A DNA stretch of 64,000 nt. It comes from Verrucomicrobiia bacterium (GTDB lineage Bacteria; Verrucomicrobiota; Verrucomicrobiia; Limisphaerales; JADLHS01). The notes beneath the pieces are model-generated. The model was given only the letters and a program-made list of their open reading frames with translations. It searched no databases and was not told where the DNA came from. The stretch lies in contig WYBW01000178.1 in assembly GCA_011525685.1 (NCBI GenBank), positions 1 to 64,000 on the forward strand, in the 5' to 3' direction. Shown one piece after another: positions 1 through 64,000 of the stretch (positions are counted from its first letter, which is position 1; the number at the start of each line of letters is the position of its first letter). The translations under genes were made by a program, and so were the position numbers.

Positions 1-3
1 ATC

Positions 4-87
4 GCCGACTTCCAGTCGGCAGGGGGTTGCCGCCGTACGAACGGTCTGCGGGTTGGAAACCCGCGATCCAGCAGACTGGAAGTCTGC
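4..87. repeat. Dispersed twin-hairpin repeat
   Basis: Three short palindromes with 7-bp perfect stems and 3-nt loops lie here: 4-20 (GCCGACT/AGTCGGC, loop TCC), 48-64 (GCGGGTT/AACCCGC, loop GGA) and 71-87 (GCAGACT/AGTCTGC, loop GGA). The last two are joined by GATCCA and followed by GCTACC. The same layout recurs at 12779-12818 with different but still paired stems. The element overlaps any upstream extension of the first gene, which is a reason to place that gene's start after it. Confidence 0.75.
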
Positions 88-161
88 GCTACCTTCCTTC
101 GCGCGCGCGAGGGTGCGAAATATGCGGTTTAACCCAACTCCTCGGGCTGGCGACCTCAGTG

Positions 162-1676
162 ATGTTGCTTGTAAATCCAGCGATGATTGTCGCCACCGGA
201 TTCACCATCGAGATGACCCAGCCCGACAGCCACGCGCCCAGCGAAGCTGTCTTATTCCCTTTCGATCGTCACAGCGTCCCCTTCCGTCACGGGCTGCAGC
301 TCGAACTCATTTCCGCCCAGCGCGACGCGGCGAATCCGGTTCTTCGCCCGGGTGGACCGGGCGCGCCCGACAGCGAATCCATGAGCTACTACGGCACGGT
401 GCTCCAGTTCGGTGACGAGTTGCGGATGTGGTATCTGGGCCGCGGCAGGTCCGAACACGGCCCATTGCGGGTCTGCTACGCGACCAGCAAGGACGGCTTT
501 CGTTGGGAAAAGCCCGCGCTTGGTCTCGTGGAGTATGCGGGTTCAAAGAGCAACAACCTTGTGGACCTCGACTTCGGCGGGCGGGTGATGTCGTGCAACG
601 TGCTCTACGAACCCGACGACCCCGACCCCGCGCGGCGCTTCAAAATGTTTTGCGAAGTGGAATCCGAACGCAGCAAGAACCAGGGCTGCGTGGCCTTCAG
701 CGCCGACGGTTTGCGCTGGAAACCGTCGCCGCGCAATCCGGTCACCCACACGCGCATTGAGAACACCGGCCTGGTGAAGCGCGGCGGTTGCTACTACGTG
801 AACGGCCAGAACGCCGGCTTGGATCGCGCCTTCCAAAAGCGCGTCCTGCTCACGCTGGCATCCTATGACTTCGAGCATTGGACGGATGCCGGCGCGCTGG
901 GCTTCCGGCGCGACGACGTGCCGCCGCGACCGGTCCATCTCAACTACCAAGTCGGCCCGCAGGTCCATCTGGGCGCGGGCCTGTGGGATCGCGGCAACGT
1001 CATCCTCGGCTTCTACGGCCAGTGGAACGCGCCGCTGCACTCCGACGATCGGCGGGACATGCGCATGGACATCGGCCTGCTCGTGAGCCACGACGGCCTG
1101 TTCTATCACGAGCCGATTCCCGACTTCCGCATCATCGAATCGCGCGAGGAAGGCTGGCGCACCGTCAGCCCGCAAGGCGACCCGCCGCGGCTGGCGCAAG
1201 GTCAGGGCGTGGTCAACCTCGGCGACAAGACCATCACGTGGTATTCGATCTGGGGCGGCCAAGGTGGTGAAGGCATTCGCGCCGCGTGGTGGCGACGCGA
1301 CCGGCTGGGCTACTTCCACGCCACGCGCACGCCCATCGAGGGGCAGACTTGGGTGGACGAACTCAAACCGCACTTCATCAGCGCGCCGATCCGCCTGCCC
1401 GCTGGCGGCGGCAAAGTCTTCCTCAACGCCAGCCATCTCTCCGAACACGCGCGGCTCGCGGTGGAGATTCTCGACGAACAATTCCGCCCGCTGCCGGGCC
1501 GCACCGCCGCTGAATGCGAACCGTTCCGTGACGACTCCGCCTTCCGGCTGCCTGTCCGCTGGCGCACCGGCGACATCGTGAAATCCGGTCACCCTATCCG
1601 CATCCGCGTCAACTTCGACGGCCTGCGCCTCGAAGACGCGCGGGTGTATGCGGTGTATGTGGTGACTGGCCAATAG
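162..1676 (+). CDS. Secreted GH43/GH32-like five-bladed propeller protein
   Basis: The protein is about 504 residues from this start and looks like the beta-propeller hydrolases and phosphorylases of the GH32/GH43/GH130 type. Blade-like repeats can be seen: YGTVLQFGDELRMWYLGRG, VCYATSKDGFRWEKP, VAFSADGLRWKPS and IGLLVSHDGLFYHEP. The substrate is unknown. The reading frame is open back to position 27, but that stretch is a hairpin repeat, so an ATG at 162 (or 183, 213) is more likely; the residues just after 162 are hydrophobic and may form a short signal sequence. The C-terminal 120 residues look like a beta-sandwich. It ends with TAG and stands alone on the plus strand before the minus-strand restriction operon. 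The fold class is fairly clear; the enzymatic activity is inferred. Confidence 0.6.
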   Translation: MLLVNPAMIVATGFTIEMTQPDSHAPSEAVLFPFDRHSVPFRHGLQLELISAQRDAANPVLRPGGPGAPDSESMSYYGTVLQFGDELRMWYLGRGRSEHGPLRVCYATSKDGFRWEKPALGLVEYAGSKSNNLVDLDFGGRVMSCNVLYEPDDPDPARRFKMFCEVESERSKNQGCVAFSADGLRWKPSPRNPVTHTRIENTGLVKRGGCYYVNGQNAGLDRAFQKRVLLTLASYDFEHWTDAGALGFRRDDVPPRPVHLNYQVGPQVHLGAGLWDRGNVILGFYGQWNAPLHSDDRRDMRMDIGLLVSHDGLFYHEPIPDFRIIESREEGWRTVSPQGDPPRLAQGQGVVNLGDKTITWYSIWGGQGGEGIRAAWWRRDRLGYFHATRTPIEGQTWVDELKPHFISAPIRLPAGGGKVFLNASHLSEHARLAVEILDEQFRPLPGRTAAECEPFRDDSAFRLPVRWRTGDIVKSGHPIRIRVNFDGLRLEDARVYAVYVVTGQ

Positions 1677-1811
1677 CATGGTTCTGGACTTGAAGCGAAG
1701 CCGCAAACTAATGCCGAGCTCAGTGGCTATTCTCAAGCTGAAGGCCCTCGGATTTCGAGAGGCCAAGTCGCGGACACCGAACCGCCGGAGGACGCGGACA
1801 AACGCCGATGC

Positions 1812-4379
1812 TTACTTCCCGCTGTTCGCTTTGGCCATCGCCACATCCAGTTCCGAGCGAAACCTGACCAGGTCGCGTTTCCGCAGCTTCGTGAAGAACT
1901 TCCCGTAGTCCTGCGGCGAGAGCATGTTGAACTGGTAGCGCGTCGGCAGGTTCTCTTTCTCCAGCCACTGGTTGAGCCGGGCAAAGTGGGCGTTGGCGTA
2001 TTCGTGCTTCTTGACGTTCTCCACCGAAGGATCGGCGATCTCGCCGTCGTCCTTAATCTCGACTACGAATATCCGATTGCCCTGCTTGATGAAGAAGTCC
2101 GGGCTGAACTCGCCGCGCTTGGGATGCTCGCCTTTCTTCCAGGCGTATTCGATGGAGTAGAAGCCAACCGGCGTGTTCTTGAGCCAGGCGTCCACAGTCG
2201 CGGCATAATCGCGGTTGCAGAGTTCCCGCACGAATTTGCGCTCGGGGGTCGCGTCGGCGATCACGAGATTAGCCGGCGTCTTGAAATCGGTGGCGTTGGT
2301 GACCGGCTCGCGCCCACTGGCAAAATCGCCGTCCGGGTCTTGCAGTTCGCGGAAGAATTCTTTCTGCTCGTCTTCGAGTGTCGCTTCGCAGCCAGGCGGA
2401 TAGAACACCCGCTTCGTCCCGCGACGCAGTTCTGCCGCGCTACAACTCTCCGCCTGCCGCTCGCGGGTGTTCAAGGTCACCAGCGCCTTGGGCGACAGCT
2501 TGTAAACCACGCGCTTGGCCGATTTGCGCCGCAACGTGCCAAGCGCCTGCAAAAACTTCTGCCGGTTTTCGTCCGTGACCCGGCCGGTCTTGATCTTCGC
2601 CCGCTTCAACGACTCGCGCACAATGGCCTCGCACTTCGCCAGCGGGAACTTTTTCGCGTAGGCCGTGCGGTCTTTCGGGTCGTCGGCATCCTTGGACTCT
2701 TCGTCAATGGACTTGAGCCGCTGGAACATCTGTTCCGCAACTTCCTCGGCGCTCCACGTTTTGTGCTGGATTTCGGTTTTCCATTTGGCGTGCTCGCCGG
2801 ATACGGCCCGCTCGAACTCAATCGTCACATCCTCGGCCTCGACTTGCGCGGGCAGGTCCACGAAGCCCTCCTCCAGCAGCCGATACTCGCCCTTCTTGGC
2901 ATATTCGCTGGTGTCCTCGTCGCGCGTGTAATCCAGGTTGTGAAGCTCGAAGTTCCATTTCGACGCCGGGTCAACGCGTGAGGTAAGCCGCCGCTCGATT
3001 TCCAGAATCTCGTTGACCAGGTGCTTGATCCGGCCCGACCAGGCGTCGTGATTGAACACGGTCACCATCGGGTCTTCGCCTTTCCAATCATCCGGCCGCC
3101 GCAAGCCGCGCCCCAACACCTGCGCGATGAGCAACTTGCTGTTGAAGGCGCGTTCCTCGTGCGGGACGATCTGGAACACGTTCTTCACGTCCCAGCCTTC
3201 CGACAGCATCGAAACCGACACGATCCACTCCACCTTGCTCGCGGGCTGGTCCACGAGCTTCAGCCTGGCCACATTCGCTTGATGCTTGCTTGACGACGTG
3301 ACGGGCAGGACTTTCGCCTCCGCCTGCTCCGGCTTGAGCTTCTCCCACTCCGTCAAAAACTCCTTCAACTCCTCCGCCACCTGCTCGCACGCCCGGATGT
3401 CGCGAGTGACAATGATGGTCAACGGACGAATCTTCCTCGCTTTGAGCTTCTTCTTCCACGCTTCATGCCGCTTGTAGATGAGCTGCCATTTCTCGTCCGC
3501 GTTGTTCGTCTCCGGCATCTCGGCCACGTATTCCACCTTCTTGACGAACCGCTCCTCGATCGCCTGCCGCAGCGAATAGCGATGGACCACGTCGGCGAAA
3601 TACTCGTCGTCCACGTAGCACGTCCCGGACACACCCACGACGATGCGGAAGCCGTATTCCGGGTTCAGCAGGAACTCCTTCCACTTCTTCGCCTCTGCGC
3701 CGCCCGCGTTGGCGACGTGATGCGCCTCGTCGTTCAGCACCGCCACCCGCGCGCCCTTGCCCTTGAGGCTGTCGCGGATGGACGACTTCACGTTCTCCAG
3801 AATCGCGTGGTAGTTCTCCACGCAGATCGAGCCGTCCACGATGCTCTCGGAAGCGTTGATGATTTTGGGCGCTTTGAACTTCACCCCGGCAGGCAGCGCG
3901 TCGCGCAGGTTGGCGTCCGCCGCCAGTTCGCGGAACTTGCCCAGCAGCCCGGCCTCAATCGTATTCGACGGGCACAGCACCAGCACCCGGTCCACCGCGC
4001 CTTCCGCCAGGAGAATCGCCGCCAGCCCGTAAAGCACGTAGCTCTTACCCGTGCCGGTCGCCTGATCAATGGAGCACGAAAGCTGGTCAGGCAGTTGCAG
4101 ATGCCGCTCCATGCCCGCCCACGAGCCGTAACGCTGCTGCAACTCCTCGTTGTCGTCAAAGTTCTCCTTCGCCAGTTCCCGCAGGCTGGCGTATTTGCCG
4201 CCGAGCAGGTAGCGCAGCGTCGTGCGGATGGCCTCCTTCTGGTATTCGCGGCTGCCGCAAAGCTCGTCCAGAAACGCCTCGTAGCGCGACTCGTCCCACA
4301 CCTGCGGGTCAATGTCCGTCGTGACCTTGAGCACCAGGTCTTCATTCCGGAACGTCCTCCGGTCGCCGCGCGTGCTCAT
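1812..4379 (-). CDS. res: Type III restriction endonuclease, Res subunit
   Basis: This 855-residue protein is the ATP-dependent helicase/nuclease subunit of a type III restriction-modification system. It should translocate from two unmethylated recognition sites and cut DNA together with Mod. Superfamily 2 helicase motifs are present: Walker A ATGTGKS at residues 107-113 and DEAH at 217-220, with later motifs such as QVLGRGLRRPDD. A C-terminal PD-(D/E)xK nuclease is visible as SPDFF (D761) followed by VVEIK (E774, K776). The ATG overlaps the TGA of the upstream methyltransferase by 4 nt, so the two are translationally coupled. Length and domain order are normal and no damage is seen. Confidence 0.9.
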   Translation of the reverse strand: MSTRGDRRTFRNEDLVLKVTTDIDPQVWDESRYEAFLDELCGSREYQKEAIRTTLRYLLGGKYASLRELAKENFDDNEELQQRYGSWAGMERHLQLPDQLSCSIDQATGTGKSYVLYGLAAILLAEGAVDRVLVLCPSNTIEAGLLGKFRELAADANLRDALPAGVKFKAPKIINASESIVDGSICVENYHAILENVKSSIRDSLKGKGARVAVLNDEAHHVANAGGAEAKKWKEFLLNPEYGFRIVVGVSGTCYVDDEYFADVVHRYSLRQAIEERFVKKVEYVAEMPETNNADEKWQLIYKRHEAWKKKLKARKIRPLTIIVTRDIRACEQVAEELKEFLTEWEKLKPEQAEAKVLPVTSSSKHQANVARLKLVDQPASKVEWIVSVSMLSEGWDVKNVFQIVPHEERAFNSKLLIAQVLGRGLRRPDDWKGEDPMVTVFNHDAWSGRIKHLVNEILEIERRLTSRVDPASKWNFELHNLDYTRDEDTSEYAKKGEYRLLEEGFVDLPAQVEAEDVTIEFERAVSGEHAKWKTEIQHKTWSAEEVAEQMFQRLKSIDEESKDADDPKDRTAYAKKFPLAKCEAIVRESLKRAKIKTGRVTDENRQKFLQALGTLRRKSAKRVVYKLSPKALVTLNTRERQAESCSAAELRRGTKRVFYPPGCEATLEDEQKEFFRELQDPDGDFASGREPVTNATDFKTPANLVIADATPERKFVRELCNRDYAATVDAWLKNTPVGFYSIEYAWKKGEHPKRGEFSPDFFIKQGNRIFVVEIKDDGEIADPSVENVKKHEYANAHFARLNQWLEKENLPTRYQFNMLSPQDYGKFFTKLRKRDLVRFRSELDVAMAKANSGK

Positions 4380-6304
4380 TTCCGGCCTCCCTTCTTCGCT
4401 TTCGGCGCGGGCGCGGCGGCGCGCCCCAGCTTCTCGCCCGGAATGACCTCGCGCGCCTCGTTGCCATAAATGTCAACGAACACCGTCATAACCTGCCAGC
4501 CCACGGACTCGACCGGGAAGCGCACTTCCCAGCCCGCTTTCTCAATCGCGTCGGCGAAGAACACCGCGTCTTGGTCGAACACCTCGCCGTCGTAATCGTA
4601 ATCCAGCATCACCATCGAAAGCGTTTCGCGGTTGCCCTTCTTGCGCAGCGGCTCGCGCACCACCGCCTCGCTCTTGAAGGTCTTGATGCGGATGAACGCC
4701 TCCGACAGCAGCTCGCCCTTGCGTTTGGCGACGCCGCAGTCGTAATCGAGTTCCGGCGTGCGGATGAAGTCGAAGCCAACCGCCTCCACCGTGTCGTTCA
4801 CCGCCATCTCGTCCGCCGGCTGCTTGAGCGCCGTGAACTCCCGCTGGTGCAGTTCGTGGATGATCGAATACGGAATCCGCAGCGCGTAATAGCGCACGTC
4901 GTCGAGGTCGAGGTAGTCCTGCTGGAAATCGAACGTGAGCGCCGGCGCGATGATGAACAGCCTGCGGCCCACGCGCGAGCCGAGCGCCTCGTGCAGGCTG
5001 CGGACGGTTTCCTCGTCAATCCGGATGCCGGGCCGCTTCTGGTGATTGAACACGAGCACGCTGCTGCCCTTGAGGTAGCCGTCCAACGGGATGCCGCCGA
5101 TCTTGTGCGGCTCGTCCCGGCACTGGAACAGTTGCAGAGCGAAGAACCGCCACGACTCCCACGGCAACGCCTTGAGTTGGGAAAAGTCGTAAAGCCCCGC
5201 GTTGTAGAGCGTGAACGCCTTGGGCTTGAGGGCCGGGCCTTTGTTCCCGATCTCCTTCCGCAAATTCAGCATCCGCTTCTGAATCGTGTAGATGGCCAGC
5301 TTGCCGCAATCTATGCCGATCCAGCGCCGCTCGTGCTTCTCCGCCACGGCCAACGTTGTTCCCGATCCGCCGAAAGCATCCAAAACCAAGTCTCCTTTTC
5401 GGGAGGATGAGCGGATAACCCAGTCGAGCAAGAGCTCTGGCTTTTGCGTCGGATACCCAAGACGTTCCTCCGCCATCGGATTGATGACCGGGATTTCCCA
5501 AACATCGCCAGCGTCCTTTTCGGTGCTCTCTTGATACAGGTATTTGCCGTCTTCGCCCTTGAGCCATTCGTTCTTGTTCAACTCTTTGTTCCACGCCCGG
5601 ACAGGTTGCATTCTGCGGACCTTCACCGGGATTCTGATTGGCTCATAGATAAAGCGTTTGCCTTTCGCGAATCGGAAGATCGTGTTGTGGAAGCTATCGA
5701 ATGAATCGGAATTGGCCTTATACTTGTTCGTGTAATACCAAATCACTTCGTTGATAAATCGCTTCTCCCCGAAAGCGTCATCCAAGAGGGCTCTGACGTA
5801 GTGGGATTTTTTCCAATCGACGTGGACGAAAATTGTTCCGTCTTCACTCAAGAGCTCCCGAATCATCACGAGTCGTTTCCGGAGGAACTCGAGAAACTGT
5901 GCCCCAACAATCTTGTCTTGATACGCCTTTTGATCCTCGCTGCCGTGGAACTCCTGCTTCGTGGCAAAGGGCGGGTCAATGTATGCGAGCCTGAAGCCCG
6001 GCGTGCCGTCGGCGTTGCAGAGTTTGCCGGCCTTCTTCAATTCCAGCAGGCTTTTCATCACCTGCAGGTTGTCGCCGAAGATGAGCATGTTGTGCCAGCC
6101 GTCGCCGTTCTTGCCGAAGGTGCGCACCGGTTGCAGCGGCACGGCCAGCGTGTTGGCCAGGATGTCCTCCTCGCGCTCCTTGCCGTGATAGACCAGTTCA
6201 TACTCGCGCTTCTCCGGCGGGAACAGGATGCGCGCCCATTCGGGCGAGATGTCCTCGCCCTGTTGCAGCAGCCGGATGAGTTCCTCGCGTTGCTCCGGGG
6301 TCAT
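4376..6304 (-). CDS. mod: Type III DNA methyltransferase, Mod subunit (adenine-specific)
   Basis: This 642-residue S-adenosylmethionine-dependent DNA adenine methyltransferase recognises the target and methylates one strand, partnering with Res. The catalytic motif DPPF (residues 110-113) precedes the AdoMet motif DAFGGSGTT (309-317), the beta-class order expected for type III Mod proteins. GYPTQKPE lies at 283-290. The N-terminal 70 residues (PEQREELIRLLQQGEDISPE) and the C-terminal 270 residues are typical of this subfamily, and target recognition probably lies between the motifs and in the C-terminal part. The start lies one base after the radC stop, and the stop overlaps the res start. 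Confidence 0.9.
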   Translation of the reverse strand: MTPEQREELIRLLQQGEDISPEWARILFPPEKREYELVYHGKEREEDILANTLAVPLQPVRTFGKNGDGWHNMLIFGDNLQVMKSLLELKKAGKLCNADGTPGFRLAYIDPPFATKQEFHGSEDQKAYQDKIVGAQFLEFLRKRLVMIRELLSEDGTIFVHVDWKKSHYVRALLDDAFGEKRFINEVIWYYTNKYKANSDSFDSFHNTIFRFAKGKRFIYEPIRIPVKVRRMQPVRAWNKELNKNEWLKGEDGKYLYQESTEKDAGDVWEIPVINPMAEERLGYPTQKPELLLDWVIRSSSRKGDLVLDAFGGSGTTLAVAEKHERRWIGIDCGKLAIYTIQKRMLNLRKEIGNKGPALKPKAFTLYNAGLYDFSQLKALPWESWRFFALQLFQCRDEPHKIGGIPLDGYLKGSSVLVFNHQKRPGIRIDEETVRSLHEALGSRVGRRLFIIAPALTFDFQQDYLDLDDVRYYALRIPYSIIHELHQREFTALKQPADEMAVNDTVEAVGFDFIRTPELDYDCGVAKRKGELLSEAFIRIKTFKSEAVVREPLRKKGNRETLSMVMLDYDYDGEVFDQDAVFFADAIEKAGWEVRFPVESVGWQVMTVFVDIYGNEAREVIPGEKLGRAAAPAPKAKKGGRK

Positions 6305-6305
6305 G

Positions 6306-7076
6306 TCAGCCGGTTCTCCTTGCCAGTTTGCCCGCGCGCGCGCTGTCGCCGGGCGCGAGGCAGGCCAGTTCTAATTCATCTAGCAGCCCGCTGTCGGCGA
6401 AGCTGAACACCGTGTCCTCCGCCACGATGACGTGATCCAGCAGCTTCAGTCCCACGGGCCGCGCGGCGGCGATGAGGTCCTGGGTCAGCAGGCGGTCGGA
6501 TTCGCTCGGCTCGGCCGCGCCGGAAGGATGGTTGTGCGCCGCGATGAGCGCGCTGGCGTTGGCCTGCAACGCGCGGGCAATGATGCCGCGCAGCGATGGG
6601 CGCACCGAATCCACCACCCCCTCGGCGATGAGCGCATCATCCAGCAGCGCGCCCCGGCGGTTCAGGTAAAGGACGCGGAATTGTTCGCCGGCCAGCCCGC
6701 GCAGCCGCTCGCGCAGGTAGTCCGCCGCCGCCCGGGTGCTCTTGATCTGAAGCTGCTTGCGGTCGCGGGGCACGGCGACGCGCCGGGCGATCTCCATCGC
6801 CGCGACCAGTTGGGAAGCCTTCGCGCCCTTGAGACCCTTGATGTCCAGCAGCGCGAGGACGGGCGCTTCCACCATCGCGCGCAGCGAGCCGAACCGCTTG
6901 AGAATCTGCCGGCCCAGTTCGACCGCGCTCGTCCCGCGAAACCCGACGCGAATGAGAATGGCGACCAGTTCCGCATCGGTGAGCGCCTGTGGCCCGCGCG
7001 AGAGCAATCGTTCCCGTGGCCGTTCCTCTTCCGGCCACGACACGATGCCGCGAGACTTGATTGAGCCTGCTGACAT
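6306..7076 (-). CDS. radC: RadC/JAB-domain protein
   Basis: RadC family member of 256 residues, slightly longer than the usual 220-230. It has an N-terminal helix-hairpin-helix-like region (LLDIKGLKGAKASQLVAAM, about residues 76-94). The C-terminal JAB domain carries the intact JAMM zinc signature HNHPSG at 181-186 with downstream PSESD (S191, D194). The in vivo function of RadC is unresolved; a DNA-repair role was withdrawn, and many homologues lie in mobile or defence loci. Here it is the first gene of the radC-mod-res operon, one base before mod, which fits such a defence or mobility link. The C-terminal 15 residues after the JAB fold look variable. Confidence 0.88.
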   Translation of the reverse strand: MSAGSIKSRGIVSWPEEERPRERLLSRGPQALTDAELVAILIRVGFRGTSAVELGRQILKRFGSLRAMVEAPVLALLDIKGLKGAKASQLVAAMEIARRVAVPRDRKQLQIKSTRAAADYLRERLRGLAGEQFRVLYLNRRGALLDDALIAEGVVDSVRPSLRGIIARALQANASALIAAHNHPSGAAEPSESDRLLTQDLIAAARPVGLKLLDHVIVAEDTVFSFADSGLLDELELACLAPGDSARAGKLARRTG

Positions 7077-7154
7077 GGGCTGAAACGCTCGCGTGTGCGT
7101 TCAGCCCTGTCTTGTCCGCCGTAGTTTGAACGAAGGCGGATCGGGAATGGCGGT

Positions 7155-7242
7155 GTTTCGTTGAAGGAGTCTGTGCCTGAAAAGCGAAGGGGCGTGACCT
7201 ACTCACGCTCCATCACAGGCACGGACATGCCCTCAACGAAAC
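7155..7242. repeat. Nested three-level stem-loop (possible structured RNA or palindromic element)
   Basis: Three nested inverted repeats are readable. The outer stem is GTTTCGTTGA (7155-7164) with TCAACGAAAC (7233-7242), 10 bp perfect. The middle stem is GTGCCTG (7173-7179) with CAGGCAC (7216-7222), 7 bp. The inner stem is 7189-7197 with 7203-7211, nine pairs including one G-T, loop CCTAC. An alternative partner for 7175-7186 lies at 7242-7252. It lies about 80 bp upstream of radC on the minus strand. No gene is seen in 7077-7630, so this is either a leader or structured RNA, or a palindromic mobile remnant. Confidence 0.6.
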
Positions 7243-7249
7243 GCTTTCA

Positions 7250-7271
7250 GGCACGCCCGAGTGGGCGTGCC
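7250..7271. repeat. Perfect 9-bp hairpin
   Basis: GGCACGCCC and GGGCGTGCC flank the loop GAGT. No T-run follows on either strand, so it is not a typical intrinsic terminator. It directly abuts the nested stem-loop at 7155-7242. The rest of the 7077-7630 gap shows no supported gene. Confidence 0.6.
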
Positions 7272-7630
7272 TTCGAGCGCCGTTCGTTGAGTCGAAATTG
7301 TCCGTTTCGTGATGAACAGCAGCCGAAGCTACGCGAAATGATATTGGTTAAATGGGTTTTCTGGTCGTCGTGTTTTTTCTCGGACGCGGGGAGAATAGCC
7401 GGAAGGAGGCCGGCGCGACAAGCGTGAGACGGCAATTCTCACTATGGACCAGGTAGGGCCGTCGGGTGAGGACAACCGGCCTAGAATGGAGCCGTTTTGT
7501 GCGGAGGCAGGCCGTGTGCCCTCACCGAGCGGGTTTTCAGACAGGCTCTCAGCCCTGCCTCCAGGGCAGCCAGCGGTTTCAGAAACGGCGCAGCGGGAGT
7601 CTTCCGCATGGCGCGCAGTTCCAAGGCCGG

Positions 7631-8884
7631 TTATCTGGCTTCAAGCACGAGCACCCAATCATTGCCCTCAGCCGGCGGGCCGGGCGGCGTGAAGGCCCGT
7701 TCGCCTTTGGGGGGAAACGAGTCCAATCCACGAGACTCGCCCGTGCGCGGATCGAACCACGAGGCCTTCACTTTTGCCCCGCTCAACTTGTCCAATCGCA
7801 CGCTGAAAGGTCTTCCGGTTGGCGTGTAGATGAGCGCGAAGCCGTCGCCCCGCAGCGCGCGGATGTGGTCTGGGCCAGTCCCCACCTCGCCGGCAATCAA
7901 TGTTTGGTCGGGCGCTTGCGTCAGGAACGGACGCGATTCGATCAGCCGCCGCAGGTGGCCCATTTGTGTTGCGCTGGGCGCGTCGAGGGCTTCGCGCCAA
8001 GTTTGCTTGGGATCGAGGATCGGTTTGCGCGGCGGCGCATACATCTGCCAGATCGAATTGTGGCCGTAGGTGTGACCGAACGCGCCGGCGAACACCGCCC
8101 AATACGCCGCCCGCCGGGCGTGATCATCGTTGGCCGGCTTTGTTGAAGGGTGCGCCGCGCGCATGTGTGTCGGCAGCCAGGCGGCGGGAATCAACGCGCC
8201 CGGATAGCTGGACTCCAGGTCAATCACCGGCTTGATGGGATGGCGATTCCAGTGCTTCTCCATGAACCGCCAGCTCTCCACCAAATCGCCGTGACTCGAC
8301 TGGGCCGAGGTGAAGTCCAGCCACGGCTCGTCGTGAAGAAAATCCGAAACGTGCCCCGGACCGGACGTGTGATACGTCATCAACACCGCGTCGCAATCCT
8401 CCCGCCCCGCGACGCCCAGCGCGATGCCCCTGGCCATCGCGCGCCAGACGGCGACGGCTTCGGGTGTGGATGGCGCCTTGTCACCGCCGAGAATCCAGAT
8501 GAGATTCGATCGCGCGCGCCAACGCTCACCCAGAAACCGGCCGTAAGTTTCGGCGTTGGTCATGTTGAAAAGGCCGTCCACCTTGCCGTCGAACGGGCTT
8601 GAGGTGACGTATTTGCCCCACGTCGGAAGAAAGCCCACGTAAAGCCCGTTGGCCTCCGCGAGATCGAGCACTTCGTCCACGAAATCCCAGTAGTCGTTGG
8701 CTGGCCCGTCCTTAACGGCAGGCCGTGCAGGGTCCTTGTCCTGCAATGGCAGATGACCGTAGCGGTTGGGCTCGGTCAGGCCGTTCAGTTCCGCCAGCGC
8801 GACGGCCTGGATGACGGTGAAGCCCTTCGCTGCCCGGTCCCGCAGGTACACTTCCGCTTCCGCGCGGTCGAGCCGGTGAAACAA
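7631..8884 (-). CDS. GH140-like (DUF4038) hydrolase, separated part of a broken fusion gene
   Basis: This is the bulk of a DUF4038/GH140 apiosidase-type domain plus a C-terminal putative collagen-binding-like sandwich domain (about residues 330-417). Recognisable parts are GFTVIQAVALAELNGL, YVGFLPTWGKYV and NLIWILGGDKAP. The piece has no credible start of its own: it is opened by a TTG immediately after an in-frame TAG at 8888-8890, and the missing start of the domain ([17 protein letters not shown]) is encoded in the same frame at the end of the upstream gene. Homologues read GDTAWELFHRL, so TAG replaces a TGG for tryptophan. It probably is not made unless there is reinitiation or readthrough. 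The family is clear; expression is doubtful. Confidence 0.75.
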   Translation of the reverse strand: MFHRLDRAEAEVYLRDRAAKGFTVIQAVALAELNGLTEPNRYGHLPLQDKDPARPAVKDGPANDYWDFVDEVLDLAEANGLYVGFLPTWGKYVTSSPFDGKVDGLFNMTNAETYGRFLGERWRARSNLIWILGGDKAPSTPEAVAVWRAMARGIALGVAGREDCDAVLMTYHTSGPGHVSDFLHDEPWLDFTSAQSSHGDLVESWRFMEKHWNRHPIKPVIDLESSYPGALIPAAWLPTHMRAAHPSTKPANDDHARRAAYWAVFAGAFGHTYGHNSIWQMYAPPRKPILDPKQTWREALDAPSATQMGHLRRLIESRPFLTQAPDQTLIAGEVGTGPDHIRALRGDGFALIYTPTGRPFSVRLDKLSGAKVKASWFDPRTGESRGLDSFPPKGERAFTPPGPPAEGNDWVLVLEAR

Positions 8885-8887
8885 TTC

Positions 8888-10918
8888 CTAGGCCGTGTCG
8901 CCCAGCCAGAAGAACGGTTTGCCATCGGCGTCCACGAGGAAACGGCGGTTCTCGCCCACCTTGAGCCGGGGCAACGGACGGTGCGCACCGCGACCGTCGG
9001 ATGAACTCGGGTTGCGCGCGTCGGTCGCGCTGGTACTGCCCCCGCGATACAGCGCCCAGCCGATCCAGCCACCGCCCTGCTCGGTGCGAACGTCTTCGCC
9101 GCGCTGCTCGCGCACCTTGAGCGGGTAGGTTTTGCCAAAGGAAAGCTCGCGAACGCCCGCCGCCGAAAAGGCGGCGTCACGGATGTCGAAGGCGGGTCGG
9201 AAATCGTTGGTCGCGATGTCGGGCGCGTAGTTGAACAGACCGAGAATCTCCGTCTGGCCGCCGCTGTCGGTAAGGAAACGCACGCCGCGGCCTTCGTGTT
9301 TCACACCGAGCGTCCAGAGCCGCCCGCCGTGATTGCGCACCAGGCCGACGTCGCTGTCGCCCTCGGGATTGAGCTGCCGCGCCCAGAGCGATTGGCCGGT
9401 CGAGCGGAGCTCGATGCCGCTCGGGCAATCCGTGAGGAAGATGTCGCCGCCGCCCGTGCCCAGCACTTTCAGGTCGCAGCTCTCGACCACGAGCGCGTTG
9501 GTGCGAGAACGATTCTCGACGGTCGCCGGTCGGCCGCCGAAGGCCTGGAGGTGCAGAAACTTCACGACCGGCGCGGAACGATCGTCCACGATGAACCGGC
9601 CCTTTTCGCCGCCGAGGACGCGGCCAAAGCCGAGTCCGATGATGAGCCGCACGCTGCCATGCACGCGGACTTCGCCATCGAGGTTGTACCAATTCGGATC
9701 GCCCCCGCCGATGCCGCGCAGGTACACGACCGTCTTGCCGGCGGCCGCGGCGGCATCAATCGCTGCTTGCAGCGCGGCGGTGTCGTCCTGGTTGTCACCG
9801 AACTTCGCGCCGTGGTCGTTCGCGCAAACCCAGTTGGCCGGATTGGTTTCCCACGGCAGATATGGCTCGCGCTTGATCGGCAGTTGCAGGGAAGCATCCG
9901 GCGCGTCCGGGAACAACTTCTTGACCGGATGGGACAGGTACTCCTTCAAGTCAGAGTCGGCGACGCTGCCACCGGGCGTGGTGCTGTGGAGCACCTGCTT
10001 GAAGCCGCGCGCGGTCACGTCCCGCGCGTAAAGCACGCTGCTGTTGGTGATGGCCGGTTGGGTGGAATCGCCGCCGGTGAAGCGCCCGCCCACCAGTGCC
10101 ACTACGCCGCCCCACCAGGTCCAGTCGTTCGGATACTCGTTGCGCAGGGCGACGGGCGAGTTTTCCACGACGAGGTCTTCGATGCCGATGGCGGTGGAGT
10201 TCACGTAAACGCCCTCGTGGCGGGCGTGGCGCACGGTGACGCGCGACAACGTCTGGCCCCAGCTCCAAGCACAGCGCACGCCGGTCTCGAATGACCCTTC
10301 CACCAGCGCGTCCTGCACCAGGCTCGGGCCGTTCTGGCCGAGGAAACCGGCGTTGATGCCCACCCGGCCCGTCCCCGTGACACGGATGTCTTTGAGGATG
10401 CTGCTGTTGTTGCCATACCAGCGGACGCCGTCCACCGAGGGATTGTTGCCGACATCAATTGTGAGATGGCGGAAGTTGCGCATGAAGAAGTCGGCGGAAC
10501 TGGCCTGCGTATCGCTGGGGTGCGTGCGCAGCACGGCGGTCACGTTGGTCCCAACGCCGTCGGCGAGCCGGAGGACGACGCCGTCGCGCGACTCGCCATA
10601 GACCCACGGACCGACGGCCGCGTGAATCACCAGGTTGCTGGTGACGCGATACGTGCCGTTGGGAATGAAGAGCACAGCGGTGCCGCCGGCCCGGCCGCGA
10701 TTGGAACTCGCTTCGATGGCCGCCTGAAGCGCGGCGGTGTCATCTGCCACCCCGTCGCCCTTCGCGCGAAAGTCCCGTTTGAGGTCCAGCACGGAAGGGT
10801 CGGGGGGAAAGACAACGCGCTCGGCTGCGGCTGAAGCGGTGCGGGCTGAACCCGACAACAGGCCCGTAAGAAAGCACGCTGCGGATACGACCACTAAATG
10901 GGCTCGAAGCATCTTCAT
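8888..10918 (-). CDS. Secreted pectate-lyase-like beta-helix protein fused to truncated GH140 N-terminus
   Basis: The 676-residue protein begins with a signal peptide (about residues 1-30) followed by a pectate-lyase-superfamily right-handed beta-helix. The family's typical start motif appears twice: [18 protein letters not shown] near residue 51 and [20 protein letters not shown] near residue 373. This suggests one long helix or two tandem domains. The last 40 residues are the first strand of a GH140/DUF4038 domain and end at an amber codon in GDTA-stop. The intact ancestor would be a bifunctional enzyme of about 1,095 residues (7631-10918). Function is probably pectin or rhamnogalacturonan side-chain degradation, inferred from the families. 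TAG is an ordinary stop in neighbouring genes, so recoding is unlikely. Confidence 0.75.
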
Positions 10919-10958
10919 ACCAATGGACTTTCGTAAGCGCTGGGACGTAGGGAGAGAA

Positions 10959-12467
10959 TTATGGCGCTGCTTGCTGGCTGGCGAAAAAGGTAGTCACTGA
11001 CCCGCCCGGGGAATCATAAACCAGGACCCCACCCGTCACCGAAAACTGGCCGAGGCGGGCATATTGCTCCTTTTGGTCGCCGGACGTGCGGAAGGCGGTG
11101 AACGCCCGGCCCGTGGACCCCTTGACGCGAATGGCGACCTTCTTGTTCTTGGCCAGATTCACCAGTACAAATGCGTCGGGATGTTGGCTGCCGTTGCGGG
11201 CAAAACCGATCACGGCGATCTCGCTGTCCATCGCCATGGTGCGGGCGATGGCCATGCCCGGCTGGCCGGCGCGGGTGATCTGTTGGTACATGTAATAGCC
11301 GGGACGCACTTCGTAGGTGCCGTCTTCACGCACGGTGAAGGCCGAACCGGGATTGGGATCGCCGCCCGCCCATTTGCCCGGCCGTTGGATGCCCGCCCAG
11401 GGGATGATCGCGTTCACCTTGGCAGTGTAAATGTTGCCGTGGTGCTCCTTGATGTTTTTGGCGTCCATCTGGCTCCAACTGGTCGAGGTCACCCAGGCGT
11501 GAAGTTCGGGGCGTCTGGCCTGCACCAGATCAATCCCGGCGCTCTTGTGCTCGCCAAACCAGTGGCCGTAATTGCCGGCGTAAAACCCGTGCGAGGTAAT
11601 CAATCCCAGCTTCGCCAGCGCCTCCGTGTCATCGGCGATGGCTTCCGCGTAGCCCCAGGTGCTCCAACGGTACCAGTTGGTATTTTCGCCCGGAGTCACC
11701 CCCACGTCATCCAGCCCGGCGGCCTTCAATTCATTGGTCACCAGCTTAATAAACTCGACCACCTGTTCGGGCGGCCAAAACAGATTGTAGTCCTGTCCTT
11801 TCCACTCGGTGAGTCCCGCCTGGTTCCACCGAAACCAGTCCTCGCCTTCGTTGTGCAGCGAGACATATTTGACCGGCAGCCCTTCCTTTTCCCGAAGGAA
11901 TTTCACCCAGTTGACGAGGTAGAGCGCCAGGTCGCGTTTGTGTGCCGGGTCGAGGTCGCGGCCTCGCATGACTTTCTGCCGGGTCATGTACGCCGGCGGC
12001 CCGTAAAGCGTGGTGATGATCGTCAGGTCGCGCCCGGCGGCGCGGGTTCGCTTCAAACCCTCGCGCGCGAAGTGCCGCAGCCATTTCGTGGAGGTCTCAT
12101 GGTCGTATGGCCCGCCCGCGTGGACTTGATGCCACGGGTCCAGAAACATCTTCAGCAGACCCACGCGCAGACCGTTCTCGCCGAAGACCAGCTCCACGAT
12201 CTTCTGGCGGTCCGCTTCTGTGAGCAGGCTGAACCCGCCGTATTCCTGCGGGTCTTTGGCGTAGTCCATCGTCTGGGCACTCTCGACGTAATTAAAGCCG
12301 AAGCCGTCCCAAGCCTGGAGCTTCTTGGAGAAGTCCACCTCGGCGCGAACGGCGGTGAAGTCGAGGTCTTGGGCCGTCAGTGTCAGCGTCCCGGACAGCG
12401 CAAGGAGAACAAACCACCAGCGCTCGGTCAGGGCCGCCGACGCGCGAACGGAAGCAGGAGTGCGCAT
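10959..12467 (-). CDS. Secreted GH30-like glycoside hydrolase with altered nucleophile site
   Basis: 502 residues with an N-terminal signal segment (about 14-33) and a GH30-type (beta/alpha)8 fold with the C-terminal beta-sandwich. The family opening appears as [13 protein letters not shown] (residues 51-63). The acid/base glutamate is E207 in SLHNEGED. The second catalytic glutamate normally follows a W-x-T pattern; here the corresponding string is [11 protein letters not shown], giving serine at 328. Substrate unknown; GH30 enzymes act on beta-1,6-galactan, beta-glucans, fucosides or xylans. It lies 40 bp upstream of the lyase/GH140 gene on the same strand. It could be a binding protein or a subgroup with another nucleophile. 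Confidence 0.75.
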
Positions 12468-12547
12468 GACGGATTGTCATAAACGCCGAGCCGGGCAGTC
12501 AAGGACGGGGAAGCAACGGGGAAGCCGCCGCGCGCAGCTCATTTTGT

Positions 12548-12840
12548 TGCCGGCGGCGCTGCCGGGGTAGCGCAGGTTTCCAACCTGCCGTGTCGCCGGT
12601 TTCCAACCGGCAGGTCAGGGCCAGGTGGAGCGCGTCCGGACAGTCGGCGCTACCGAAGATCCCGGCGCCCTGCCGGCGGCGCTGCCGGGGGTAGCGCAGG
12701 TTTCCAACCTGCCGTGTCGCCGGTTTCCAACCGGCAGGTCAGGGCCAGGCGGAGCGCGTCCGGACAGTCGGCGCGGCTGCGGATTGGAAATCCGCGATCC
12801 GGCCGACTGGAAGTCGGCGCTACCGAAGATCCCGGCGCCC
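12548..12840. repeat. Tandem repeat of 123 and 170 bp built from hairpin units
   Basis: Copy 1 is 12548-12670 and copy 2 is 12671-12840. They are nearly identical apart from one extra G, one C/T change and a 46-bp segment present only in copy 2. Each holds the hairpins GCAGGTT/AACCTGC and GCCGGTT/AACCGGC with TCC loops. The extra 46 bp carries GCGGATT/AATCCGC and GCCGACT/AGTCGGC with GGA loops, and is bounded by the 8-bp direct repeat AGTCGGCG at 12766-12773 and 12812-12819. It fills most of the 451-bp gap between two minus-strand genes; no gene is seen there. Confidence 0.85.
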
Positions 12841-12918
12841 CGACAAGAAACTGAGATGCGCCCGAAGCGGCCAAGCCGCAAATCGCCGCCGCAGGTCAAC
12901 CAGCACTGGTCCCTCGCA

Positions 12919-14934
12919 TCAATCCTTCGCCCCCGGTTTCCACCGGTAGAGCAGATTCTTGCCGCGCCAGTCTTCCTCAACCAGGACCAGATACTCACCG
13001 TCTTGCCGTCGGTGCGCTTGGACGCCCATGACCATGTCAATCCAACCCACGCCCTCACCCACGACCTTCGGGTCCGGTGAGAGCGAACCGACGTAATCGC
13101 CGGTCGCCTGCGAGTAGATGTGAACATAATGCTGCCCCGGCCCGTCCGCCTTGACCATGCCGACGAACAAGTAATCCCCCGCCCGCGCCACACTCTTGCC
13201 GGTGAGCGGGCCGCCTTTCTCGGAACCCGTCGCATTGACCGGCATGGCCGCCCGCCAGCGCAACGCCCGCTTCCCGTGACGCCAGCCATCGTAGCGGCGG
13301 GCCTCGAAACCGATGACGCCCCAGGACTCCTCCGGGGTGCCTTTCGGGTAGCCCCAAAGAAAGAGCATATCGCCCTTCGGGTCGTAGAGCACCCGCGTCA
13401 CACGGTCAAAGTCGTCCGGCCACGGCCAGGTCTCCGACCGGTTCGTGGCGTAGGCGATGGAGCCGTCCGGTTGCCAGTCACCAAACGGGAGGCGCCGGAT
13501 TTGCCGGCCCGGCGCGTCGCCCCACCACAAGGTGCCCTCCGGCTCGACGTCCCAAGCCCAGGCGTTCTCCGCGAGAAACTGACCTCCGGGACGGGCAAAC
13601 CGCGAGTCGCGGGCGAACGGATAAAACCGAAACCCGCAAGCCAGCATGTTCATCATGAGCAGGGTGGGCCGACCGCCGATCTGGCGGAACAGCGCGGTGC
13701 CAGCATCCTTGCGGCGCCAATCCTCCGGCGGCGTGGTCACCGGGTCCAGGCTGATGGCGCGCAGGGTGGCCTCCTTTCCTGGCTTCGATTGGGCGTAGTC
13801 CATCTCCCAAATGGTGGTGCGGCCGTAGATCCAGCGACCGTCCGAGTCTGCGTCGAAACCGTAGCCGTCCACAAACGCCGCCGAGTGCAGTTCCCAACGT
13901 AACTCGCCGGCGGGTGTGAAGCTGCGCAGAAACAAGTTGCCCTGCGGCCCGCCGCTGAAACCCATCGCCACATAGAGGTTGCCGGCCGTGTCCGTCCCCG
14001 CGCCCCGCAAGGCAAAAAGCCGGCGCGGTGACACCGAGCCACCCGCGGCGGCGAGTCCGCCCTTTTCGCCAAACTCACCGATGAGCCGGGGCTGCGGCTG
14101 GCTCACGTCGTAGAACTTCACCTGCTGGTCGGCGCCATCGTCACAGACGATCAGCCGTCCGTCAGGGGCAAACGAAATCGCGGTGGACTTGGCGACCTCG
14201 GGGCAAAGGGAAACCGGCGCGCGGAGCAGCGCTGGGTTCGTCGCATCTCTTGCGGCGTCCTGCCCGGCAGTGCCGGCTTCCACCACACGCCTTACGGCAT
14301 TGCTCGCAATCACCCACACGGCCCCATCCGGTGCGAGCGCCACGTCACTCACGCCGGAAACTGGAACGCTGCTCAAAGCGACGAAGCCCGTCGCTCGCCG
14401 CAATTCGACCCGATTGGTGTAAGCCACCGCCAGCGTGCCCGCACGCGCGGCCAGCCCGACCGCCTGGCCCGGCATTTCAAATTCCTCCGCGAATTTCGCC
14501 GAATCCAGTTCTCCCGGCGTCCAGGTGAAGCGCAGCAGCCGTTGACCGGTGTTCGCGACGAAGAGGTTGGTGCCGTCCACCGCCAGGGCGCGATTGCCGG
14601 TGTTCCAGCCCCAAGCGGTTTCCCGGCCTCCCTCGCGCTTCACCAACCCCCGGTTGACCTGGCCGTCCTTGTAGAGGCCGACGCAGCGCCCCGCCTCGTC
14701 CCAATCGGTGCCGGCGATGACCGTGCCGTCGGGCGACACTTCGATTTCATCCGCGCCGTTCTGCACCCAATAGCCGAAGCCGTTGGGCCCGCCATCGCCG
14801 GGAAACGAGTTGCCCAGCCAACTGGTGCGGTAACTGCCCGGCGGTGGCTGAAATCCCGCCGCGGGCAGGGTGCCGGCCGCGGCCATCGCCAGCGCGGCGA
14901 TCAGGATGTCGCGGGTGCTGTTCTTCATCCGCAA
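12919..14934 (-). CDS. Secreted NHL/SMP-30-like beta-propeller protein
   Basis: 671 residues with a clear signal peptide (about residues 1-26, ending AAAGTLPAAG). The body looks like an NHL/SMP-30-type propeller: EVSPDGTVIAGTDW, ALAVDGTNLFVANTGQRLL, VALAPDGAVWVIAS and ISFAPDGRLIVCDDG. The C-terminal half, from about residue 300, has further blade-like repeats rich in Trp and Gly. No catalytic residues can be assigned. It is 26 bp from the next upstream gene and likely in one operon with the carbohydrate-active genes, so a role in binding or processing a sugar or lactone is possible but unproven. Confidence 0.6.
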   Translation of the reverse strand: MRMKNSTRDILIAALAMAAAGTLPAAGFQPPPGSYRTSWLGNSFPGDGGPNGFGYWVQNGADEIEVSPDGTVIAGTDWDEAGRCVGLYKDGQVNRGLVKREGGRETAWGWNTGNRALAVDGTNLFVANTGQRLLRFTWTPGELDSAKFAEEFEMPGQAVGLAARAGTLAVAYTNRVELRRATGFVALSSVPVSGVSDVALAPDGAVWVIASNAVRRVVEAGTAGQDAARDATNPALLRAPVSLCPEVAKSTAISFAPDGRLIVCDDGADQQVKFYDVSQPQPRLIGEFGEKGGLAAAGGSVSPRRLFALRGAGTDTAGNLYVAMGFSGGPQGNLFLRSFTPAGELRWELHSAAFVDGYGFDADSDGRWIYGRTTIWEMDYAQSKPGKEATLRAISLDPVTTPPEDWRRKDAGTALFRQIGGRPTLLMMNMLACGFRFYPFARDSRFARPGGQFLAENAWAWDVEPEGTLWWGDAPGRQIRRLPFGDWQPDGSIAYATNRSETWPWPDDFDRVTRVLYDPKGDMLFLWGYPKGTPEESWGVIGFEARRYDGWRHGKRALRWRAAMPVNATGSEKGGPLTGKSVARAGDYLFVGMVKADGPGQHYVHIYSQATGDYVGSLSPDPKVVGEGVGWIDMVMGVQAHRRQDGEYLVLVEEDWRGKNLLYRWKPGAKD

Positions 14935-14960
14935 GATGTGCGTTATACGGTCTGAGCGTC

Positions 14961-16877
14961 TTAATACGTCGAGGCGGCTTCAAGGTAAAACTCGAGATCA
15001 CGGTAGGTGTCCACATCGGGGAATCCGTCGGTGGTGGGCAGGCCGGCGAAGCGCGCCTCTCCCGGGGGAAAGGTGGACTCGTCTTCCAGTTGGCGAAGGG
15101 GTGCCGGGTTCGTTGGTGGCTGTGCGCCGGGCAACATCGTGGGCGGAAGCTGGCCGTTGCCTTCGCGACGCAAGGCCCAACCGCCGTGATAGGTGTCCAG
15201 GGCGTCGGTCAGCGACGGGGGGCGCGGCGAACTGGCGGTGTTGCGATTGGCCAGCGTAAAGTTGCGGTTCGGACCTGGCTCGACAAAACCCACCATGAAA
15301 GCGTAGCGCCGGCCTGCTTGGAGGCGCGGCGCACTCGTGCCGACGAACGACCACCTCAGATAGGTCAGTTTGCCGTCACCGTGCGCCAGCAGGTTGGGCA
15401 ACTGCCCGCCCCGGACCACTTGCAGAGGTTCGTATTTCACTTCCATGATGAAGTCGTCGCAGCGATGATTCGTGGAAAAGCCGTGCGTCGCCTTCGCACC
15501 AGGCGGCGTGCCGTTGTCGTGAATCACTGGTTCCCCAGTGACTTCGAACAACTGCACGAACACCTCGGCGTCGGCGGCGCCCGGCAGAAACGCAAGCCGG
15601 TCGTTGCCGGTGCGCAAGACCAAGGCGCTCAGCGTAAAATCGCGCGGCGCCGTGAAGACCTGGCCCAGATCACGGGCGCGCTGGAAATAGCCCTGCTCTT
15701 TCCAGGTCAAGGGCAGCGCATTCCGCACAGACGTGTTCCCGCCGAGATCCGCCTGGGTCTGCTGAACCACTACGCGCCCGGGGTCGGGCTGGTAGTACTT
15801 GCCGAGCGCCTGGATGCTCAGGCCGCGCACGATGCTCAATCCCGCCCCGTGGCCCGCAGCCGAACGCGCGGCGCTTTCTCGATGCACGTCCGGATTGGCC
15901 AGCACGCGAAAGAACTCCTCGCGACAACGCGGGAGATCCGTGGCGGCCTTGGGGACGACCAGCACATCACCCGGCTTCCCCGCTGGCACGGGGGCGTAAC
16001 GCATGGTTGTGCCTTGGAACTCCGCCCGCCAGACTTCCGCGCCCGTCCAACACCTGGGCTGGAAGAGCCACACCAGCGGCGCGCCGTCGCCGAGTTGGTT
16101 GGCGCGGCCGAGATCGGTCTTGATCAACCGCTTCATGTCCTGCGTGAACGGATTGTTGGGCAGCCGCTCGAAGTCCTTCGCCGTAAAGACCGAATCCTTA
16201 TCCCAGAACTGGCCGCCGCCCCAGTCCACCGAGCGCGTCCGTCTAGCCACGATGTAGGCCGACCAACCGTCCTTGCCGTTGTAACCGCCGGTGACGGTGA
16301 GGTTGAACACCACCAGATTCGGCGCGATCTCGGGATTTGTCAGGAGCGCGTTGGCCACCGTGGTCTGCGGCCCGCCGACGATGACCAGCAGTGGTTTGTC
16401 CGGCGATGCCTTCCGTGCCTCGGCCACGATCAGCCGACTGCCGTCGCTGGGGTGCGGCACGGTGTCCTCGATGCGCCCGCTCTCCGGGCGGACGAGCACG
16501 CGATCCGAGCCACGCGTCAGGTCCGGAAGGTTCTTCAAGCCGGAGTCGCGCGCCAGGCTCAGCGCCTTCTCGGCGTCCTGCCACGACTGCTCAAGCGAGT
16601 AATGGTAGCCCTTCTGCCAATCCCACATGTCGCGGCTGACGATGTTGCCACGCAAGTTCGCCCTGCCCAGGCTGGCCTGCGCCCAGAGGTAGTTGTTGTC
16701 GAAGACATCGAACCACCAGTCGTTGTCGTAAACGATGGGATTGGCCGGGCCAACTCCTTGCAAGTGAACGCCGCCGCCGCTTACCAAGTGTTCGGGGACG
16801 ACTGCTTGCAGATGCAATGTTGGGAGGCCGAGGGCCAGCGCGAGCCAGACGCGACAGCGATATGAGATGCGTTGCAT
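14961..16877 (-). CDS. Nucleoside-hydrolase-fold secreted protein with C-terminal adhesion/binding module
   Basis: 638 residues starting with a signal peptide (about 1-25). Residues about 45-340 resemble the inosine-uridine nucleoside hydrolase fold: an Asp-rich start (IVYDNDWWFDVFDNN) and a core LLVIVGGPQTTVANALL followed by NLVVFNLTVTGGYNG, like the family's PLTNLA and second-strand motifs. The C-terminal part (about 380-638) is a module also found at the N-terminus of the 18518-22246 protein; both contain GGNTS, RARDLGQ-F or DRDLGQ-F, QLFEVTGEP or QWFEVTGQP and NDNGTP-like strings. The activity is not predictable from sequence. It lies 14 bp downstream of the DUF1593 gene in the same operon. 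Confidence 0.6.
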   Translation of the reverse strand: MQRISYRCRVWLALALGLPTLHLQAVVPEHLVSGGGVHLQGVGPANPIVYDNDWWFDVFDNNYLWAQASLGRANLRGNIVSRDMWDWQKGYHYSLEQSWQDAEKALSLARDSGLKNLPDLTRGSDRVLVRPESGRIEDTVPHPSDGSRLIVAEARKASPDKPLLVIVGGPQTTVANALLTNPEIAPNLVVFNLTVTGGYNGKDGWSAYIVARRTRSVDWGGGQFWDKDSVFTAKDFERLPNNPFTQDMKRLIKTDLGRANQLGDGAPLVWLFQPRCWTGAEVWRAEFQGTTMRYAPVPAGKPGDVLVVPKAATDLPRCREEFFRVLANPDVHRESAARSAAGHGAGLSIVRGLSIQALGKYYQPDPGRVVVQQTQADLGGNTSVRNALPLTWKEQGYFQRARDLGQVFTAPRDFTLSALVLRTGNDRLAFLPGAADAEVFVQLFEVTGEPVIHDNGTPPGAKATHGFSTNHRCDDFIMEVKYEPLQVVRGGQLPNLLAHGDGKLTYLRWSFVGTSAPRLQAGRRYAFMVGFVEPGPNRNFTLANRNTASSPRPPSLTDALDTYHGGWALRREGNGQLPPTMLPGAQPPTNPAPLRQLEDESTFPPGEARFAGLPTTDGFPDVDTYRDLEFYLEAASTY

Positions 16878-16891
16878 GGCTGAATTCAGGT

Positions 16892-18460
16892 TCAGGGTTG
16901 AATGGTGATGACCGCCCGTCGAAAGGCCCGCAGTGGTGGCGTGCCCGCGTCGCGCACTTCGAGGATGACGTGCAGGCTTTCGGGTTTACCGACTTCAGGC
17001 GTGATCAGGCTGGTTCGCCGGCCCCGGCCGGCGCTCAACGTGACGGGGAACGGTCCGCTCGCTCCGGGGCGCAACGTGCCAGCCTCGGGATAAAACCACC
17101 AGCCTGCCTCGAACTTGTCGCCGTCCGGATCGTGCGTGCCTTCGGCGGAGAGCGTCACGGTTTCGCCGGGTTTGGCGGTGAGCCGGAGCACGCGTTTGGT
17201 GCGGTCGCCGTTGAGGACGGCGATGGGATTATGGTTGGCCTTCTTGAACTCGTCGGCCACGCACCAGTCCATGCGTGCGGCGAAATCGTTCTGGAAGGCC
17301 TCGCGCCAGCGGAACACGGTGGCGTATTCGTTGTGGTAGTTCGTGCCGCGATACGACCACCGGTCACTGGCGTCGGAGAAGACACGGTAGTCGCGCAGCC
17401 GGTCGAGCAGCGGGTTGACAATCTCATAGTTGGACGATGAGCGGACATTAGTCTTCTTATTTGCCTCAAATCGTCCGCCCCAACCACCCCAGTGCGGCTG
17501 CTCGGGATCGCTCAGGCCGTTGGGTAGCAAATAGAGGAACGACGGCGTGTCGCCTTCCCAGAGATAAATGGCATCCGGGTATTGCTCGCCGAGCGGGCCG
17601 TGGCCGCGCTGGACGTTTTCGCGGATCCAGTCGGCCGTGAAAACGTCGTTGTTGCCCCCCCATGATTCGCTCCAGGCGTTGAAGCGGGGCGTGGTGCGCG
17701 AGATGCCCTTCCACAGCAGCCGGGCGGAGATCAGCTTCGCGTCCGGGAAATGATGCGCGATGTAGGCGAAGCCGTCGTCTTGCAAGGCAATCTCGTAACC
17801 ACGAATCTTCGCGACCAAGCGCGCCACCTCAGCGGGCCGCTCGCGCTGGAGCCTCAGCACCGCGCCGCCCAGGGTGTTGCCGCCGCCCCAGGCGCAGAAC
17901 CAAACCGGCCGCGGATCATCACGCTCGAGCACGGAGACGATGTGGCGGATGCCCTCGTTGTCGAGTTGTTCGGCGGCGGCACTCATGCCGTAGCCGTCCA
18001 CGCCGCGTTTGGCGACGCTCCGCAAATGGGTGGCGGAGGGGTAACCGGGCGCGTGGCGGCGAAGATTCTTTTCCGCGATCTCGTAAGCATCCAGGACTTT
18101 TAGAATGGTGCGCAGGTCCGGGTTGTTCCGGCGCCAGCAGGAGGTGGTGGCGATCAGGCCCTCGACGTCAAACTCGTTGGCGTAGGTCAGTAAGCGCACC
18201 AGCGACTGCTGATCGTCCGGCTCGTTGCTGATGTCAGAGAGGATCACGACGCGGGGCTTGTCTGGCTGGGCGGACACGCCGATGCCGCACGCAAGCAGCC
18301 ACGCGGGGTCCGTGATTATGAGGCCGTCGGTGAGTTGCGGCCAGAGTTTGACGGCGCCGGGCAAGCGGGCGGTGTTGTCGCCGAACGCGCCAAGAGTTGC
18401 CAGACAGAGCACAATCATAGGCAAGGTGGTTGGAAGGAGCGAATTCATGTCGAGGCGCAC
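16892..18460 (-). CDS. DUF1593 nucleoside-hydrolase-like secreted protein
   Basis: 522 residues with a signal peptide (about 1-28). The DUF1593/cellulose-binding Sde182-like domain starts at about residue 67: PRVVILSDISNEPDDQQS, the counterpart of the DTDxGxDD metal site of nucleoside hydrolases, then VEGLIATTSCW and VWFCAWGGGNTLGGAVL. A C-terminal immunoglobulin-like DUF1593_C domain follows (about 425-522; SAEGTHDPDGDKFEAGWWFYPEAG). Members are found in polysaccharide-degrading bacteria, with roles in sugar or glycoside hydrolysis or binding suggested. Neighbours are the second nucleoside-hydrolase-fold gene (14 bp) and the fucosidase fusion (57 bp), all on the same strand. Confidence 0.8.
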   Translation of the reverse strand: MRLDMNSLLPTTLPMIVLCLATLGAFGDNTARLPGAVKLWPQLTDGLIITDPAWLLACGIGVSAQPDKPRVVILSDISNEPDDQQSLVRLLTYANEFDVEGLIATTSCWRRNNPDLRTILKVLDAYEIAEKNLRRHAPGYPSATHLRSVAKRGVDGYGMSAAAEQLDNEGIRHIVSVLERDDPRPVWFCAWGGGNTLGGAVLRLQRERPAEVARLVAKIRGYEIALQDDGFAYIAHHFPDAKLISARLLWKGISRTTPRFNAWSESWGGNNDVFTADWIRENVQRGHGPLGEQYPDAIYLWEGDTPSFLYLLPNGLSDPEQPHWGGWGGRFEANKKTNVRSSSNYEIVNPLLDRLRDYRVFSDASDRWSYRGTNYHNEYATVFRWREAFQNDFAARMDWCVADEFKKANHNPIAVLNGDRTKRVLRLTAKPGETVTLSAEGTHDPDGDKFEAGWWFYPEAGTLRPGASGPFPVTLSAGRGRRTSLITPEVGKPESLHVILEVRDAGTPPLRAFRRAVITIQP

Positions 18461-18517
18461 GCGGTGATCATTGGAGCAAGCACCCGTCGCTGGCTGACGT
18501 GAACAGCGGCTGCCCTT

Positions 18518-21500
18518 TTACTCAGCAAGGCTTGCGGGCGTGAACTTGAGCGCCACCGCGTGCCGAGATGGCGGTGACCGGATGACCGATGCTGGAAGGC
18601 GGATGGTCGTCTGGCCAGCGGCGTCCGTCTGCCACGCCAGCGGGCTTTCCACCCCGAGCATGGACACCAGTGTCCCGGTGGCTGGTTTCAAGCCGGAGAA
18701 CTGGAGGGTAGCCGGCAGTGCGCCGCCTTCCTTCGGCGAGAGGTAGATCGCATAAACGGTTCGGCCCTTGCGCGTGAAGACCACCGTGCCATCCTTGTAA
18801 GGCGCGATGGCGCGAGTGCCGTAAATGGCCTCGCCATTCACTCTCATCCATGCCCCGATCTCCCGCAGGCGCTCAACCGCGACCGGCGGCAATTCGCCGT
18901 CTGGTTGCGGCCCGACATTGAGCAGGAAGTTGCCGCCCTTGCCCACGATGTCCACGAGCAGGTGGATCAGCCGGTGGGTGGATTTGTAGTGGTCATTGGG
19001 TTTGAAGGACCACTGATCGCCCATGGTCATACAGGTTTCCCAGACGAAGGGCAGAGGCTCTTCGGGCACTTCCTGTTCGGGCGTCCGGTAGTTTTCGTGG
19101 CGTCCCCCGACCGTGCGGTCCACCACGATGAGTCGGGGTTGGTGCTGCCGCGCCATCGCGACGAGACGGTCCATCTGGATGTCTTGTCGCGGCGGCCGCA
19201 CCTGGCCAGCGTCGAGCCAGAGGATGTCCGCCGGCCCGTAGCTGGTCATGAGTTCCTCGATCTGGCGATGCGTGAACTCCACGAAGCGCCGCCACTTCTC
19301 CGGTTGCGCCAGCGTATCGTAATTGGGATTGCGGCTGCGGGCGGGGAACGCCGGATCCCAGTAGTCCGGGTGGTGCCAGTCGGATTTGGAGAAATAGACG
19401 CCAATGGCGAAGCCGTCCTCACGAAAGGCGTTGAACACCTCGCGCACCGCATTCGACCGCGGATGTGTGTGAAAGGGCACGTCCGGCGCAGTGATGCGGT
19501 AGTCACTCAGTCGGGTGTCGAAGAGACTGAAGCCGTCGTGGTGTTTGGTGGTGAATACGACGTACTTCATGCCGGCGGCCTTTGCGGTCGCGGACCACTT
19601 GCGCGGATCAAACTTCACCGGGTTGAAGGTCTTGGGCAACGCCCAGTAATCGCGTTGGAAACGTTCCATGTCCCGCCCGCGTTCGACCCAGGCCGGGAGG
19701 TCGTCGGGGCGTGCCCATTCGTCGTCCTCCACCAGCGGCCACGATTCGATGCAACCCCACTGGCTGTAGGGCGCCCAGTGCAGCATGAACCCGAACTTGA
19801 GATCCTGAAACCACTCCAGGCGGGCGGGCAGCCAGGCGGCCTCGGAATAACCCTCAGACGTCCAGAACGCCATCATGGCCTTCGCGAGAATCTGTTCGCC
19901 GAATTCGTTCGCATGAACCACGTCGCGGTAGAAGCGGTGCGGGTGCTGGCCCGAAGCGACGATGTATTCGGCCCAGGGCGTTGTCAGATCGAGATAGGCG
20001 CAACCCTCGGCGGCGGCCAGCGCGGCCAGCTTGCGGCCATAGTCGCCCGTGCCGGAATGGGAAGCTTGGGCGAGCGCCACGGGATCACGCGGGTCCACCG
20101 TGCCGAATGCGCCGGTCGTCAGCAGGATTTCCACGTCCGGCAAACCGGCCCGCAACTGGCGGATGACTTCCCGGATGCTTTCGATGTCCCGTTGGCTGAT
20201 GCCGCCGATGATGACGAGGTCGGGCTTGCGCGGGAGAACGTATTTTGCCACCCGATCTTCCTCGCGGTAATGCTGGCAACCGCCGCCGCCCCGCACATAA
20301 ACCGTGGCCTGGATGTCCGCCTTGGGATACGCCTCCCGCAGCAGCGCCACCCAGCCCGAGCGCATTGTGTCATTGATGATGCTGTCGCCGAGCGCGAGGA
20401 TCCGCAGGTCGCCGCCTGCCGTCAGGATGCGGCGCGTCCGCTCCAGAGGCTTCCAATCCGCGGGCGGCGGGGTGAACCGGCCGGCTGGCATCTCCTTCTG
20501 AATCGTTTTGATTTGCTCCACCGAACGGCACGGCGAGCTGAAAATGTAATAATCGTTTTCCGCCGGCTCGTTTTGGACCTTCACATCGGGCGGATACTTT
20601 GCCGGCAGGGCGCCTTGTTTGGGGAACGTCACCGGTGAATCCGCCATCAGGCCGCCGGAGCGCGCGGCAGCCGCGCCCGATTCCTGGCCGCCAAGTGACA
20701 TGGCCGGCACTCCCCAGAGCTGTACCAGCAGCGCGAACATCCCGGGATCGTGCGACTGCAACTCGTCGCGGGTGAAGGGAAAGAAATCATTCCGCCCGAA
20801 GAACGCCTCCGTGGACTCGGCGAAATACTCCATTGGATCGCTCAAGGCATAGGCGCGCTCCGGAGTTCCCGGCTTGGTGTGACTGAAGCGGCGCTCGACC
20901 CGCTCGTACTTGCCGCTCGCTTTCGCTTGTTCAAAGGCGGCCTTGATCTCCGGATTGGCGAACCCATTGGGCAGCGCGCGGTCGTGATAAGCGTGGGCCA
21001 GTTCGTGCAGGACCAGGTTCGGCATCCGGTCCAGTTCGGCCTCGAACTGCCGGACATTCGTGAACTCGACGGCCTTGGCCATCGCCGGGTCGCGCCCATG
21101 GGCCTTGAGCCAGCCGACATCCGGATGAAACTCCGCCGTCGGGGCGCGTCCCGGATATTCCGGAGAGAAGTAAAGCGGTACCTTCCGCAACTCCTTCACC
21201 GCGGCCGCCGGCACCACGCGAGCGATCTCGGCCAGTTGCCCGCCCAACAGTTCGAGCACCCGCTCGGTGAGGCGCGGTTCATCCTCGAGCAACTTGCGCC
21301 GAATGAAAACGTCCCAGCCCTCGATGTCCCGCCGCTCGTCCGAGGCAGCCCGCTCCGGTGGAGCGTCATGTTTTACCGTGACGACAAAATGCAGGTCGCG
21401 GAACGTGCAGACATCCGGGAAGCCGAGCGTGCCGGGGGCTTGCGTGAGCCGCGCCTGCCAATCCTCGGGGAACGCCGGCGTGCCTTCGCGACGGATGCCG

Positions 21501-22246
21501 TGCCCGGCGAACTTGTTGGCCGGGTCGGGGGTGTAGCTGCCGTAATACTGATTGGCCAGCGTCATCCCGCGCTGCGCGCCGCGAGCCAGGAACATCAAGA
21601 GGAAGCCGTAGGTTCGATGTGGCTCAAGCGTGAGTTCATCGTCGCCGGTAAAGTCCAGCTTGAGGTAATCGCCCTTCTGGAGCGTGTCCGGCAGACGCCC
21701 CTCGATCACGCGCAACGAGGTGTAGGTTTCACCTTCCAGGTAGTCATCCAGTTCCGGCGAAGTGGCCCGGTCAAACCGGCCCGCGAATCCCGGCGTGCCG
21801 TGATCATTCAACCGCGGCTGCCCGGTGACCTCAAACCACTGGACCGCCACACGCGCTCCGGGCGCGCCGTCCAGCACCGCAATGTCGCCGTGGCCGATGC
21901 GGAGAAAGAGAGCGTCCAGCTTCGCCCGTTGCGCGCCGCTCAAGAATGTCTGGCCCAGGTCGCGATCGCGTTGGGGCTGCTCGCGTTCCGCGCGGGCGAA
22001 CACGGTCACGCCATTCGTCGGATACTTGTTCGCATCCACCTTTCTCGTGGTGATGAAGCGGAAGCTCGTGTTGCCGCCGGGGTCGTCCTTGGCGTGATGC
22101 ACCAGCACCGACGAATGACCCACCGGCGGCGCGAGCGGAGTGGGCGCGGCGGTGATTTCCAAGCCCGCCCTGGCGGCAGGCGGAAGCGACAAGATTAAGA
22201 TGAAGGCACACAGCCGGACTCCATTCAACCAACGAAGCATCCCCAA
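18518..22246 (-). CDS. Four-module protein: binding module, zinc peptidase, SGNH hydrolase and GH29 alpha-L-fucosidase
   Basis: 1,242 residues, secreted (signal about 1-27). Module 1 (about 40-295) matches the C-terminal module of the 14961-16877 protein. Module 2 (about 305-515) is a gluzincin-like zinc peptidase with HELAH at 414-418 and a later glutamate-rich EYFAESTEAFFG (473-484). Module 3 (about 610-795) is an SGNH/GDSL esterase: block I GDS at 620-622, block V with D775 and H778. Module 4 (about 808-1,242) is a GH29 fucosidase: FGFMLHW, KHHDGF (901-906), and WLDAG with the probable nucleophile D1012. All four sets of key residues look intact, so this may remove acyl groups and fucose from one glycan or glycoprotein. 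The start ATG lies after a 300-bp gap containing a long inverted repeat. Confidence 0.85.
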   Translation of the reverse strand: MGMLRWLNGVRLCAFILILSLPPAARAGLEITAAPTPLAPPVGHSSVLVHHAKDDPGGNTSFRFITTRKVDANKYPTNGVTVFARAEREQPQRDRDLGQTFLSGAQRAKLDALFLRIGHGDIAVLDGAPGARVAVQWFEVTGQPRLNDHGTPGFAGRFDRATSPELDDYLEGETYTSLRVIEGRLPDTLQKGDYLKLDFTGDDELTLEPHRTYGFLLMFLARGAQRGMTLANQYYGSYTPDPANKFAGHGIRREGTPAFPEDWQARLTQAPGTLGFPDVCTFRDLHFVVTVKHDAPPERAASDERRDIEGWDVFIRRKLLEDEPRLTERVLELLGGQLAEIARVVPAAAVKELRKVPLYFSPEYPGRAPTAEFHPDVGWLKAHGRDPAMAKAVEFTNVRQFEAELDRMPNLVLHELAHAYHDRALPNGFANPEIKAAFEQAKASGKYERVERRFSHTKPGTPERAYALSDPMEYFAESTEAFFGRNDFFPFTRDELQSHDPGMFALLVQLWGVPAMSLGGQESGAAAARSGGLMADSPVTFPKQGALPAKYPPDVKVQNEPAENDYYIFSSPCRSVEQIKTIQKEMPAGRFTPPPADWKPLERTRRILTAGGDLRILALGDSIINDTMRSGWVALLREAYPKADIQATVYVRGGGGCQHYREEDRVAKYVLPRKPDLVIIGGISQRDIESIREVIRQLRAGLPDVEILLTTGAFGTVDPRDPVALAQASHSGTGDYGRKLAALAAAEGCAYLDLTTPWAEYIVASGQHPHRFYRDVVHANEFGEQILAKAMMAFWTSEGYSEAAWLPARLEWFQDLKFGFMLHWAPYSQWGCIESWPLVEDDEWARPDDLPAWVERGRDMERFQRDYWALPKTFNPVKFDPRKWSATAKAAGMKYVVFTTKHHDGFSLFDTRLSDYRITAPDVPFHTHPRSNAVREVFNAFREDGFAIGVYFSKSDWHHPDYWDPAFPARSRNPNYDTLAQPEKWRRFVEFTHRQIEELMTSYGPADILWLDAGQVRPPRQDIQMDRLVAMARQHQPRLIVVDRTVGGRHENYRTPEQEVPEEPLPFVWETCMTMGDQWSFKPNDHYKSTHRLIHLLVDIVGKGGNFLLNVGPQPDGELPPVAVERLREIGAWMRVNGEAIYGTRAIAPYKDGTVVFTRKGRTVYAIYLSPKEGGALPATLQFSGLKPATGTLVSMLGVESPLAWQTDAAGQTTIRLPASVIRSPPSRHAVALKFTPASLAE

Positions 22247-22330
22247 AATTCCTTTAATCCTGGGCCGCTGGTCAATCTGATTACATCACGAGGTCCGCCT
22301 GCATGTGGCCGCGCGGCCGGGTTGGATGCT

Positions 22331-22386
22331 GGAGGGGCGGCTTACCAGCCGCCCGGTCCACTGGGCCGCTGGTAAGCCGCCTCTCC
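22331..22386. repeat. 19-bp near-perfect inverted repeat
   Basis: Arms 22331-22349 and 22368-22386 match at 18 of 19 positions around an 18-nt loop; the inner 14 bp (GGCGGCTTACCAGC and its complement) are perfect. Related CGGCTTACCAGCCGCC-type sequences occur at about 26035 and 27862. It lies between the permease operon, which ends at 22564, and the fucosidase fusion start at 22246. It may act as a transcription stop or be a dispersed element. The rest of 22247-22563 shows no gene. Confidence 0.7.
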
Positions 22387-22563
22387 GGCAGACGGCGGCA
22401 TCGGTCCAGCACACTGATCTAAAGCCCTGGTTAACACTCCCACACCATTACCCATGTCCTTGCTCTCCACCCTCACCCATGTCTCCGCCCCGTGCCGGGA
22501 AACCCGCGCCACGACGAGTCGTCGCTTGCCCAATGGTGGTTCCTTCAAGATGCGGTTCAGGAT

Positions 22564-24195
22564 TCACCGTCCTGTCAGCAGCCGTTTCCAGAGGGACGCC
22601 CGCGGCTGGTAGCGTTGCGTGGCGGCGAGGCGGAATTCCGTGAGCAGCTTCTGGCGGGCGCGCAGGCCGAAGCCCAGGTCCGTCACCAGTCCCAGCACAA
22701 ACCACGTGCCCAGGAAACCTTCCCAACCCAGATCCCGGCCGCTGTGCGGCGCCAGGGCCATGAACATGACAAACGCGCCAAAGGCAATCCACGGCAGCAC
22801 CAGCACGCGCATCACGGCGCCACTGAAGGCGTGCTTGGGATTGCGCGCCGAAAGCCCCTGCCACATGCCCACCCAATACAGCGCCACCAGGTCCGCCAGC
22901 AGCATCAGCGTGCCCACCATCCAGAGGGAGCTCCACTCGGAGGCGCTGCCGCCCGTCGAATCGCTGCCCGCGGTCCACATCAGAAACTCGGCGCCAAGTA
23001 TCACGAGCAACGGCCCGAAAAACTGTCGCTGCAAGGCCAGTCGTTGTCCGGTCAGGATGTCCGGCACGGTGAGCGGCGTGGACAGCAGCAGTTCGAGCGT
23101 GCCCATGCGCCGGTCCTCCGCGAGCTGCCGCGAGCTTTCGGAGGCGACCCAGCCCTTGACCATGGTGTTCAACATCAACGCCGTGGCCACGTAGATGCCC
23201 TCGTTGAGCCAGTCATTCCCGAATTTGAACAGACCCCAGGCCCAGACGCAGGCCACGCAGCCCAACGCGCCCCAAACCCATACCACGCGCTGGCGCGGAC
23301 GCGACGCCAGCCAGAAGAACGGGTTCACGTTCAGCAGTTGCTCACGGAATCGCCTGCGCTCGTCGCTGCTGCCGTGCGTCCATCGCTGCCATTGCTCACG
23401 CCAGCGCAAACCTTGCGCGCTGATGGGACGATCCTGCCAGGTGTGCGGCGCAATCAAGCTGGCCAGCGCCAGGAACATCCAGCCCAACCCGTGAATGATT
23501 CCCAACGACCAATAATAGCCCTTCGATTGAACGCGGAAGGGTTGGTCCAAAGCGCAGACGTAAGTGTAAACCGCCGACGGGAAATACCACACGCTGGCGA
23601 TGTTGCCGGTCTTCTTGAGCCAGGCCATCCAGGCGCCCAATGCCGGGAAGCCCGCCGTGAAGAGCAGCACGAAAAGAAAAGTTGCGGCGATGGCTTTGCG
23701 GTTCGAGGTGTTGAGCGCGGAGGCCAGCAACCCGGCGCACAACGAGAAGAACAAGGTGTTCACCAGCACGAGCGCCACCCGCGCGAATTCGCCGGCCGCC
23801 ACGCCCCCCATGAGCAACGGCAACCCCAGCACCGGCACCACCGCCAGCACGCCGTAGAAGGCGTTCAACGAGTTGGCAAAGAGTTTGCCCGTCACGACAT
23901 CGTACCCGCGCAGGTCGGTAAGAAAGAGCAACCCCAGCGTGCCCTCCCGCTTCTCCTCGCTGAGGCAATCCGCCGTGGCGCGCAGCCCGGCAAACAGACA
24001 ATAGGCCAGCGCCGCGCCGGTCAGGACGTAGAAAACCACCTTTCCGATTTCGCGCTGCGAGTCGTGCCTCGAGATCACAAAGATCCAGGTGGCCGCGACG
24101 ATCATGCCCAGCGCCACGCCCGAGCGCAGCCAGAACGTGCCCCACCGCCGCGCGGTCACGCTCAGTTCTCGTCGGACGATGGGCAGGAAGGTCAT
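22564..24195 (-). CDS. ABC-2-type transporter permease
   Basis: About 543 residues from the ATG at 24195 (MTFLPIVRREL), the start shared with its two paralogues; the frame stays open upstream but that stretch overlaps the neighbouring gene. It has many hydrophobic segments and the soluble loop motif typical of this permease subgroup, CLSEEKREGTLGLLFLTDL, followed by GYDVVTGKL. The ABC-2 fold exports lipids, polysaccharides or drugs, or forms a gliding-type complex; no substrate can be named. Only 4 bp separate it from the upstream permease. No ATPase gene accompanies it within the window. Confidence 0.8.
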   Translation of the reverse strand: MTFLPIVRRELSVTARRWGTFWLRSGVALGMIVAATWIFVISRHDSQREIGKVVFYVLTGAALAYCLFAGLRATADCLSEEKREGTLGLLFLTDLRGYDVVTGKLFANSLNAFYGVLAVVPVLGLPLLMGGVAAGEFARVALVLVNTLFFSLCAGLLASALNTSNRKAIAATFLFVLLFTAGFPALGAWMAWLKKTGNIASVWYFPSAVYTYVCALDQPFRVQSKGYYWSLGIIHGLGWMFLALASLIAPHTWQDRPISAQGLRWREQWQRWTHGSSDERRRFREQLLNVNPFFWLASRPRQRVVWVWGALGCVACVWAWGLFKFGNDWLNEGIYVATALMLNTMVKGWVASESSRQLAEDRRMGTLELLLSTPLTVPDILTGQRLALQRQFFGPLLVILGAEFLMWTAGSDSTGGSASEWSSLWMVGTLMLLADLVALYWVGMWQGLSARNPKHAFSGAVMRVLVLPWIAFGAFVMFMALAPHSGRDLGWEGFLGTWFVLGLVTDLGFGLRARQKLLTEFRLAATQRYQPRASLWKRLLTGR

Positions 24196-24199
24196 CGCG

Positions 24200-25930
24200 T
24201 CAGGCCGGACCGGGAATTCTCGGCGGCGCCGCAGCGGGCGGGGCCTGCGGCCGCACTGTGACTTGGACCGGCGACACGGACGGTACCGCCATTTCGCGGA
24301 ACTGCGAATACAGCTTCCGTCGCGCAAGCATGACGAAGAAGACGTCCTTGGCCAGAGCCAGCAAGCCCGTCACCGCCGTGAGCAGGAACGGGAAGAACGC
24401 CATGCGATTGGTGAGGGCCGTCGCGGTGCCGCTGCCGGCGGCCGCCTGCATGAGCAGTGGCATCAACACCGCAAACGTGAGCAGATACGAAGCGAACGTG
24501 ATGGCGAACCAGGGAATGATTTGAACGAACAACAACGTTTTCAAGGTCGCCAGGTTGGTGTTTTTGGAAGTCATGCCCATCCACATTCCGAACCAGCAGA
24601 GGGCGACCAGGTTGGCCGCCGTGACGAGGGCTGCCCCGAACGCTGAGATGACCGTGAAGACTACTTCCTCCCATCCCGAGTTACCGGTCGACGCCATTCC
24701 CCAGAAGGCCTGTTGCGACAGGAAAACGGCGGCGAACTGGACAATGAGGAACAGCGTTAGCGGGAGGGCGAACATCCGCAACAGCGCCCGCCACTGGCCT
24801 TGCACGATCTCCCGACCGCCCAACGGCGCGGCCAGGAGCAATTCGATCAAACCGCTCCTGCGGGCTTCCACCAGGAAGCGTCCGGCTTGCGAGGCCATCG
24901 CCAGGTAGAAGATCAGGGTGACGGCGTTGCCGACGTAAACCCACACCATCCACGCCGGCGTGGGCAAATCCGCCAACAGCATGGCGCTGAACGCCGCCAG
25001 GACGAGGACGGTGGCCGCCCAGACCACCAGCGATTGCCAACGTTCCCGGCAGGCCAGCCAGAGCACCGGGTTGCGGCTCAGGAGCGTCTGCCGCAGCGAG
25101 GTGCGGCGCTTGGTCCCACCGTAACGCCAGGTGTAAGACCACGATCCGCTCGGACCAGTGCTTCGCATGGTGCTTCGTTGTTGCCAGGTGCGCGGCACCA
25201 GCCCGCAGGCCAGTCCCAGCAGCAGCCAGACGAACAACTGGTTGGCCAGCAACGCGCGCCAGTAAGTGTCGCCCCAACGATCCGCCCAGAGGAACACGAA
25301 GCCCGGACTGAAAAGACTCAACCAGGGCTTGAAGACAGTGCCCTGTGAACGGGCGAGCAATCCATCCAGGCTCGGGCCGGCAAACAACGCCAGCAGGAGT
25401 ATCATCAACGTCGTGCCCATGGCCTTCTGGGAATCCCGGCTGAGGGTCGAGACGAACATGCCCACCGCCAGCGAGTAGAACAGGGCGTTCACCAGCGCCA
25501 GCACCGTCTTCCAGAATTGCGGCGCCGTCACGCCGCCCATCAACATCGTGATGGCCAGGATGGGGAAGATGGCCAGCAGGGCGAAGAAACTGCGGAGCGA
25601 CGTGGCCAGCAGCTTGCCCAGCACGATGTCATAGCCGCGCAGGTCGGTCAAAAACAGGAAACCCAGCGTGCCCTCGCGCTTTTCCTCGCTTACACAATCC
25701 GAGGTGAAAAACAAACCCGCCGACAGCGCCGCGGCCAGACTGAGCCAGGTCAGCAGGCCAAACATGACCTGGCCCAGTTGTGTCAGGCCAAAGGGCAGTG
25801 TCATGGTCAGGATCAGGAAACCGCCGCCGATGGTCAGCGCGACCAGCGCGGCGGCGATGCGCAACCAGAAGGTGTTGCGCTTCCGCGCCGCCACGCGCAG
25901 TTCGCGCTCGACAATGGGCAGGAAGGTCAC
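24200..25930 (-). CDS. ABC-2-type transporter permease
   Basis: 576 residues, GTG start (MTFLPIVEREL). Paralogue of the genes on either side, sharing CVSEEKREGTLGFLFLTDL and GYDIVLGKL with the downstream copy. About twelve hydrophobic stretches can be seen, including one near residues 20-40. It lies 4 bp upstream of the next permease and likely translates coupled to it. Its first 15 codons and 150-bp leader are duplicated in front of the upstream permease. Three different permeases in a row may form a heteromeric transporter with an ATPase encoded elsewhere. Confidence 0.8.
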   Translation of the reverse strand: MTFLPIVERELRVAARKRNTFWLRIAAALVALTIGGGFLILTMTLPFGLTQLGQVMFGLLTWLSLAAALSAGLFFTSDCVSEEKREGTLGFLFLTDLRGYDIVLGKLLATSLRSFFALLAIFPILAITMLMGGVTAPQFWKTVLALVNALFYSLAVGMFVSTLSRDSQKAMGTTLMILLLALFAGPSLDGLLARSQGTVFKPWLSLFSPGFVFLWADRWGDTYWRALLANQLFVWLLLGLACGLVPRTWQQRSTMRSTGPSGSWSYTWRYGGTKRRTSLRQTLLSRNPVLWLACRERWQSLVVWAATVLVLAAFSAMLLADLPTPAWMVWVYVGNAVTLIFYLAMASQAGRFLVEARRSGLIELLLAAPLGGREIVQGQWRALLRMFALPLTLFLIVQFAAVFLSQQAFWGMASTGNSGWEEVVFTVISAFGAALVTAANLVALCWFGMWMGMTSKNTNLATLKTLLFVQIIPWFAITFASYLLTFAVLMPLLMQAAAGSGTATALTNRMAFFPFLLTAVTGLLALAKDVFFVMLARRKLYSQFREMAVPSVSPVQVTVRPQAPPAAAPPRIPGPA

Positions 25931-26079
25931 GCGATTGAATTAGGGGTTGAGCCGGGCGGAAGCAAACGATTTGTGAATCGCAAACTGGCTCGAGGCTTCT
26001 CTCCTTTGTTGCGAGTCCGCCGGTCAGCCGGAGCGGCGGCTTGCCAGCCGCCGAACGGGCCGGGCGGCGAGAGCGCTCG
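25885..26079. repeat. 195-bp direct repeat, copy A
   Basis: This segment covers the first ~15 codons and leader of the second permease. It aligns without gaps to 27711-27905 (offset 1,826 bp) at roughly nine in ten positions by eye. It carries the CGGCTTGCCAGCCGCC palindrome near 26035. The adjacent 26080-26247 holds another palindrome (GCAGAC/GTCTGC at 26094-26110) and no gene. Confidence 0.85.
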
Positions 26080-26247
26080 CGGCGCAGACGTCCAGTCTGC
26101 CGCATTTCGGGTTTCCAATTCGCGCACTCCTGCCTGCACCGGCGATTTCGAGTGTTGCGCCGGTGAGCCGAATGGGTTCGGCGATACAGTTGGATTGAAA
26201 ACCTGCGCCACCACCGGCACCACCAAGGCAGCATGGCTCTGTCGCCC

Positions 26248-27756
26248 TCACGGTGATCGTTCAATCTGCTCGGAAAGGCGCTGGCGAAAATCGCGTCCCA
26301 GCCGTTCACGCGCCCAGACAAAGAGGAGCACCGCGTAAAAGAAGTCCGGGAGGAAAATCAAAAACAACGGCGGCAACAGCACGCAAAGCACCGTGACGCC
26401 CGGCGCGAGCGATGGTTTCCTCATGGACAGCGAGAGCCAGAGTCCGACACCGCCCAAGGCGAGAAAGTCCGTAACGGTCGTCGGAATCAGCATCAAACCA
26501 CCTCCCGTCCAGGGGTTCGCCAGGAGATGGGACCACAACCCGGAACCGCCACCGGAAAAATCCTGCGCCAGCAGCGTCGCGAGGAAGACCGGCAACAGGA
26601 ACACCAGCACCGGCCCGAGGAAGACCCGGCGCAAATGCCGCCAGTGCGCACGAATGATTTCCTCATTCGTCACCGGCGTGCAGAGCAGCATCTCCAACGA
26701 GCCATTGCGCCGGGCCTCGACAAAGAATCGGCAAACCTGCGTCACGAAAATGATTTTGAGGAGCAGCCCCACACCTTTCGCCGCGACGTAGAGCCACGAC
26801 CACCGGCTCTCCGGCAGCCACTGCAACGCTGCCAAAGCCGCCACCGCCCAGGTCGCGGCAAGGCCCCAGACCAACACCTCCAAGCCGGGGCTGGCGGCCA
26901 TCAGCCAATAAACCGGGTTGTTCTCGACGCGCCGGCGCCGCGCGCGTCGGCCGGCCGTCCGCAGGACGGTTTCGGCTTTGGTGACGACGGGAGCGTCCTG
27001 CCACGTCCTGCGAATGGTCAGCGTGGCCAGCAGCAGCCAGAACCAGCCGAAGGCGTGTGACGCGCAAAGTGAATTCCAAAACCAGGACGGCGCACCCGAG
27101 TAAACCACGTCCATCGCCGTGCGATAGGCGAGAAACGGACTGAGCCAGTTCACCCAGCCCAACGGCGCAGTCCACCCCAACCCGCCGGAGAGGATGACGA
27201 CTGCTGGCAACAACCCGGCCAGCAGTACCATGATCCCCAGCACGGCGCCGGCCGCGCGTTGCGCGTCCCGCGACCCGGCGGACACGGCCACTCCGACGGC
27301 CAGCGACAGAAAGAGGGTGTTCCACAACGCCAGGGCAACGCGCCAGAACTCTCCCGCCGTCACGCCGCCCAACAGCAGGGCGAACGCGAGCACCGGCAGC
27401 ACCGCCAGCCAGGCGAGAAACGGATTGAGCATCCGGGCGATGAACTTTCCCAGCACGATCTCGTGGGGATGCAGATCCGTGAGAAACAACAACTCGAGCG
27501 TGCCGGCGCGTTTCTCCTCGCTCAAACAATCCGAAGTCACAAACACGCCGGCCACCGCCGCCATGACGAAGACGTAACCGGTGGTGATTTGAAACAGAAC
27601 ACCTCCCGCGCCCGTGCCACTCGACAGCGGACCGACCAGAAGAAATCCGCCGGCGACGACTATCGCCGCCACGGTGGTCCACACGCGAATTCGCCGGGTG
27701 CTTTTCCGCCGCGCCGCCACGCGCAGTTCGCGCTCGACAATGGGCAGGAAGGTCAC
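26248..27756 (-). CDS. ABC-2-type transporter permease
   Basis: 502 residues with a GTG start (MTFLPIVEREL) and the same subgroup loop, CLSEEKRAGTLELLFLTDL, with HEIVLGKF. It is the first gene of the three-permease array, separated from the next by a 317-bp gap holding the duplicated leader. It is shorter than its neighbours. Multiple membrane segments are visible, such as VAAIVVAGGFLLVG. Function as for the other two: an ABC-2 export permease of unknown substrate, needing an ATPase not found here. Confidence 0.8.
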   Translation of the reverse strand: MTFLPIVERELRVAARRKSTRRIRVWTTVAAIVVAGGFLLVGPLSSGTGAGGVLFQITTGYVFVMAAVAGVFVTSDCLSEEKRAGTLELLFLTDLHPHEIVLGKFIARMLNPFLAWLAVLPVLAFALLLGGVTAGEFWRVALALWNTLFLSLAVGVAVSAGSRDAQRAAGAVLGIMVLLAGLLPAVVILSGGLGWTAPLGWVNWLSPFLAYRTAMDVVYSGAPSWFWNSLCASHAFGWFWLLLATLTIRRTWQDAPVVTKAETVLRTAGRRARRRRVENNPVYWLMAASPGLEVLVWGLAATWAVAALAALQWLPESRWSWLYVAAKGVGLLLKIIFVTQVCRFFVEARRNGSLEMLLCTPVTNEEIIRAHWRHLRRVFLGPVLVFLLPVFLATLLAQDFSGGGSGLWSHLLANPWTGGGLMLIPTTVTDFLALGGVGLWLSLSMRKPSLAPGVTVLCVLLPPLFLIFLPDFFYAVLLFVWARERLGRDFRQRLSEQIERSP

Positions 27757-27905
27757 GCGATTGAATTAGGGTTTGGCCACGGCGGAAGCAAACGATTTGT
27801 GAACCGCAAGCTTGCTCAAAGCTCCTCTCAGTTGTTGCGAGCCCGCCGGTCAACTGGAGCAGCGGCTTACCAGCCGCCGAACGGGCCGGGCGGCGAGGCC
27901 CCTCG
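27711..27905. repeat. 195-bp direct repeat, copy B
   Basis: Partner of 25885-26079, covering the start codons and leader of the first permease. It ends with a CGGCTTACCAGCCGCCG palindrome at about 27862 like copy A. Duplication of permease plus leader, followed by divergence of the coding part, explains it best. Confidence 0.85.
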
Positions 27906-27909
27906 TAGC

Positions 27910-28105
27910 GCAGGTTTCCCAACCTGCTCGCTCCGTGGAGTATTTCCCTGCGCGTCCACGCAGGACAAGTGCTCGTCTTTACTCCACAAGGCAAGTATCG
28001 CCGACTTTCCAGTCGCCTCGCCCCGTGAGGTGCTTCGCCGAGAGTCTTAAGCGCTCAACACGTGCTCTGCTTCACAGGGCAATCGCGCCGGTTGGAAAAC
28101 CGGCG
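27910..28105. repeat. Cluster of dispersed hairpin units
   Basis: GCAGGTT/AACCTGC with loop TCCC lies at 27910-27927, and CGCCGGTT/AACCGGCG with loop GGAA at 28086-28105. A degraded copy (CGACT-TTCC-AGTCG) lies near 28001-28015. These are variants of the units at 4-87 and 12548-12840. The gap 27757-28170 contains no convincing gene. Confidence 0.7.
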
Positions 28106-28170
28106 TTACGCCCTTCGCACTTTGTTCCGGGGTTCAAAGCGCAAGCTGAGGTGGGAACAATTTCTCCCTG

Positions 28171-31100
28171 CTATCGCGCCTTGGCCTGTTGCGCCGATGG
28201 CGATGGCCAGTGCTTGAGCACGAACGGCTCGAACAGGCCGTAGCCGACCGTCGAGTACGCTTCGCCGGGCGGCGGGCCGGGGTTCGGGCCGCGTTGGAAC
28301 ATGCCCGGCCAGGCGCTGCCCAAGCCCGGGTTGCCGTGATGAGGGCCGAGGGTGTTCTTGAGCGTGCCGATGACCGTGACCTCGATGTCGTTGTCGCCGC
28401 GCTTGATCAGCTTGGTGACGTCACATTCCCAAGGCGGAGCGTCAATGTAACCGGCGGGCTTGCCGTTGACCAATACCTTCGCCACGCTGCCCCACCAGTT
28501 CGGAAGAGCGACGCGGTATTGTCCATCCGGCCTGGCAACCTTGAACCGCTCGCGATAAGCCACCCCCGCGGCGTAGAACGGATGCCCTTGTTCGTCCCAG
28601 CCGCCGGTGGTTCGGGCATTCAAGCCGCTGCCGTCCACCAAATATCGGGCCACGCGTTGATGCGAGGGCAGTTCACTCGAAGCCTGATGGATGCGGACGC
28701 CCTCGATGGGCTTTCCGCCTTCGGCAAGGAACTGCACCTCGGCCAGACCCACGAAGCCGTGGTCCGCCGGCTCGCCCGTTGCCGGGTACGAGACGCCGTT
28801 ATGGTTGCTGAGGAAATCGAAACGCACAAAGCGGACCCCGCGTGCCGCCACCCGCAACGTTTCCGCCGTGCCGCCGCGCGGATTGCCGCGCTTGAGGTTG
28901 AAGGTGCCGAGCGACTGGTCAAAGGTCGGGACGGCGGCCTCGGCCGCGGCGGAGACACGGATTTCCTTGGCTCCGCGCAAGGTCAGATCGCGCACGTGCG
29001 CCTCGCAATAATTCCAGACGCGGATGGCATCGAAGCTCGTCTTGCGCCCAAGGTCCAGCACCAGGAACGGCGCGCGGTCGTCCGCGCCCTGGCCAAACCC
29101 GATGCCGCCACTGAGCCACATCGTTCCATCCGGATTGATGCCGTGGGTAAGCGAGGGCGTGGTTGTGGCCGAGGTCAGCCGCAACGGTTGATCCGGCGCG
29201 ATGATGAATCCCTTGTCGGCGGCTTTCAGTGTGAAGTCGCCGAGCACGTAGGCGGGTTCGAGTTCGTGCCAGACGGTAAAGGGTTTGGCCGTGAGCGTGA
29301 CGACGTTTTCGCCGACCCGCGCGGCGGCGGCGATGGCAATCTTGCCGAACGATTTGTCGAGCCACCAATCCTTGAATTCCGGACTGCTGCCGGCGCCATG
29401 CGGAATGCGCCGGGTCACGGGAACGCCCACCGGCTGGCCGTTGCAGGTGATGGTGTAGAGGTCGGGACGTTCGATGACGATGGCCAGGTTGCTGGGCACG
29501 CTGCCTTCGATGGTGAACTTGTAACTGGCCGTAAAGCCGCTGTCGGTGGGAAACGTCTTCGAGATGAGTTCATCCTTGAACTGCACGGCGCTGTCCCAGG
29601 GATTGCGCTCCAGGCCGTTCTTCTGAAAGGCGAACCGCTGCGCGTCGTAAAAGTAAATGTCCTGTTTCGATTCGCCACCGGCCGTGATGTCCACGTAGTC
29701 GAGCGTCAAGACGTTCGGTTCGAGGCGGCGGATCACGGGCGACGCTTCCGGCCGCAACGTGGTGAAGGTTTCGGTCGGCGCCGGCGCTGGCTTCCCGGGT
29801 TGATTGGACAGGAACAACAACAAGCTGCCGGAGGGCGGCAGACTGAAGCTCGCTTTCACGCCATTGGGCAATGAAGCAAAGTGATACGGTTCCACTTCGC
29901 CCGTATAAGCGTTCCAGCGTTGCACCTCCTTCTGCCGGGAGAACAGTTCGCCGCTTGAGGGCGATTCGATGCTGGTGTTGACGAGGAACAGCAATTCGCC
30001 GTCCGCAAGCTGACGCCGCATGTGGAACAGGATGCCGCGATCGTTGGCTGCCCGCGTGATCCGGAATTCGTCGTGGCGATTCCAACGGCCCAGCACTTCG
30101 ACCGCGTCCTCGACCTTGGCGAACTTCCAGCCGGGTTCATTGACGCCCTCGGAGACGCGCGAGGATTCGGCGCCATCCATCCGGGCGGGCGCTTCACCCA
30201 GACAGACAATCGTGCCCCCGGCGAGCAGGAGTTCCTCACCCAGATTGGCCACGACGGAGTTGATGTTCTCCGTGTGCGGCGGCAGCACCACCACGTCATA
30301 GTCGCGCCGTCCGATGCGCAGCTTGCTGCCGGCCACCGAACCGTGGCGCGTCATCACGTCCTCGCAACCGAGGTCGTACTCGATCTGCGCGGCCTCAAGC
30401 GCCAGAAGCAGCTTGAAGAAACTGTCGCCGATGGCGTCCAGTTTGCGGTTGTTGCCCTGATACATCCAGGCCGTGGTCGTGGGTTCGAGAATGAGAATGC
30501 GGTTGATTTGCTCGCCCTGCGAGAGCGCCGCCGAGAGCCGCGCGAGATACTGGGCGGAGACGTGATAAGCCTCCCACCAGGGCGCGTGCGCGGCAAAAGA
30601 CTGCGGGTGGTCGCGTTTGCGCGCGCCGCGCAGCGTGATGTAGGTCAGGTGCTGGTTGAGCGTGTTGACGCCGAGCACACTGAGCCAGTCGCCGATGCGT
30701 TTCATGTCTTCGAACCGCAAATCCCAGCCGCCTGCGCCATAGATCTCGCACAGCGTACGGCGCCCAAACTGGTTGGCCAGGCTGGCGATCTCGCGGCAGG
30801 CGCGGACGTTGCCGAACTGGGCGTGCGTGTTCTCGGCGTATTGATTCATCAGCGTGTCAATGCCGGGCCGTTGCTGCCAGGCGGACATGGCCATGTTGTC
30901 GGGCACGCCGACGCAGCGCGGCCACTCGTGTTCCCAATAGTGGCCGGTGAACTCGAGGTTGTGCTTTTCGCAATACTCGAAATACGGTCTGGCCCAGCGT
31001 TCAATGAACAGGTCGAGTTGCGTCTGGAAATAATTGTGGCGGACCTTGCGCCAGTCGCCGATTTCATGGGAGAGACTCGGCAGATGGTCCAGCAGATCGT

Positions 31101-31893
31101 AGCCCCAACGTTTCTTGAACTGCTCCGGCAAATCCGCCGTCCACGGCAACCCGCCGGCGGGACGCAATTCGGGTTCGTCGGTGAACGAGCCAGGAATGCG
31201 TTTTCCAAACTCGTGGCCGAAATGTTTGCGATAGGGTTCGAGCGTGACCTCGAGGAACTTTTCCGTCACGCCGGGGTACATCAAGTCCACATAGGAACGA
31301 TTGGCGGTCCAGGGCGAATTCCCGGCCCGCAACAGGGTGGCGACCACGTAGCGTCCCTCGCCGAATGCCTCACCGGCTTTGACCTGGGCGGAAATGTTGA
31401 CCGCCCGGGCGCCATCGAGCCGATAGACGGCAATCAGGTTGTCCTCCCACTTCGGCGGGGTTTTGACTTCGCTCAATCGCAAACCGCGTCCGCGCGACTC
31501 CGGCATCAGTTCCGGCACCCAGCCGCCCGCGAAACCGCTCGGATAGGAATTCTCGTCGTAGATCCAGACGTTCATGTCGAGGCGCTCGGCTTCGTTCAGG
31601 GCAATCTTCCAGAGGTTGAACCATTCGTCCGAGAGATAAGGCGTCATCAGGCCGGGGCGCGGATGCACCCACACCTGTTTCACCTGTTGCCCCGCGAGGT
31701 CGCGCAACGTGGAGCGGATTTGCTCCTCGGTGAGCATGTCGTTCCAGACCCAGAGCGGGCCGGTGCTGTAATCGCGCGTGGGTTTCTGAAAAAGCTTCCT
31801 CACCTGGGCGGAGTCTGCCGCAATGGCCAGGCTGAGGGAGGTCAGAACCATCCACGAAACGAGAGCGCTGCCAAGACGTCGTGACTTTTTCAT
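28171..31893 (-). CDS. Secreted GH106-like alpha-L-rhamnosidase
   Basis: 1,240 residues with a signal peptide (about 1-26). The N-terminal half resembles the GH106 rhamnosidase group: LWVWNDMLTEEQIRSTLRD, VWVHPRPGLMTPYLSDEW and VWIYDENSYPSGFAGG. The middle has the Rossmann-like domain (IGRRDYDVVVLPPHTENIN), and the C-terminal 450 residues are jelly-roll sandwiches, including a discoidin-like part and a GH2-type sugar-binding fold ending in NGKPAGYIDAPPWECDVT. It would release terminal rhamnose from pectin or other plant glycans. The annotation as GH106 is by overall pattern; a related family of the same architecture cannot be excluded. Confidence 0.65.
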   Translation of the reverse strand: MKKSRRLGSALVSWMVLTSLSLAIAADSAQVRKLFQKPTRDYSTGPLWVWNDMLTEEQIRSTLRDLAGQQVKQVWVHPRPGLMTPYLSDEWFNLWKIALNEAERLDMNVWIYDENSYPSGFAGGWVPELMPESRGRGLRLSEVKTPPKWEDNLIAVYRLDGARAVNISAQVKAGEAFGEGRYVVATLLRAGNSPWTANRSYVDLMYPGVTEKFLEVTLEPYRKHFGHEFGKRIPGSFTDEPELRPAGGLPWTADLPEQFKKRWGYDLLDHLPSLSHEIGDWRKVRHNYFQTQLDLFIERWARPYFEYCEKHNLEFTGHYWEHEWPRCVGVPDNMAMSAWQQRPGIDTLMNQYAENTHAQFGNVRACREIASLANQFGRRTLCEIYGAGGWDLRFEDMKRIGDWLSVLGVNTLNQHLTYITLRGARKRDHPQSFAAHAPWWEAYHVSAQYLARLSAALSQGEQINRILILEPTTTAWMYQGNNRKLDAIGDSFFKLLLALEAAQIEYDLGCEDVMTRHGSVAGSKLRIGRRDYDVVVLPPHTENINSVVANLGEELLLAGGTIVCLGEAPARMDGAESSRVSEGVNEPGWKFAKVEDAVEVLGRWNRHDEFRITRAANDRGILFHMRRQLADGELLFLVNTSIESPSSGELFSRQKEVQRWNAYTGEVEPYHFASLPNGVKASFSLPPSGSLLLFLSNQPGKPAPAPTETFTTLRPEASPVIRRLEPNVLTLDYVDITAGGESKQDIYFYDAQRFAFQKNGLERNPWDSAVQFKDELISKTFPTDSGFTASYKFTIEGSVPSNLAIVIERPDLYTITCNGQPVGVPVTRRIPHGAGSSPEFKDWWLDKSFGKIAIAAAARVGENVVTLTAKPFTVWHELEPAYVLGDFTLKAADKGFIIAPDQPLRLTSATTTPSLTHGINPDGTMWLSGGIGFGQGADDRAPFLVLDLGRKTSFDAIRVWNYCEAHVRDLTLRGAKEIRVSAAAEAAVPTFDQSLGTFNLKRGNPRGGTAETLRVAARGVRFVRFDFLSNHNGVSYPATGEPADHGFVGLAEVQFLAEGGKPIEGVRIHQASSELPSHQRVARYLVDGSGLNARTTGGWDEQGHPFYAAGVAYRERFKVARPDGQYRVALPNWWGSVAKVLVNGKPAGYIDAPPWECDVTKLIKRGDNDIEVTVIGTLKNTLGPHHGNPGLGSAWPGMFQRGPNPGPPPGEAYSTVGYGLFEPFVLKHWPSPSAQQAKAR

Positions 31894-31967
31894 GAGCCGA
31901 GCATGGCGCAGGCCGGGGAGGCGCCCATGACCTAAATCAAAACTGGCGGCTTGTCCCGCGCGACGGG

Positions 31968-32999
31968 CTAGTTCGCTGTGCCGCCGCCGGACTCGACGGG
32001 CTGCGGTTTGAACCGCATCAGTTCCTCGGCCACGGTCAGGCGATACACCGGGGCTTTGTGCGCGAGTGAAAGCTCCTCCATCTCGCCGTTGATGAGCGTG
32101 ATGCGGTCGGGATACAACTGGCCGCCCGCGGGCGTGGTGTAGAGCGTGATGAGGAACAGTTCATCGTTGGCCAGCAGGCAGAGTGGATGGCCGCTGTCAC
32201 CGCCGGCCGCCCGGCCGAACCAATCGGGAAACCATACGCTCTTGTCCAGCAACACCCCCGAGACGGCAAAGTCCGCGACGAACGCCTGTTTCCAGTGATT
32301 GAAGCCGACCACCGGATGCACCTCGGCGGGGGAGCGGTTGGAGGGATGCGAACCCGGCCGGCGCGGCTGGAACGCCTCGGGCATGATCTGCCGCCAGAGG
32401 GGTGGCACGATTCGCATGAAGCCGATGCTGGGCGGCAGGTCCGCGTCCAGCAGGCCGATGGAGAAGTCGGGAATCTGCTTCGAGTCGGAATGGGCGACCA
32501 GTTTCCGGCTGACGATCTGACTATCCATCGTGGCGAACTCGACCACCGTGCCCGGTTGCAGGCGCATGTGGGTGACCATCACCACATGCCGCGGGGTCAC
32601 AGCCGTCGCCGGTCCGTGATAGGCGCCCTGCCGGTTGAACGGCGAGATTGCGGTAAGCCCTTTCACGCCGTGCAGCCAGCAATTGGTGTTGCGGGTGATG
32701 GGCCAGTTCGATTCCAGCGACCACTTCATCGAACTGAACGTCGCGCGAACGCCGTTGGTGTCCCAGCCGTTCCGGCCATGAACGCGGTTGGAAATCCAGT
32801 AAGCCGAGTTGGCCTGGAGGGAAGCCATCGCCTGAGCCGGGACCTGAGGTGTGGGCGGGGAATAGACTGGTTCGGGCGCGGCCGCGGTGGCGGGCGCGGT
32901 GGAAGGGACACTCGCGGTGCCGCTGGCCGCAGGCGGAGGTTGCGTGCAACCGGCCAGCGCGACAGCCAGCATCAAGATGATTCCCGAAGTCTTGTTCAT
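31968..32999 (-). CDS. Trypsin-like serine peptidase lipoprotein
   Basis: 343 residues from the ATG at 32999, chosen because it opens a good lipoprotein signal with lipobox LAGC (C18); the frame upstream overlaps the next gene and reads as its shadow. A Pro/Ala-rich linker (20-55) follows. The body looks like a chymotrypsin-fold peptidase: H138 in AVTPRHVVMVTHM, D178 in PDFSIGLL, and S269 in the GGDSGHP motif at 266-272. The triad order is correct. It would sit on the outer or inner membrane facing the periplasm. The substrate is unknown. It is 14 bp downstream of the oxidoreductase gene and could share its transcript. Confidence 0.7.
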   Translation of the reverse strand: MNKTSGIILMLAVALAGCTQPPPAASGTASVPSTAPATAAAPEPVYSPPTPQVPAQAMASLQANSAYWISNRVHGRNGWDTNGVRATFSSMKWSLESNWPITRNTNCWLHGVKGLTAISPFNRQGAYHGPATAVTPRHVVMVTHMRLQPGTVVEFATMDSQIVSRKLVAHSDSKQIPDFSIGLLDADLPPSIGFMRIVPPLWRQIMPEAFQPRRPGSHPSNRSPAEVHPVVGFNHWKQAFVADFAVSGVLLDKSVWFPDWFGRAAGGDSGHPLCLLANDELFLITLYTTPAGGQLYPDRITLINGEMEELSLAHKAPVYRLTVAEELMRFKPQPVESGGGTAN

Positions 33000-33012
33000 G
33001 GTGTTTGCAGGT

Positions 33013-34374
33013 TCAAGCCAGTGTTGGCACCACCGTGTCGTAACTGAGGGGCGGAACGGCTCGGCCATCGCCGGTTTTGAGCGATCGGGTTTTCTCATCG
33101 AAGAACAATGCCAGGCCGAGCCGCTCCGACATCTCGGCCATGCACAGCACCGTGTGGGCGCGGATCGCGAGTTCCACGTTCGCCACCGGCGACTGGCCGG
33201 AACGGATGCAGTCGAAAAAGTTCTTCTCCAGCCGCGCAATGCTCTCGGCGGGCGTGGGATCGTTGAATTCCTCGGCGTCCATCTCCCCGGTGAAGATGCG
33301 CTCCGGCCGCAGTTCGACCCGGTTTTGGCTTGAGGCAAACAACAGTGTGGCTTTGCGTCCGCGCAACACGTCCGGCAAACCCTGCTCGTTGACGGTGCTG
33401 CCCGCCACCACCAGCGTCAGCCCGCTCGGATACTCGGCCAGCAGGTGTGTGGTATCGGTGATGTCGCGGTCGGTGGACACCTTGCGCGTGCCGGTGGCCA
33501 CCACGCGGCGGGGAAACTCGGGATTGCCGGTCGCCAGCATCATCGGATTGAAGCGATGCGGCAGAAGGTTGCCGATGATGCCGGAGTTGTAGGCGTAATA
33601 CTTGTGCCAACTGAAGTAGTGCTCCGGATTCCAGGGAATCTTTGGCGCCTTGCCCAGCCAGCGATACCAGTCGAGGTTTTTCTCGTTCGCCTCCTCGTCC
33701 ACCGGGTACGTCCACTCGCTGTTCTTGGGATTGTTGCGACAATAAGAACCCTGCCCCCAAACCAGCGGACCGAGCTTGCCGGAGCGAATCCATTCCGCGG
33801 CCTTGTGCCACTTGGCATCCATGCAACCCTGCGAGCCGATGACATAGACCTTGCCGCTCTTTTTGACCGCGTCGTACACCTGCCACGCTTCGCCGAGATA
33901 CCGCGTCATGGGCTTTTCGCAGAGCACGTGCTTGCCCGCTTCCACCGCGTCAACCGAACACTGCGCGTGCCAGTTGTCCACCGTGGAGATGATGACGGCG
34001 TCAATGTCCTTGCGTTCGAGCAACCGCCGGTGATCCGCGAATCCGTCGGCGTCGCTCAACCCAAGGTAACTTTTCGCCGCCGCCAGGTGCTTGGCGTAGA
34101 GGTCGCAGGCCGCGGCTTGAGTGATGTTGTTTTCCTTCGCGAACTTCTTTTGCGTGCGGATGTGTTCCATGCCCTGTTTGCCCGTGCCGATGTAGCCGAC
34201 GGCGATGCGGTTGTTCGCGCCCGTCACATTCGCGGAGGGCGCCTGGTTCTGGCCGTAAACCGGCATCTTGAGAATTCCCGGTGTGGAAGCGACGGCCGCC
34301 AGGGCGGCAGTTCTGCGAATGAAGGAGCGGCGGCTTTCGCCCTGCGGGCCGATCTGGGTGGATTCAGCGTTCAT
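33013..34374 (-). CDS. Tat-exported Gfo/Idh/MocA-family oxidoreductase
   Basis: 453 residues. The N-terminus carries a twin-arginine signal (SRRSFIRRTAALAAVA), so the folded, cofactor-loaded protein is exported. The NAD(P)-binding Rossmann segment starts with VGYIGTGKQGMEHI at about residue 60, and the family motif CEKPM is present near 152. The C-terminal GFO_IDH_MocA substrate domain is complete. These enzymes oxidise sugars or inositols, and exported versions are common in Verrucomicrobiota and Planctomycetota. The divergent gene on the other side is malic enzyme, with 252 bp between. Confidence 0.9.
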   Translation of the reverse strand: MNAESTQIGPQGESRRSFIRRTAALAAVASTPGILKMPVYGQNQAPSANVTGANNRIAVGYIGTGKQGMEHIRTQKKFAKENNITQAAACDLYAKHLAAAKSYLGLSDADGFADHRRLLERKDIDAVIISTVDNWHAQCSVDAVEAGKHVLCEKPMTRYLGEAWQVYDAVKKSGKVYVIGSQGCMDAKWHKAAEWIRSGKLGPLVWGQGSYCRNNPKNSEWTYPVDEEANEKNLDWYRWLGKAPKIPWNPEHYFSWHKYYAYNSGIIGNLLPHRFNPMMLATGNPEFPRRVVATGTRKVSTDRDITDTTHLLAEYPSGLTLVVAGSTVNEQGLPDVLRGRKATLLFASSQNRVELRPERIFTGEMDAEEFNDPTPAESIARLEKNFFDCIRSGQSPVANVELAIRAHTVLCMAEMSERLGLALFFDEKTRSLKTGDGRAVPPLSYDTVVPTLA

Positions 34375-34626
34375 GGTTCAAAAAGAGTTGAAGTCAGACA
34401 ACGGTTCAAGAATACCACTACCCTTCGATTAGCAAAGGATTTAAGCCCGCTTCCTTTCGCGTCACCTCAATTGCCCAATCCGCGCCGTCGCCCGCCGCAA
34501 AATACGCGAAGCGAATGGCAAAAGCGGCGTAGCCGTCTGATTGCCGAGGGCGGACACTGCTTTCACAGTGCGGTAAATGGTTTCGGCCCGGTGCGACCCA
34601 TCGCAGCGCGGCCGGAGAGATGCTTT

Positions 34627-36366
34627 ATGCGCCACGACTTTCACCACCGCTGGTCGCGCGGGGAGCAGTTGCTCCGCGATCCCACGCAAAACAAGGACGC
34701 TGCCTTCACTCACGCCGAGCGCCGGCGGCTGGGACTCGACGGCCTGCTGCCGCCGCACGTGCTCACCATTGAGCAACAGGTGGCGATGGAACTGGAGCAC
34801 ATCTTTTCCAAAAAGGACCCGTTGGAACAATACATCGGACTGATTGCGCTTCTCGACCGGAACGAAACCCTTTTCTACCGGCTCTTGATCGAGAATCTCG
34901 AACCCCTCACACCGATCATTTACACGCCCACGGTCGGTCTGGCATGCCAGCAGTTCAGTCATATCTTTCGAAGGCCACGGGGACTGTTCATCTGTCCGGA
35001 TGATCGTGGCCACATTGCGGCGCGCTTGCGCAACTTCCGGCATCGCGCTGTACGCCTGATCGTTGTGACCGACAACGAACGCATCCTGGGTCTGGGTGAC
35101 CAGGGCGCTGGCGGCATGTTGATTCCGGTCGGGAAACTGATTCTCTACTCAGCGGGCGCGGGCATTCATCCCGCGCATTGTCTGCCGGTGAGCCTCGACG
35201 TGGGCACGGATAACCAGGCCCTGCTGGAGGACCCTTTCTATCTCGGGTACCGCGGTCCAAGGTTGCGCGGCGCGGAGTATGATGAACTGGTCGAGGAATT
35301 CGTGCGCGCCGTCAAGACGGTCTTCCCGCACGCGCTGCTCCAATGGGAGGATTTCAAGAAGGCCAACGCGTTTCGGCTCATGGAGCGTTATCGCGAGAGA
35401 TTGCCCAGCTTTAACGACGACATCCAGGGGACGGCGGGAGTGACGCTGGCGGGTGTGCTGGCTGGATTGAAGATTACGAGCCAGCGACTGCGCGACCAGC
35501 GTTTTCTGCTCGTGGGCACGGGCGCGGCGGGGGTGGGTATAGGACGCTTGCTCTCAACCGCGCTGAAGGATGAAGGTTTGAATGGCGAGGAAATCAAATC
35601 CCACCAACTTTATCTGGACTCGGCAGGAATTGTTCACGACGGACGCGCGGATTTGGAAACGCACAAACGCGAGGTGGCTTGGAGCAGGGAACAGCTTGCC
35701 GCCATTGGTTTGCACGAGCCGCTGCCGACGGCGCTCGAACGCGTCATTGCACTTTTCAAACCCACCGTGCTCATTGGAACCACCGGCCAAGCAGGTGATT
35801 TCACCCCGGCGGCGATCCGTGCCATGGCCAATTACTGCGAGCGGCCGCTGATCTTTCCGCTGAGCAATCCGACCAGCAAAGCGGAATGCACGCCGGCTGA
35901 GGCGTTGAAGCACTCCGAGGGCCGCGCGCTGGTGGCCACCGGTTCGCCATTCGAACCTGTCGCGTTAAACGGCCGAACCCACGTCATCGGTCAATGCAAT
36001 AACGCATTTGTTTTTCCCGGTGTCGGGTTGGGTGTGCTCATCAGCGAAGCCAGTCGGGTTACTGATTCTCTTTTCCTCGCCGCCGCAAGGACGCTGGCGG
36101 AGTTTACTGTCAATCAGGAATCCTGGAATGGCGCGCTGTATCCGACCCTGCGGCATTTGCGCCAGATCAGTCAGGCCATCGGCTTGCGCGTGGCACAAAC
36201 CGCGCGGGATGGGGGATTCGGCCGGACACTGGATGACGAGGCGTTCAGAGCTGCCATCGAGGATTTTGTCTGGGTTCCTGACTATCCGGGTGGGTCGCAA
36301 CAAACCGAAGCGTCGAGTAGCAAACAAGCAGTGAAAGTTCGCAACGCTGGAAACCGCAGCCCATAA
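34627..36366 (+). CDS. maeA: NAD-dependent malic enzyme
   Basis: 579 residues from the ATG at 34627, preceded by a GGAGAGA ribosome-binding site 6-7 nt upstream; the frame is open far upstream but that is shadow of the oxidoreductase gene. It decarboxylates malate to pyruvate and reduces NAD. Long-form features are present: NKDAAFTHAERRRLGLDGL, YTPTVG (99-104), GLGDQGAGG (155-163) with the likely base K170, NDDIQGT, and the NAD site LVGTGAAGVGIG. The metabolic setting is ordinary. The 34375-34626 gap shows no gene. Confidence 0.93.
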   Translation: MRHDFHHRWSRGEQLLRDPTQNKDAAFTHAERRRLGLDGLLPPHVLTIEQQVAMELEHIFSKKDPLEQYIGLIALLDRNETLFYRLLIENLEPLTPIIYTPTVGLACQQFSHIFRRPRGLFICPDDRGHIAARLRNFRHRAVRLIVVTDNERILGLGDQGAGGMLIPVGKLILYSAGAGIHPAHCLPVSLDVGTDNQALLEDPFYLGYRGPRLRGAEYDELVEEFVRAVKTVFPHALLQWEDFKKANAFRLMERYRERLPSFNDDIQGTAGVTLAGVLAGLKITSQRLRDQRFLLVGTGAAGVGIGRLLSTALKDEGLNGEEIKSHQLYLDSAGIVHDGRADLETHKREVAWSREQLAAIGLHEPLPTALERVIALFKPTVLIGTTGQAGDFTPAAIRAMANYCERPLIFPLSNPTSKAECTPAEALKHSEGRALVATGSPFEPVALNGRTHVIGQCNNAFVFPGVGLGVLISEASRVTDSLFLAAARTLAEFTVNQESWNGALYPTLRHLRQISQAIGLRVAQTARDGGFGRTLDDEAFRAAIEDFVWVPDYPGGSQQTEASSSKQAVKVRNAGNRSP

Positions 36367-36389
36367 TTATTGGCAGGAACTTCATTCCC

Positions 36390-37031
36390 ATGAAACGACG
36401 AATACAACTGCTCGTGATTCCGTTGGCGGTGCTGATGGGCTGCTCCAGGAATCCTGACGGCCCCGCGAACTCGAACTCGTCACCACTGCCCGCGCTAACG
36501 GACGAGGCTCGCAGCGCAGCGCTTCAGCGCGGCAAAGCCATCGCGATGGAAACCTTCAGTCTGCTCAGTTCAAACCTGCAAAGCGCCATCCAACAGGGCG
36601 GCGTGAGCAACGCGCTGCCATTTTGTTCGCTCGCTGCCTCTCCGCTCACGGCGGGCATGGCCGGCAAGCATGGTGTCACCCTCCGTCGCATCACGCACAA
36701 AGCCCGGAATCCTGCCGGCAAAGCAGATGCAATCGAGCTTGGCATCTTGCAGCAGTTTAGAGATGCACTGGTTGCGACGCCGACAAATCCGCCGCCTCCG
36801 ATTGTGACAAATCTAACCGCCGGCACGGCAACTTTCTTCGCGCCCATTGTTCTCAACAACGAGCTTTGCCTCAAATGTCACGGTGAACCGGGCAAGGACA
36901 TTCAGCCCGAGAACGTGGCGGTGATCCAACGACTTTATCCACAGGACGAAGCCACCGGTTTCAAACTCGGCGAACTCCGTGGCGCGTGGCGGATTGATTT
37001 TCCGCGGGCGACTTTGTCCTCCGGTCCTTGA
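36390..37031 (+). CDS. DUF3365 haem-binding lipoprotein
   Basis: 213 residues. Signal peptide with lipobox LMGC (C17), so membrane-anchored. It belongs to the DUF3365/Tll0287-like group of c-type haem sensors: a CLKCH haem site near residue 164 after a long helical region and the segment GRAWRIDF-like (RGAWRIDFPR). Such domains bind one c haem and often sense redox or gas. It starts 23 bp after malic enzyme and ends 48 bp before the response regulator, so it may be part of the regulatory transcript and act as sensor input. That link is inferred from position. Confidence 0.85.
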   Translation: MKRRIQLLVIPLAVLMGCSRNPDGPANSNSSPLPALTDEARSAALQRGKAIAMETFSLLSSNLQSAIQQGGVSNALPFCSLAASPLTAGMAGKHGVTLRRITHKARNPAGKADAIELGILQQFRDALVATPTNPPPPIVTNLTAGTATFFAPIVLNNELCLKCHGEPGKDIQPENVAVIQRLYPQDEATGFKLGELRGAWRIDFPRATLSSGP

Positions 37032-37079
37032 ATGCAGGCACAACGCCAATCGCCGGCGCGGCAAGATGACTAACACATC

Positions 37080-37772
37080 GTGAAAGTCCTGGTTGTCGAG
37101 GATGAAAAGAAGATCGCTTCCCTGCTCAAGAAAGGCCTGGAAGCGCAGGGATTCGTCGTGGACCTGGCGCTGAACGGAGATGACGGTTATGCGCTGGCGA
37201 CGACGCGCCCATACGACGTGCTGGTCCTGGACATCATGCTGCCGGGGCGCGACGGCTTGAGCATCTTGCGCAACCTGCGCGAGCGGAAAGTCGCGCTGCC
37301 CGTCATCCTGCTCACGGCCCGCAGCGAATTGAACGAGCGCCTGGAGGGCTTGAACCTCGGCGCGGATGATTACTTGCCCAAACCGTTTCACATCGAGGAA
37401 CTCATTGCTCGCATCCACGCTGTCACGCGTCGGGCCGCCGGGACCGCGCAAAGCATTCTGACCGTGGCCGACCTGACGATGAACCTGTTGACACGCGAAG
37501 TGCGCCGCGCCGGGCAGCGGATTGAACTGACCGCGCGGGAGTTCTCCCTGCTGGAACATTTGATGCGCTCGCCCGGCCGGGTGTTGACCCGCGTGGAAAT
37601 CTGCGAGCGCGTCTGGGAATACAACTTCGATCCGGGCACGAACCTGGTGGACGTTTATATCCAGCGCATCCGCAAGAAGGTGGACGGCGAGTTCCCCGAG
37701 AAGCTCATCGAGACGATTCGCGGTGTGGGTTATCGCATCAAGCCAGACGCAGAAAGACAGGCCGCGAGGTGA
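37080..37772 (+). CDS. OmpR/CusR-type response regulator
   Basis: 230 residues, GTG start. Receiver domain 1-120 with D51 in VLVLDIMLPGRDG as phosphorylation site and KPF near 100. The C-terminal winged-helix DNA-binding domain ends with the typical VYIQRIRKKVDGE and VGYRIK. The sequence is closest in style to heavy-metal-type regulators (CusR/CopR/PcoR). Its kinase partner is probably the HAMP kinase at 39521, with a multihaem cytochrome gene between. A candidate operator for this regulator lies 40 bp downstream of its stop (37813-37828). Confidence 0.93.
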   Translation: MKVLVVEDEKKIASLLKKGLEAQGFVVDLALNGDDGYALATTRPYDVLVLDIMLPGRDGLSILRNLRERKVALPVILLTARSELNERLEGLNLGADDYLPKPFHIEELIARIHAVTRRAAGTAQSILTVADLTMNLLTREVRRAGQRIELTAREFSLLEHLMRSPGRVLTRVEICERVWEYNFDPGTNLVDVYIQRIRKKVDGEFPEKLIETIRGVGYRIKPDAERQAAR

Positions 37773-37812
37773 ATTCTCGGCAATACCCCTGTTTGTTGGA
37801 TCGAGGCACGGG

Positions 37813-37852
37813 ATGACAAACTTGTAATGCCGCGTGGCGGGCAGGGTTAACA
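37813..37852 (+). promoter_or_regulatory. Operator plus promoter for the pentahaem cytochrome
   Basis: ATGACA-AACT-TGTAAT (37813-37828) is a 6-4-6 inverted repeat with one mismatch. It is followed after exactly 18 bp by TTAACA (37847-37852), a -10-like hexamer, placing the right half-site at -35. This matches the layout of operators bound by OmpR-type metal regulators (TTACA-N4-TGTAA type). The cytochrome start lies 81 bp further on. Confidence 0.6.
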
Positions 37853-37933
37853 TTTTCCTGGTTCGCTTGGCTCAGACGTGCATGCGGCACGATGTAGATC
37901 CCTGTGGATGCGGAAAGGCATGAGAGGCCATTG

Positions 37934-39508
37934 ATGAGAACCACAACCTGCCTGCTGATAAGTTTGCTGGCCGGCATCCAAGCGCTGGCTGCCGCGCTCG
38001 CCAATTTTGAAACGCCGATCTTCAGCGGCGCGGGCAACTGCGCGTTCTGCCACGATCCGTGGAACGAAAGTCGCGCCGGCCGGCCGGACGAGGCTGCGGT
38101 GCTCGCCTCAGACTGGCGGGCGACGATGATGGCGCACGCTTTCAAAGACCCGCTTTGGCGCGCCGTCATGGAGGCGGAGGTCAAAGAGCGACCCGGGTTG
38201 AAATCGTTCATCGAAAACAAATGCCAGACCTGTCACGCCCCGTTGGCCCGAAGTCAGGCGCACGCGAATGGGACAAACGAACTTGCCCTCGCCATCGCCG
38301 TGGCCTCTCCACTGGCGACCGAGGGAGTGGGCTGCACGCTTTGCCATCAGATTCAAGCCGGCAATCTTGGCAAACCTGCCAGTTTCACCGGTCATTTCGT
38401 GATCGGGACCAATCGGCATATTTTCGGTCCGTACGAAGACGTGCTCACCATGCCCATGCAACGGCACGTAAACTACACTCCCATGTTTGGGGCGCAGGTT
38501 CAGGAATCCGCGCTGTGCGCGACCTGCCACACGCTTTTCACCCCGATCCTCGACGAGGCCGGCAAGCAGATCGGGGAGTTCCCCGAACAGGTTCCCTACC
38601 TCGAATGGCAGAACAGTGATTATGCGCGGCGCGGTAAGCATTGTCAGGATTGCCACATGCCGCGGATGGATGAACCGGTCAAAGTCAGCGCCCGTCCGCC
38701 GTGGCTCGATCCGCGCGCGCCTTTCTGGAAACATCAATTCGTTGGCGGCAATGCGTTCATGCTTCAATTGCTCGCCGACAACGCGAAGCGGCTCGACGCG
38801 AATGCCAGCGCACGGCAATTCGAGCCAATGATCGAGAAAGCTCGCGCCCAACTCCGGCAGGCCGCGCGGTTGCACGTCAGCGGCGAGCGTGAGGGTGGCG
38901 ACGTGGTGTTGCGCGTCGAGGTCGAGAATCTTGCCGGCCACAAGTTTCCCACCGGGCATCCCTACCGCCGGGCCTGGCTGCACGTTCGAGTGACGGACGC
39001 GCGGAAGCGCACCGTGTTCGAGTCCGGGGCGGTGGACAAGGCCGGGACCATTCGCGGTGTGCCTGACGGGTATGCGCCGCATCGCGACCTCATCACGCGC
39101 CCCGAGGAAGTTCAGATTTATCAATCGGTGATGGCTGACGCCAACGGCCAACCCACCTGGTCGCTCTTGCGTGGCGCAACTTACTTCAAGGACAACCGCC
39201 TCCCGCCCCGGGGCTTTGCGGCAACCGGCGCAAGTGTGGCCCACGTGGCCGTGGGTGGTGGAGCTGAGTTGGACTCGAATTTCAATGCCCAGTGCAGCGG
39301 ACGGGATGAAGTCACCTATCGCTTCGCGCTGCCCGAGTCGAAGGGAACGCTGTCGGTCGAGGTGGAATTGCTTTACCAGTCGGTGCCGCCCGAGGCGGTC
39401 GCGCGCCTGCTGAATGCCGACGAGCCTGCCGCGCAGGTTTTCGCCCGGATGTATCGTCGGCAGAACAACCGCCCGGAACTGGTTCACCGGCAGCATCTGG
39501 ACCTGTAA
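37934..39508 (+). CDS. Secreted pentahaem c-type cytochrome
   Basis: 524 residues from the ATG at 37934 (MRTTTCLLISLLAG), with a signal peptide to about residue 27; an in-frame ATG at 37904 would put ten charged residues ahead of it and is less likely. Five CxxCH haem sites are visible: CAFCH, CQTCH, CTLCH, CATCH and CQDCH. The spacing resembles cytochrome c554-like electron-transfer proteins. The C-terminal 220 residues are a beta-sandwich without haem sites. It would act in the periplasm. Its position between the regulator and kinase of a two-component pair is unusual and suggests it is their target or a sensor accessory. Confidence 0.85.
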   Translation: MRTTTCLLISLLAGIQALAAALANFETPIFSGAGNCAFCHDPWNESRAGRPDEAAVLASDWRATMMAHAFKDPLWRAVMEAEVKERPGLKSFIENKCQTCHAPLARSQAHANGTNELALAIAVASPLATEGVGCTLCHQIQAGNLGKPASFTGHFVIGTNRHIFGPYEDVLTMPMQRHVNYTPMFGAQVQESALCATCHTLFTPILDEAGKQIGEFPEQVPYLEWQNSDYARRGKHCQDCHMPRMDEPVKVSARPPWLDPRAPFWKHQFVGGNAFMLQLLADNAKRLDANASARQFEPMIEKARAQLRQAARLHVSGEREGGDVVLRVEVENLAGHKFPTGHPYRRAWLHVRVTDARKRTVFESGAVDKAGTIRGVPDGYAPHRDLITRPEEVQIYQSVMADANGQPTWSLLRGATYFKDNRLPPRGFAATGASVAHVAVGGGAELDSNFNAQCSGRDEVTYRFALPESKGTLSVEVELLYQSVPPEAVARLLNADEPAAQVFARMYRRQNNRPELVHRQHLDL

Positions 39509-39520
39509 ACTCGAGGACTC

Positions 39521-41029
39521 ATGAAACCGCTGCCGTTCCGGCTCAAGATCGCCCTCCTCTCGGTGGGCATCTCCGGGTTGGTGCTGATCGCCTTCGGTGG
39601 CGCGGCATGGTTGCTCGTCAGTCGCCAGAAACTGGAGAGCGTGGACACCGAGATTCGTTCGCTCGGCGCGCGGCATCCGGGCTGGATCGCGACGCGCGGG
39701 AATTATCAACGCCTCGACGAAGCGCTCGCGTTCATCTTTGGCGAGGAGCATCCGGATGAAATCGTCCTGTTGGTCAAGGATGCGGAGGGCCATACGCTGC
39801 ACACGTCCGCCGGCTGGCCGACTGATCTCGATCCAGCACAACTCGATTGCCGCCTGGCCGATGATCCGAATGCTCCTGCCTCGGCCTCGCTTGGAGAAGG
39901 GCGTGGTCCGGGTTTGGGGCGAGGGCGGGGCGGCATGGGACGCGGATTGGGCCCGGGCGGCGGTGGCGGGGGCGCGGTATTTACGAAAATTCCAAAGTTC
40001 CAGACGGTGACGACCAGCCGCGGCGAATGGCGGCTCGGCATGTTGGGCACGGCGGACACCACGCTCGTCATCGGATTGAACTATGACCGGACGCGGGCGG
40101 AGTTGAACCGGTTGCGGAATGCCTTCCTGCTGTCGCTGGCGGTGGCTTTGTTGCTGGTTGGCGTGGGCGGCTGGCTGGTGGCCGGTCGTGCGTTGCGGCC
40201 TATGCGGACGATTGCCGAAACCGCCGAGCGCGTGACGGCCAGCGGCCTGGATCAGCGCATCCCGGCGTCGAATGAAGACCCGGAAATCGCCCGCGTCATC
40301 CACGTCCTCAACCGCATGATGGACCGGTTGGAAGCGAGCTTCCGTCAGGCGACACGGTTCAGCGCCGACGCCTCGCATGAACTGAAGACGCCCCTCGCCG
40401 TGATGCAGGGCGAATTGGAGAACGCGCTGCAAGCCGCACGGCCCGGTTCATCCGAGCAACAACTGTTCGGCAACCTGCTCGAAGAAACGCAACGGCTGAA
40501 GACCATCACGCGCAGCCTCCTCCTGCTGGCTCAGGCTGACGCCGGCCAGCTCAAACTCGCGCTCGAGCCGGTGGACTTGAGCGCCGAGCTGGAAAACATG
40601 ATCGAAGACGCCCGCGTGCTCGCCGCCGATTCGCGGCTGAAGTTCGACGTTCAACTGCCCCCGCAGGTCCGCATCAAAGCGGATCGCCCGCTGTTGCACA
40701 CTGCGCTGTTCAATCTCATCAACAACGCCATCAAATACAACGAGCCGGATGGAAAGATCGAAATCCGGTTGGAGTCGGCGGACGACCGGATCACCCTGAC
40801 CATCCGCAACACCGGACCGGGCATTCCTCCGTCAGAGCAGCCCAAAATCTTCGCGCGGTTCTTTCGCGTGTCTCGTTCAACGACTGCTCGCGTTGAGGGC
40901 ATTGGTCTCGGCCTGAGTCTGGCACGCGAAATCGTGCGAGCTCACGGCGGGGAACTGTCGCTCCGGGAAAGCCGCACGGGATGGACGGTATTTCAACTCC
41001 GGCTAATGACCGCCCCAAAAACGCCGTAG
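39521..41029 (+). CDS. HAMP sensor histidine kinase with Gly-rich periplasmic loop
   Basis: 502 residues. Membrane segments at about 9-33 and 200-221 flank a periplasmic region of about 165 residues. A HAMP domain follows, then HisKA with H286 in SADASHELKTPLAV, and HATPase_c with N box (NLINNAIKYN) and G boxes (GPGIPPSE, GLGLSLAREI). The periplasmic loop contains a Gly/Arg-rich stretch at 125-153 (GRGRGGMGRGLGPGGGG). The kinase starts 12 bp after the cytochrome stop and is expected to phosphorylate the regulator at 37080. It is probably a metal or redox sensor; the ligand is not known. Confidence 0.92.
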   Translation: MKPLPFRLKIALLSVGISGLVLIAFGGAAWLLVSRQKLESVDTEIRSLGARHPGWIATRGNYQRLDEALAFIFGEEHPDEIVLLVKDAEGHTLHTSAGWPTDLDPAQLDCRLADDPNAPASASLGEGRGPGLGRGRGGMGRGLGPGGGGGGAVFTKIPKFQTVTTSRGEWRLGMLGTADTTLVIGLNYDRTRAELNRLRNAFLLSLAVALLLVGVGGWLVAGRALRPMRTIAETAERVTASGLDQRIPASNEDPEIARVIHVLNRMMDRLEASFRQATRFSADASHELKTPLAVMQGELENALQAARPGSSEQQLFGNLLEETQRLKTITRSLLLLAQADAGQLKLALEPVDLSAELENMIEDARVLAADSRLKFDVQLPPQVRIKADRPLLHTALFNLINNAIKYNEPDGKIEIRLESADDRITLTIRNTGPGIPPSEQPKIFARFFRVSRSTTARVEGIGLGLSLAREIVRAHGGELSLRESRTGWTVFQLRLMTAPKTP

Positions 41030-41048
41030 GGCAGGCTGCGGCCTGCCC
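41029..41048. terminator. Hairpin between convergent genes
   Basis: GGGCAGGC and GCCTGCCC form an 8-bp stem around loop TGCG. It begins in the kinase stop codon and sits between two convergent genes. No long T-run follows, so the terminator role is plausible rather than clear. Confidence 0.5.
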
Positions 41049-41073
41049 TGCGGTGCTGATTGAGGGGGAGGTA

Positions 41074-41421
41074 TTACTTCTGCGTCTGGCCCTGACCATT
41101 CACCGGGCAGTTGCCTGTTCCAGCGCGCGGACCGGTGCCGTCGCGTGCGCCACGTCGCCAACCTTGTCCTTGTCCTTGCCCTTTGCCCTTGCCACGGCCT
41201 TGACCGAGACCGGGACATTCGGCTCGTGGTCCGCCTTGCGGACAGTTGCCGCCATTCCTCTCAAGACACTCCGCCTGACGCGCGGCGCGTTCTTCGTCAG
41301 ATTTCGGCGGGCCACCGTAACCGCGGCCGGTTCCCGGGCCGTTGCCCGCGAAGCTGGTCATCGCCACTCCACCGAGCAGCAAGCTCACTGCGATTAGACT
41401 GCTGATAACTGTGCGTTTCAT
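41074..41421 (-). CDS. Small secreted Gly/Gln-rich protein
   Basis: 115 residues with a good signal peptide (MKRTVISSLIAVSLLLGG, cleavage after SFA near 25). The mature part is low complexity and rich in Gly, Gln, Arg and Lys (GLGQGRGKGKGQGQGQGW) with four Cys (RQAECLERNGGNCPQGG, AECPGL and GNCPVNG). No known family is recognised. It resembles in composition the Gly/Arg-rich periplasmic loop of the adjacent kinase. A perfect candidate operator lies about 107 bp upstream. A periplasmic metal-binding or signalling partner is conceivable, but nothing beyond secretion is shown. Confidence 0.6.
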   Translation of the reverse strand: MKRTVISSLIAVSLLLGGVAMTSFAGNGPGTGRGYGGPPKSDEERAARQAECLERNGGNCPQGGPRAECPGLGQGRGKGKGQGQGQGWRRGARDGTGPRAGTGNCPVNGQGQTQK

Positions 41422-41503
41422 AACTTCGTTTTGTTGGACTGTTGCTTTCTTCGTTTGTCGGACGCGACCACTGCGCCCTTTTCAATTGAACAGACCACGC
41501 GCG

Positions 41504-41543
41504 GATTAACGGACTGCGAAGGCTGAAATTACAAAACTGTAAT
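41504..41543 (-). promoter_or_regulatory. Operator plus promoter for the small Gly-rich protein
   Basis: ATTACA-AAAC-TGTAAT (41528-41543) is a perfect 6-4-6 palindrome. Read on the minus strand, TTAATC (41509-41504) follows after exactly 18 bp, the same layout as at 37813-37852. The remainder of 41422-41592 contains no gene. Confidence 0.6.
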
Positions 41544-41592
41544 GGCCGGCGACGCGGTTTCGACCTTGGCACGGTGTCTCCCTGCCACGGCG

Positions 41593-44500
41593 CTAGGGAC
41601 ACCCGCTGCAGGTGGAGCAAGAATTGGTGCCAGGACTGCAAGCAGAACTGACAATGCTGCACTGACCTGCGGGCAGTTGGTTCAGCAAGCCTGCCGGACC
41701 GAAGGCAGGTTCAGAATCGTCAGGGAACACCGTCGCTTTTTCCAAGGCCAGCCTTTTTAGTGCGTATGCTTGGTTTGACTCAAGCGCACGGGGATGAAGC
41801 TGCAGAAGCTTCTCATAGCGCTCCAGCCATTCGGAGGTGGTCAAATCGCGCAAGGCCCCTTGCTGGATGGTGCAGCCGGAAACCACTTCTCCCAGGAGGG
41901 AAAGCTCCTCAATATCATAGGGAAGATTCTCTTGGAGAATGTCCAAAGACAGTACGGTTGTGGTTTTCCCCAGATTCCCGATGACGGCGTGCCGACCATC
42001 CGCGGTGATCTCGATGTTGAAGGCTTGTTGCCCGACCTTGACGGGAGGGGCGAGAATCCGTCCGCTTTGTGGTTCCCAGATCCGGACATTTCCATCGCGG
42101 CAGCTTGTGATCACCCAGCGATTGTCCGGAGTGAAAACTGCGTCGTAAACCTCGTTGGGATGCACCAACGGCTCGGTGATTTCCTGGCCCGCCCGCCAAT
42201 CCCAAAGCCTGGCTTTGCCATCGTGGCCCGAGGTGAGCAGGATCCTCTGATCCGGACTGAAACGGCATCGGTAAACCCAGCGTGGGTGTTTGAGCGCCGG
42301 GGTCGCCGGAGCGCCCGTTCTTAAGTCCCAGCTCGAAACATCCCCGCTGAACGTGGTGGTCAACAGATGGCGGCTGTCCTGGGATAGGCAGAAAGACCAG
42401 AACCCGTCCGGTACCGCTTTCAATGGAGGGAAGCGCAAGTCTCCCTTGGCGGCGTCGCGGACTTGGATGTCTCCGTCTGCGCCCAGACTCACCAGCGTGT
42501 GTCCATCAGGGGTGAAGGCGGTCGCCGGATTAATGCGAGCACGGGGTAAAGCGACCCGCGAGCTCCACTGCAGGGGAGATTCGGTTCCGGGCTGGACCAT
42601 CAGCAATTCTCCGGAACGGCAGATTACAGCAACACGTTGCCCGAGGGGATCCCAAGCCAAGGATGCCGGTCTTGAAGGAAGGGTGATTTTGGCCCCCACC
42701 AACCGGGCGGTGATCGGGTCATGAAATTCCAATTGCCCCAGCGAGCTGGTTTGTGCAGGGAGAGAGCCGACCACCAGCATGGTGGAGTCCGGCGACAATG
42801 CCGCCGCCTCCACACAACCGTCAAACTGAATGGTCGGCCCAACCGGTTGACCAGAAGCAACCGAACGGACAGTGATCTGTTTAATATCCGCCTCCCAACC
42901 CGGCTCCTTGGTGGTGAGGAAATGCCGAGCGCCGGCATCTGTCTGCACCGCTGTTGGCACATCGTCTTTCCGCAATCCGTGTGGGTCGGGTTCCGGGGCG
43001 AATACGGTCCAGACCCGGACCAGGCCATCTGACTGGCCAGTGGCCACCATCCGGCCATTTTGCGCGAAGGCAACCTTGTCCACATCGGTGCAATGGTGAA
43101 GCGGTGACTGGAGTTCCTTGCCGTCCTCCACGGACCATAGTCGCGCCATGCCGTTTGCCTCCGCTGAGATCAGGCTTTTGCCGCCCATGCCGAAGGCGAT
43201 GTCGAGGACGCAGGCGCCTTGCGAGGGCAGCAACTGACGCGGTTTTGCTGTGACAATGTCCCACATGCCAACCTTGCCTCCCTGAAGACCGCAGGCAAAG
43301 AGTCCAGCCTCGGGACTGGTGATGAACCGGCAACTGCAACAGACGTCCTCGACCTTGAGGTAAGAGGTTTTGGTGGCCAGATCCCAAAATGTGATCTCGT
43401 AGGGACCGGTTCTCGTAAGCAGTTTGCTTCCGTCGGCAGCCAAAGCTGGCAGGCACAGGGTGGCTGCATCAAGGAAGTCCTCACGATACTTGCTCTTGCT
43501 CGCGCAGGCATCGGTCCGGATGGCGTGCCGGTGCGGAAAGTGTTGTGATTTCTCCGGCGGGGGCTCGGAGTCCTCGGGAATGGAGAATACCCGCGCCTGA
43601 CCATCCTCGGTCACGCTGACTATTTGTGAGGAGGTTGCCGGGAAAGCAAGGCCCACAACCGCATTTGAATGCTGGGAGATCACCTTTGCCGGCGAACGCC
43701 CTTGCAGGTCCAGGACGTGAAGATTTGAGTTTCCGAACACGAGACGGCTCGCGTCCGGTGTAAATCCAATTGCTGCAGGTGCTGGTGAGATATGGGTGGA
43801 ATGGAGCAGGGTGCCATCGGAAACTTCATAGAGCCGCACCTCTCCAGCCGGTGTCACCAAGGCCAGGCGCGAACCTTCAGGGCTCCACGCGGCGGTTTGG
43901 ATCTGTCCCACCTCGAACGTCCACGCCAGGCAGCTCTGTGTTTGGGCATCCCAGAGTCGCCAACTCTGGTTTTGGGCAAGCGCAAGCAGGTAGCGCGAAT
44001 CCGGGCTGAACTCCAACGCTCGAAATGCCGAGGCAAGCTTGAAGGCGCCAATCGGCAGCGGCACCTGGCTGAGCCAGCTCATGGTCCTGCGGGCGTTGAC
44101 CTCGGATTGATAATCGTTCTTACCGGCTGCCCGGGCGGCATTGGCGAACCAAAGCACCGCCCGATCAAAATGATGGTCGTCGGCAGCCGCTGAACCGGAG
44201 GAAACATGCATGGCGACCATGGCCTGGTGGGCCTGTCGTTCAGCCTTGCCGGCAAGGGTTTGCGAACTTCGGGCCTGCTTGGCGCTCCGGTTGGACTTGA
44301 CCGCCATGAGGCTGGTCAAGAAAGCGCTGACCAGCAAGAGACCCGCAACCGCGCTGGCCGCCAGAACGAGTTTGCGGTTGCGCCGCACCAGTTTGGTAAA
44401 CCGATAACGGCGGCTGGGTGCGGCGGCAGAGACAGGCAGGTGCTCAAGGTGGCGCTTGAGATCCTCCGCCAGGCTGGCGGCGGTGTCGTAACGCCGATCC

Positions 44501-45606
44501 CGCTCCTTCTCGAGTGCTTTGAGCGTAATCCATTCGAGATCCCCGGCCAGGAGACGCCGAAGTTCCCCTGGCGACGTGTTCCTTGAATCGGCAATTCTGC
44601 TCTGCTCGGAAAGCGGCAGCCGAGCCAGCCGGGCCGAAGGTCCGAGCGGATCAGCAGTTCGAATGATATGACACATTCCCTCCAAGCCGGCCGCCATCAG
44701 TTCCTGGTGGTCAAAGGGCGGGTGGCCGGTCAACAATTCGCACAGCAGAACACCCAGCGAATAAATATCGGTTCGGGTGTCCAGATCCGGAGTCGTGAGT
44801 TGCGCCTGTTCCGGACTCATATAGGCAGGCGTCCCCACAAACGGCAGGCCACCGGTTCGGGGAGTGTTCTCACCACCCCAGGTGTGCAGTACCTTGGCAA
44901 TGCCGAAGTCAATAATCTTGGGGACCGCCCGGCCGTCGTACTGGCAGACGAGGACGTTGTCCGGCTTGATATCGCGATGAATGATTCCTTTCTGGTGGGC
45001 GTGAAGGACCGCATGACAGACCTGAATGAACAGATCCAAGCGTTGCGGGATGGTGAGCCGCTGTTGATCGCAGTACTCGGTAATGGCAGTGCCCCTTACC
45101 AATTCCATGACGAAGAAGGGTCGTCCGTTGGGAGTGGCGCCCGCGTCCAGAATCTTGGCGATACCCGGGTGGTCCATTAACGCGAGAGCTTGCCGTTCCA
45201 AACCGAAGCGCGAGATGACCTGTTGTGTGTCCATTCCCGCCTTGACGATTTTGAGCGCGACCCATCGTCGTAACGGTTCCTCCTGTTCAGCCAGGTAAAC
45301 GGTGCTACTGCCGCCTTCGCCGATCAGCCCCATCAAGCGATAAGGCCCGATGCGAGTTCCCTCCTCCAAACCGGTTTCTTTCCCCGCCTTCTGATCGCAA
45401 AGGACTGCTGCGCCTTGAGGGGTGGCGGTTTTTAAAAAATGTCCGGCGGCTTCGTAGGCTCTGAGCAAGGCGTCCACTTCGTGCCGAAGGTCGGCGGCGC
45501 CCGAGCAGGCAGAGTCCAAGTAGGCGGCCCGTGCTCCAGGATCCGAAATCTCGACCGCTTCCTCGAACAGGAGGGCTACCTTGTCCGGTCGTTCATCTGC
45601 TAACAT
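41593..45606 (-). CDS. Transmembrane Ser/Thr protein kinase with WD40 propellers
   Basis: 1,337 residues. Kinase domain about 88-370: glycine loop IGEGGSSTVYLA, K119 in VALKI, catalytic HRDIKPDN (210-217), DFG 233-235, and GTPAYMSPEQA. A membrane segment follows (about 398-418; KLVLAASAVAGLLLVS). The outer part, from about 500, is a set of WD40-like repeats (ALEFSPDSRYLLALAQNQSW, VAFAQNGRMVATGQSDG, RFSPDQRILLTSGHDGKA). The last 21 residues contain five cysteines (SSACSPGTNSCSTCSGCP). Its ECF sigma factor gene lies 74 bp upstream on the same strand, a common pairing in Planctomycetota and Verrucomicrobiota. Confidence 0.9.
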   Translation of the reverse strand: MLADERPDKVALLFEEAVEISDPGARAAYLDSACSGAADLRHEVDALLRAYEAAGHFLKTATPQGAAVLCDQKAGKETGLEEGTRIGPYRLMGLIGEGGSSTVYLAEQEEPLRRWVALKIVKAGMDTQQVISRFGLERQALALMDHPGIAKILDAGATPNGRPFFVMELVRGTAITEYCDQQRLTIPQRLDLFIQVCHAVLHAHQKGIIHRDIKPDNVLVCQYDGRAVPKIIDFGIAKVLHTWGGENTPRTGGLPFVGTPAYMSPEQAQLTTPDLDTRTDIYSLGVLLCELLTGHPPFDHQELMAAGLEGMCHIIRTADPLGPSARLARLPLSEQSRIADSRNTSPGELRRLLAGDLEWITLKALEKERDRRYDTAASLAEDLKRHLEHLPVSAAAPSRRYRFTKLVRRNRKLVLAASAVAGLLLVSAFLTSLMAVKSNRSAKQARSSQTLAGKAERQAHQAMVAMHVSSGSAAADDHHFDRAVLWFANAARAAGKNDYQSEVNARRTMSWLSQVPLPIGAFKLASAFRALEFSPDSRYLLALAQNQSWRLWDAQTQSCLAWTFEVGQIQTAAWSPEGSRLALVTPAGEVRLYEVSDGTLLHSTHISPAPAAIGFTPDASRLVFGNSNLHVLDLQGRSPAKVISQHSNAVVGLAFPATSSQIVSVTEDGQARVFSIPEDSEPPPEKSQHFPHRHAIRTDACASKSKYREDFLDAATLCLPALAADGSKLLTRTGPYEITFWDLATKTSYLKVEDVCCSCRFITSPEAGLFACGLQGGKVGMWDIVTAKPRQLLPSQGACVLDIAFGMGGKSLISAEANGMARLWSVEDGKELQSPLHHCTDVDKVAFAQNGRMVATGQSDGLVRVWTVFAPEPDPHGLRKDDVPTAVQTDAGARHFLTTKEPGWEADIKQITVRSVASGQPVGPTIQFDGCVEAAALSPDSTMLVVGSLPAQTSSLGQLEFHDPITARLVGAKITLPSRPASLAWDPLGQRVAVICRSGELLMVQPGTESPLQWSSRVALPRARINPATAFTPDGHTLVSLGADGDIQVRDAAKGDLRFPPLKAVPDGFWSFCLSQDSRHLLTTTFSGDVSSWDLRTGAPATPALKHPRWVYRCRFSPDQRILLTSGHDGKARLWDWRAGQEITEPLVHPNEVYDAVFTPDNRWVITSCRDGNVRIWEPQSGRILAPPVKVGQQAFNIEITADGRHAVIGNLGKTTTVLSLDILQENLPYDIEELSLLGEVVSGCTIQQGALRDLTTSEWLERYEKLLQLHPRALESNQAYALKRLALEKATVFPDDSEPAFGPAGLLNQLPAGQCSIVSSACSPGTNSCSTCSGCP

Positions 45607-45680
45607 GCGTCTAACCCTTCATGCGCCACGCAGCCCTTGAGCGGGACATCCGTCTCGCGAATCCGTGGATTGCCGCCGCC

Positions 45681-46211
45681 CTACTTTGTCGCCCCGGTCA
45701 ATTCCGCGTACAACCAGGCTCGCGCAAAAGCCCAATGCCGCTTCACCGTTCGTTCGCAAAGGTTGAGGCTTTCGCCTGCTTCCGTTTCAGTCAGGCCGCC
45801 GAAGAACATGAGTTGCACCACTTGTGCCCGGAGTGGGTGCTGCACGGCAAGTCGTTCGAGTGCCTCGTTGATGGCCAGCAACAATTCCGGATGGGCATCC
45901 GTTGCGACCTGCACCTCCTCGAGCGGCACGCGATTCCAGTTTCCGCCTCGTTTCACTCTCCACTTGCGCCGGGCATCCTCGATGAGAATCCGGCGCATGG
46001 CCAGCGCGGCGGCGCCAAAAAAGTGACCACGATTCAAGGGATCTTTGCGGTAGGTGCGGTTCAGGCGAAGATAGGCCTCATGCACCAGCACGGTCGGCTG
46101 CAAGGTCCGGTTTGGTGGAGAACTGACGAGCATGCCACGAGCCATCCCGCGGAGTTCATCATAAACTTCGCCAAACAAGACATCCAACGGGTTCGCCGAG
46201 GCACATACCAT
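45681..46211 (-). CDS. ECF sigma factor (kinase-associated type)
   Basis: 176 residues. Sigma-70 region 2 is seen as EVYDELRGMARGML and HEAYLRLNRTYRKD, region 4 as FFGGLTETEAGESLNLCERTVKRHW. It is of the ECF group that pairs with PknB-like kinases (the next gene). An in-frame TAG lies 9 nt upstream of the ATG, so the start is fixed and the N-terminus is about ten residues shorter than most family members. No anti-sigma factor is seen; control by phosphorylation from the kinase is the usual idea for such pairs. Confidence 0.88.
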   Translation of the reverse strand: MVCASANPLDVLFGEVYDELRGMARGMLVSSPPNRTLQPTVLVHEAYLRLNRTYRKDPLNRGHFFGAAALAMRRILIEDARRKWRVKRGGNWNRVPLEEVQVATDAHPELLLAINEALERLAVQHPLRAQVVQLMFFGGLTETEAGESLNLCERTVKRHWAFARAWLYAELTGATK

Positions 46212-46814
46212 AAATCCCTAGCCATTTCGCATTTGTGGATGGTGAGTCGAGTCGCAAAATCGGGAAAGCGTGAGAATCTGGCTTCCAGCCGGGTGTTCAC
46301 GGCTGCGGGGACCGGCCGGCACCGCTTTCAGAGTGGGGCTGCACCAGCAGGCGAGGTCGCGGAAGTCTCCAAGTGGATGCGCGACGACAAGGACGATCCG
46401 CAAGATGCCGTTCAAGAGCGAAGTGAGACGACGAGGCCTGACACCGCGTGGGTTGACTACAGTTTTGGCGTGTCCGCCCTGCAACGAAGTCAGAGTCCTT
46501 TCAACCAACTCAGCGGTTAGTCGAGCCCCTGCGAACATAACGCCTTGGACCTTCAATGAGCCTTCCCGACGACAAGACACTTCCTAAGGCCGATTCCACT
46601 TAACCTCAAATCAGCCCCTAATGTCAACTGTCTTTTCGGCTTAATAATTACTGCGCGTCGCCTTGACGCGTTCCTCACGCGTCCAGCCATGTCGGCGTCG
46701 CGGCGGAGAATGTGGCTCGATGGTTGATCTTCAATCTGGTAGCGACTCCGGCTGTCCCCTTCGCTGCGCGAACAGCGCATGTTCTCATGGATCGGCTAAC
46801 CAAAGGACAAAACT
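46212..46814. other. 603-bp intergenic region
   Basis: No supported gene. It separates divergent transcription units. A small hairpin CGCGTC/GACGCG lies at 46654-46670. The downstream gene has an AAAGGA ribosome-binding site just before 46815. Its AT-richer stretch near 46625-46650 could carry promoters. Confidence 0.5.
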
Positions 46815-48170
46815 ATGAAACAAAGAATCATCACAACCATGATCGCTGGTGTCTGGCTCGCTGTCAGCACCCTGGTCGGGTCGGCCCAGACCACCCCATC
46901 GGACTTCTACTTCTGGCGGTTGGGCCACATGGATGGTCCACACGACTCCAGCAAGGCTCTGGGCATTTCCCGCGATGGTAAGACCGCCGTCGGCAGCACC
47001 TTGGTGGTGGATTTCATGCGCGCGTGGCGATGCGACATTGACTGGGCCATTGCCACCGATGATGGAGTGCCACCGTTATACAATGAGCTCCAGGTCCAGG
47101 AGGACATTGGGGTGGTTGTTCCTTCCCAGTTCAGCGCGGCGTATGCGTCATCCGACATGACCTATATTCCCAACTACGACCTGTCGGCTTTGTCCCTGGA
47201 CTGGGGTGGATCGAAACCGGTCGGCACTCTCAACGTGGGAACCGTGTCCTACGCCGCTCAATGGTTGCTCCCGGTGTTGGACTCGGTTGACGAAGGCGAC
47301 TATGTGACCATTCCGGATTATGGCGGCGGCCTCGCCGACATGCGGGCACTGGATGTGACGCCAGATGGCACAATCATGGTGGGCTACGGGAACAACAAGA
47401 AAGGTCAGATCGCATTTCGGGCAGACATGACTGACCCGCTCCTGCCGGTGGTGAAAACGCTGACCATCACGGACTCGTCGTACACGGCCCAGACGCTGCA
47501 AGCCAGTTGTGCGCAAGCCGTCTCCACGAACGGGCTGATCATCGCAGGATATGGGAAGACAAAGGTGGGTAACCGCGCATTCGTTACCCAAGTCGTGGAC
47601 GCCAGCACGGACCCCATAACGCTCGTCAGCGTGGTCCTGCCAAACATCAGCGGCGGCAAGTATGCGGAGGCGTATGCAATGACTCCCGAGGGAAGCATCA
47701 TCGTCGGCCGAAGCGACAGCCCCAAAGGCCCGCAGGCCTGTATGTGGTTTGTGGACCCCGCCACCGGACTTTGGGTAGTGAAGCCGCTGGGTGGCCTTTC
47801 GAAGAAGACGCTCAACAGCGTCGCAACCGGTGTTGCCTGGCGAGTGGGCGCAGCGGATGGCGATCTGATTGTCGTGGGCAGCAGCAAAACGATTCTCTAC
47901 GCGTCGGAGGCCTTCGTGTGGGCGGGGAACCCCGTCCTGGTGGACGACGGTATTGGCTACCTCTATGACCTGGAATACATCCTTACCAAGACGGGCGTGG
48001 CGGAATTGTCCTCGGCGGGTTCCGAATGGATCATGAACGAGGCCACCGGCATCTCCGATGATGGCACCAGGATCGTTGGTTGGGGCACGAATCCGGAGGG
48101 CGGCATCGAAGCCTGGCTTGTCACAGGTTACCCCTTGGACGATCTCGAACCGCTTTTCATCAAGGAGTGA
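46815..48170 (+). CDS. Secreted protein with HAF-type repeats
   Basis: 451 residues with a signal peptide (about 1-25, MKQRIITTMIAGVWLAVSTLVGSAQ). The body has repeated units ending in a small-residue-plus-VG motif: GISRDGKTAVGSTL, VTPDGTIMVGYGNNKKGQ, MTPEGSIIVGRSDSPKGP and ISDDGTRIVGWGTNPEGG. These match the HAF family of extracellular propeller-like repeats. No anchor or catalytic site is seen. It is followed after 58 bp by a much larger secreted protein, so the two are likely co-expressed. The function is unknown. Confidence 0.75.
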   Translation: MKQRIITTMIAGVWLAVSTLVGSAQTTPSDFYFWRLGHMDGPHDSSKALGISRDGKTAVGSTLVVDFMRAWRCDIDWAIATDDGVPPLYNELQVQEDIGVVVPSQFSAAYASSDMTYIPNYDLSALSLDWGGSKPVGTLNVGTVSYAAQWLLPVLDSVDEGDYVTIPDYGGGLADMRALDVTPDGTIMVGYGNNKKGQIAFRADMTDPLLPVVKTLTITDSSYTAQTLQASCAQAVSTNGLIIAGYGKTKVGNRAFVTQVVDASTDPITLVSVVLPNISGGKYAEAYAMTPEGSIIVGRSDSPKGPQACMWFVDPATGLWVVKPLGGLSKKTLNSVATGVAWRVGAADGDLIVVGSSKTILYASEAFVWAGNPVLVDDGIGYLYDLEYILTKTGVAELSSAGSEWIMNEATGISDDGTRIVGWGTNPEGGIEAWLVTGYPLDDLEPLFIKE

Positions 48171-48228
48171 CGAATCTCCCCGTGATGACCAGATAACCAG
48201 ACACAACCCTCAAATAACAGGATTTCAT

Positions 48229-51200
48229 ATGAGAAAAATATTCATAACGGCGACCTTGAGTCTGGCGTTGGTGCTCCCATTTTTGGTAAGAGCCGACAAC
48301 GTGACCGTTCACAATACGATCGGCATGTTGGAGGCACAATTGGTCACCAAGACGCTCGAACCCGTCGGCACGGTCGAAGTCTGGAACACCCGAATGGACT
48401 TTAACCTCGTCATTACCCCATCCCCCGGCCTTGCGTTGAGCAAGGTGTACGTCTTTCTGGATGGCGAGCCGGCGCCCGCCCCCACCGTGGGTGAGGATGG
48501 AGAAATCCAGTGGATCGAACCGGAATACGGCGACTGGCCCTACACCGTGAAATTCAAAAAGTTCTTACAGAACTCGTATGTGTTGAGCGTGAAGCTTGCG
48601 GACTTGAAGTATCTCCAGTGGGGCCAGTGGGGAGAGCCATGGTTGCAGAAGCGCCTCGTCACGGTGGCAGTTCGCGTGCAGATGCGGACCGTGTTCACCG
48701 ACCCACAGCAACTCGCTCACGCGGTGAGTTGGCAAACGGCGGCCGAGGCGGCCTTAAGCAGCTCCACCGGCCCTCACACCTTCACGGCGTGGGCTCTGAA
48801 TCCGTATGTCCCAATTGATGTGCAACGAACCGCCTGGGGCGAAAACACCTTTGCCTTCCGCTACGAACTCCAGCACCCCAAACATACGCAATTCGTGGTT
48901 GATGGGCCGGTCAACGGTCTGGGTTACCGTTCCCGCACTCACGAGGGAACGACTGGGGTGGACGGCGGAGCATGGTATTACCCCGGCGAGGACATCACCT
49001 TCAGCATCGGAGATCTCGACCTTGGCTATGCCAAAGCCGATGAGCGCGTGACCCCGCTGGATATTTTCCCGAACCTGGAGATATCGGACGCACCGGTCGC
49101 CAACGTGGCCCGCCTTCTACTCTCCCTGGATGCCGATCCCGGGGCACACGGCAGCATCCAGATTTCAGAAGACTCGATGACGGTGTTGCAGAAAGCCATG
49201 GCCGCTCTTCCCATAACGTCCATTGATTTCGCTGACAGCGTCACCATGGACGTGCTGCTGGCGAAGGTTGCCGAACTCGGCGCGCAGGCAGGGCTGCCGT
49301 TTGCGGCCGTCTCGGCCGCCGACGCTGTGGCACGCCTCGAGCAAGCGCTCGGGAATTCCCTGGTGCGGCGCAACATCTCCAAATCTCCGGAGTACGCGGT
49401 GGACAAACCCAAGCTGGACATCGTCCCCATCTGGGTGCCCGCCAGGAAAGCTGACGGTGCGGCGACCGTCGTCGAATACAAGGACAAGGAAGGAAACGTG
49501 ATCGAGACACGCAATAAAGCGAAGCCGCTCATTGTCACCTACACGGAAGAGCAGGACAATACCAACAAGGGTATGCGCCGCGCCTCGGACATCATCACTG
49601 CCGTTTCGCTGGACGACGGAGCAACTTGGAAGCGGTTCAATGTTTCTCACATGGCCGGACATTCCTCCTTCACGCTGGGGACTGGTGAAAAGTTCCCTGG
49701 AGATTGCCGGGCGCCGCAGCAGAAGATCGCGGAGGACAAGATCCTGGTTGTGTGGGACAGCGCCTACGCGCGCGGCGGCAAGCCACGGGTCGCCATCAAG
49801 ACTGTGGAGCAGGGCGACACCTACCCCTATGACGACGCCTACGCGGTTCGTGATCTCTGGGGCGTGCGCGGCAGGCAAGGATCGGTGAATTACGATCTGG
49901 ACGACGACGTGGCCGACCAAGGCATTGGCGAGATTCCCTACCATGCTATGTGGGCCTGCCGTGGTGTGCTGGTCTGGGAGGGCAACTGGAGTCAATACCC
50001 GGGCCGCGCGATCGGTGACATTGTTTGGTTCAAGCCGGAACGTCTGACCAGCGGGCGAAGGGATGCTTTTCTCGCGGTGGTGGGTTCCGCGAAGAATGTC
50101 GGCTTCGGGATCGCTTGGCAGGAAGATCCGGGCGGCCTGCGACCCGGGAAGTGCAGCGCCGGTGGCCACGGCTGGAGCGGCGCCACGGTCCACAAGAAGA
50201 CCGATATCTGGTACAGCTTCATCAAATACGCGGATTTCGCCTTGATCGACGACAACTTTGTCACGGCTGAACATTCATCCGATGAACATGCCGGAGAACT
50301 TGGGGAGGATTCCCACAGTCAGCAGCCCGAGATCTCGAATCGCCCCAAATGGAAGGTGCCGATGTCGCTGCCCGTTCGGGTTTCGGACAACAATACGGTC
50401 AATACCGAGAACATGAGAGTGCAGTTGGACGAGAACGGATTGCCAGTGGTTGTGGATGGGAGTTTTGTGCCACTGGCGGGAGCCGAAGAGGAAGACTGGG
50501 TCCGGCATGAGCGTGAACACGACGCGGAATGTGGCGGAGGTGACGGGGTGGTCACGGAGGATGAGGACCATGACGGCGAAGGCGGGACGGGCGGCGGTTG
50601 GGGCATGGCTCGCTATGCGTATCAACTCTCCTTCGGAACGGATCCTGTGACCGGGCAGTCCATTACCTTGGCCGACCAGTCGGGGGCGAACGTCGTTTGG
50701 GACGGGACCGTGTATGGCGAGTTCCGTCCGGGCGAACTCCCGGGTTGCCGCTGGTACCGTTTCATCAACCAACCGGGAAGGATCAAGACGGTTGCGATCA
50801 CGCCAGATGGCCGGGTGCTGGATGGCGATACCGGAGCCTGCCGGCCGAACCTGACCATCATGCCGGGAGGTTGGGCCCTGCTTGGATATGAAGAAACCAA
50901 GGGCCTGGGTACGCCTCCCGAAGAGGATCATCACCTGCTGGACACCGTGGACGCGGTAACCACGTCAGTTCACGACCCGGACGATGATGAGTTCGGCGAG
51001 AAGGGCAAGGATGTCATCTACCATTCCTTCCCGTTTGACCAACCCGATATGATCAGTGCTGGAAACGTCGTGAACTTGCCGGCGCTGGACGACCAGGGAA
51101 ATCTGGTTCCGGTGTTCTACAAAGACGCCAACGGCAGCGACACCTCTGTAATTCGGCAGTACGCGAATGAGAATGCCCGGCGGGTGCGCTTCATTGCCCA

Positions 51201-52332
51201 GGCCAAGAGCGACATGCTCAAGACGCCAGGCGCCGATACGGTTGCCTTCGTAATCTACAAACAGGGCCGCGAGGGCAACGGCAAGCCCTCGGACATCTTT
51301 GGAGTCCGAGTGGTGGTTCCGGCTGCGGAGCTCAACACCACCTCCAAGGCCAACCCATACCGGTTCCAGAACTTTGTGCGCTACGGTTCGGGTGCCGACA
51401 CATCCGACCCGGGTATCATGAGGTATCAGCGCCGGCACATGAACATGACCAGCGCGACCATTGAAGCGGTGGATCCTCTGGATCTTGCGCTGGATTATCA
51501 GGGACACGTCTATGGCAAGGTCTTGCGATGGAATCAATACGCGGGCAACCTCTCGGACGAATCCTTCGCCAATCCCTACTCCGACTCCAAGGGCCATCGC
51601 GGGTTCCTCCGCGGAAACCAACTGGTCCTGGGCTACTCCTTCACTCCCAATTGGGGGCGACTGGGCGGAGATCATCTGGACTTCTACGTGCGCCGTTCCT
51701 TTGACGGCGGCAGAACTTGGACCACGGACCCGAGGTCCACTGAAGATACGGAACACACGGTGATCGAGCGCGACCTGTTTGTCCGCGGCGTTTATCACGA
51801 GCGGAAGGTTAAATACGGTCCGGGTCAACCCGAGCCGGGCCGGAACGTATCCTTGTTGAAGGGCAACCGCTTCACGGTTACGGATCCGAGGCTCGTCCCG
51901 CCGATGGGCCCGGGCACGGTCAATCCGACCTTTGTTCAGGATGACACAAACAATCCAGATGTGTACTACGTGGTGTTTGGGACCGCCGAGGTCATCCATG
52001 GTTTGGCCGATCCCATGGCCACAGATACGGTGAAAGCGGATATCTTCTACACCCGCACCACGGACGGCGGGACTACCTGGCTGATGGAGCCGTGGGTCAT
52101 CAATCCGAATAGCGCCAGCCCCGAGGCCGGAGAGACGGTCTATCGGTTCCCGGTGTTGGCCCAGGGCACCCCGCACCAGGGACATGCCCAGATCCGGATG
52201 CATCCGAGCGGGACGCGGTTGTACACGATCTGGCACCAATTCACGGATGGCGACGAACTCCATGTCTCGCCGCACGACGTCGGAAACGACATTTGGTTTC
52301 GGAGGATAGACTTCATGTCATCTTCCGATTAA
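48229..52332 (+). CDS. Large secreted Asp-box repeat protein
   Basis: 1,367 residues from the ATG at 48229, which opens a clear signal peptide (MRKIFITATLSLALVLPFLVRA); the frame is open upstream within the preceding gene and that part is ignored. Sialidase-type Asp boxes are spread through the protein: VSLDDGATWKRF, RRSFDGGRTWTTD and TRTTDGGTTWLME, suggesting a multi-blade propeller. Acidic, His-rich and Gly-rich insertions occur at about 680-800. No C-terminal sorting signal is visible (ends SSSD). No sialidase catalytic residues can be assigned; binding or structural roles are as likely. It ends just before a strong terminator. Confidence 0.65.
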   Translation: MRKIFITATLSLALVLPFLVRADNVTVHNTIGMLEAQLVTKTLEPVGTVEVWNTRMDFNLVITPSPGLALSKVYVFLDGEPAPAPTVGEDGEIQWIEPEYGDWPYTVKFKKFLQNSYVLSVKLADLKYLQWGQWGEPWLQKRLVTVAVRVQMRTVFTDPQQLAHAVSWQTAAEAALSSSTGPHTFTAWALNPYVPIDVQRTAWGENTFAFRYELQHPKHTQFVVDGPVNGLGYRSRTHEGTTGVDGGAWYYPGEDITFSIGDLDLGYAKADERVTPLDIFPNLEISDAPVANVARLLLSLDADPGAHGSIQISEDSMTVLQKAMAALPITSIDFADSVTMDVLLAKVAELGAQAGLPFAAVSAADAVARLEQALGNSLVRRNISKSPEYAVDKPKLDIVPIWVPARKADGAATVVEYKDKEGNVIETRNKAKPLIVTYTEEQDNTNKGMRRASDIITAVSLDDGATWKRFNVSHMAGHSSFTLGTGEKFPGDCRAPQQKIAEDKILVVWDSAYARGGKPRVAIKTVEQGDTYPYDDAYAVRDLWGVRGRQGSVNYDLDDDVADQGIGEIPYHAMWACRGVLVWEGNWSQYPGRAIGDIVWFKPERLTSGRRDAFLAVVGSAKNVGFGIAWQEDPGGLRPGKCSAGGHGWSGATVHKKTDIWYSFIKYADFALIDDNFVTAEHSSDEHAGELGEDSHSQQPEISNRPKWKVPMSLPVRVSDNNTVNTENMRVQLDENGLPVVVDGSFVPLAGAEEEDWVRHEREHDAECGGGDGVVTEDEDHDGEGGTGGGWGMARYAYQLSFGTDPVTGQSITLADQSGANVVWDGTVYGEFRPGELPGCRWYRFINQPGRIKTVAITPDGRVLDGDTGACRPNLTIMPGGWALLGYEETKGLGTPPEEDHHLLDTVDAVTTSVHDPDDDEFGEKGKDVIYHSFPFDQPDMISAGNVVNLPALDDQGNLVPVFYKDANGSDTSVIRQYANENARRVRFIAQAKSDMLKTPGADTVAFVIYKQGREGNGKPSDIFGVRVVVPAAELNTTSKANPYRFQNFVRYGSGADTSDPGIMRYQRRHMNMTSATIEAVDPLDLALDYQGHVYGKVLRWNQYAGNLSDESFANPYSDSKGHRGFLRGNQLVLGYSFTPNWGRLGGDHLDFYVRRSFDGGRTWTTDPRSTEDTEHTVIERDLFVRGVYHERKVKYGPGQPEPGRNVSLLKGNRFTVTDPRLVPPMGPGTVNPTFVQDDTNNPDVYYVVFGTAEVIHGLADPMATDTVKADIFYTRTTDGGTTWLMEPWVINPNSASPEAGETVYRFPVLAQGTPHQGHAQIRMHPSGTRLYTIWHQFTDGDELHVSPHDVGNDIWFRRIDFMSSSD

Positions 52333-52352
52333 TCCATGTCACGGCGCCATCG

Positions 52353-52390
52353 GGCGGGAGGTTGCATTTGCGGCCTCCCGCCATTCTTTT
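52353..52390 (+). terminator. Rho-independent terminator
   Basis: GGCGGGAGG (52353-52361) pairs perfectly with CCTCCCGCC (52374-52382) over a 12-nt loop and is followed by ATTCTTTT. It ends the two-gene secreted-protein unit. Confidence 0.85.
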
Positions 52391-52427
52391 GAACGCTTCA
52401 GCACATGAACAAACGCCGCTGCTGGAG

Positions 52428-52493
52428 ATTACAAAACTGTAATGGCCGATTCGCGGTCTCCATCTTGACTTCAGGCGAGGCGCGGCGGTTACT
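52428..52493 (+). promoter_or_regulatory. Operator and likely promoter of the NtrC-type regulator
   Basis: ATTACA-AAAC-TGTAAT (52428-52443) is identical to the operator at 41528-41543, including the flanking GGCCG. A sigma-70-like TTGACT (52465-52470) with GTTACT 17 bp later (52488-52493) lies just downstream. Unlike the other two sites there is no TTAA hexamer at 18 bp, so regulation here may differ. Confidence 0.5.
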
Positions 52494-52519
52494 GGAAGCG
52501 GGTAAATATTGGGATCGGC

Positions 52520-53950
52520 ATGAAAGACGGGATCGAAACTTCACTCGCAGGGTTGAGCGTTCTGGTGGTGGATGACGAGGCGATGTTGCGCCGCAGACTG
52601 GCGGCCCATCTTGAGGCATTGGGCGCAGACGTCACCGGTGTGGAGACGCTCGCCGCCGCGCGCAACGCTATTTCCGCACTCGAATTCGATTTTGTGTTGC
52701 TGGACATCCATCTGCCTGACGGCGTGGGCCTCGACCTGTTGCGAGCGGGCACAATCCCATCGTCCACCGGCGTGGTGGTCATGACGGCGCAGGGTGGGGT
52801 CGAAGGTGCGGTGGAGGCGATGCGGTTGGGTGCTCTCGATTATCTCGTCAAACCTTTCGAGCCGGCCGTGTTGCCGCTGGTCATGCGCCGGGCGCGACAG
52901 GCCCGGCAATCCTCGCGCGCGGCCGAACACGCGCGGCAGGCGGAGGGCGAGGCGCTGTTCTTCTTTGGAGACTCCTTGCGGCCGCTGCGTGAGCAACTCG
53001 AGAAAATTCTGGCCGCGGATCGCCGCCTGCAAACGCGCCTGCCGCCGGTGCTCATCACCGGCGAAACCGGCACGGGCAAGTCCAGCCTCGCCCGCTGGTT
53101 GCATCGCCACGGCCCGCGCGCCGCGCAGCCCATCATCGAGGTAAACTGCTCCGCGCTCCCGGAGTCGCTGGCGGAGTCGGAACTGTTCGGCCATGAGCGC
53201 GGCGCCTTCACGGACGCGCGCAACGCCCGGCAGGGACTATTCGAGGCCGCGCACGGCGGGACGCTGTTCCTGGACGAGTTGCCGAGTCTGTCCGCTGCGC
53301 TTCAAGCGAAAGTGCTCACGGCGATTGAAGATCGCAAGATCCGCCGGCTGGGTGGCAACCGGCAGATTGAAGTGGATGTGCGGGTGATTGCCGCGACCAG
53401 CCGCGATTTGCGCCGCGCCGTGGAGTCGGGGGAGTTCCGGGAAGACTTGTTGCATCGGCTGGATCTGTTTCGGGTGAACCTGCCGCCGCTGCGCGAACGG
53501 GGCGAGGACATTCTCAAGCTGGCGGAACATCTTCTGGAACAACTTTGCCGCCAGCATCGGTTGCCGCGGCGCCAATTGACCGCGGAAGGCCGTCGCCGTC
53601 TTCGCGCATATCGGTGGCCGGGAAACGTGCGTGAGCTGGCCCATGAACTGGAGCGCGGGTTGGTTTTCGAGGAATCGGCGACGCTGAATTTTGCGCATCT
53701 CCCCGGCAGTGCCGCGCAGCCGGGTGAGACGCAAGCTGTCCAGGGAGACTGGCTGAATGCGGGTTTCAGATTCCCGGAATCCGGATTTGTTTTGGAAGAC
53801 GCCATGAACCGCCTGGTGCAACTGGCGCTCAAGCAGTCCGGCGGTAACGCGTCGCAAGCAGCCCGCCTGCTGGGTGTGACGCGGGATTTCATTCGCTACC
53901 GGCTGCATGGCGACCGGAAGGGAAACAACCAGACTTCGGAAAACCAGTGA
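52520..53950 (+). CDS. NtrC-family sigma-54-dependent response regulator
   Basis: 476 residues. Receiver 1-125 with D62 in VLLDIHLPDG and KPF at 111-113. AAA+ domain about 148-380: Walker A GETGTGKS (181-188), Walker B LFLDE (249-253), and the sigma-54 contact loop GAFTDA (228-233) instead of GAFTGA. The C-terminal Fis-type helix-turn-helix contains GGNASQAARLLGVTRDFI. It should activate sigma-54 promoters such as that at 56823. It shares a 4-nt overlap with the next gene, and the kinase partner is at 55180. Confidence 0.93.
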   Translation: MKDGIETSLAGLSVLVVDDEAMLRRRLAAHLEALGADVTGVETLAAARNAISALEFDFVLLDIHLPDGVGLDLLRAGTIPSSTGVVVMTAQGGVEGAVEAMRLGALDYLVKPFEPAVLPLVMRRARQARQSSRAAEHARQAEGEALFFFGDSLRPLREQLEKILAADRRLQTRLPPVLITGETGTGKSSLARWLHRHGPRAAQPIIEVNCSALPESLAESELFGHERGAFTDARNARQGLFEAAHGGTLFLDELPSLSAALQAKVLTAIEDRKIRRLGGNRQIEVDVRVIAATSRDLRRAVESGEFREDLLHRLDLFRVNLPPLRERGEDILKLAEHLLEQLCRQHRLPRRQLTAEGRRRLRAYRWPGNVRELAHELERGLVFEESATLNFAHLPGSAAQPGETQAVQGDWLNAGFRFPESGFVLEDAMNRLVQLALKQSGGNASQAARLLGVTRDFIRYRLHGDRKGNNQTSENQ

Positions 53951-55161
53951 ACAGCAGAGCCAAGAGCGATTGGTTCCAGAAGTGTCTGGCGCCGACAATT
54001 GCGCCAGCGAACCGCCGCGCAGGACGCATCCGCAGAAGTCGGAAATGGGGTGCAAAACAACCATGGAAAGCTCTCGCGCTTCGGTTTTCGGGGTTGCTTG
54101 TGTTTCTGGCTCAAAGTGTCGCCGCAGCCTCCACGAATCTGTCACCCGTTTCCGTCTGGGACGTGAGTGCGAGGGTGACGGCCGGGCTTGGGTATCGTGA
54201 CAACGTGCTGCGCTCGGGTCTGGCCACGGAGAACAGCGGGTTTTTCCTGTCCACCGCCGATGCAACCTTCCTCCGGTTGTCGGAGCCTGGGAGTTATCTG
54301 GCCTTTTATCTTCTGGGTGAGGACACGCGCTATTTCGATGCGCCCTCGGTGGACTATGAACAGTTCTTTTCCGGCACGGCGCAATTCACGACCCCGGCGG
54401 GTGAGCGCAATGAACTGGGCGTGGAAGCCAGCTACCTTTATCAGCACCAGATTCTCGACGTGTCGGAAACCGAGGCCAGCCCGCGGCGGGTGCTCGTTGA
54501 CGGGCACAGCATTACTTTGCATCCGCACTGGAAACACGCTGTGGGACCTGATTGGGCGATTCTGCTGGAAGGGACGGGCTTTCGGCAGATTTATGACAGC
54601 GAGTTGGATGATTATTGGGACGGTAGCGGACGGTTGAGCCTGATTCGCACCTACGGAAACAGGTCGGAGGCTGCGTTTGGTTATCAGGCACTGCTGCGCT
54701 GCTTTGATACCCGCGATCAATTTGACGAGTTCGGGGTGATTGTCCCTGACACGAGTCTGTATTACTGGCAGCACGAGGTTGGCGGGCGCTGGCGGCATTA
54801 TTGGGACAAAGCACGGCATTGGCGGACAACGAGCAAGTTGAGTTACATGTTCAACCGGGACAATGGGTCGGGCTATTTTGATTACGATCGGCTGCTGTTC
54901 AGCGAACAGTTGCGCTGGTCCGCGGGCAACTGGGAGATAAAGGCCGGCGCGCGCTTTGGCTGGTATTTTTACAAGGTGCAGCAGATTGGCGGCGATGATC
55001 GCGAGCGCGCATACGTTGTTCTGGATGCGCGGGTGGAGCGGCGGCTGGGCAAACACTGGCTGATTTACGCCGCGGCCGAGCGCGAATGGGACACCAGCAA
55101 TGATCCACTGGATGAATACGATGATTGGATGGCTGGCGGCGGGATTGGGGTGGAGTTTTGA
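53947..55161 (+). CDS. Predicted outer-membrane beta-barrel protein
   Basis: 404 residues with a GTG start overlapping the regulator stop by 4 nt, so coupled. An in-frame hydrophobic stretch (SGLLVFLAQSVAA, about 49-61) would be the signal, with a long basic leader before it; a later start is possible. The rest alternates polar and aromatic residues in strand-like runs with terminal F (GIGVEF), as in outer-membrane barrels. No family is recognised. It sits between the regulator and kinase of a two-component system, so it may be a ligand channel or envelope-state reporter. Confidence 0.65.
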   Translation: MNSRAKSDWFQKCLAPTIAPANRRAGRIRRSRKWGAKQPWKALALRFSGLLVFLAQSVAAASTNLSPVSVWDVSARVTAGLGYRDNVLRSGLATENSGFFLSTADATFLRLSEPGSYLAFYLLGEDTRYFDAPSVDYEQFFSGTAQFTTPAGERNELGVEASYLYQHQILDVSETEASPRRVLVDGHSITLHPHWKHAVGPDWAILLEGTGFRQIYDSELDDYWDGSGRLSLIRTYGNRSEAAFGYQALLRCFDTRDQFDEFGVIVPDTSLYYWQHEVGGRWRHYWDKARHWRTTSKLSYMFNRDNGSGYFDYDRLLFSEQLRWSAGNWEIKAGARFGWYFYKVQQIGGDDRERAYVVLDARVERRLGKHWLIYAAAEREWDTSNDPLDEYDDWMAGGGIGVEF

Positions 55162-55179
55162 CACAATGAGGAGCAGACC

Positions 55180-56610
55180 ATGAATGGTGCCGCACAGCTT
55201 GAGAAAATGATGCCCCGCACGCGGCGGGCTTTCTGGCTGGGGGTGGGGCTGGCGTTGGGTGTGCTTGCGGCCACCATCGGTTCAGGGGTGCTGTTCGTGC
55301 GGGATTTGGTGCGCGAACAGATTGCGCGACGCGACGCGGAGGCCCTGCACGCAACGACCTTGATGGAGCAACTCGACGCCGCAGCGCTCAACGGAAAGGA
55401 AATCCGGGACGATGAGCAAATCGGTTTCGATGCCGCGGTGCTCGCCTCGCGGCTCAAGGGGGTGATGGGCATCCGGTTCTACGACACCAACGGGACGTTT
55501 CAGGACTCGTTTCCGGCGACCATACAACCCATGCCGATCGCTCCAGGCGCATTGGAGGCGGTGCGAGCGTTCAGACCACACAGTCGGTTTGAGTCCTTCA
55601 CGCCGTTGAGCGCGGTGTTCATTTATCTCCCGGAGTTTGCCACCGGCCGGGTGGCGCGCGTGCCGACCCTGCACATCACCGTGCCGTTGCATCGGCGCGA
55701 CACAGAGAAGCTCGCCGGCGCCGCGGAATTCATCGTCGAAGGGCAGGGGATTGCCGAAGAGTATGCCAATCTGGACAGGCGGTTGATTCAGTTTGCCCTG
55801 CTCACTTTTGCGATCAGCGGTTTGTTGCTGGTGTTGATGCTCTGGCCGGCTTTCCGGCGCGCTGAACAACTTAATCGCGATTTGACCCTGCGCGGCGAGC
55901 GATTGCGGCGAGCCAATGAGGAACTGGCCCTGGCGGCTCGGGCCTCCGCCTTGGGCGCGGTCTCGGCCCATTTGATGCATGGATTGAGAAACCCGCTCGC
56001 GAGTCTCTCGCAGTTCATATCCAGCCATGCGAAGTCTCAGACCACCCTGGAAAACGGCGAATTGCAGGACGCGCTCTCGGCCTCGCGCCGGATGCAGTCA
56101 CTTGTGGAGCAAACCTTGGAAGTGCTCGGTGATGCGCGCGGCGAGCCGGCCTATGAGGTCGCAATCAAAGAACTGGTGACTGGCGTTCAGCAGCGCGTAG
56201 CCGCACTGGCTGCGCGCCGCCAGGTGGGTCTGGTCGCTGAGGTGGCAACAGATGGCACGCTATCCAGCCGCACGGCCAATCTCGCCAGCTTGGTGCTCAC
56301 CAATTTGTTGGAGAATGCCCTCGAGTCCACGCCTGCGGGCGGGACGGTGTCGTTGTCCGTGGCACGCGAGGCGGAGGTGTTATGCTTCCGGGTGCGTGAC
56401 CAAGGACCAGGATTTCCCGACCACCTCCGCGCCCACTTGTTCCTTCCGGTGAAATCCACCCGCGAAGGTGGGAGCGGCATCGGGCTGGCCATTTCCAAAC
56501 AAATCGCCGATCACCTTGGGGCGCGGTTGGAACTGGAGTCTTCCTCCCCGGAAGGCTGCGTGTTCCTGTTGGAGATCACTTGTTCGGCCAGCGAGGCCTT
56601 AACTCCATGA
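55180..56610 (+). CDS. Sensor histidine kinase
   Basis: 476 residues with two membrane segments (about 19-41 and 205-222). The H box is SAHLMHGLRNPLASL (near 265-279), the N box LLENALEST, and G boxes RVRDQGPGFP and GGSGIGLAISKQI. It is probably the partner of the NtrC-type regulator encoded two genes upstream. A GAGGAG ribosome-binding site precedes the ATG. Its periplasmic part, about residues 42-204, is not recognised as a known sensor fold. Confidence 0.9.
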   Translation: MNGAAQLEKMMPRTRRAFWLGVGLALGVLAATIGSGVLFVRDLVREQIARRDAEALHATTLMEQLDAAALNGKEIRDDEQIGFDAAVLASRLKGVMGIRFYDTNGTFQDSFPATIQPMPIAPGALEAVRAFRPHSRFESFTPLSAVFIYLPEFATGRVARVPTLHITVPLHRRDTEKLAGAAEFIVEGQGIAEEYANLDRRLIQFALLTFAISGLLLVLMLWPAFRRAEQLNRDLTLRGERLRRANEELALAARASALGAVSAHLMHGLRNPLASLSQFISSHAKSQTTLENGELQDALSASRRMQSLVEQTLEVLGDARGEPAYEVAIKELVTGVQQRVAALAARRQVGLVAEVATDGTLSSRTANLASLVLTNLLENALESTPAGGTVSLSVAREAEVLCFRVRDQGPGFPDHLRAHLFLPVKSTREGGSGIGLAISKQIADHLGARLELESSSPEGCVFLLEITCSASEALTP

Positions 56611-56775
56611 TGAATGGCCGGCGTGGTCCAACGCCCAATGTGTTCAAGTCTCACCCATCGAGTTTCAGGATTTGAGAGTGCAAAAGGCAAAGAGCGCCGG
56701 CGGGCGCTACCGCCCAGCGGCCTCCTTAATCCGCTGGGTGCAGCCGCCCACATTCCATTTTGGTAGAGGCTGGAT

Positions 56776-56838
56776 CTTTCACAATTGTCAAGGTTTCCGA
56801 GGGATTTGTGAAGGCAGTGGTGTGGCACGGTGGTTGCA
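56776..56838 (+). promoter_or_regulatory. Sigma-54 promoter with upstream palindrome
   Basis: TGGCACG (56823-56829), four bases, then TTGCA (56834-56838) match the sigma-54 -24/-12 consensus. An imperfect palindrome centred on ACAATTGT (56781-56788; 14 of 18 bases symmetric over 56776-56793) lies about 65 bp upstream of the expected start and could be a regulator site. It drives the small secreted gene at 56888. Confidence 0.75.
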
Positions 56839-56887
56839 AAAGCAATTCTCGGCATAGAGCCGTCGAGAAAACAGAAAGCAGAGAGTT

Positions 56888-57358
56888 ATGAGAATCAAAA
56901 TGCTATTGGCGACCGTGGCGGCGCTGACCGTGACGGCGAGCTTGGCAGTGGCGCAGAGCACGAACGGTCCTGGACCCGGGGGCGGTGGCTCGGGCGACCA
57001 GATCCAGCAGCGCGACCGTGATCAACTCCAGACCTGCGATCCTTCCCTGGAGCAGGATCGAATTCGCCTGAGGGAGTGTCTGCCTGCCGAGGTGAAGCAG
57101 GCGGTGCAGGAGATGAAACAGGCGCGGGAGCAGTATCAGAAGAAATTGCGCGACCAGCAAAAGGAAGTCGCGGCCTGCACGGACCAGGAACGGGCACAGT
57201 TGCGCGAGCAACTTCGGGAACAGATCAAGGATCAGGCGCGGGATCGCGAGCAGTTGCGTGAGCGGTTGCGCGAGTTGCGCGAGAGCCTGCCCAGCCATCA
57301 AGAGTTGATGGAGCAGGCACGGGAGCAGTCGCGTGATCGAGTGCGCCGGGGTGAGTGA
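56888..57358 (+). CDS. Small secreted coiled-coil protein (ZraP-like by context)
   Basis: 156 residues with a signal peptide (about 1-22, ending AVAQ). The mature part is almost entirely helical and rich in Gln, Glu, Arg (QAREQYQKKLRDQQKEV, REQLREQIKDQARDREQ) with Cys at about 50, 64 and 97. This resembles CpxP/ZraP-type periplasmic chaperones by size and composition, but homology is not shown. It lies behind a sigma-54 promoter and next to an NtrC-type regulator and kinase, as zraP does. This context is the main reason for the suggestion. Confidence 0.65.
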   Translation: MRIKMLLATVAALTVTASLAVAQSTNGPGPGGGGSGDQIQQRDRDQLQTCDPSLEQDRIRLRECLPAEVKQAVQEMKQAREQYQKKLRDQQKEVAACTDQERAQLREQLREQIKDQARDREQLRERLRELRESLPSHQELMEQAREQSRDRVRRGE

Positions 57359-57685
57359 GTCGGAAATGAAGTGATGCAGGGCCTCCAGGCATGGGAATCA
57401 GGGATTGTCTGGAGGCCTGCTGTTTTCAGTCGGGCAGCCAAAGTCGGCGAGGCAGGGATGAAACGGGAAGGCACAGTGCCAGATGCGCGTGGGGTTCAGC
57501 AGGAGCAGCACCGGCTGAATCGAATCGAGATCGAGTCCGGACCCGGCGTCGCGTTTGAGGTGGCGATCATCCGGCGAAGGGCAGGTGTTCGCTCCCAGAG
57601 CCGGGCCAGCGGGCGCTCGGTGTTCGGTCGGCAGAGTGGAGCGGTTGGGTTGCTTCGGGGCGGTCGGCGAGCATGCGCAGAGCAA

Positions 57686-59848
57686 ATGGCCCTGGTGCCC
57701 GCGCGAGTTGCGTCACGCGGCGCCGCTCATGGCCGGCCACGACGGTTTTGTGTATTCACGGTTTTGTTGCTTCTGAATCTTGCCGCATGCGCCCAGGTGC
57801 ATCCGGACCGCTGGCGGTGGTCGAATCCCCTCCCTCACGGCAACAACGTGTTGGATTTGTTGGTAACCTCGGACGTCGCCCTGCAAGTGGGCGACGGGGG
57901 GACGGTATATGTGCAGCGCGCCGATGAGCGTTGGGCGCCAGCGTTGACCGGCGTCACGAATTATTTGCGAGGCGCGGCAATACTGGGGCAGCGATTGATC
58001 GTCACCGGTGAGAACGGTTGCATTCTGTGGTCGGATGACTGGAAAAGTTTTGAACCCGCGCAACTTTCGCCTCCGACCAGTGACTGGTTCGAGGGTGTGA
58101 CGGCCTCCCCGCAGCGCGCCATCGCGGTTGGGGATAACGGTTCAATTTACTCCAGCACAAACGGCCTGAACTGGAGCAAAGTGACCTCGGGCACCACGGA
58201 ATGGTTGCGCGGCGTCGCCTTTGGCAACGGGGCTTATGTGGCTGTGGGGGAGAACGGAAAGATTTTGCGGAGCACCAGCGGGAACACATGGAACTCCATC
58301 AACAGCGGCACCACGGCCCATTTGAACCGGGTGCGATATCTCGGGAGCGCTGGAAGCGGGCAATTCATCGCGGTGGGCGATCGCGGGGTTGCCCTGAGCA
58401 GTTCGACGGGGACCGCGCCGTGGATCTCACTCGCCAGTGGAACGACGAACGCGCTTTACGATGTGGCGATGAACGATGCCGGCTTGCTGCTGGTGGGGGA
58501 TGAGGAGATCCGCTTTCGCCCGACGGGAAGTTCATCTTGGACCAATCACATTGCCCTCCCGACGAATGCGCCGCCGGCGTGGGTGTATCTCTCGGCTTAC
58601 GGCAATGGCGGTTCATTCCTTGTGGCCGGCCGCACTGGACTGTTGCTCAAAGGAACGAACCTCAGCGGGGCCGATGTTCACTGGCAGCTTTCTCCGGATT
58701 CCTCCCACGCCTGGCTCTGGGACGTGACGGTGCAGAAGGGCATCTACGTCGCAGTGGGCGACCTGGCAACCATACAAACCAGCCTCGACGGGATTCTATG
58801 GGCCAGAGAAGTAGTGCCCGTCCCGCACACGAACACCGTGTTGCTGGGCGTGGGAGGCCATACCAACCTGCTGCTGGCCGTCGGCAACGCCGGCACCGTG
58901 CTGGTCAGTTACGCCGGCTTGACGAACATGCCGGTCACCAATTACGCCGGCACCAACATCGTCGTGACCAACTCGACTTTTGAGACGCTCGGCCTGGTCT
59001 GGAGCCAGCTCCCGGGTTTCACGACCAACTCCCTGCAAGGTGTTGCGGGAGCCGAGGGGCTGTTCGTGGTGACAGGCGAAGCCGGGAGAATCTTCACGAG
59101 TCTCGACGGGACGAACTGGACGCCGCGGGTCTCGCCCACGACCAACTTCCTTTCCAGTATCGCCATCGGGCCGAACGCCTGCGTTGCGGTGGGCGAAAAG
59201 GGAACCCTCTTGCGGGCCGGGCCGGACGCAGCGCAGTGGGTGGCCGTGGGGTTGGGCAGGACGGACTGGTTTTACCGGGTGCGCTGGCTGGCCGATCACT
59301 TTGTCGTGGTTGGCCAGAACGGCACGATTTACACCAGCCCCGATGCTACGAACTGGACCAGCCGAACCAGCGGCAGCACGCGGTGGCTTACGGATGTGGC
59401 GCATCTGAACGGCCAGTGGTTTGTCACAGGTTATCAAGGGACGCTCCTGACGAGCACGAACCTGGAGAATTGGACCGCGCTGCCAGTACCCACGATCAAA
59501 TCGCTTTACGCCGCGGCCTCACAGTCCGGCCAATTGGTGCTCGCCGGCCTCGAAGGCGTGATTCTGAGAAACAGCGTCATTCCAGACATGTCACCGGTGA
59601 ACTTCCTGGCGTACAATCGCAACCTGGTCACAGTGGCAAACACCAACTCCAGTGTGTATGAACTGTTTCTCTTCGGCGGCAGACCGGATCAGTTCTTTGA
59701 GTTTCAATCCTCCACGAATCTGGCCACGTGGCAAACCAATGCGGTGCTGGAACTCTTTGATCCCAGCGGCACGATTTACCTGCTGCGCACCCGTGCCGCC
59801 ACCAACACGCCGTGCTCAGAGTATTATCGCACTTGCTTGTCGCCCTGA
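57686..59848 (+). CDS. Secreted Ycf48/BNR-like propeller protein
   Basis: About 720 residues from the ATG at 57686, chosen because a signal peptide (CVFTVLLLLNLAACAQ) follows; the frame is open back to 57371 but that part lacks features. Repeats of the type AVGDNGSIYSSTNGLNW, AVGENGKILRSTSGNTW, VVGQNGTIYTSPDATNW and FVTGYQGTLLTSTNLENW match the Ycf48-like/BNR propeller pattern. A C-terminal immunoglobulin-like end region (FLFGGRPDQFFEFQSSTNL) follows. Function unknown; probably surface or periplasmic. The 57359-57685 stretch has no other gene. Confidence 0.7.
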   Translation: MALVPARVASRGAAHGRPRRFCVFTVLLLLNLAACAQVHPDRWRWSNPLPHGNNVLDLLVTSDVALQVGDGGTVYVQRADERWAPALTGVTNYLRGAAILGQRLIVTGENGCILWSDDWKSFEPAQLSPPTSDWFEGVTASPQRAIAVGDNGSIYSSTNGLNWSKVTSGTTEWLRGVAFGNGAYVAVGENGKILRSTSGNTWNSINSGTTAHLNRVRYLGSAGSGQFIAVGDRGVALSSSTGTAPWISLASGTTNALYDVAMNDAGLLLVGDEEIRFRPTGSSSWTNHIALPTNAPPAWVYLSAYGNGGSFLVAGRTGLLLKGTNLSGADVHWQLSPDSSHAWLWDVTVQKGIYVAVGDLATIQTSLDGILWAREVVPVPHTNTVLLGVGGHTNLLLAVGNAGTVLVSYAGLTNMPVTNYAGTNIVVTNSTFETLGLVWSQLPGFTTNSLQGVAGAEGLFVVTGEAGRIFTSLDGTNWTPRVSPTTNFLSSIAIGPNACVAVGEKGTLLRAGPDAAQWVAVGLGRTDWFYRVRWLADHFVVVGQNGTIYTSPDATNWTSRTSGSTRWLTDVAHLNGQWFVTGYQGTLLTSTNLENWTALPVPTIKSLYAAASQSGQLVLAGLEGVILRNSVIPDMSPVNFLAYNRNLVTVANTNSSVYELFLFGGRPDQFFEFQSSTNLATWQTNAVLELFDPSGTIYLLRTRAATNTPCSEYYRTCLSP

Positions 59849-59972
59849 AACCTGCCAAGTGAACGAAGCCGGCGGGGCGGTCGTTTCCCGGAGGCTCCCG
59901 GCGGGCACGAAAGCGCCGAACCGCCGTGCAACGAAACGAACTCCGGGCGACGCGTGTTCACCGGATCACTAA

Positions 59973-60344
59973 ATGGACTGGAAAATCCTCATCATCGTGG
60001 CGGTGGTCGTCGTGGCGTTTTTTGCCTTGAAACGGATGTCATTCGTTTCGGCGGAGGTCGCGCGACAGCATCTGGCCGCCGGGGCGCTGGTGATTGATGT
60101 GCGCTCGGCCGGGGAGTTCAACAGCGGCCATGTGGCGAAGGCGGTGAACATTCCCCTCGGCGAATTGATGGAGCGCGTCCCTCAAATCGCGAAGGACAAG
60201 AACCAGGTGCTGCTGGTTCATTGCCTGAGCGGCGGTCGCAGCGCCATCGCCCGGCGGCAACTCAAGCGCATGGGCTACGCCAACGTGTTCAACCTCGGCT
60301 CATTGGGCCGGGCCAGACAGATCGTGGAAGGCAACCGCGATTGA
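59973..60344 (+). CDS. Membrane-anchored rhodanese-domain protein
   Basis: 123 residues. N-terminal membrane anchor (about 4-19), then a rhodanese domain with IDVRSAGEFNSGHV and the catalytic cysteine C84 in HCLSGGRS, so it could transfer sulfur or act in redox sulfur handling. It faces the DUF2249 operon, whose nearest stop is 4 bp away, and may support the same pathway. Confidence 0.9.
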   Translation: MDWKILIIVAVVVVAFFALKRMSFVSAEVARQHLAAGALVIDVRSAGEFNSGHVAKAVNIPLGELMERVPQIAKDKNQVLLVHCLSGGRSAIARRQLKRMGYANVFNLGSLGRARQIVEGNRD

Positions 60345-60348
60345 CGTC

Positions 60349-60654
60349 TCAATGACCCGAGCAACCGCACGGACTCGAGAGTTCGCGCGCGGGCAAGTCG
60401 GAGACCTTGGAAATCTTCACGCGGAACTCCGTCGGGCCGCGCTCCAGGTATTCCCAGGTAAACGCCTGCCCGAATTCCGCCTCGAACTGATAGCGCAGCG
60501 GAATGGGATCATGGTCGTTCAACAGGATGAAGTATTCGCCGACCGGCAGCCCGTACCAGGTCCTCAGAATCAGACCGTGTTTGATGGAGCAGGGGATGGG
60601 ACGAACGTCCATTACTTTATTGGCGTCAAGGATGTTTTCGGATTGTGTTGTCAT
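60349..60654 (-). CDS. DUF2249 protein
   Basis: 101 residues. The DUF2249 core is clear: VMDVRPIPCSIKHGLIL, FILLNDHDPIPLRYQFEAE and FTWEYLERGPTEFRVKI. The C-terminus ends in a Cys pair and His (CGCSGH). DUF2249 proteins recur near nitric-oxide, denitrification and haem-handling genes. It is the last gene of a four-gene operon and about 30 bp after the MIP18-type gene. Confidence 0.88.
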   Translation of the reverse strand: MTTQSENILDANKVMDVRPIPCSIKHGLILRTWYGLPVGEYFILLNDHDPIPLRYQFEAEFGQAFTWEYLERGPTEFRVKISKVSDLPARELSSPCGCSGH

Positions 60655-60684
60655 TTTGTATTGGGGGTCCGTTGTTTGAAAGGT

Positions 60685-61002
60685 TCAGCGCGGCACCATG
60701 CCCACGCGGGCGCGGCCAACATCAGTCATCATGTCGGGATGCCACGGGGGGTCCCAGACCAGTTCCACCTCGACTTCATCCACGCCTTCGAGATTCAGCA
60801 GCGCCATTTGCACGCCGTTGGCGATCAACTCGTGCATCGGACAGCCCGGCGTGGTGAGCGTCATGCGCACGAGCACGCGGCTGCCGTGGATGACGATGTC
60901 GTAGATCAGTCCCAAGTCCACGATGTTGCAGTTGATCTCAGGGTCAATGACCTGCCGGAGCGTTTCGCGGATGAGTGGTTCGTCAACTTGCATGGTTGTC
61001 AT
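60685..61002 (-). CDS. MIP18/DUF59-family Fe-S assembly protein
   Basis: 105 residues from the ATG at 61002; a longer upstream frame runs inside the membrane-protein gene and is not used. The DUF59/PaaD motif is complete: IDPEIN and DLGLIYD near 19-35 and C54 in TTPGCPMHE. The C-terminal end VWDPPWHPDMM fits the family. Such proteins load Fe-S clusters onto target enzymes. Its ATG overlaps the TGA of the membrane-protein gene by 4 nt, so the two are coupled. Confidence 0.92.
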   Translation of the reverse strand: MTTMQVDEPLIRETLRQVIDPEINCNIVDLGLIYDIVIHGSRVLVRMTLTTPGCPMHELIANGVQMALLNLEGVDEVEVELVWDPPWHPDMMTDVGRARVGMVPR

Positions 61003-62462
61003 GAGGCGGAAATGAGGCTCCCCAACGGGGCGGCGGTTGACCGCGCGGTCGTCGGGGAGCATGGGGGCGCTTTGACATTGAGTGGAACGATAATTGGTCG
61101 CAGCCAATGGCTCAGAATTTTGCCCACGTTCACGGCAAACGTGGCCAGGCTCAACGCCAGCAGGGCGCAGCCGGCGCGCACCCCCAGCGGGTTGGCGGCA
61201 ACCGTGGCCACGCTGGTGGTCATCAAGCCGGAGAGGAACATCCAGTAACCGGCGATCTGCCACTTCGCCGAATACATGTCGGCCAACGCCGGCACCTGGC
61301 TGCGTCCGATTTCCTGGCCGTAGCTTCCGAACCACACCAGAAACGGCAGGATTTTGTAGAGCATCCCCAGGATGGCAAAACTGATGACGCCCACCAGCCC
61401 GAGAAAGCCGTAGAGGTTTTCGAGTTGTCCCGTGAACGCCGTCAGGCGCAAACCCGGCCAGGACAGCACGAGCGCCAGAATCGAGAGCGGCGCCAAGAGC
61501 GAAACCGCGGTAAGAAAATACCTCAGCCCCCAATCGAGCGATCGGCGTTTGCGGGCGCGAAGCATGGCGCGCAACTCCCAGCCATAAACCGCCAATCCGG
61601 CCACCATCAGCAGCGTGAACGCGAGCTTCCACGGGCTGCGCAACAATATCGTCATGAACGAACCCGCCAACCCCACATTCAGCAACGCGATCGAAGCGGC
61701 GGCGCGGCGATGGCTCTGCACTTCGCTTAACGTGAACATCGGAATGAGTTTGTAGGAGACCCCGACGATCATCATGACGAAGAAACCCACGCCACCGAGA
61801 TGAGCATGCGCGTGCATGGCGCTGATCTGATCGAACCGCGCCATGAAGCCGGCGACCGAACGCAGGCCGTGAATCATCGCGCCCAGGATGCTGGTGGGCG
61901 AAAGCTGCTCCGCCGAGTCATAGGTGCATTTGGCCGTGGCGATGGAAAGCCCCACCACGATGGTGAGCGAAAACCAGAAGAGCGCCGCGGTCACCGCCGT
62001 GGCGACCAGGGTCCAACGGGGCACTTTCAGCAGGGTGCGAACGAGGTTAAACACGAACAACGCCACACCCAGCGCGAGCACGGAACCGAAGTGCCCGACC
62101 TGTTTCATGTTCCAGACCCAGAACATCCAGACCATGCCCGCGACACCCACCACCTGGAACACAAACTGCCATTTCGCCAGGCGTTCGCTGTGAAGTCTGG
62201 TTTCGAGCGCCACGGGTACGAGTTGATACATCGCGCCCATGACGACCGTGCAAATCCAGCCCAGGACGAGGAGGTGCGTCAGCGCGATGACGTATTGGTT
62301 GTAATGATAGGTTGCCAGAATGTCCGGCCGGACGATGAGCCAGCCCACCGCGACGAACAGCGCCAGGATGCCCGTCAGCAAGAATCGCAACGGCAAATTC
62401 ATGTCCGGCGCGTTGCCGGTGGCAGGTCCTGTCGGACCGGATTTAAGCGGTGCCCTCAACAT
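60999..62462 (-). CDS. Haem-copper-oxidase subunit I-like (NnrS-like) membrane protein
   Basis: 487 residues, about twelve membrane segments. His residues sit in conserved-looking helices (LTHLLVLGW near residue 60 and AMHAHAHLGGVG near 225), as in cbb3/NOR subunit I and NnrS-type proteins. ATG at 62462 overlaps the upstream stop by 7 nt; an alternative ATG lies at 62402. In cluster with DUF2249 and MIP18 genes, a role in nitric oxide or oxygen reduction or haem handling is likely. Full catalytic haem-copper ligation was not verified. Confidence 0.75.
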   Translation of the reverse strand: MLRAPLKSGPTGPATGNAPDMNLPLRFLLTGILALFVAVGWLIVRPDILATYHYNQYVIALTHLLVLGWICTVVMGAMYQLVPVALETRLHSERLAKWQFVFQVVGVAGMVWMFWVWNMKQVGHFGSVLALGVALFVFNLVRTLLKVPRWTLVATAVTAALFWFSLTIVVGLSIATAKCTYDSAEQLSPTSILGAMIHGLRSVAGFMARFDQISAMHAHAHLGGVGFFVMMIVGVSYKLIPMFTLSEVQSHRRAAASIALLNVGLAGSFMTILLRSPWKLAFTLLMVAGLAVYGWELRAMLRARKRRSLDWGLRYFLTAVSLLAPLSILALVLSWPGLRLTAFTGQLENLYGFLGLVGVISFAILGMLYKILPFLVWFGSYGQEIGRSQVPALADMYSAKWQIAGYWMFLSGLMTTSVATVAANPLGVRAGCALLALSLATFAVNVGKILSHWLRPIIVPLNVKAPPCSPTTARSTAAPLGSLISAS

Positions 62463-62950
62463 CGGCGAATGTGGGTGGCGAACGAGCCGTCGGCTTGTTC
62501 CTCGCTGGAGGCCGAAAAGCCGCGTTGTTCGAGTTGGGGATAGAGGTGCATCGGACGACGATCGGTGCGGGCGAGCAGTTCCGCGTCCTCCGGGAGGGCA
62601 GCGAGCGCCTCCAGAATTTTCACCATCGGTTGGGGCGGCTCCAGCCCGCGCGCGTCCACCTCGACGATGTGGGCAGTGGCGGCAGGGGAATCGGCTCCGC
62701 TGTGCGATGTGGCGGTCTTGGTCGGGCGGCGGAACAAAACTTCCCAGTCGCCGGAGGGGAGCGCCTTGGGGCTGGGCGAAAAACCCTGTTGCGCCAGCAC
62801 GGCGAACAGGGGCTTCGGCTCGAACGGCGCAATCAGCAAGAGCGACTCGTCCTGGGCGAGTTGCGCCACGGTCTGCATGATCTTGGAAAAAGGTTCGCGC
62901 CCGCGACGAATATCTTCGCGGACATCCAACCTGACGACCTTGTCTTGCAT
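62456..62950 (-). CDS. Tandem DUF2249 protein
   Basis: 164 residues made of two DUF2249-like halves. The first, 1-75, has VVRLDVREDIRRG, LLLIAPFEPKPLF and a WEVLFRRP strand; the second, about 93-164, has VEVDARGLEPPQPM and LLARTDRRPMHLYPQLEQRG. It is the first gene of the operon. The stop overlaps the membrane-protein ATG by 7 nt. Function unknown; likely the same redox or haem pathway. Confidence 0.85.
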   Translation of the reverse strand: MQDKVVRLDVREDIRRGREPFSKIMQTVAQLAQDESLLLIAPFEPKPLFAVLAQQGFSPSPKALPSGDWEVLFRRPTKTATSHSGADSPAATAHIVEVDARGLEPPQPMVKILEALAALPEDAELLARTDRRPMHLYPQLEQRGFSASSEEQADGSFATHIRRC

Positions 62951-63345
62951 GTCGGAAAGAGCTTAACGGAGGGCGGGCCAGCCCACTTTGATAGAAATCA
63001 AGCCTTCAACAGAAACGGCAGTTGGCGGCCTGCGCGCTCCGAAACTTGATGCCAGTGCCAACGGCTGAAACTAACGGCAGTCATTGCTGCACCGAACGGA
63101 GTCTGTGAGTGGCACAGGCGTCACCCCGTCAAATCCGGCGTCGCGCCGGACTTGTTTAGCTAGGCGCGTGGTCGCATTGGTGTTGGTCCTCGCTCTGCGA
63201 GAACTCCGCCTGCGTAGAAGCGGGCGGAACGAATTGCCGAAGATGTCCGACTGGCAGAGCCATTGCGCCGCGCGGCGCTATTGCTCGCAGCGCGAGCCAT
63301 TCCACCAGTGGAGTGTCACAACCAGCCGCTGCTGATGGCGATGGT
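62951..63345. other. 395-bp intergenic region
   Basis: No supported gene. A 7-bp hairpin TCCGGCG/CGCCGGA with loop TCG lies at 63134-63150. On the minus strand it is followed by ATTT and could terminate the TPR gene, weakly. Confidence 0.4.
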
Positions 63346-64000
63346 CTATCGTTCCAACTGTCGCAACAACTCTCGCGCTGCCGTGAAGTTGCGATCCAGT
63401 TCGAGCGCCCGCCGCGCGGCGGCGCGTGCCTCGTCCAGCCGACCCTGTCGTGCGAGGATGGTGGCGCGGGCATAAGGGATCATCGGCGAAGTGTTATCCA
63501 GGGTCTCCGCCCGTAGCAGGCTCTCCAGCGCAGGCTCGGGTTGGTTGAGTGCCGATTGAGCAAGCCCAAAGTTATACCAGGCCCGCGCAAACTGAGGATC
63601 GAGTTTGACCGCTTGCTCCAAGGCGGCCCGCGCGTCCTGCAGCCTGCCGACTTCGTTATAGGCCAGACCGAGGTAATAACGATACTCCGCGGAGTCCGGC
63701 GACAGTCGCACTGCTGCCTGCAATTGTTCCAGGGCTTCGGCGCTGCGGTTGGCGGTGCTCAACGCCACGGCGAGCGCGTGACGGAACGGCGCCGAGTTCG
63801 CATCCCATTTCACCGCGCGTTGAAAGTATTCGAGCGCAACCGAAAGGTTGCCGCGGTCCAGTTCGAACACCCCCATTTGCAGCGCCCCACCGGGTTGATC
63901 GAGATTGTGCCGGAGATGCGTCAGCAGGTCGCTGCCGGCGGTGGAATTTGTAGCCACGGTCTGGCGCAAGGCCCATGCTGCTTCCACTCTCACCGCGCGC
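63346..64000 (-). CDS. HEAT/TPR-repeat protein, N-terminus outside window
   Basis: Partial: the frame is open to the window edge, where it reads AVRVEAAWALR, a HEAT-like helix. Three to four TPR units follow (ALEYFQRAVKWDANSA, ALEQLQAAVRLSPDSAEY, ARAALEQAVKLDPQFARAW, ARAAARRALELDRNF). HEAT plus TPR tails occur on multihaem cytochromes, but no haem site is inside the window. The visible part is about 218 residues. Confidence 0.8.
   Translation of the reverse strand, partial: RAVRVEAAWALRQTVATNSTAGSDLLTHLRHNLDQPGGALQMGVFELDRGNLSVALEYFQRAVKWDANSAPFRHALAVALSTANRSAEALEQLQAAVRLSPDSAEYRYYLGLAYNEVGRLQDARAALEQAVKLDPQFARAWYNFGLAQSALNQPEPALESLLRAETLDNTSPMIPYARATILARQGRLDEARAAARRALELDRNFTAARELLRQLER

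Follow-up and report, generated by a model that had tools for sequence, protein, structure and literature searches.

A REPIN of two-hairpin REPs in a probable ISKra4-type MITE of a Verrucomicrobiota genome

Locus and tandem copies

The window is the whole stretch of DNA that was analysed (64,000 nucleotides). It belongs to contig C166 of a Verrucomicrobiota MAG (assembly of 6.73 Mb, 97.8% complete). Two tandem copies of a core are found in it: copy 1 (12548-12670, + strand, 123 bp), which has no right twin-hairpin arm, and copy 2 (12671-12840, + strand, 170 bp), which is full. When aligned, the copies are identical at 86/87 positions on one side of a block and at 29/29 on the other; copy 2 has 46 additional bp, one additional G in a G run and one SNP. 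The near-identical copies and the 46 bp of copy 2, as described by the sequence-only reading, are borne out by this alignment. Direct repeats do bound the block as stated there; their length is 9 bp and not 8 bp (AGTCGGCGC; spacer copy, 12766-12774; copy in the stem of the outermost hairpin, 12812-12820; both + strand). The 46 bp missing from copy 1 are positions 12775-12820 of copy 2, and a single AGTCGGCGC is left at the deletion junction (12642-12650, + strand).

The left twin-hairpin REP of copy 1 (12567-12611, + strand) consists of GTAGC, a hairpin (12572-12588), the linker CGTGTC and another hairpin (12595-12611). That of copy 2 (12691-12735, + strand) consists of GTAGC and the hairpins 12696-12712 and 12719-12735. 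It is followed by a spacer of 43 nt (12736-12778, + strand; inner hairpins 60 bp start-to-start) and by the right twin-hairpin REP (12779-12823, - strand: hairpin 12779-12795, GATCCG, hairpin 12802-12818, GCTAC). The REP foot, GT[AG]G at a palindrome, is present as GTAGC at 12567 and 12691 and as GCTAC at 12819 and 12649.

A second element (1-93) is cut by the contig end and retains a hairpin (4-20), twin hairpins (48-64 and 71-87) and GCTACC; the hairpin-GATCC-hairpin-GCTACC architecture seen earlier near the contig start is thus real, at 48-93. Other contigs (e.g. C1, C14 and C59) also begin inside such elements; the assembly thus breaks at the repeats, and the copy numbers given are minimum values. 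A decayed four-hairpin element, read by eye, lies at 26084-26215 (GCAGACGTCCAGTCTGC ... GCCGAATGGGTTCGGC GATACA ...). Several of its stems are mismatched, and it overlaps long ORFs on both strands.

Architecture of the repeats in the genome

All stems match GCNGNYT-loop-ARNCNGC (stem, 7 bp; loop, 3 nt). Genome-wide, the strict hairpin pattern GCNGNYTGGAARNCNGC matches at 460 places, about equally distributed between the two orientations, versus 2 for the reversed control; the two-hairpin pattern has 151 versus 0. The units therefore occur genome-wide and are not confined to the window. The architecture is fixed in a 1.56-Mb sample of stretches picked partly for repeat content, whose counts are not genome rates: GTAGC, hairpin, 6-nt linker (mostly xGTATC), hairpin, 42-43 nt, and the mirror image ending in GCTAC. 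Twin hairpins are 23 bp apart start-to-start, inner hairpins 59 or 60 bp apart, and full four-hairpin elements with these spacings dominate the sample.

The elements are thus inverted pairs of REPs with GTAG outside, as in REPINs, but each arm carries two hairpins 23 bp apart instead of the one hairpin per REP. The 46-bp twin-hairpin unit of the sequence-only reading is real; judged from its layout, it is just one arm of such an inverted pair, i.e. half of a REPIN made of two-hairpin REPs, and it lies inside a MITE, which that reading had not foreseen.

No match was obtained in an Rfam search of the hairpin element, and a known RNA family was rejected. No poly-T tracts were found at the hairpins. 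DNA folding z-scores range from -3.0 to -5.6; they merely restate the palindromes.

Covariation of the stems

Sixty distinct arms from 11 genomes were chosen solely by GTAGC and loop letters (GTAGC N6 TTCCA N18 TTCCA), i.e. without stem letters, to avoid circularity. In these 60 arms, 97.7% of cells are paired versus 86.8% after shuffling, 116 cells are changed on both sides versus 33, and the covariation score is 0.356 versus 0.146. The shuffle test is inflated by related copies; the control in which partners are slid preserves relatedness and leaves at most 44% of cells paired. Chance pairing was rejected on the basis of the reversed-pattern, shuffled and slid controls. The element at 12530-12863 departs from the MITE consensus at three pairs, all of them fully compensated. 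Compensating stem changes, proposed from the two units of the window, are hence found across copies and genomes, and the proposed selection for pairing is supported by the test on the 60 arms.

The MITE around the copies

Both copies lie in a 334-bp MITE (12530-12863), recognised by its TIRs, its target-site duplication and the family alignment. The left TIR (GCGCGCAGCTCA, 12530-12541, + strand, 12 bp) has 2 mismatches to GGGCGCATCTCA, and the right TIR (TGAGATGCGCCC, 12852-12863, - strand) is the exact reverse complement of GGGCGCATCTCA. The left target-site duplication (GAAGCCGCC, 12521-12529) matches the right one (GAAGCGGCC, 12864-12872) at 8/9 positions. The family norm is 213 bp; this element is longer because of the internal tandem duplication.

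Alignment of the flanks of the 59-spacing elements gave sharp ends and elements of 213 bp (GGGCGCATCTCA...TGAGATGCGCCC). About 40 sampled copies are such 213-bp MITEs with 12-bp TIRs and mostly 9-bp duplications. Of the 56 TIR pairs in the list, which also contains chance pairs, 29 have a target duplication of 9/9 (20 pairs) or 8/9 (9 pairs), the chance rate of either being 3.3e-4. Genome-wide, 32 full copies have both TIRs exact, versus 0 in the control. These elements are short, non-coding and multicopy and have TIRs and target-site duplications, as MITEs do. In the 60-spacing class of the 1.56-Mb sample, 16/17 elements have neither TIRs nor target duplication and, from their sequences, look like free REPINs. 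The core of 12530-12863 belongs to this class by its spacing, yet the element has TIRs and an 8/9 duplication; an ordinary unit without TIRs, which fits the 16/17 others, was rejected for it. Neither an insertion polymorphism nor an empty site came to light; the gene next to the element has no usable homologue in 10 relatives.

MITE copies in ORFs of at least 250 aa number 13/41 versus 32.7 expected; such avoidance is expected of any insertion. Divergence was measured on 42 copies chosen by TIRs and non-hairpin words. Its mean is 2.1% at hairpin positions versus 7.6% in the spacer and subterminal DNA, i.e. 3.7x less (Mann-Whitney p 8e-8, positions taken as independent), and loops are the most uniform part (0.26%). 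Selection and gene conversion would both fit this conservation.

The host also has a second MITE subfamily (183-189 bp) with ends GGGCGCATCTTG, a four-hairpin core with shorter spacers and target duplications from 9/9 down to 5/9 (L063:10155-10337, L075:2800-2988, L126:19660-19842 and L116:4248-4430).

ISKra4 elements with matching ends

A genome of the same family as the host (G004) has a 1500-bp IS (L335:1303-2802) with ends GGGCGCATCTCAGTTTCTTGCAGGG and a 9/9 duplication (AACCTGATC). It has 14 bp of its end in common with the MITE and encodes a transposase of the ISKra4 family (above the NCBIfam cut-off). A 2645-bp element of G024 (L298:1017-3661) has the same 12-bp ends and a 9/9 duplication, and carries genes for an ISKra4 transposase and for a DruA protein. 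The TIRs are therefore common to the MITE and to autonomous elements, and a 9-bp duplication is found at these ends around both ISKra4 elements as well as around the 20 MITE copies at 9/9. The DruA-like gene of L298:1017-3661 (G024:C35) lies between the left end and the transposase gene (PF14236, E 1.5e-33); this is the family of the Druantia defence proteins. No ISKra4 transposase was found by protein or HMM searches in the 97.8%-complete host assembly (G000), so that the driver of the MITE is now either absent or unassembled.

RAYT linkage

Eight Y1_Tnp matches are found in the host genome. One is a RAYT of 245 aa (G000:C1:15811-16548), with full four-hairpin elements on both sides. Their stems (GCAGACT, GCGGATT, GCCGACT, GCAGGTT) are the four stems of the MITE, in the same order. 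This gene is the linked REP-associated tyrosine transposase that had been proposed as a thing to look for. The other host Y1_Tnp genes (L009-L015) have flanks without these hairpins. The RAYT scores above the cut-off of Pfam Y1_Tnp; NHVH (148-151) and Y210 (in YIRNNP) are invariant in A1. The top solved structure matched by its profile is 4er8, TnpA-REP of E. coli (E 2.9e-9). It reaches 74.7 bits against NCBIfam NF047646, below the 80-bit cut-off. It represents a distant clade of the REP-associated transposase family. Recognition and cleavage of ssDNA are known for other RAYTs (PMC8266576).

Among the order and the named genomes, relatives of the RAYT are found mostly in Verrucomicrobiota MAGs, with some in Acidobacteriota. 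They carry twin-hairpin repeats of the same geometry and other sequences (e.g. L163, GCAGAGT-tgc-ACTCTGC; L174, GTGG-GGCAGGTC-tct-GACCTGCC). At least two twin-hairpin motifs are present in the flanks of 28/110 relatives and of 0 when flanks are shuffled. On a quick tree of the 110 proteins, the twin trait needs 13 changes versus 25.1 after shuffling (0/500), and most twin-labelled relatives fall in two clades within Verrucomicrobiota. In more distant RAYTs, the pairs are built of single hairpins or are missing. Outside Verrucomicrobiota, RAYTs of Acidobacteriota also have twin hairpins at their flanks (L201, L206, L217, L233 and L264), with the foot GGAAC in place of GTAGC in L217 and L233.

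RAYT-like Y1_Tnp domains are also embedded, in frame, in housekeeping proteins of large size, namely PriA (3'BD - Y1 - DEAD), a Helicase_C_2-containing helicase and a UTP-glucose-1-phosphate uridylyltransferase. The loci with in-frame Y1_Tnp include L181:601-3561 (G061:C13), L015:1-2550 (host, C22:34661-37885) and L178:1-3462 (G044). In L181, the open PriA frame contains both the inserted RAYT and the matching REP pairs on its flanks (exact repeats of 25 and 34 bp), an arrangement that resembles an in-frame REPtron. Many relatives have open frames of 600-1560 aa around the Y1_Tnp domain.

Recurrence in the order

Of 320 genomes of the order, 24 contain the TIR-gap-GTAGCGC pattern. The host accounts for 116 matches and the genomes of family f53 for several each; elsewhere the matches are single and scattered, and some of them are due to chance. 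Individual reading showed TIR-bounded elements with REP hairpins in L361 (G152, duplication 9/9), L367 (G217, 9/9), L362 (G063, 7/9; the loops of its four hairpins are TGC/TGT), L355 (G013, 6/9; its four hairpins are quite different), L365 (G161, 7/9) and L138 (G073). MITEs with the same ends and, as far as they were read, no twin-hairpin core are found in L268 and L300 (full) and in L303 and L308 (ends only). Similar chimeras of ISKra4 ends and REPs with other hairpin sequences thus recur in several families of the order. The same ends with and without the core, together with the varied hairpins, imply either several captures or an old capture with co-diversification.

Origin of the element and alternative explanations

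The element is very probably an ISKra4-type MITE with a captured REPIN, which later underwent an internal tandem duplication and, in copy 1, a slippage deletion. The MITE would have been inserted at the locus with a 9-bp target duplication (now 8/9). The core and parts of the subterminal DNA would then have been duplicated in tandem inside it, which explains why an intact copy 2 stands beside copy 1. Copy 1 would have lost its right arm by slippage or recombination between the spacer repeat and the repeat of the outermost stem. Copy 1 is a deletion product and not the ancestor, since the full form with fixed 23- and 59/60-bp spacings is the norm and since the junction is a 9-bp direct repeat. 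The spacer copy of AGTCGGCGC is a chance match to a stem word. Replication slippage over the hairpin between the 9-bp repeats best accounts for the 46-bp loss; unequal exchange between tandem copies could be an alternative route. The before/after pair is, in either case, an ordinary hairpin-stimulated deletion. Mobilisation would involve two enzymes, an ISKra4 transposase that moves the MITE and a RAYT that recognises the hairpins as ssDNA, while selection or homogenisation may keep the hairpins intact inside the MITE. As direct mover of 12530-12863, the RAYT was rejected, TIRs and target duplication favouring an element of the TIR/DDE type.

Of the gain or loss left open by the sequence-only reading, loss is retained. 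An older copy 1 and insertion of the 46-bp unit in copy 2, with AGTCGGCG as target duplication, is extremely improbable: a direct repeat does flank the block as a target duplication would, but the insertion would have to recreate exact genome-wide spacings of a full form that is the norm, the right-hand repeat forms the last hairpin's stem and hence belongs to the element, and RAYT/IS200-type enzymes are not known to duplicate their targets. Very little probability is also given to a simple REPIN/BIME cluster with the RAYT as its sole mover and with coincidental terminal repeats. Tandem clusters of REPs that include flanking DNA have been described (PMC3733652), and the 16/17 sampled 60-spacing elements devoid of TIRs and target duplications would fit such a cluster. 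Against it stand the exact right TIR and the left TIR with 2 mismatches, both where they are expected, the 8/9 duplication, and the occurrence of the same ends in about 40 further sampled copies.

It is unlikely, although less so, that the hairpins have a host function, as RNA or as terminators, with transposition being incidental. The scarcity of MITE copies in long ORFs, the GU pairs in stems and the conservation of hairpins inside MITEs would agree with such a role, but the first is expected for any insertion, Rfam matches and poly-T tracts are lacking, orientations are equally frequent, and the hairpin type tracks the RAYT clade while sequences differ between species. A larger share of probability, short of an even chance, goes to gene conversion with many other copies, instead of functional selection, as the source of the uniform MITE hairpins: the same hairpin words at hundreds of places are as many potential donors and the loops are the most uniform part, but compensatory stem changes across copies and genomes indicate that pairing is selected, in the wider family at least. 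A broader proposal is made tentatively: REPIN-MITE chimeras may be a recurrent class of mobile element in Verrucomicrobiota that is driven by two independent engines. ISKra4-type DDE transposases would act on the ends and RAYTs would act on the twin hairpins in single-stranded form; continued use of the hairpins by the RAYT or by the host would keep them under selection in the MITE.

Comparison with known systems

REPINs are thought to move solely with their RAYT, via ssDNA; MITEs move by DDE transposases, via dsDNA. Dual-signal elements in several families, with hairpin sequences unrelated to one another, would mean that ordinary insertion sequences can spread domesticated RAYT repeats. This would help to explain how REPIN families amplify or persist after their RAYT is gone. 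Being heritable in RAYT clades, the twin-hairpin REP also provides natural variants for studying how RAYTs read their substrates.

Each of the kinds involved (REPs, REPINs, RAYTs, MITEs, ISKra4 elements) was known before. The repeats resemble the REPINs and REPs mobilised by RAYTs (Bertels and Rainey 2011, PMC3116915; Nunvar 2010, PMC2817692) in their GTAG foot, covarying palindromic stems, inverted pairs, high copy number and RAYT gene flanked by the same repeats. The published definition of a REP used in PMC6006769 has one hairpin; here there are two in tandem (GTAGC-hairpin-GTATC-hairpin). According to the main text of PMC3733652 (Di Nocera 2013), the GTAG REP superfamily includes the verrucomicrobium Opitutus terrae, RAYT-like genes are flanked by TIRs, some of them double palindromic, and REP units of Pseudomonas adjoin other stem-loops. 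GTAG superfamily membership, TIR-flanked RAYT-like genes and double palindromes are thus common features; clade-wide twin-hairpin GTAG REPs and REPINs bounded by DDE-type TIRs and target duplications are absent from that main text. In the consulted passages of the open-access papers (PMC3116915, PMC3733652, PMC6006769, PMC8266576, PMC2817692, PMC3686654), the twin-hairpin GTAG REP as a clade trait was not found, nor was a REPIN inside an ISKra4 MITE. The open-access literature searched gave no match for ISKra4 together with Verrucomicrobi-.

The element resembles ISKra4-family MITEs in its TIRs of 12-26 bp starting with GGGCGCATCTCA, its 9-bp target duplication, its non-coding content and its ends, which are those of L335. 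It differs from them in two ways: no ISKra4 transposase was found in the host assembly, and where IS remnants would be expected inside, there is a REPIN whose hairpins are conserved. From known REPINs, the one at 12530-12863 differs in sitting inside a MITE.
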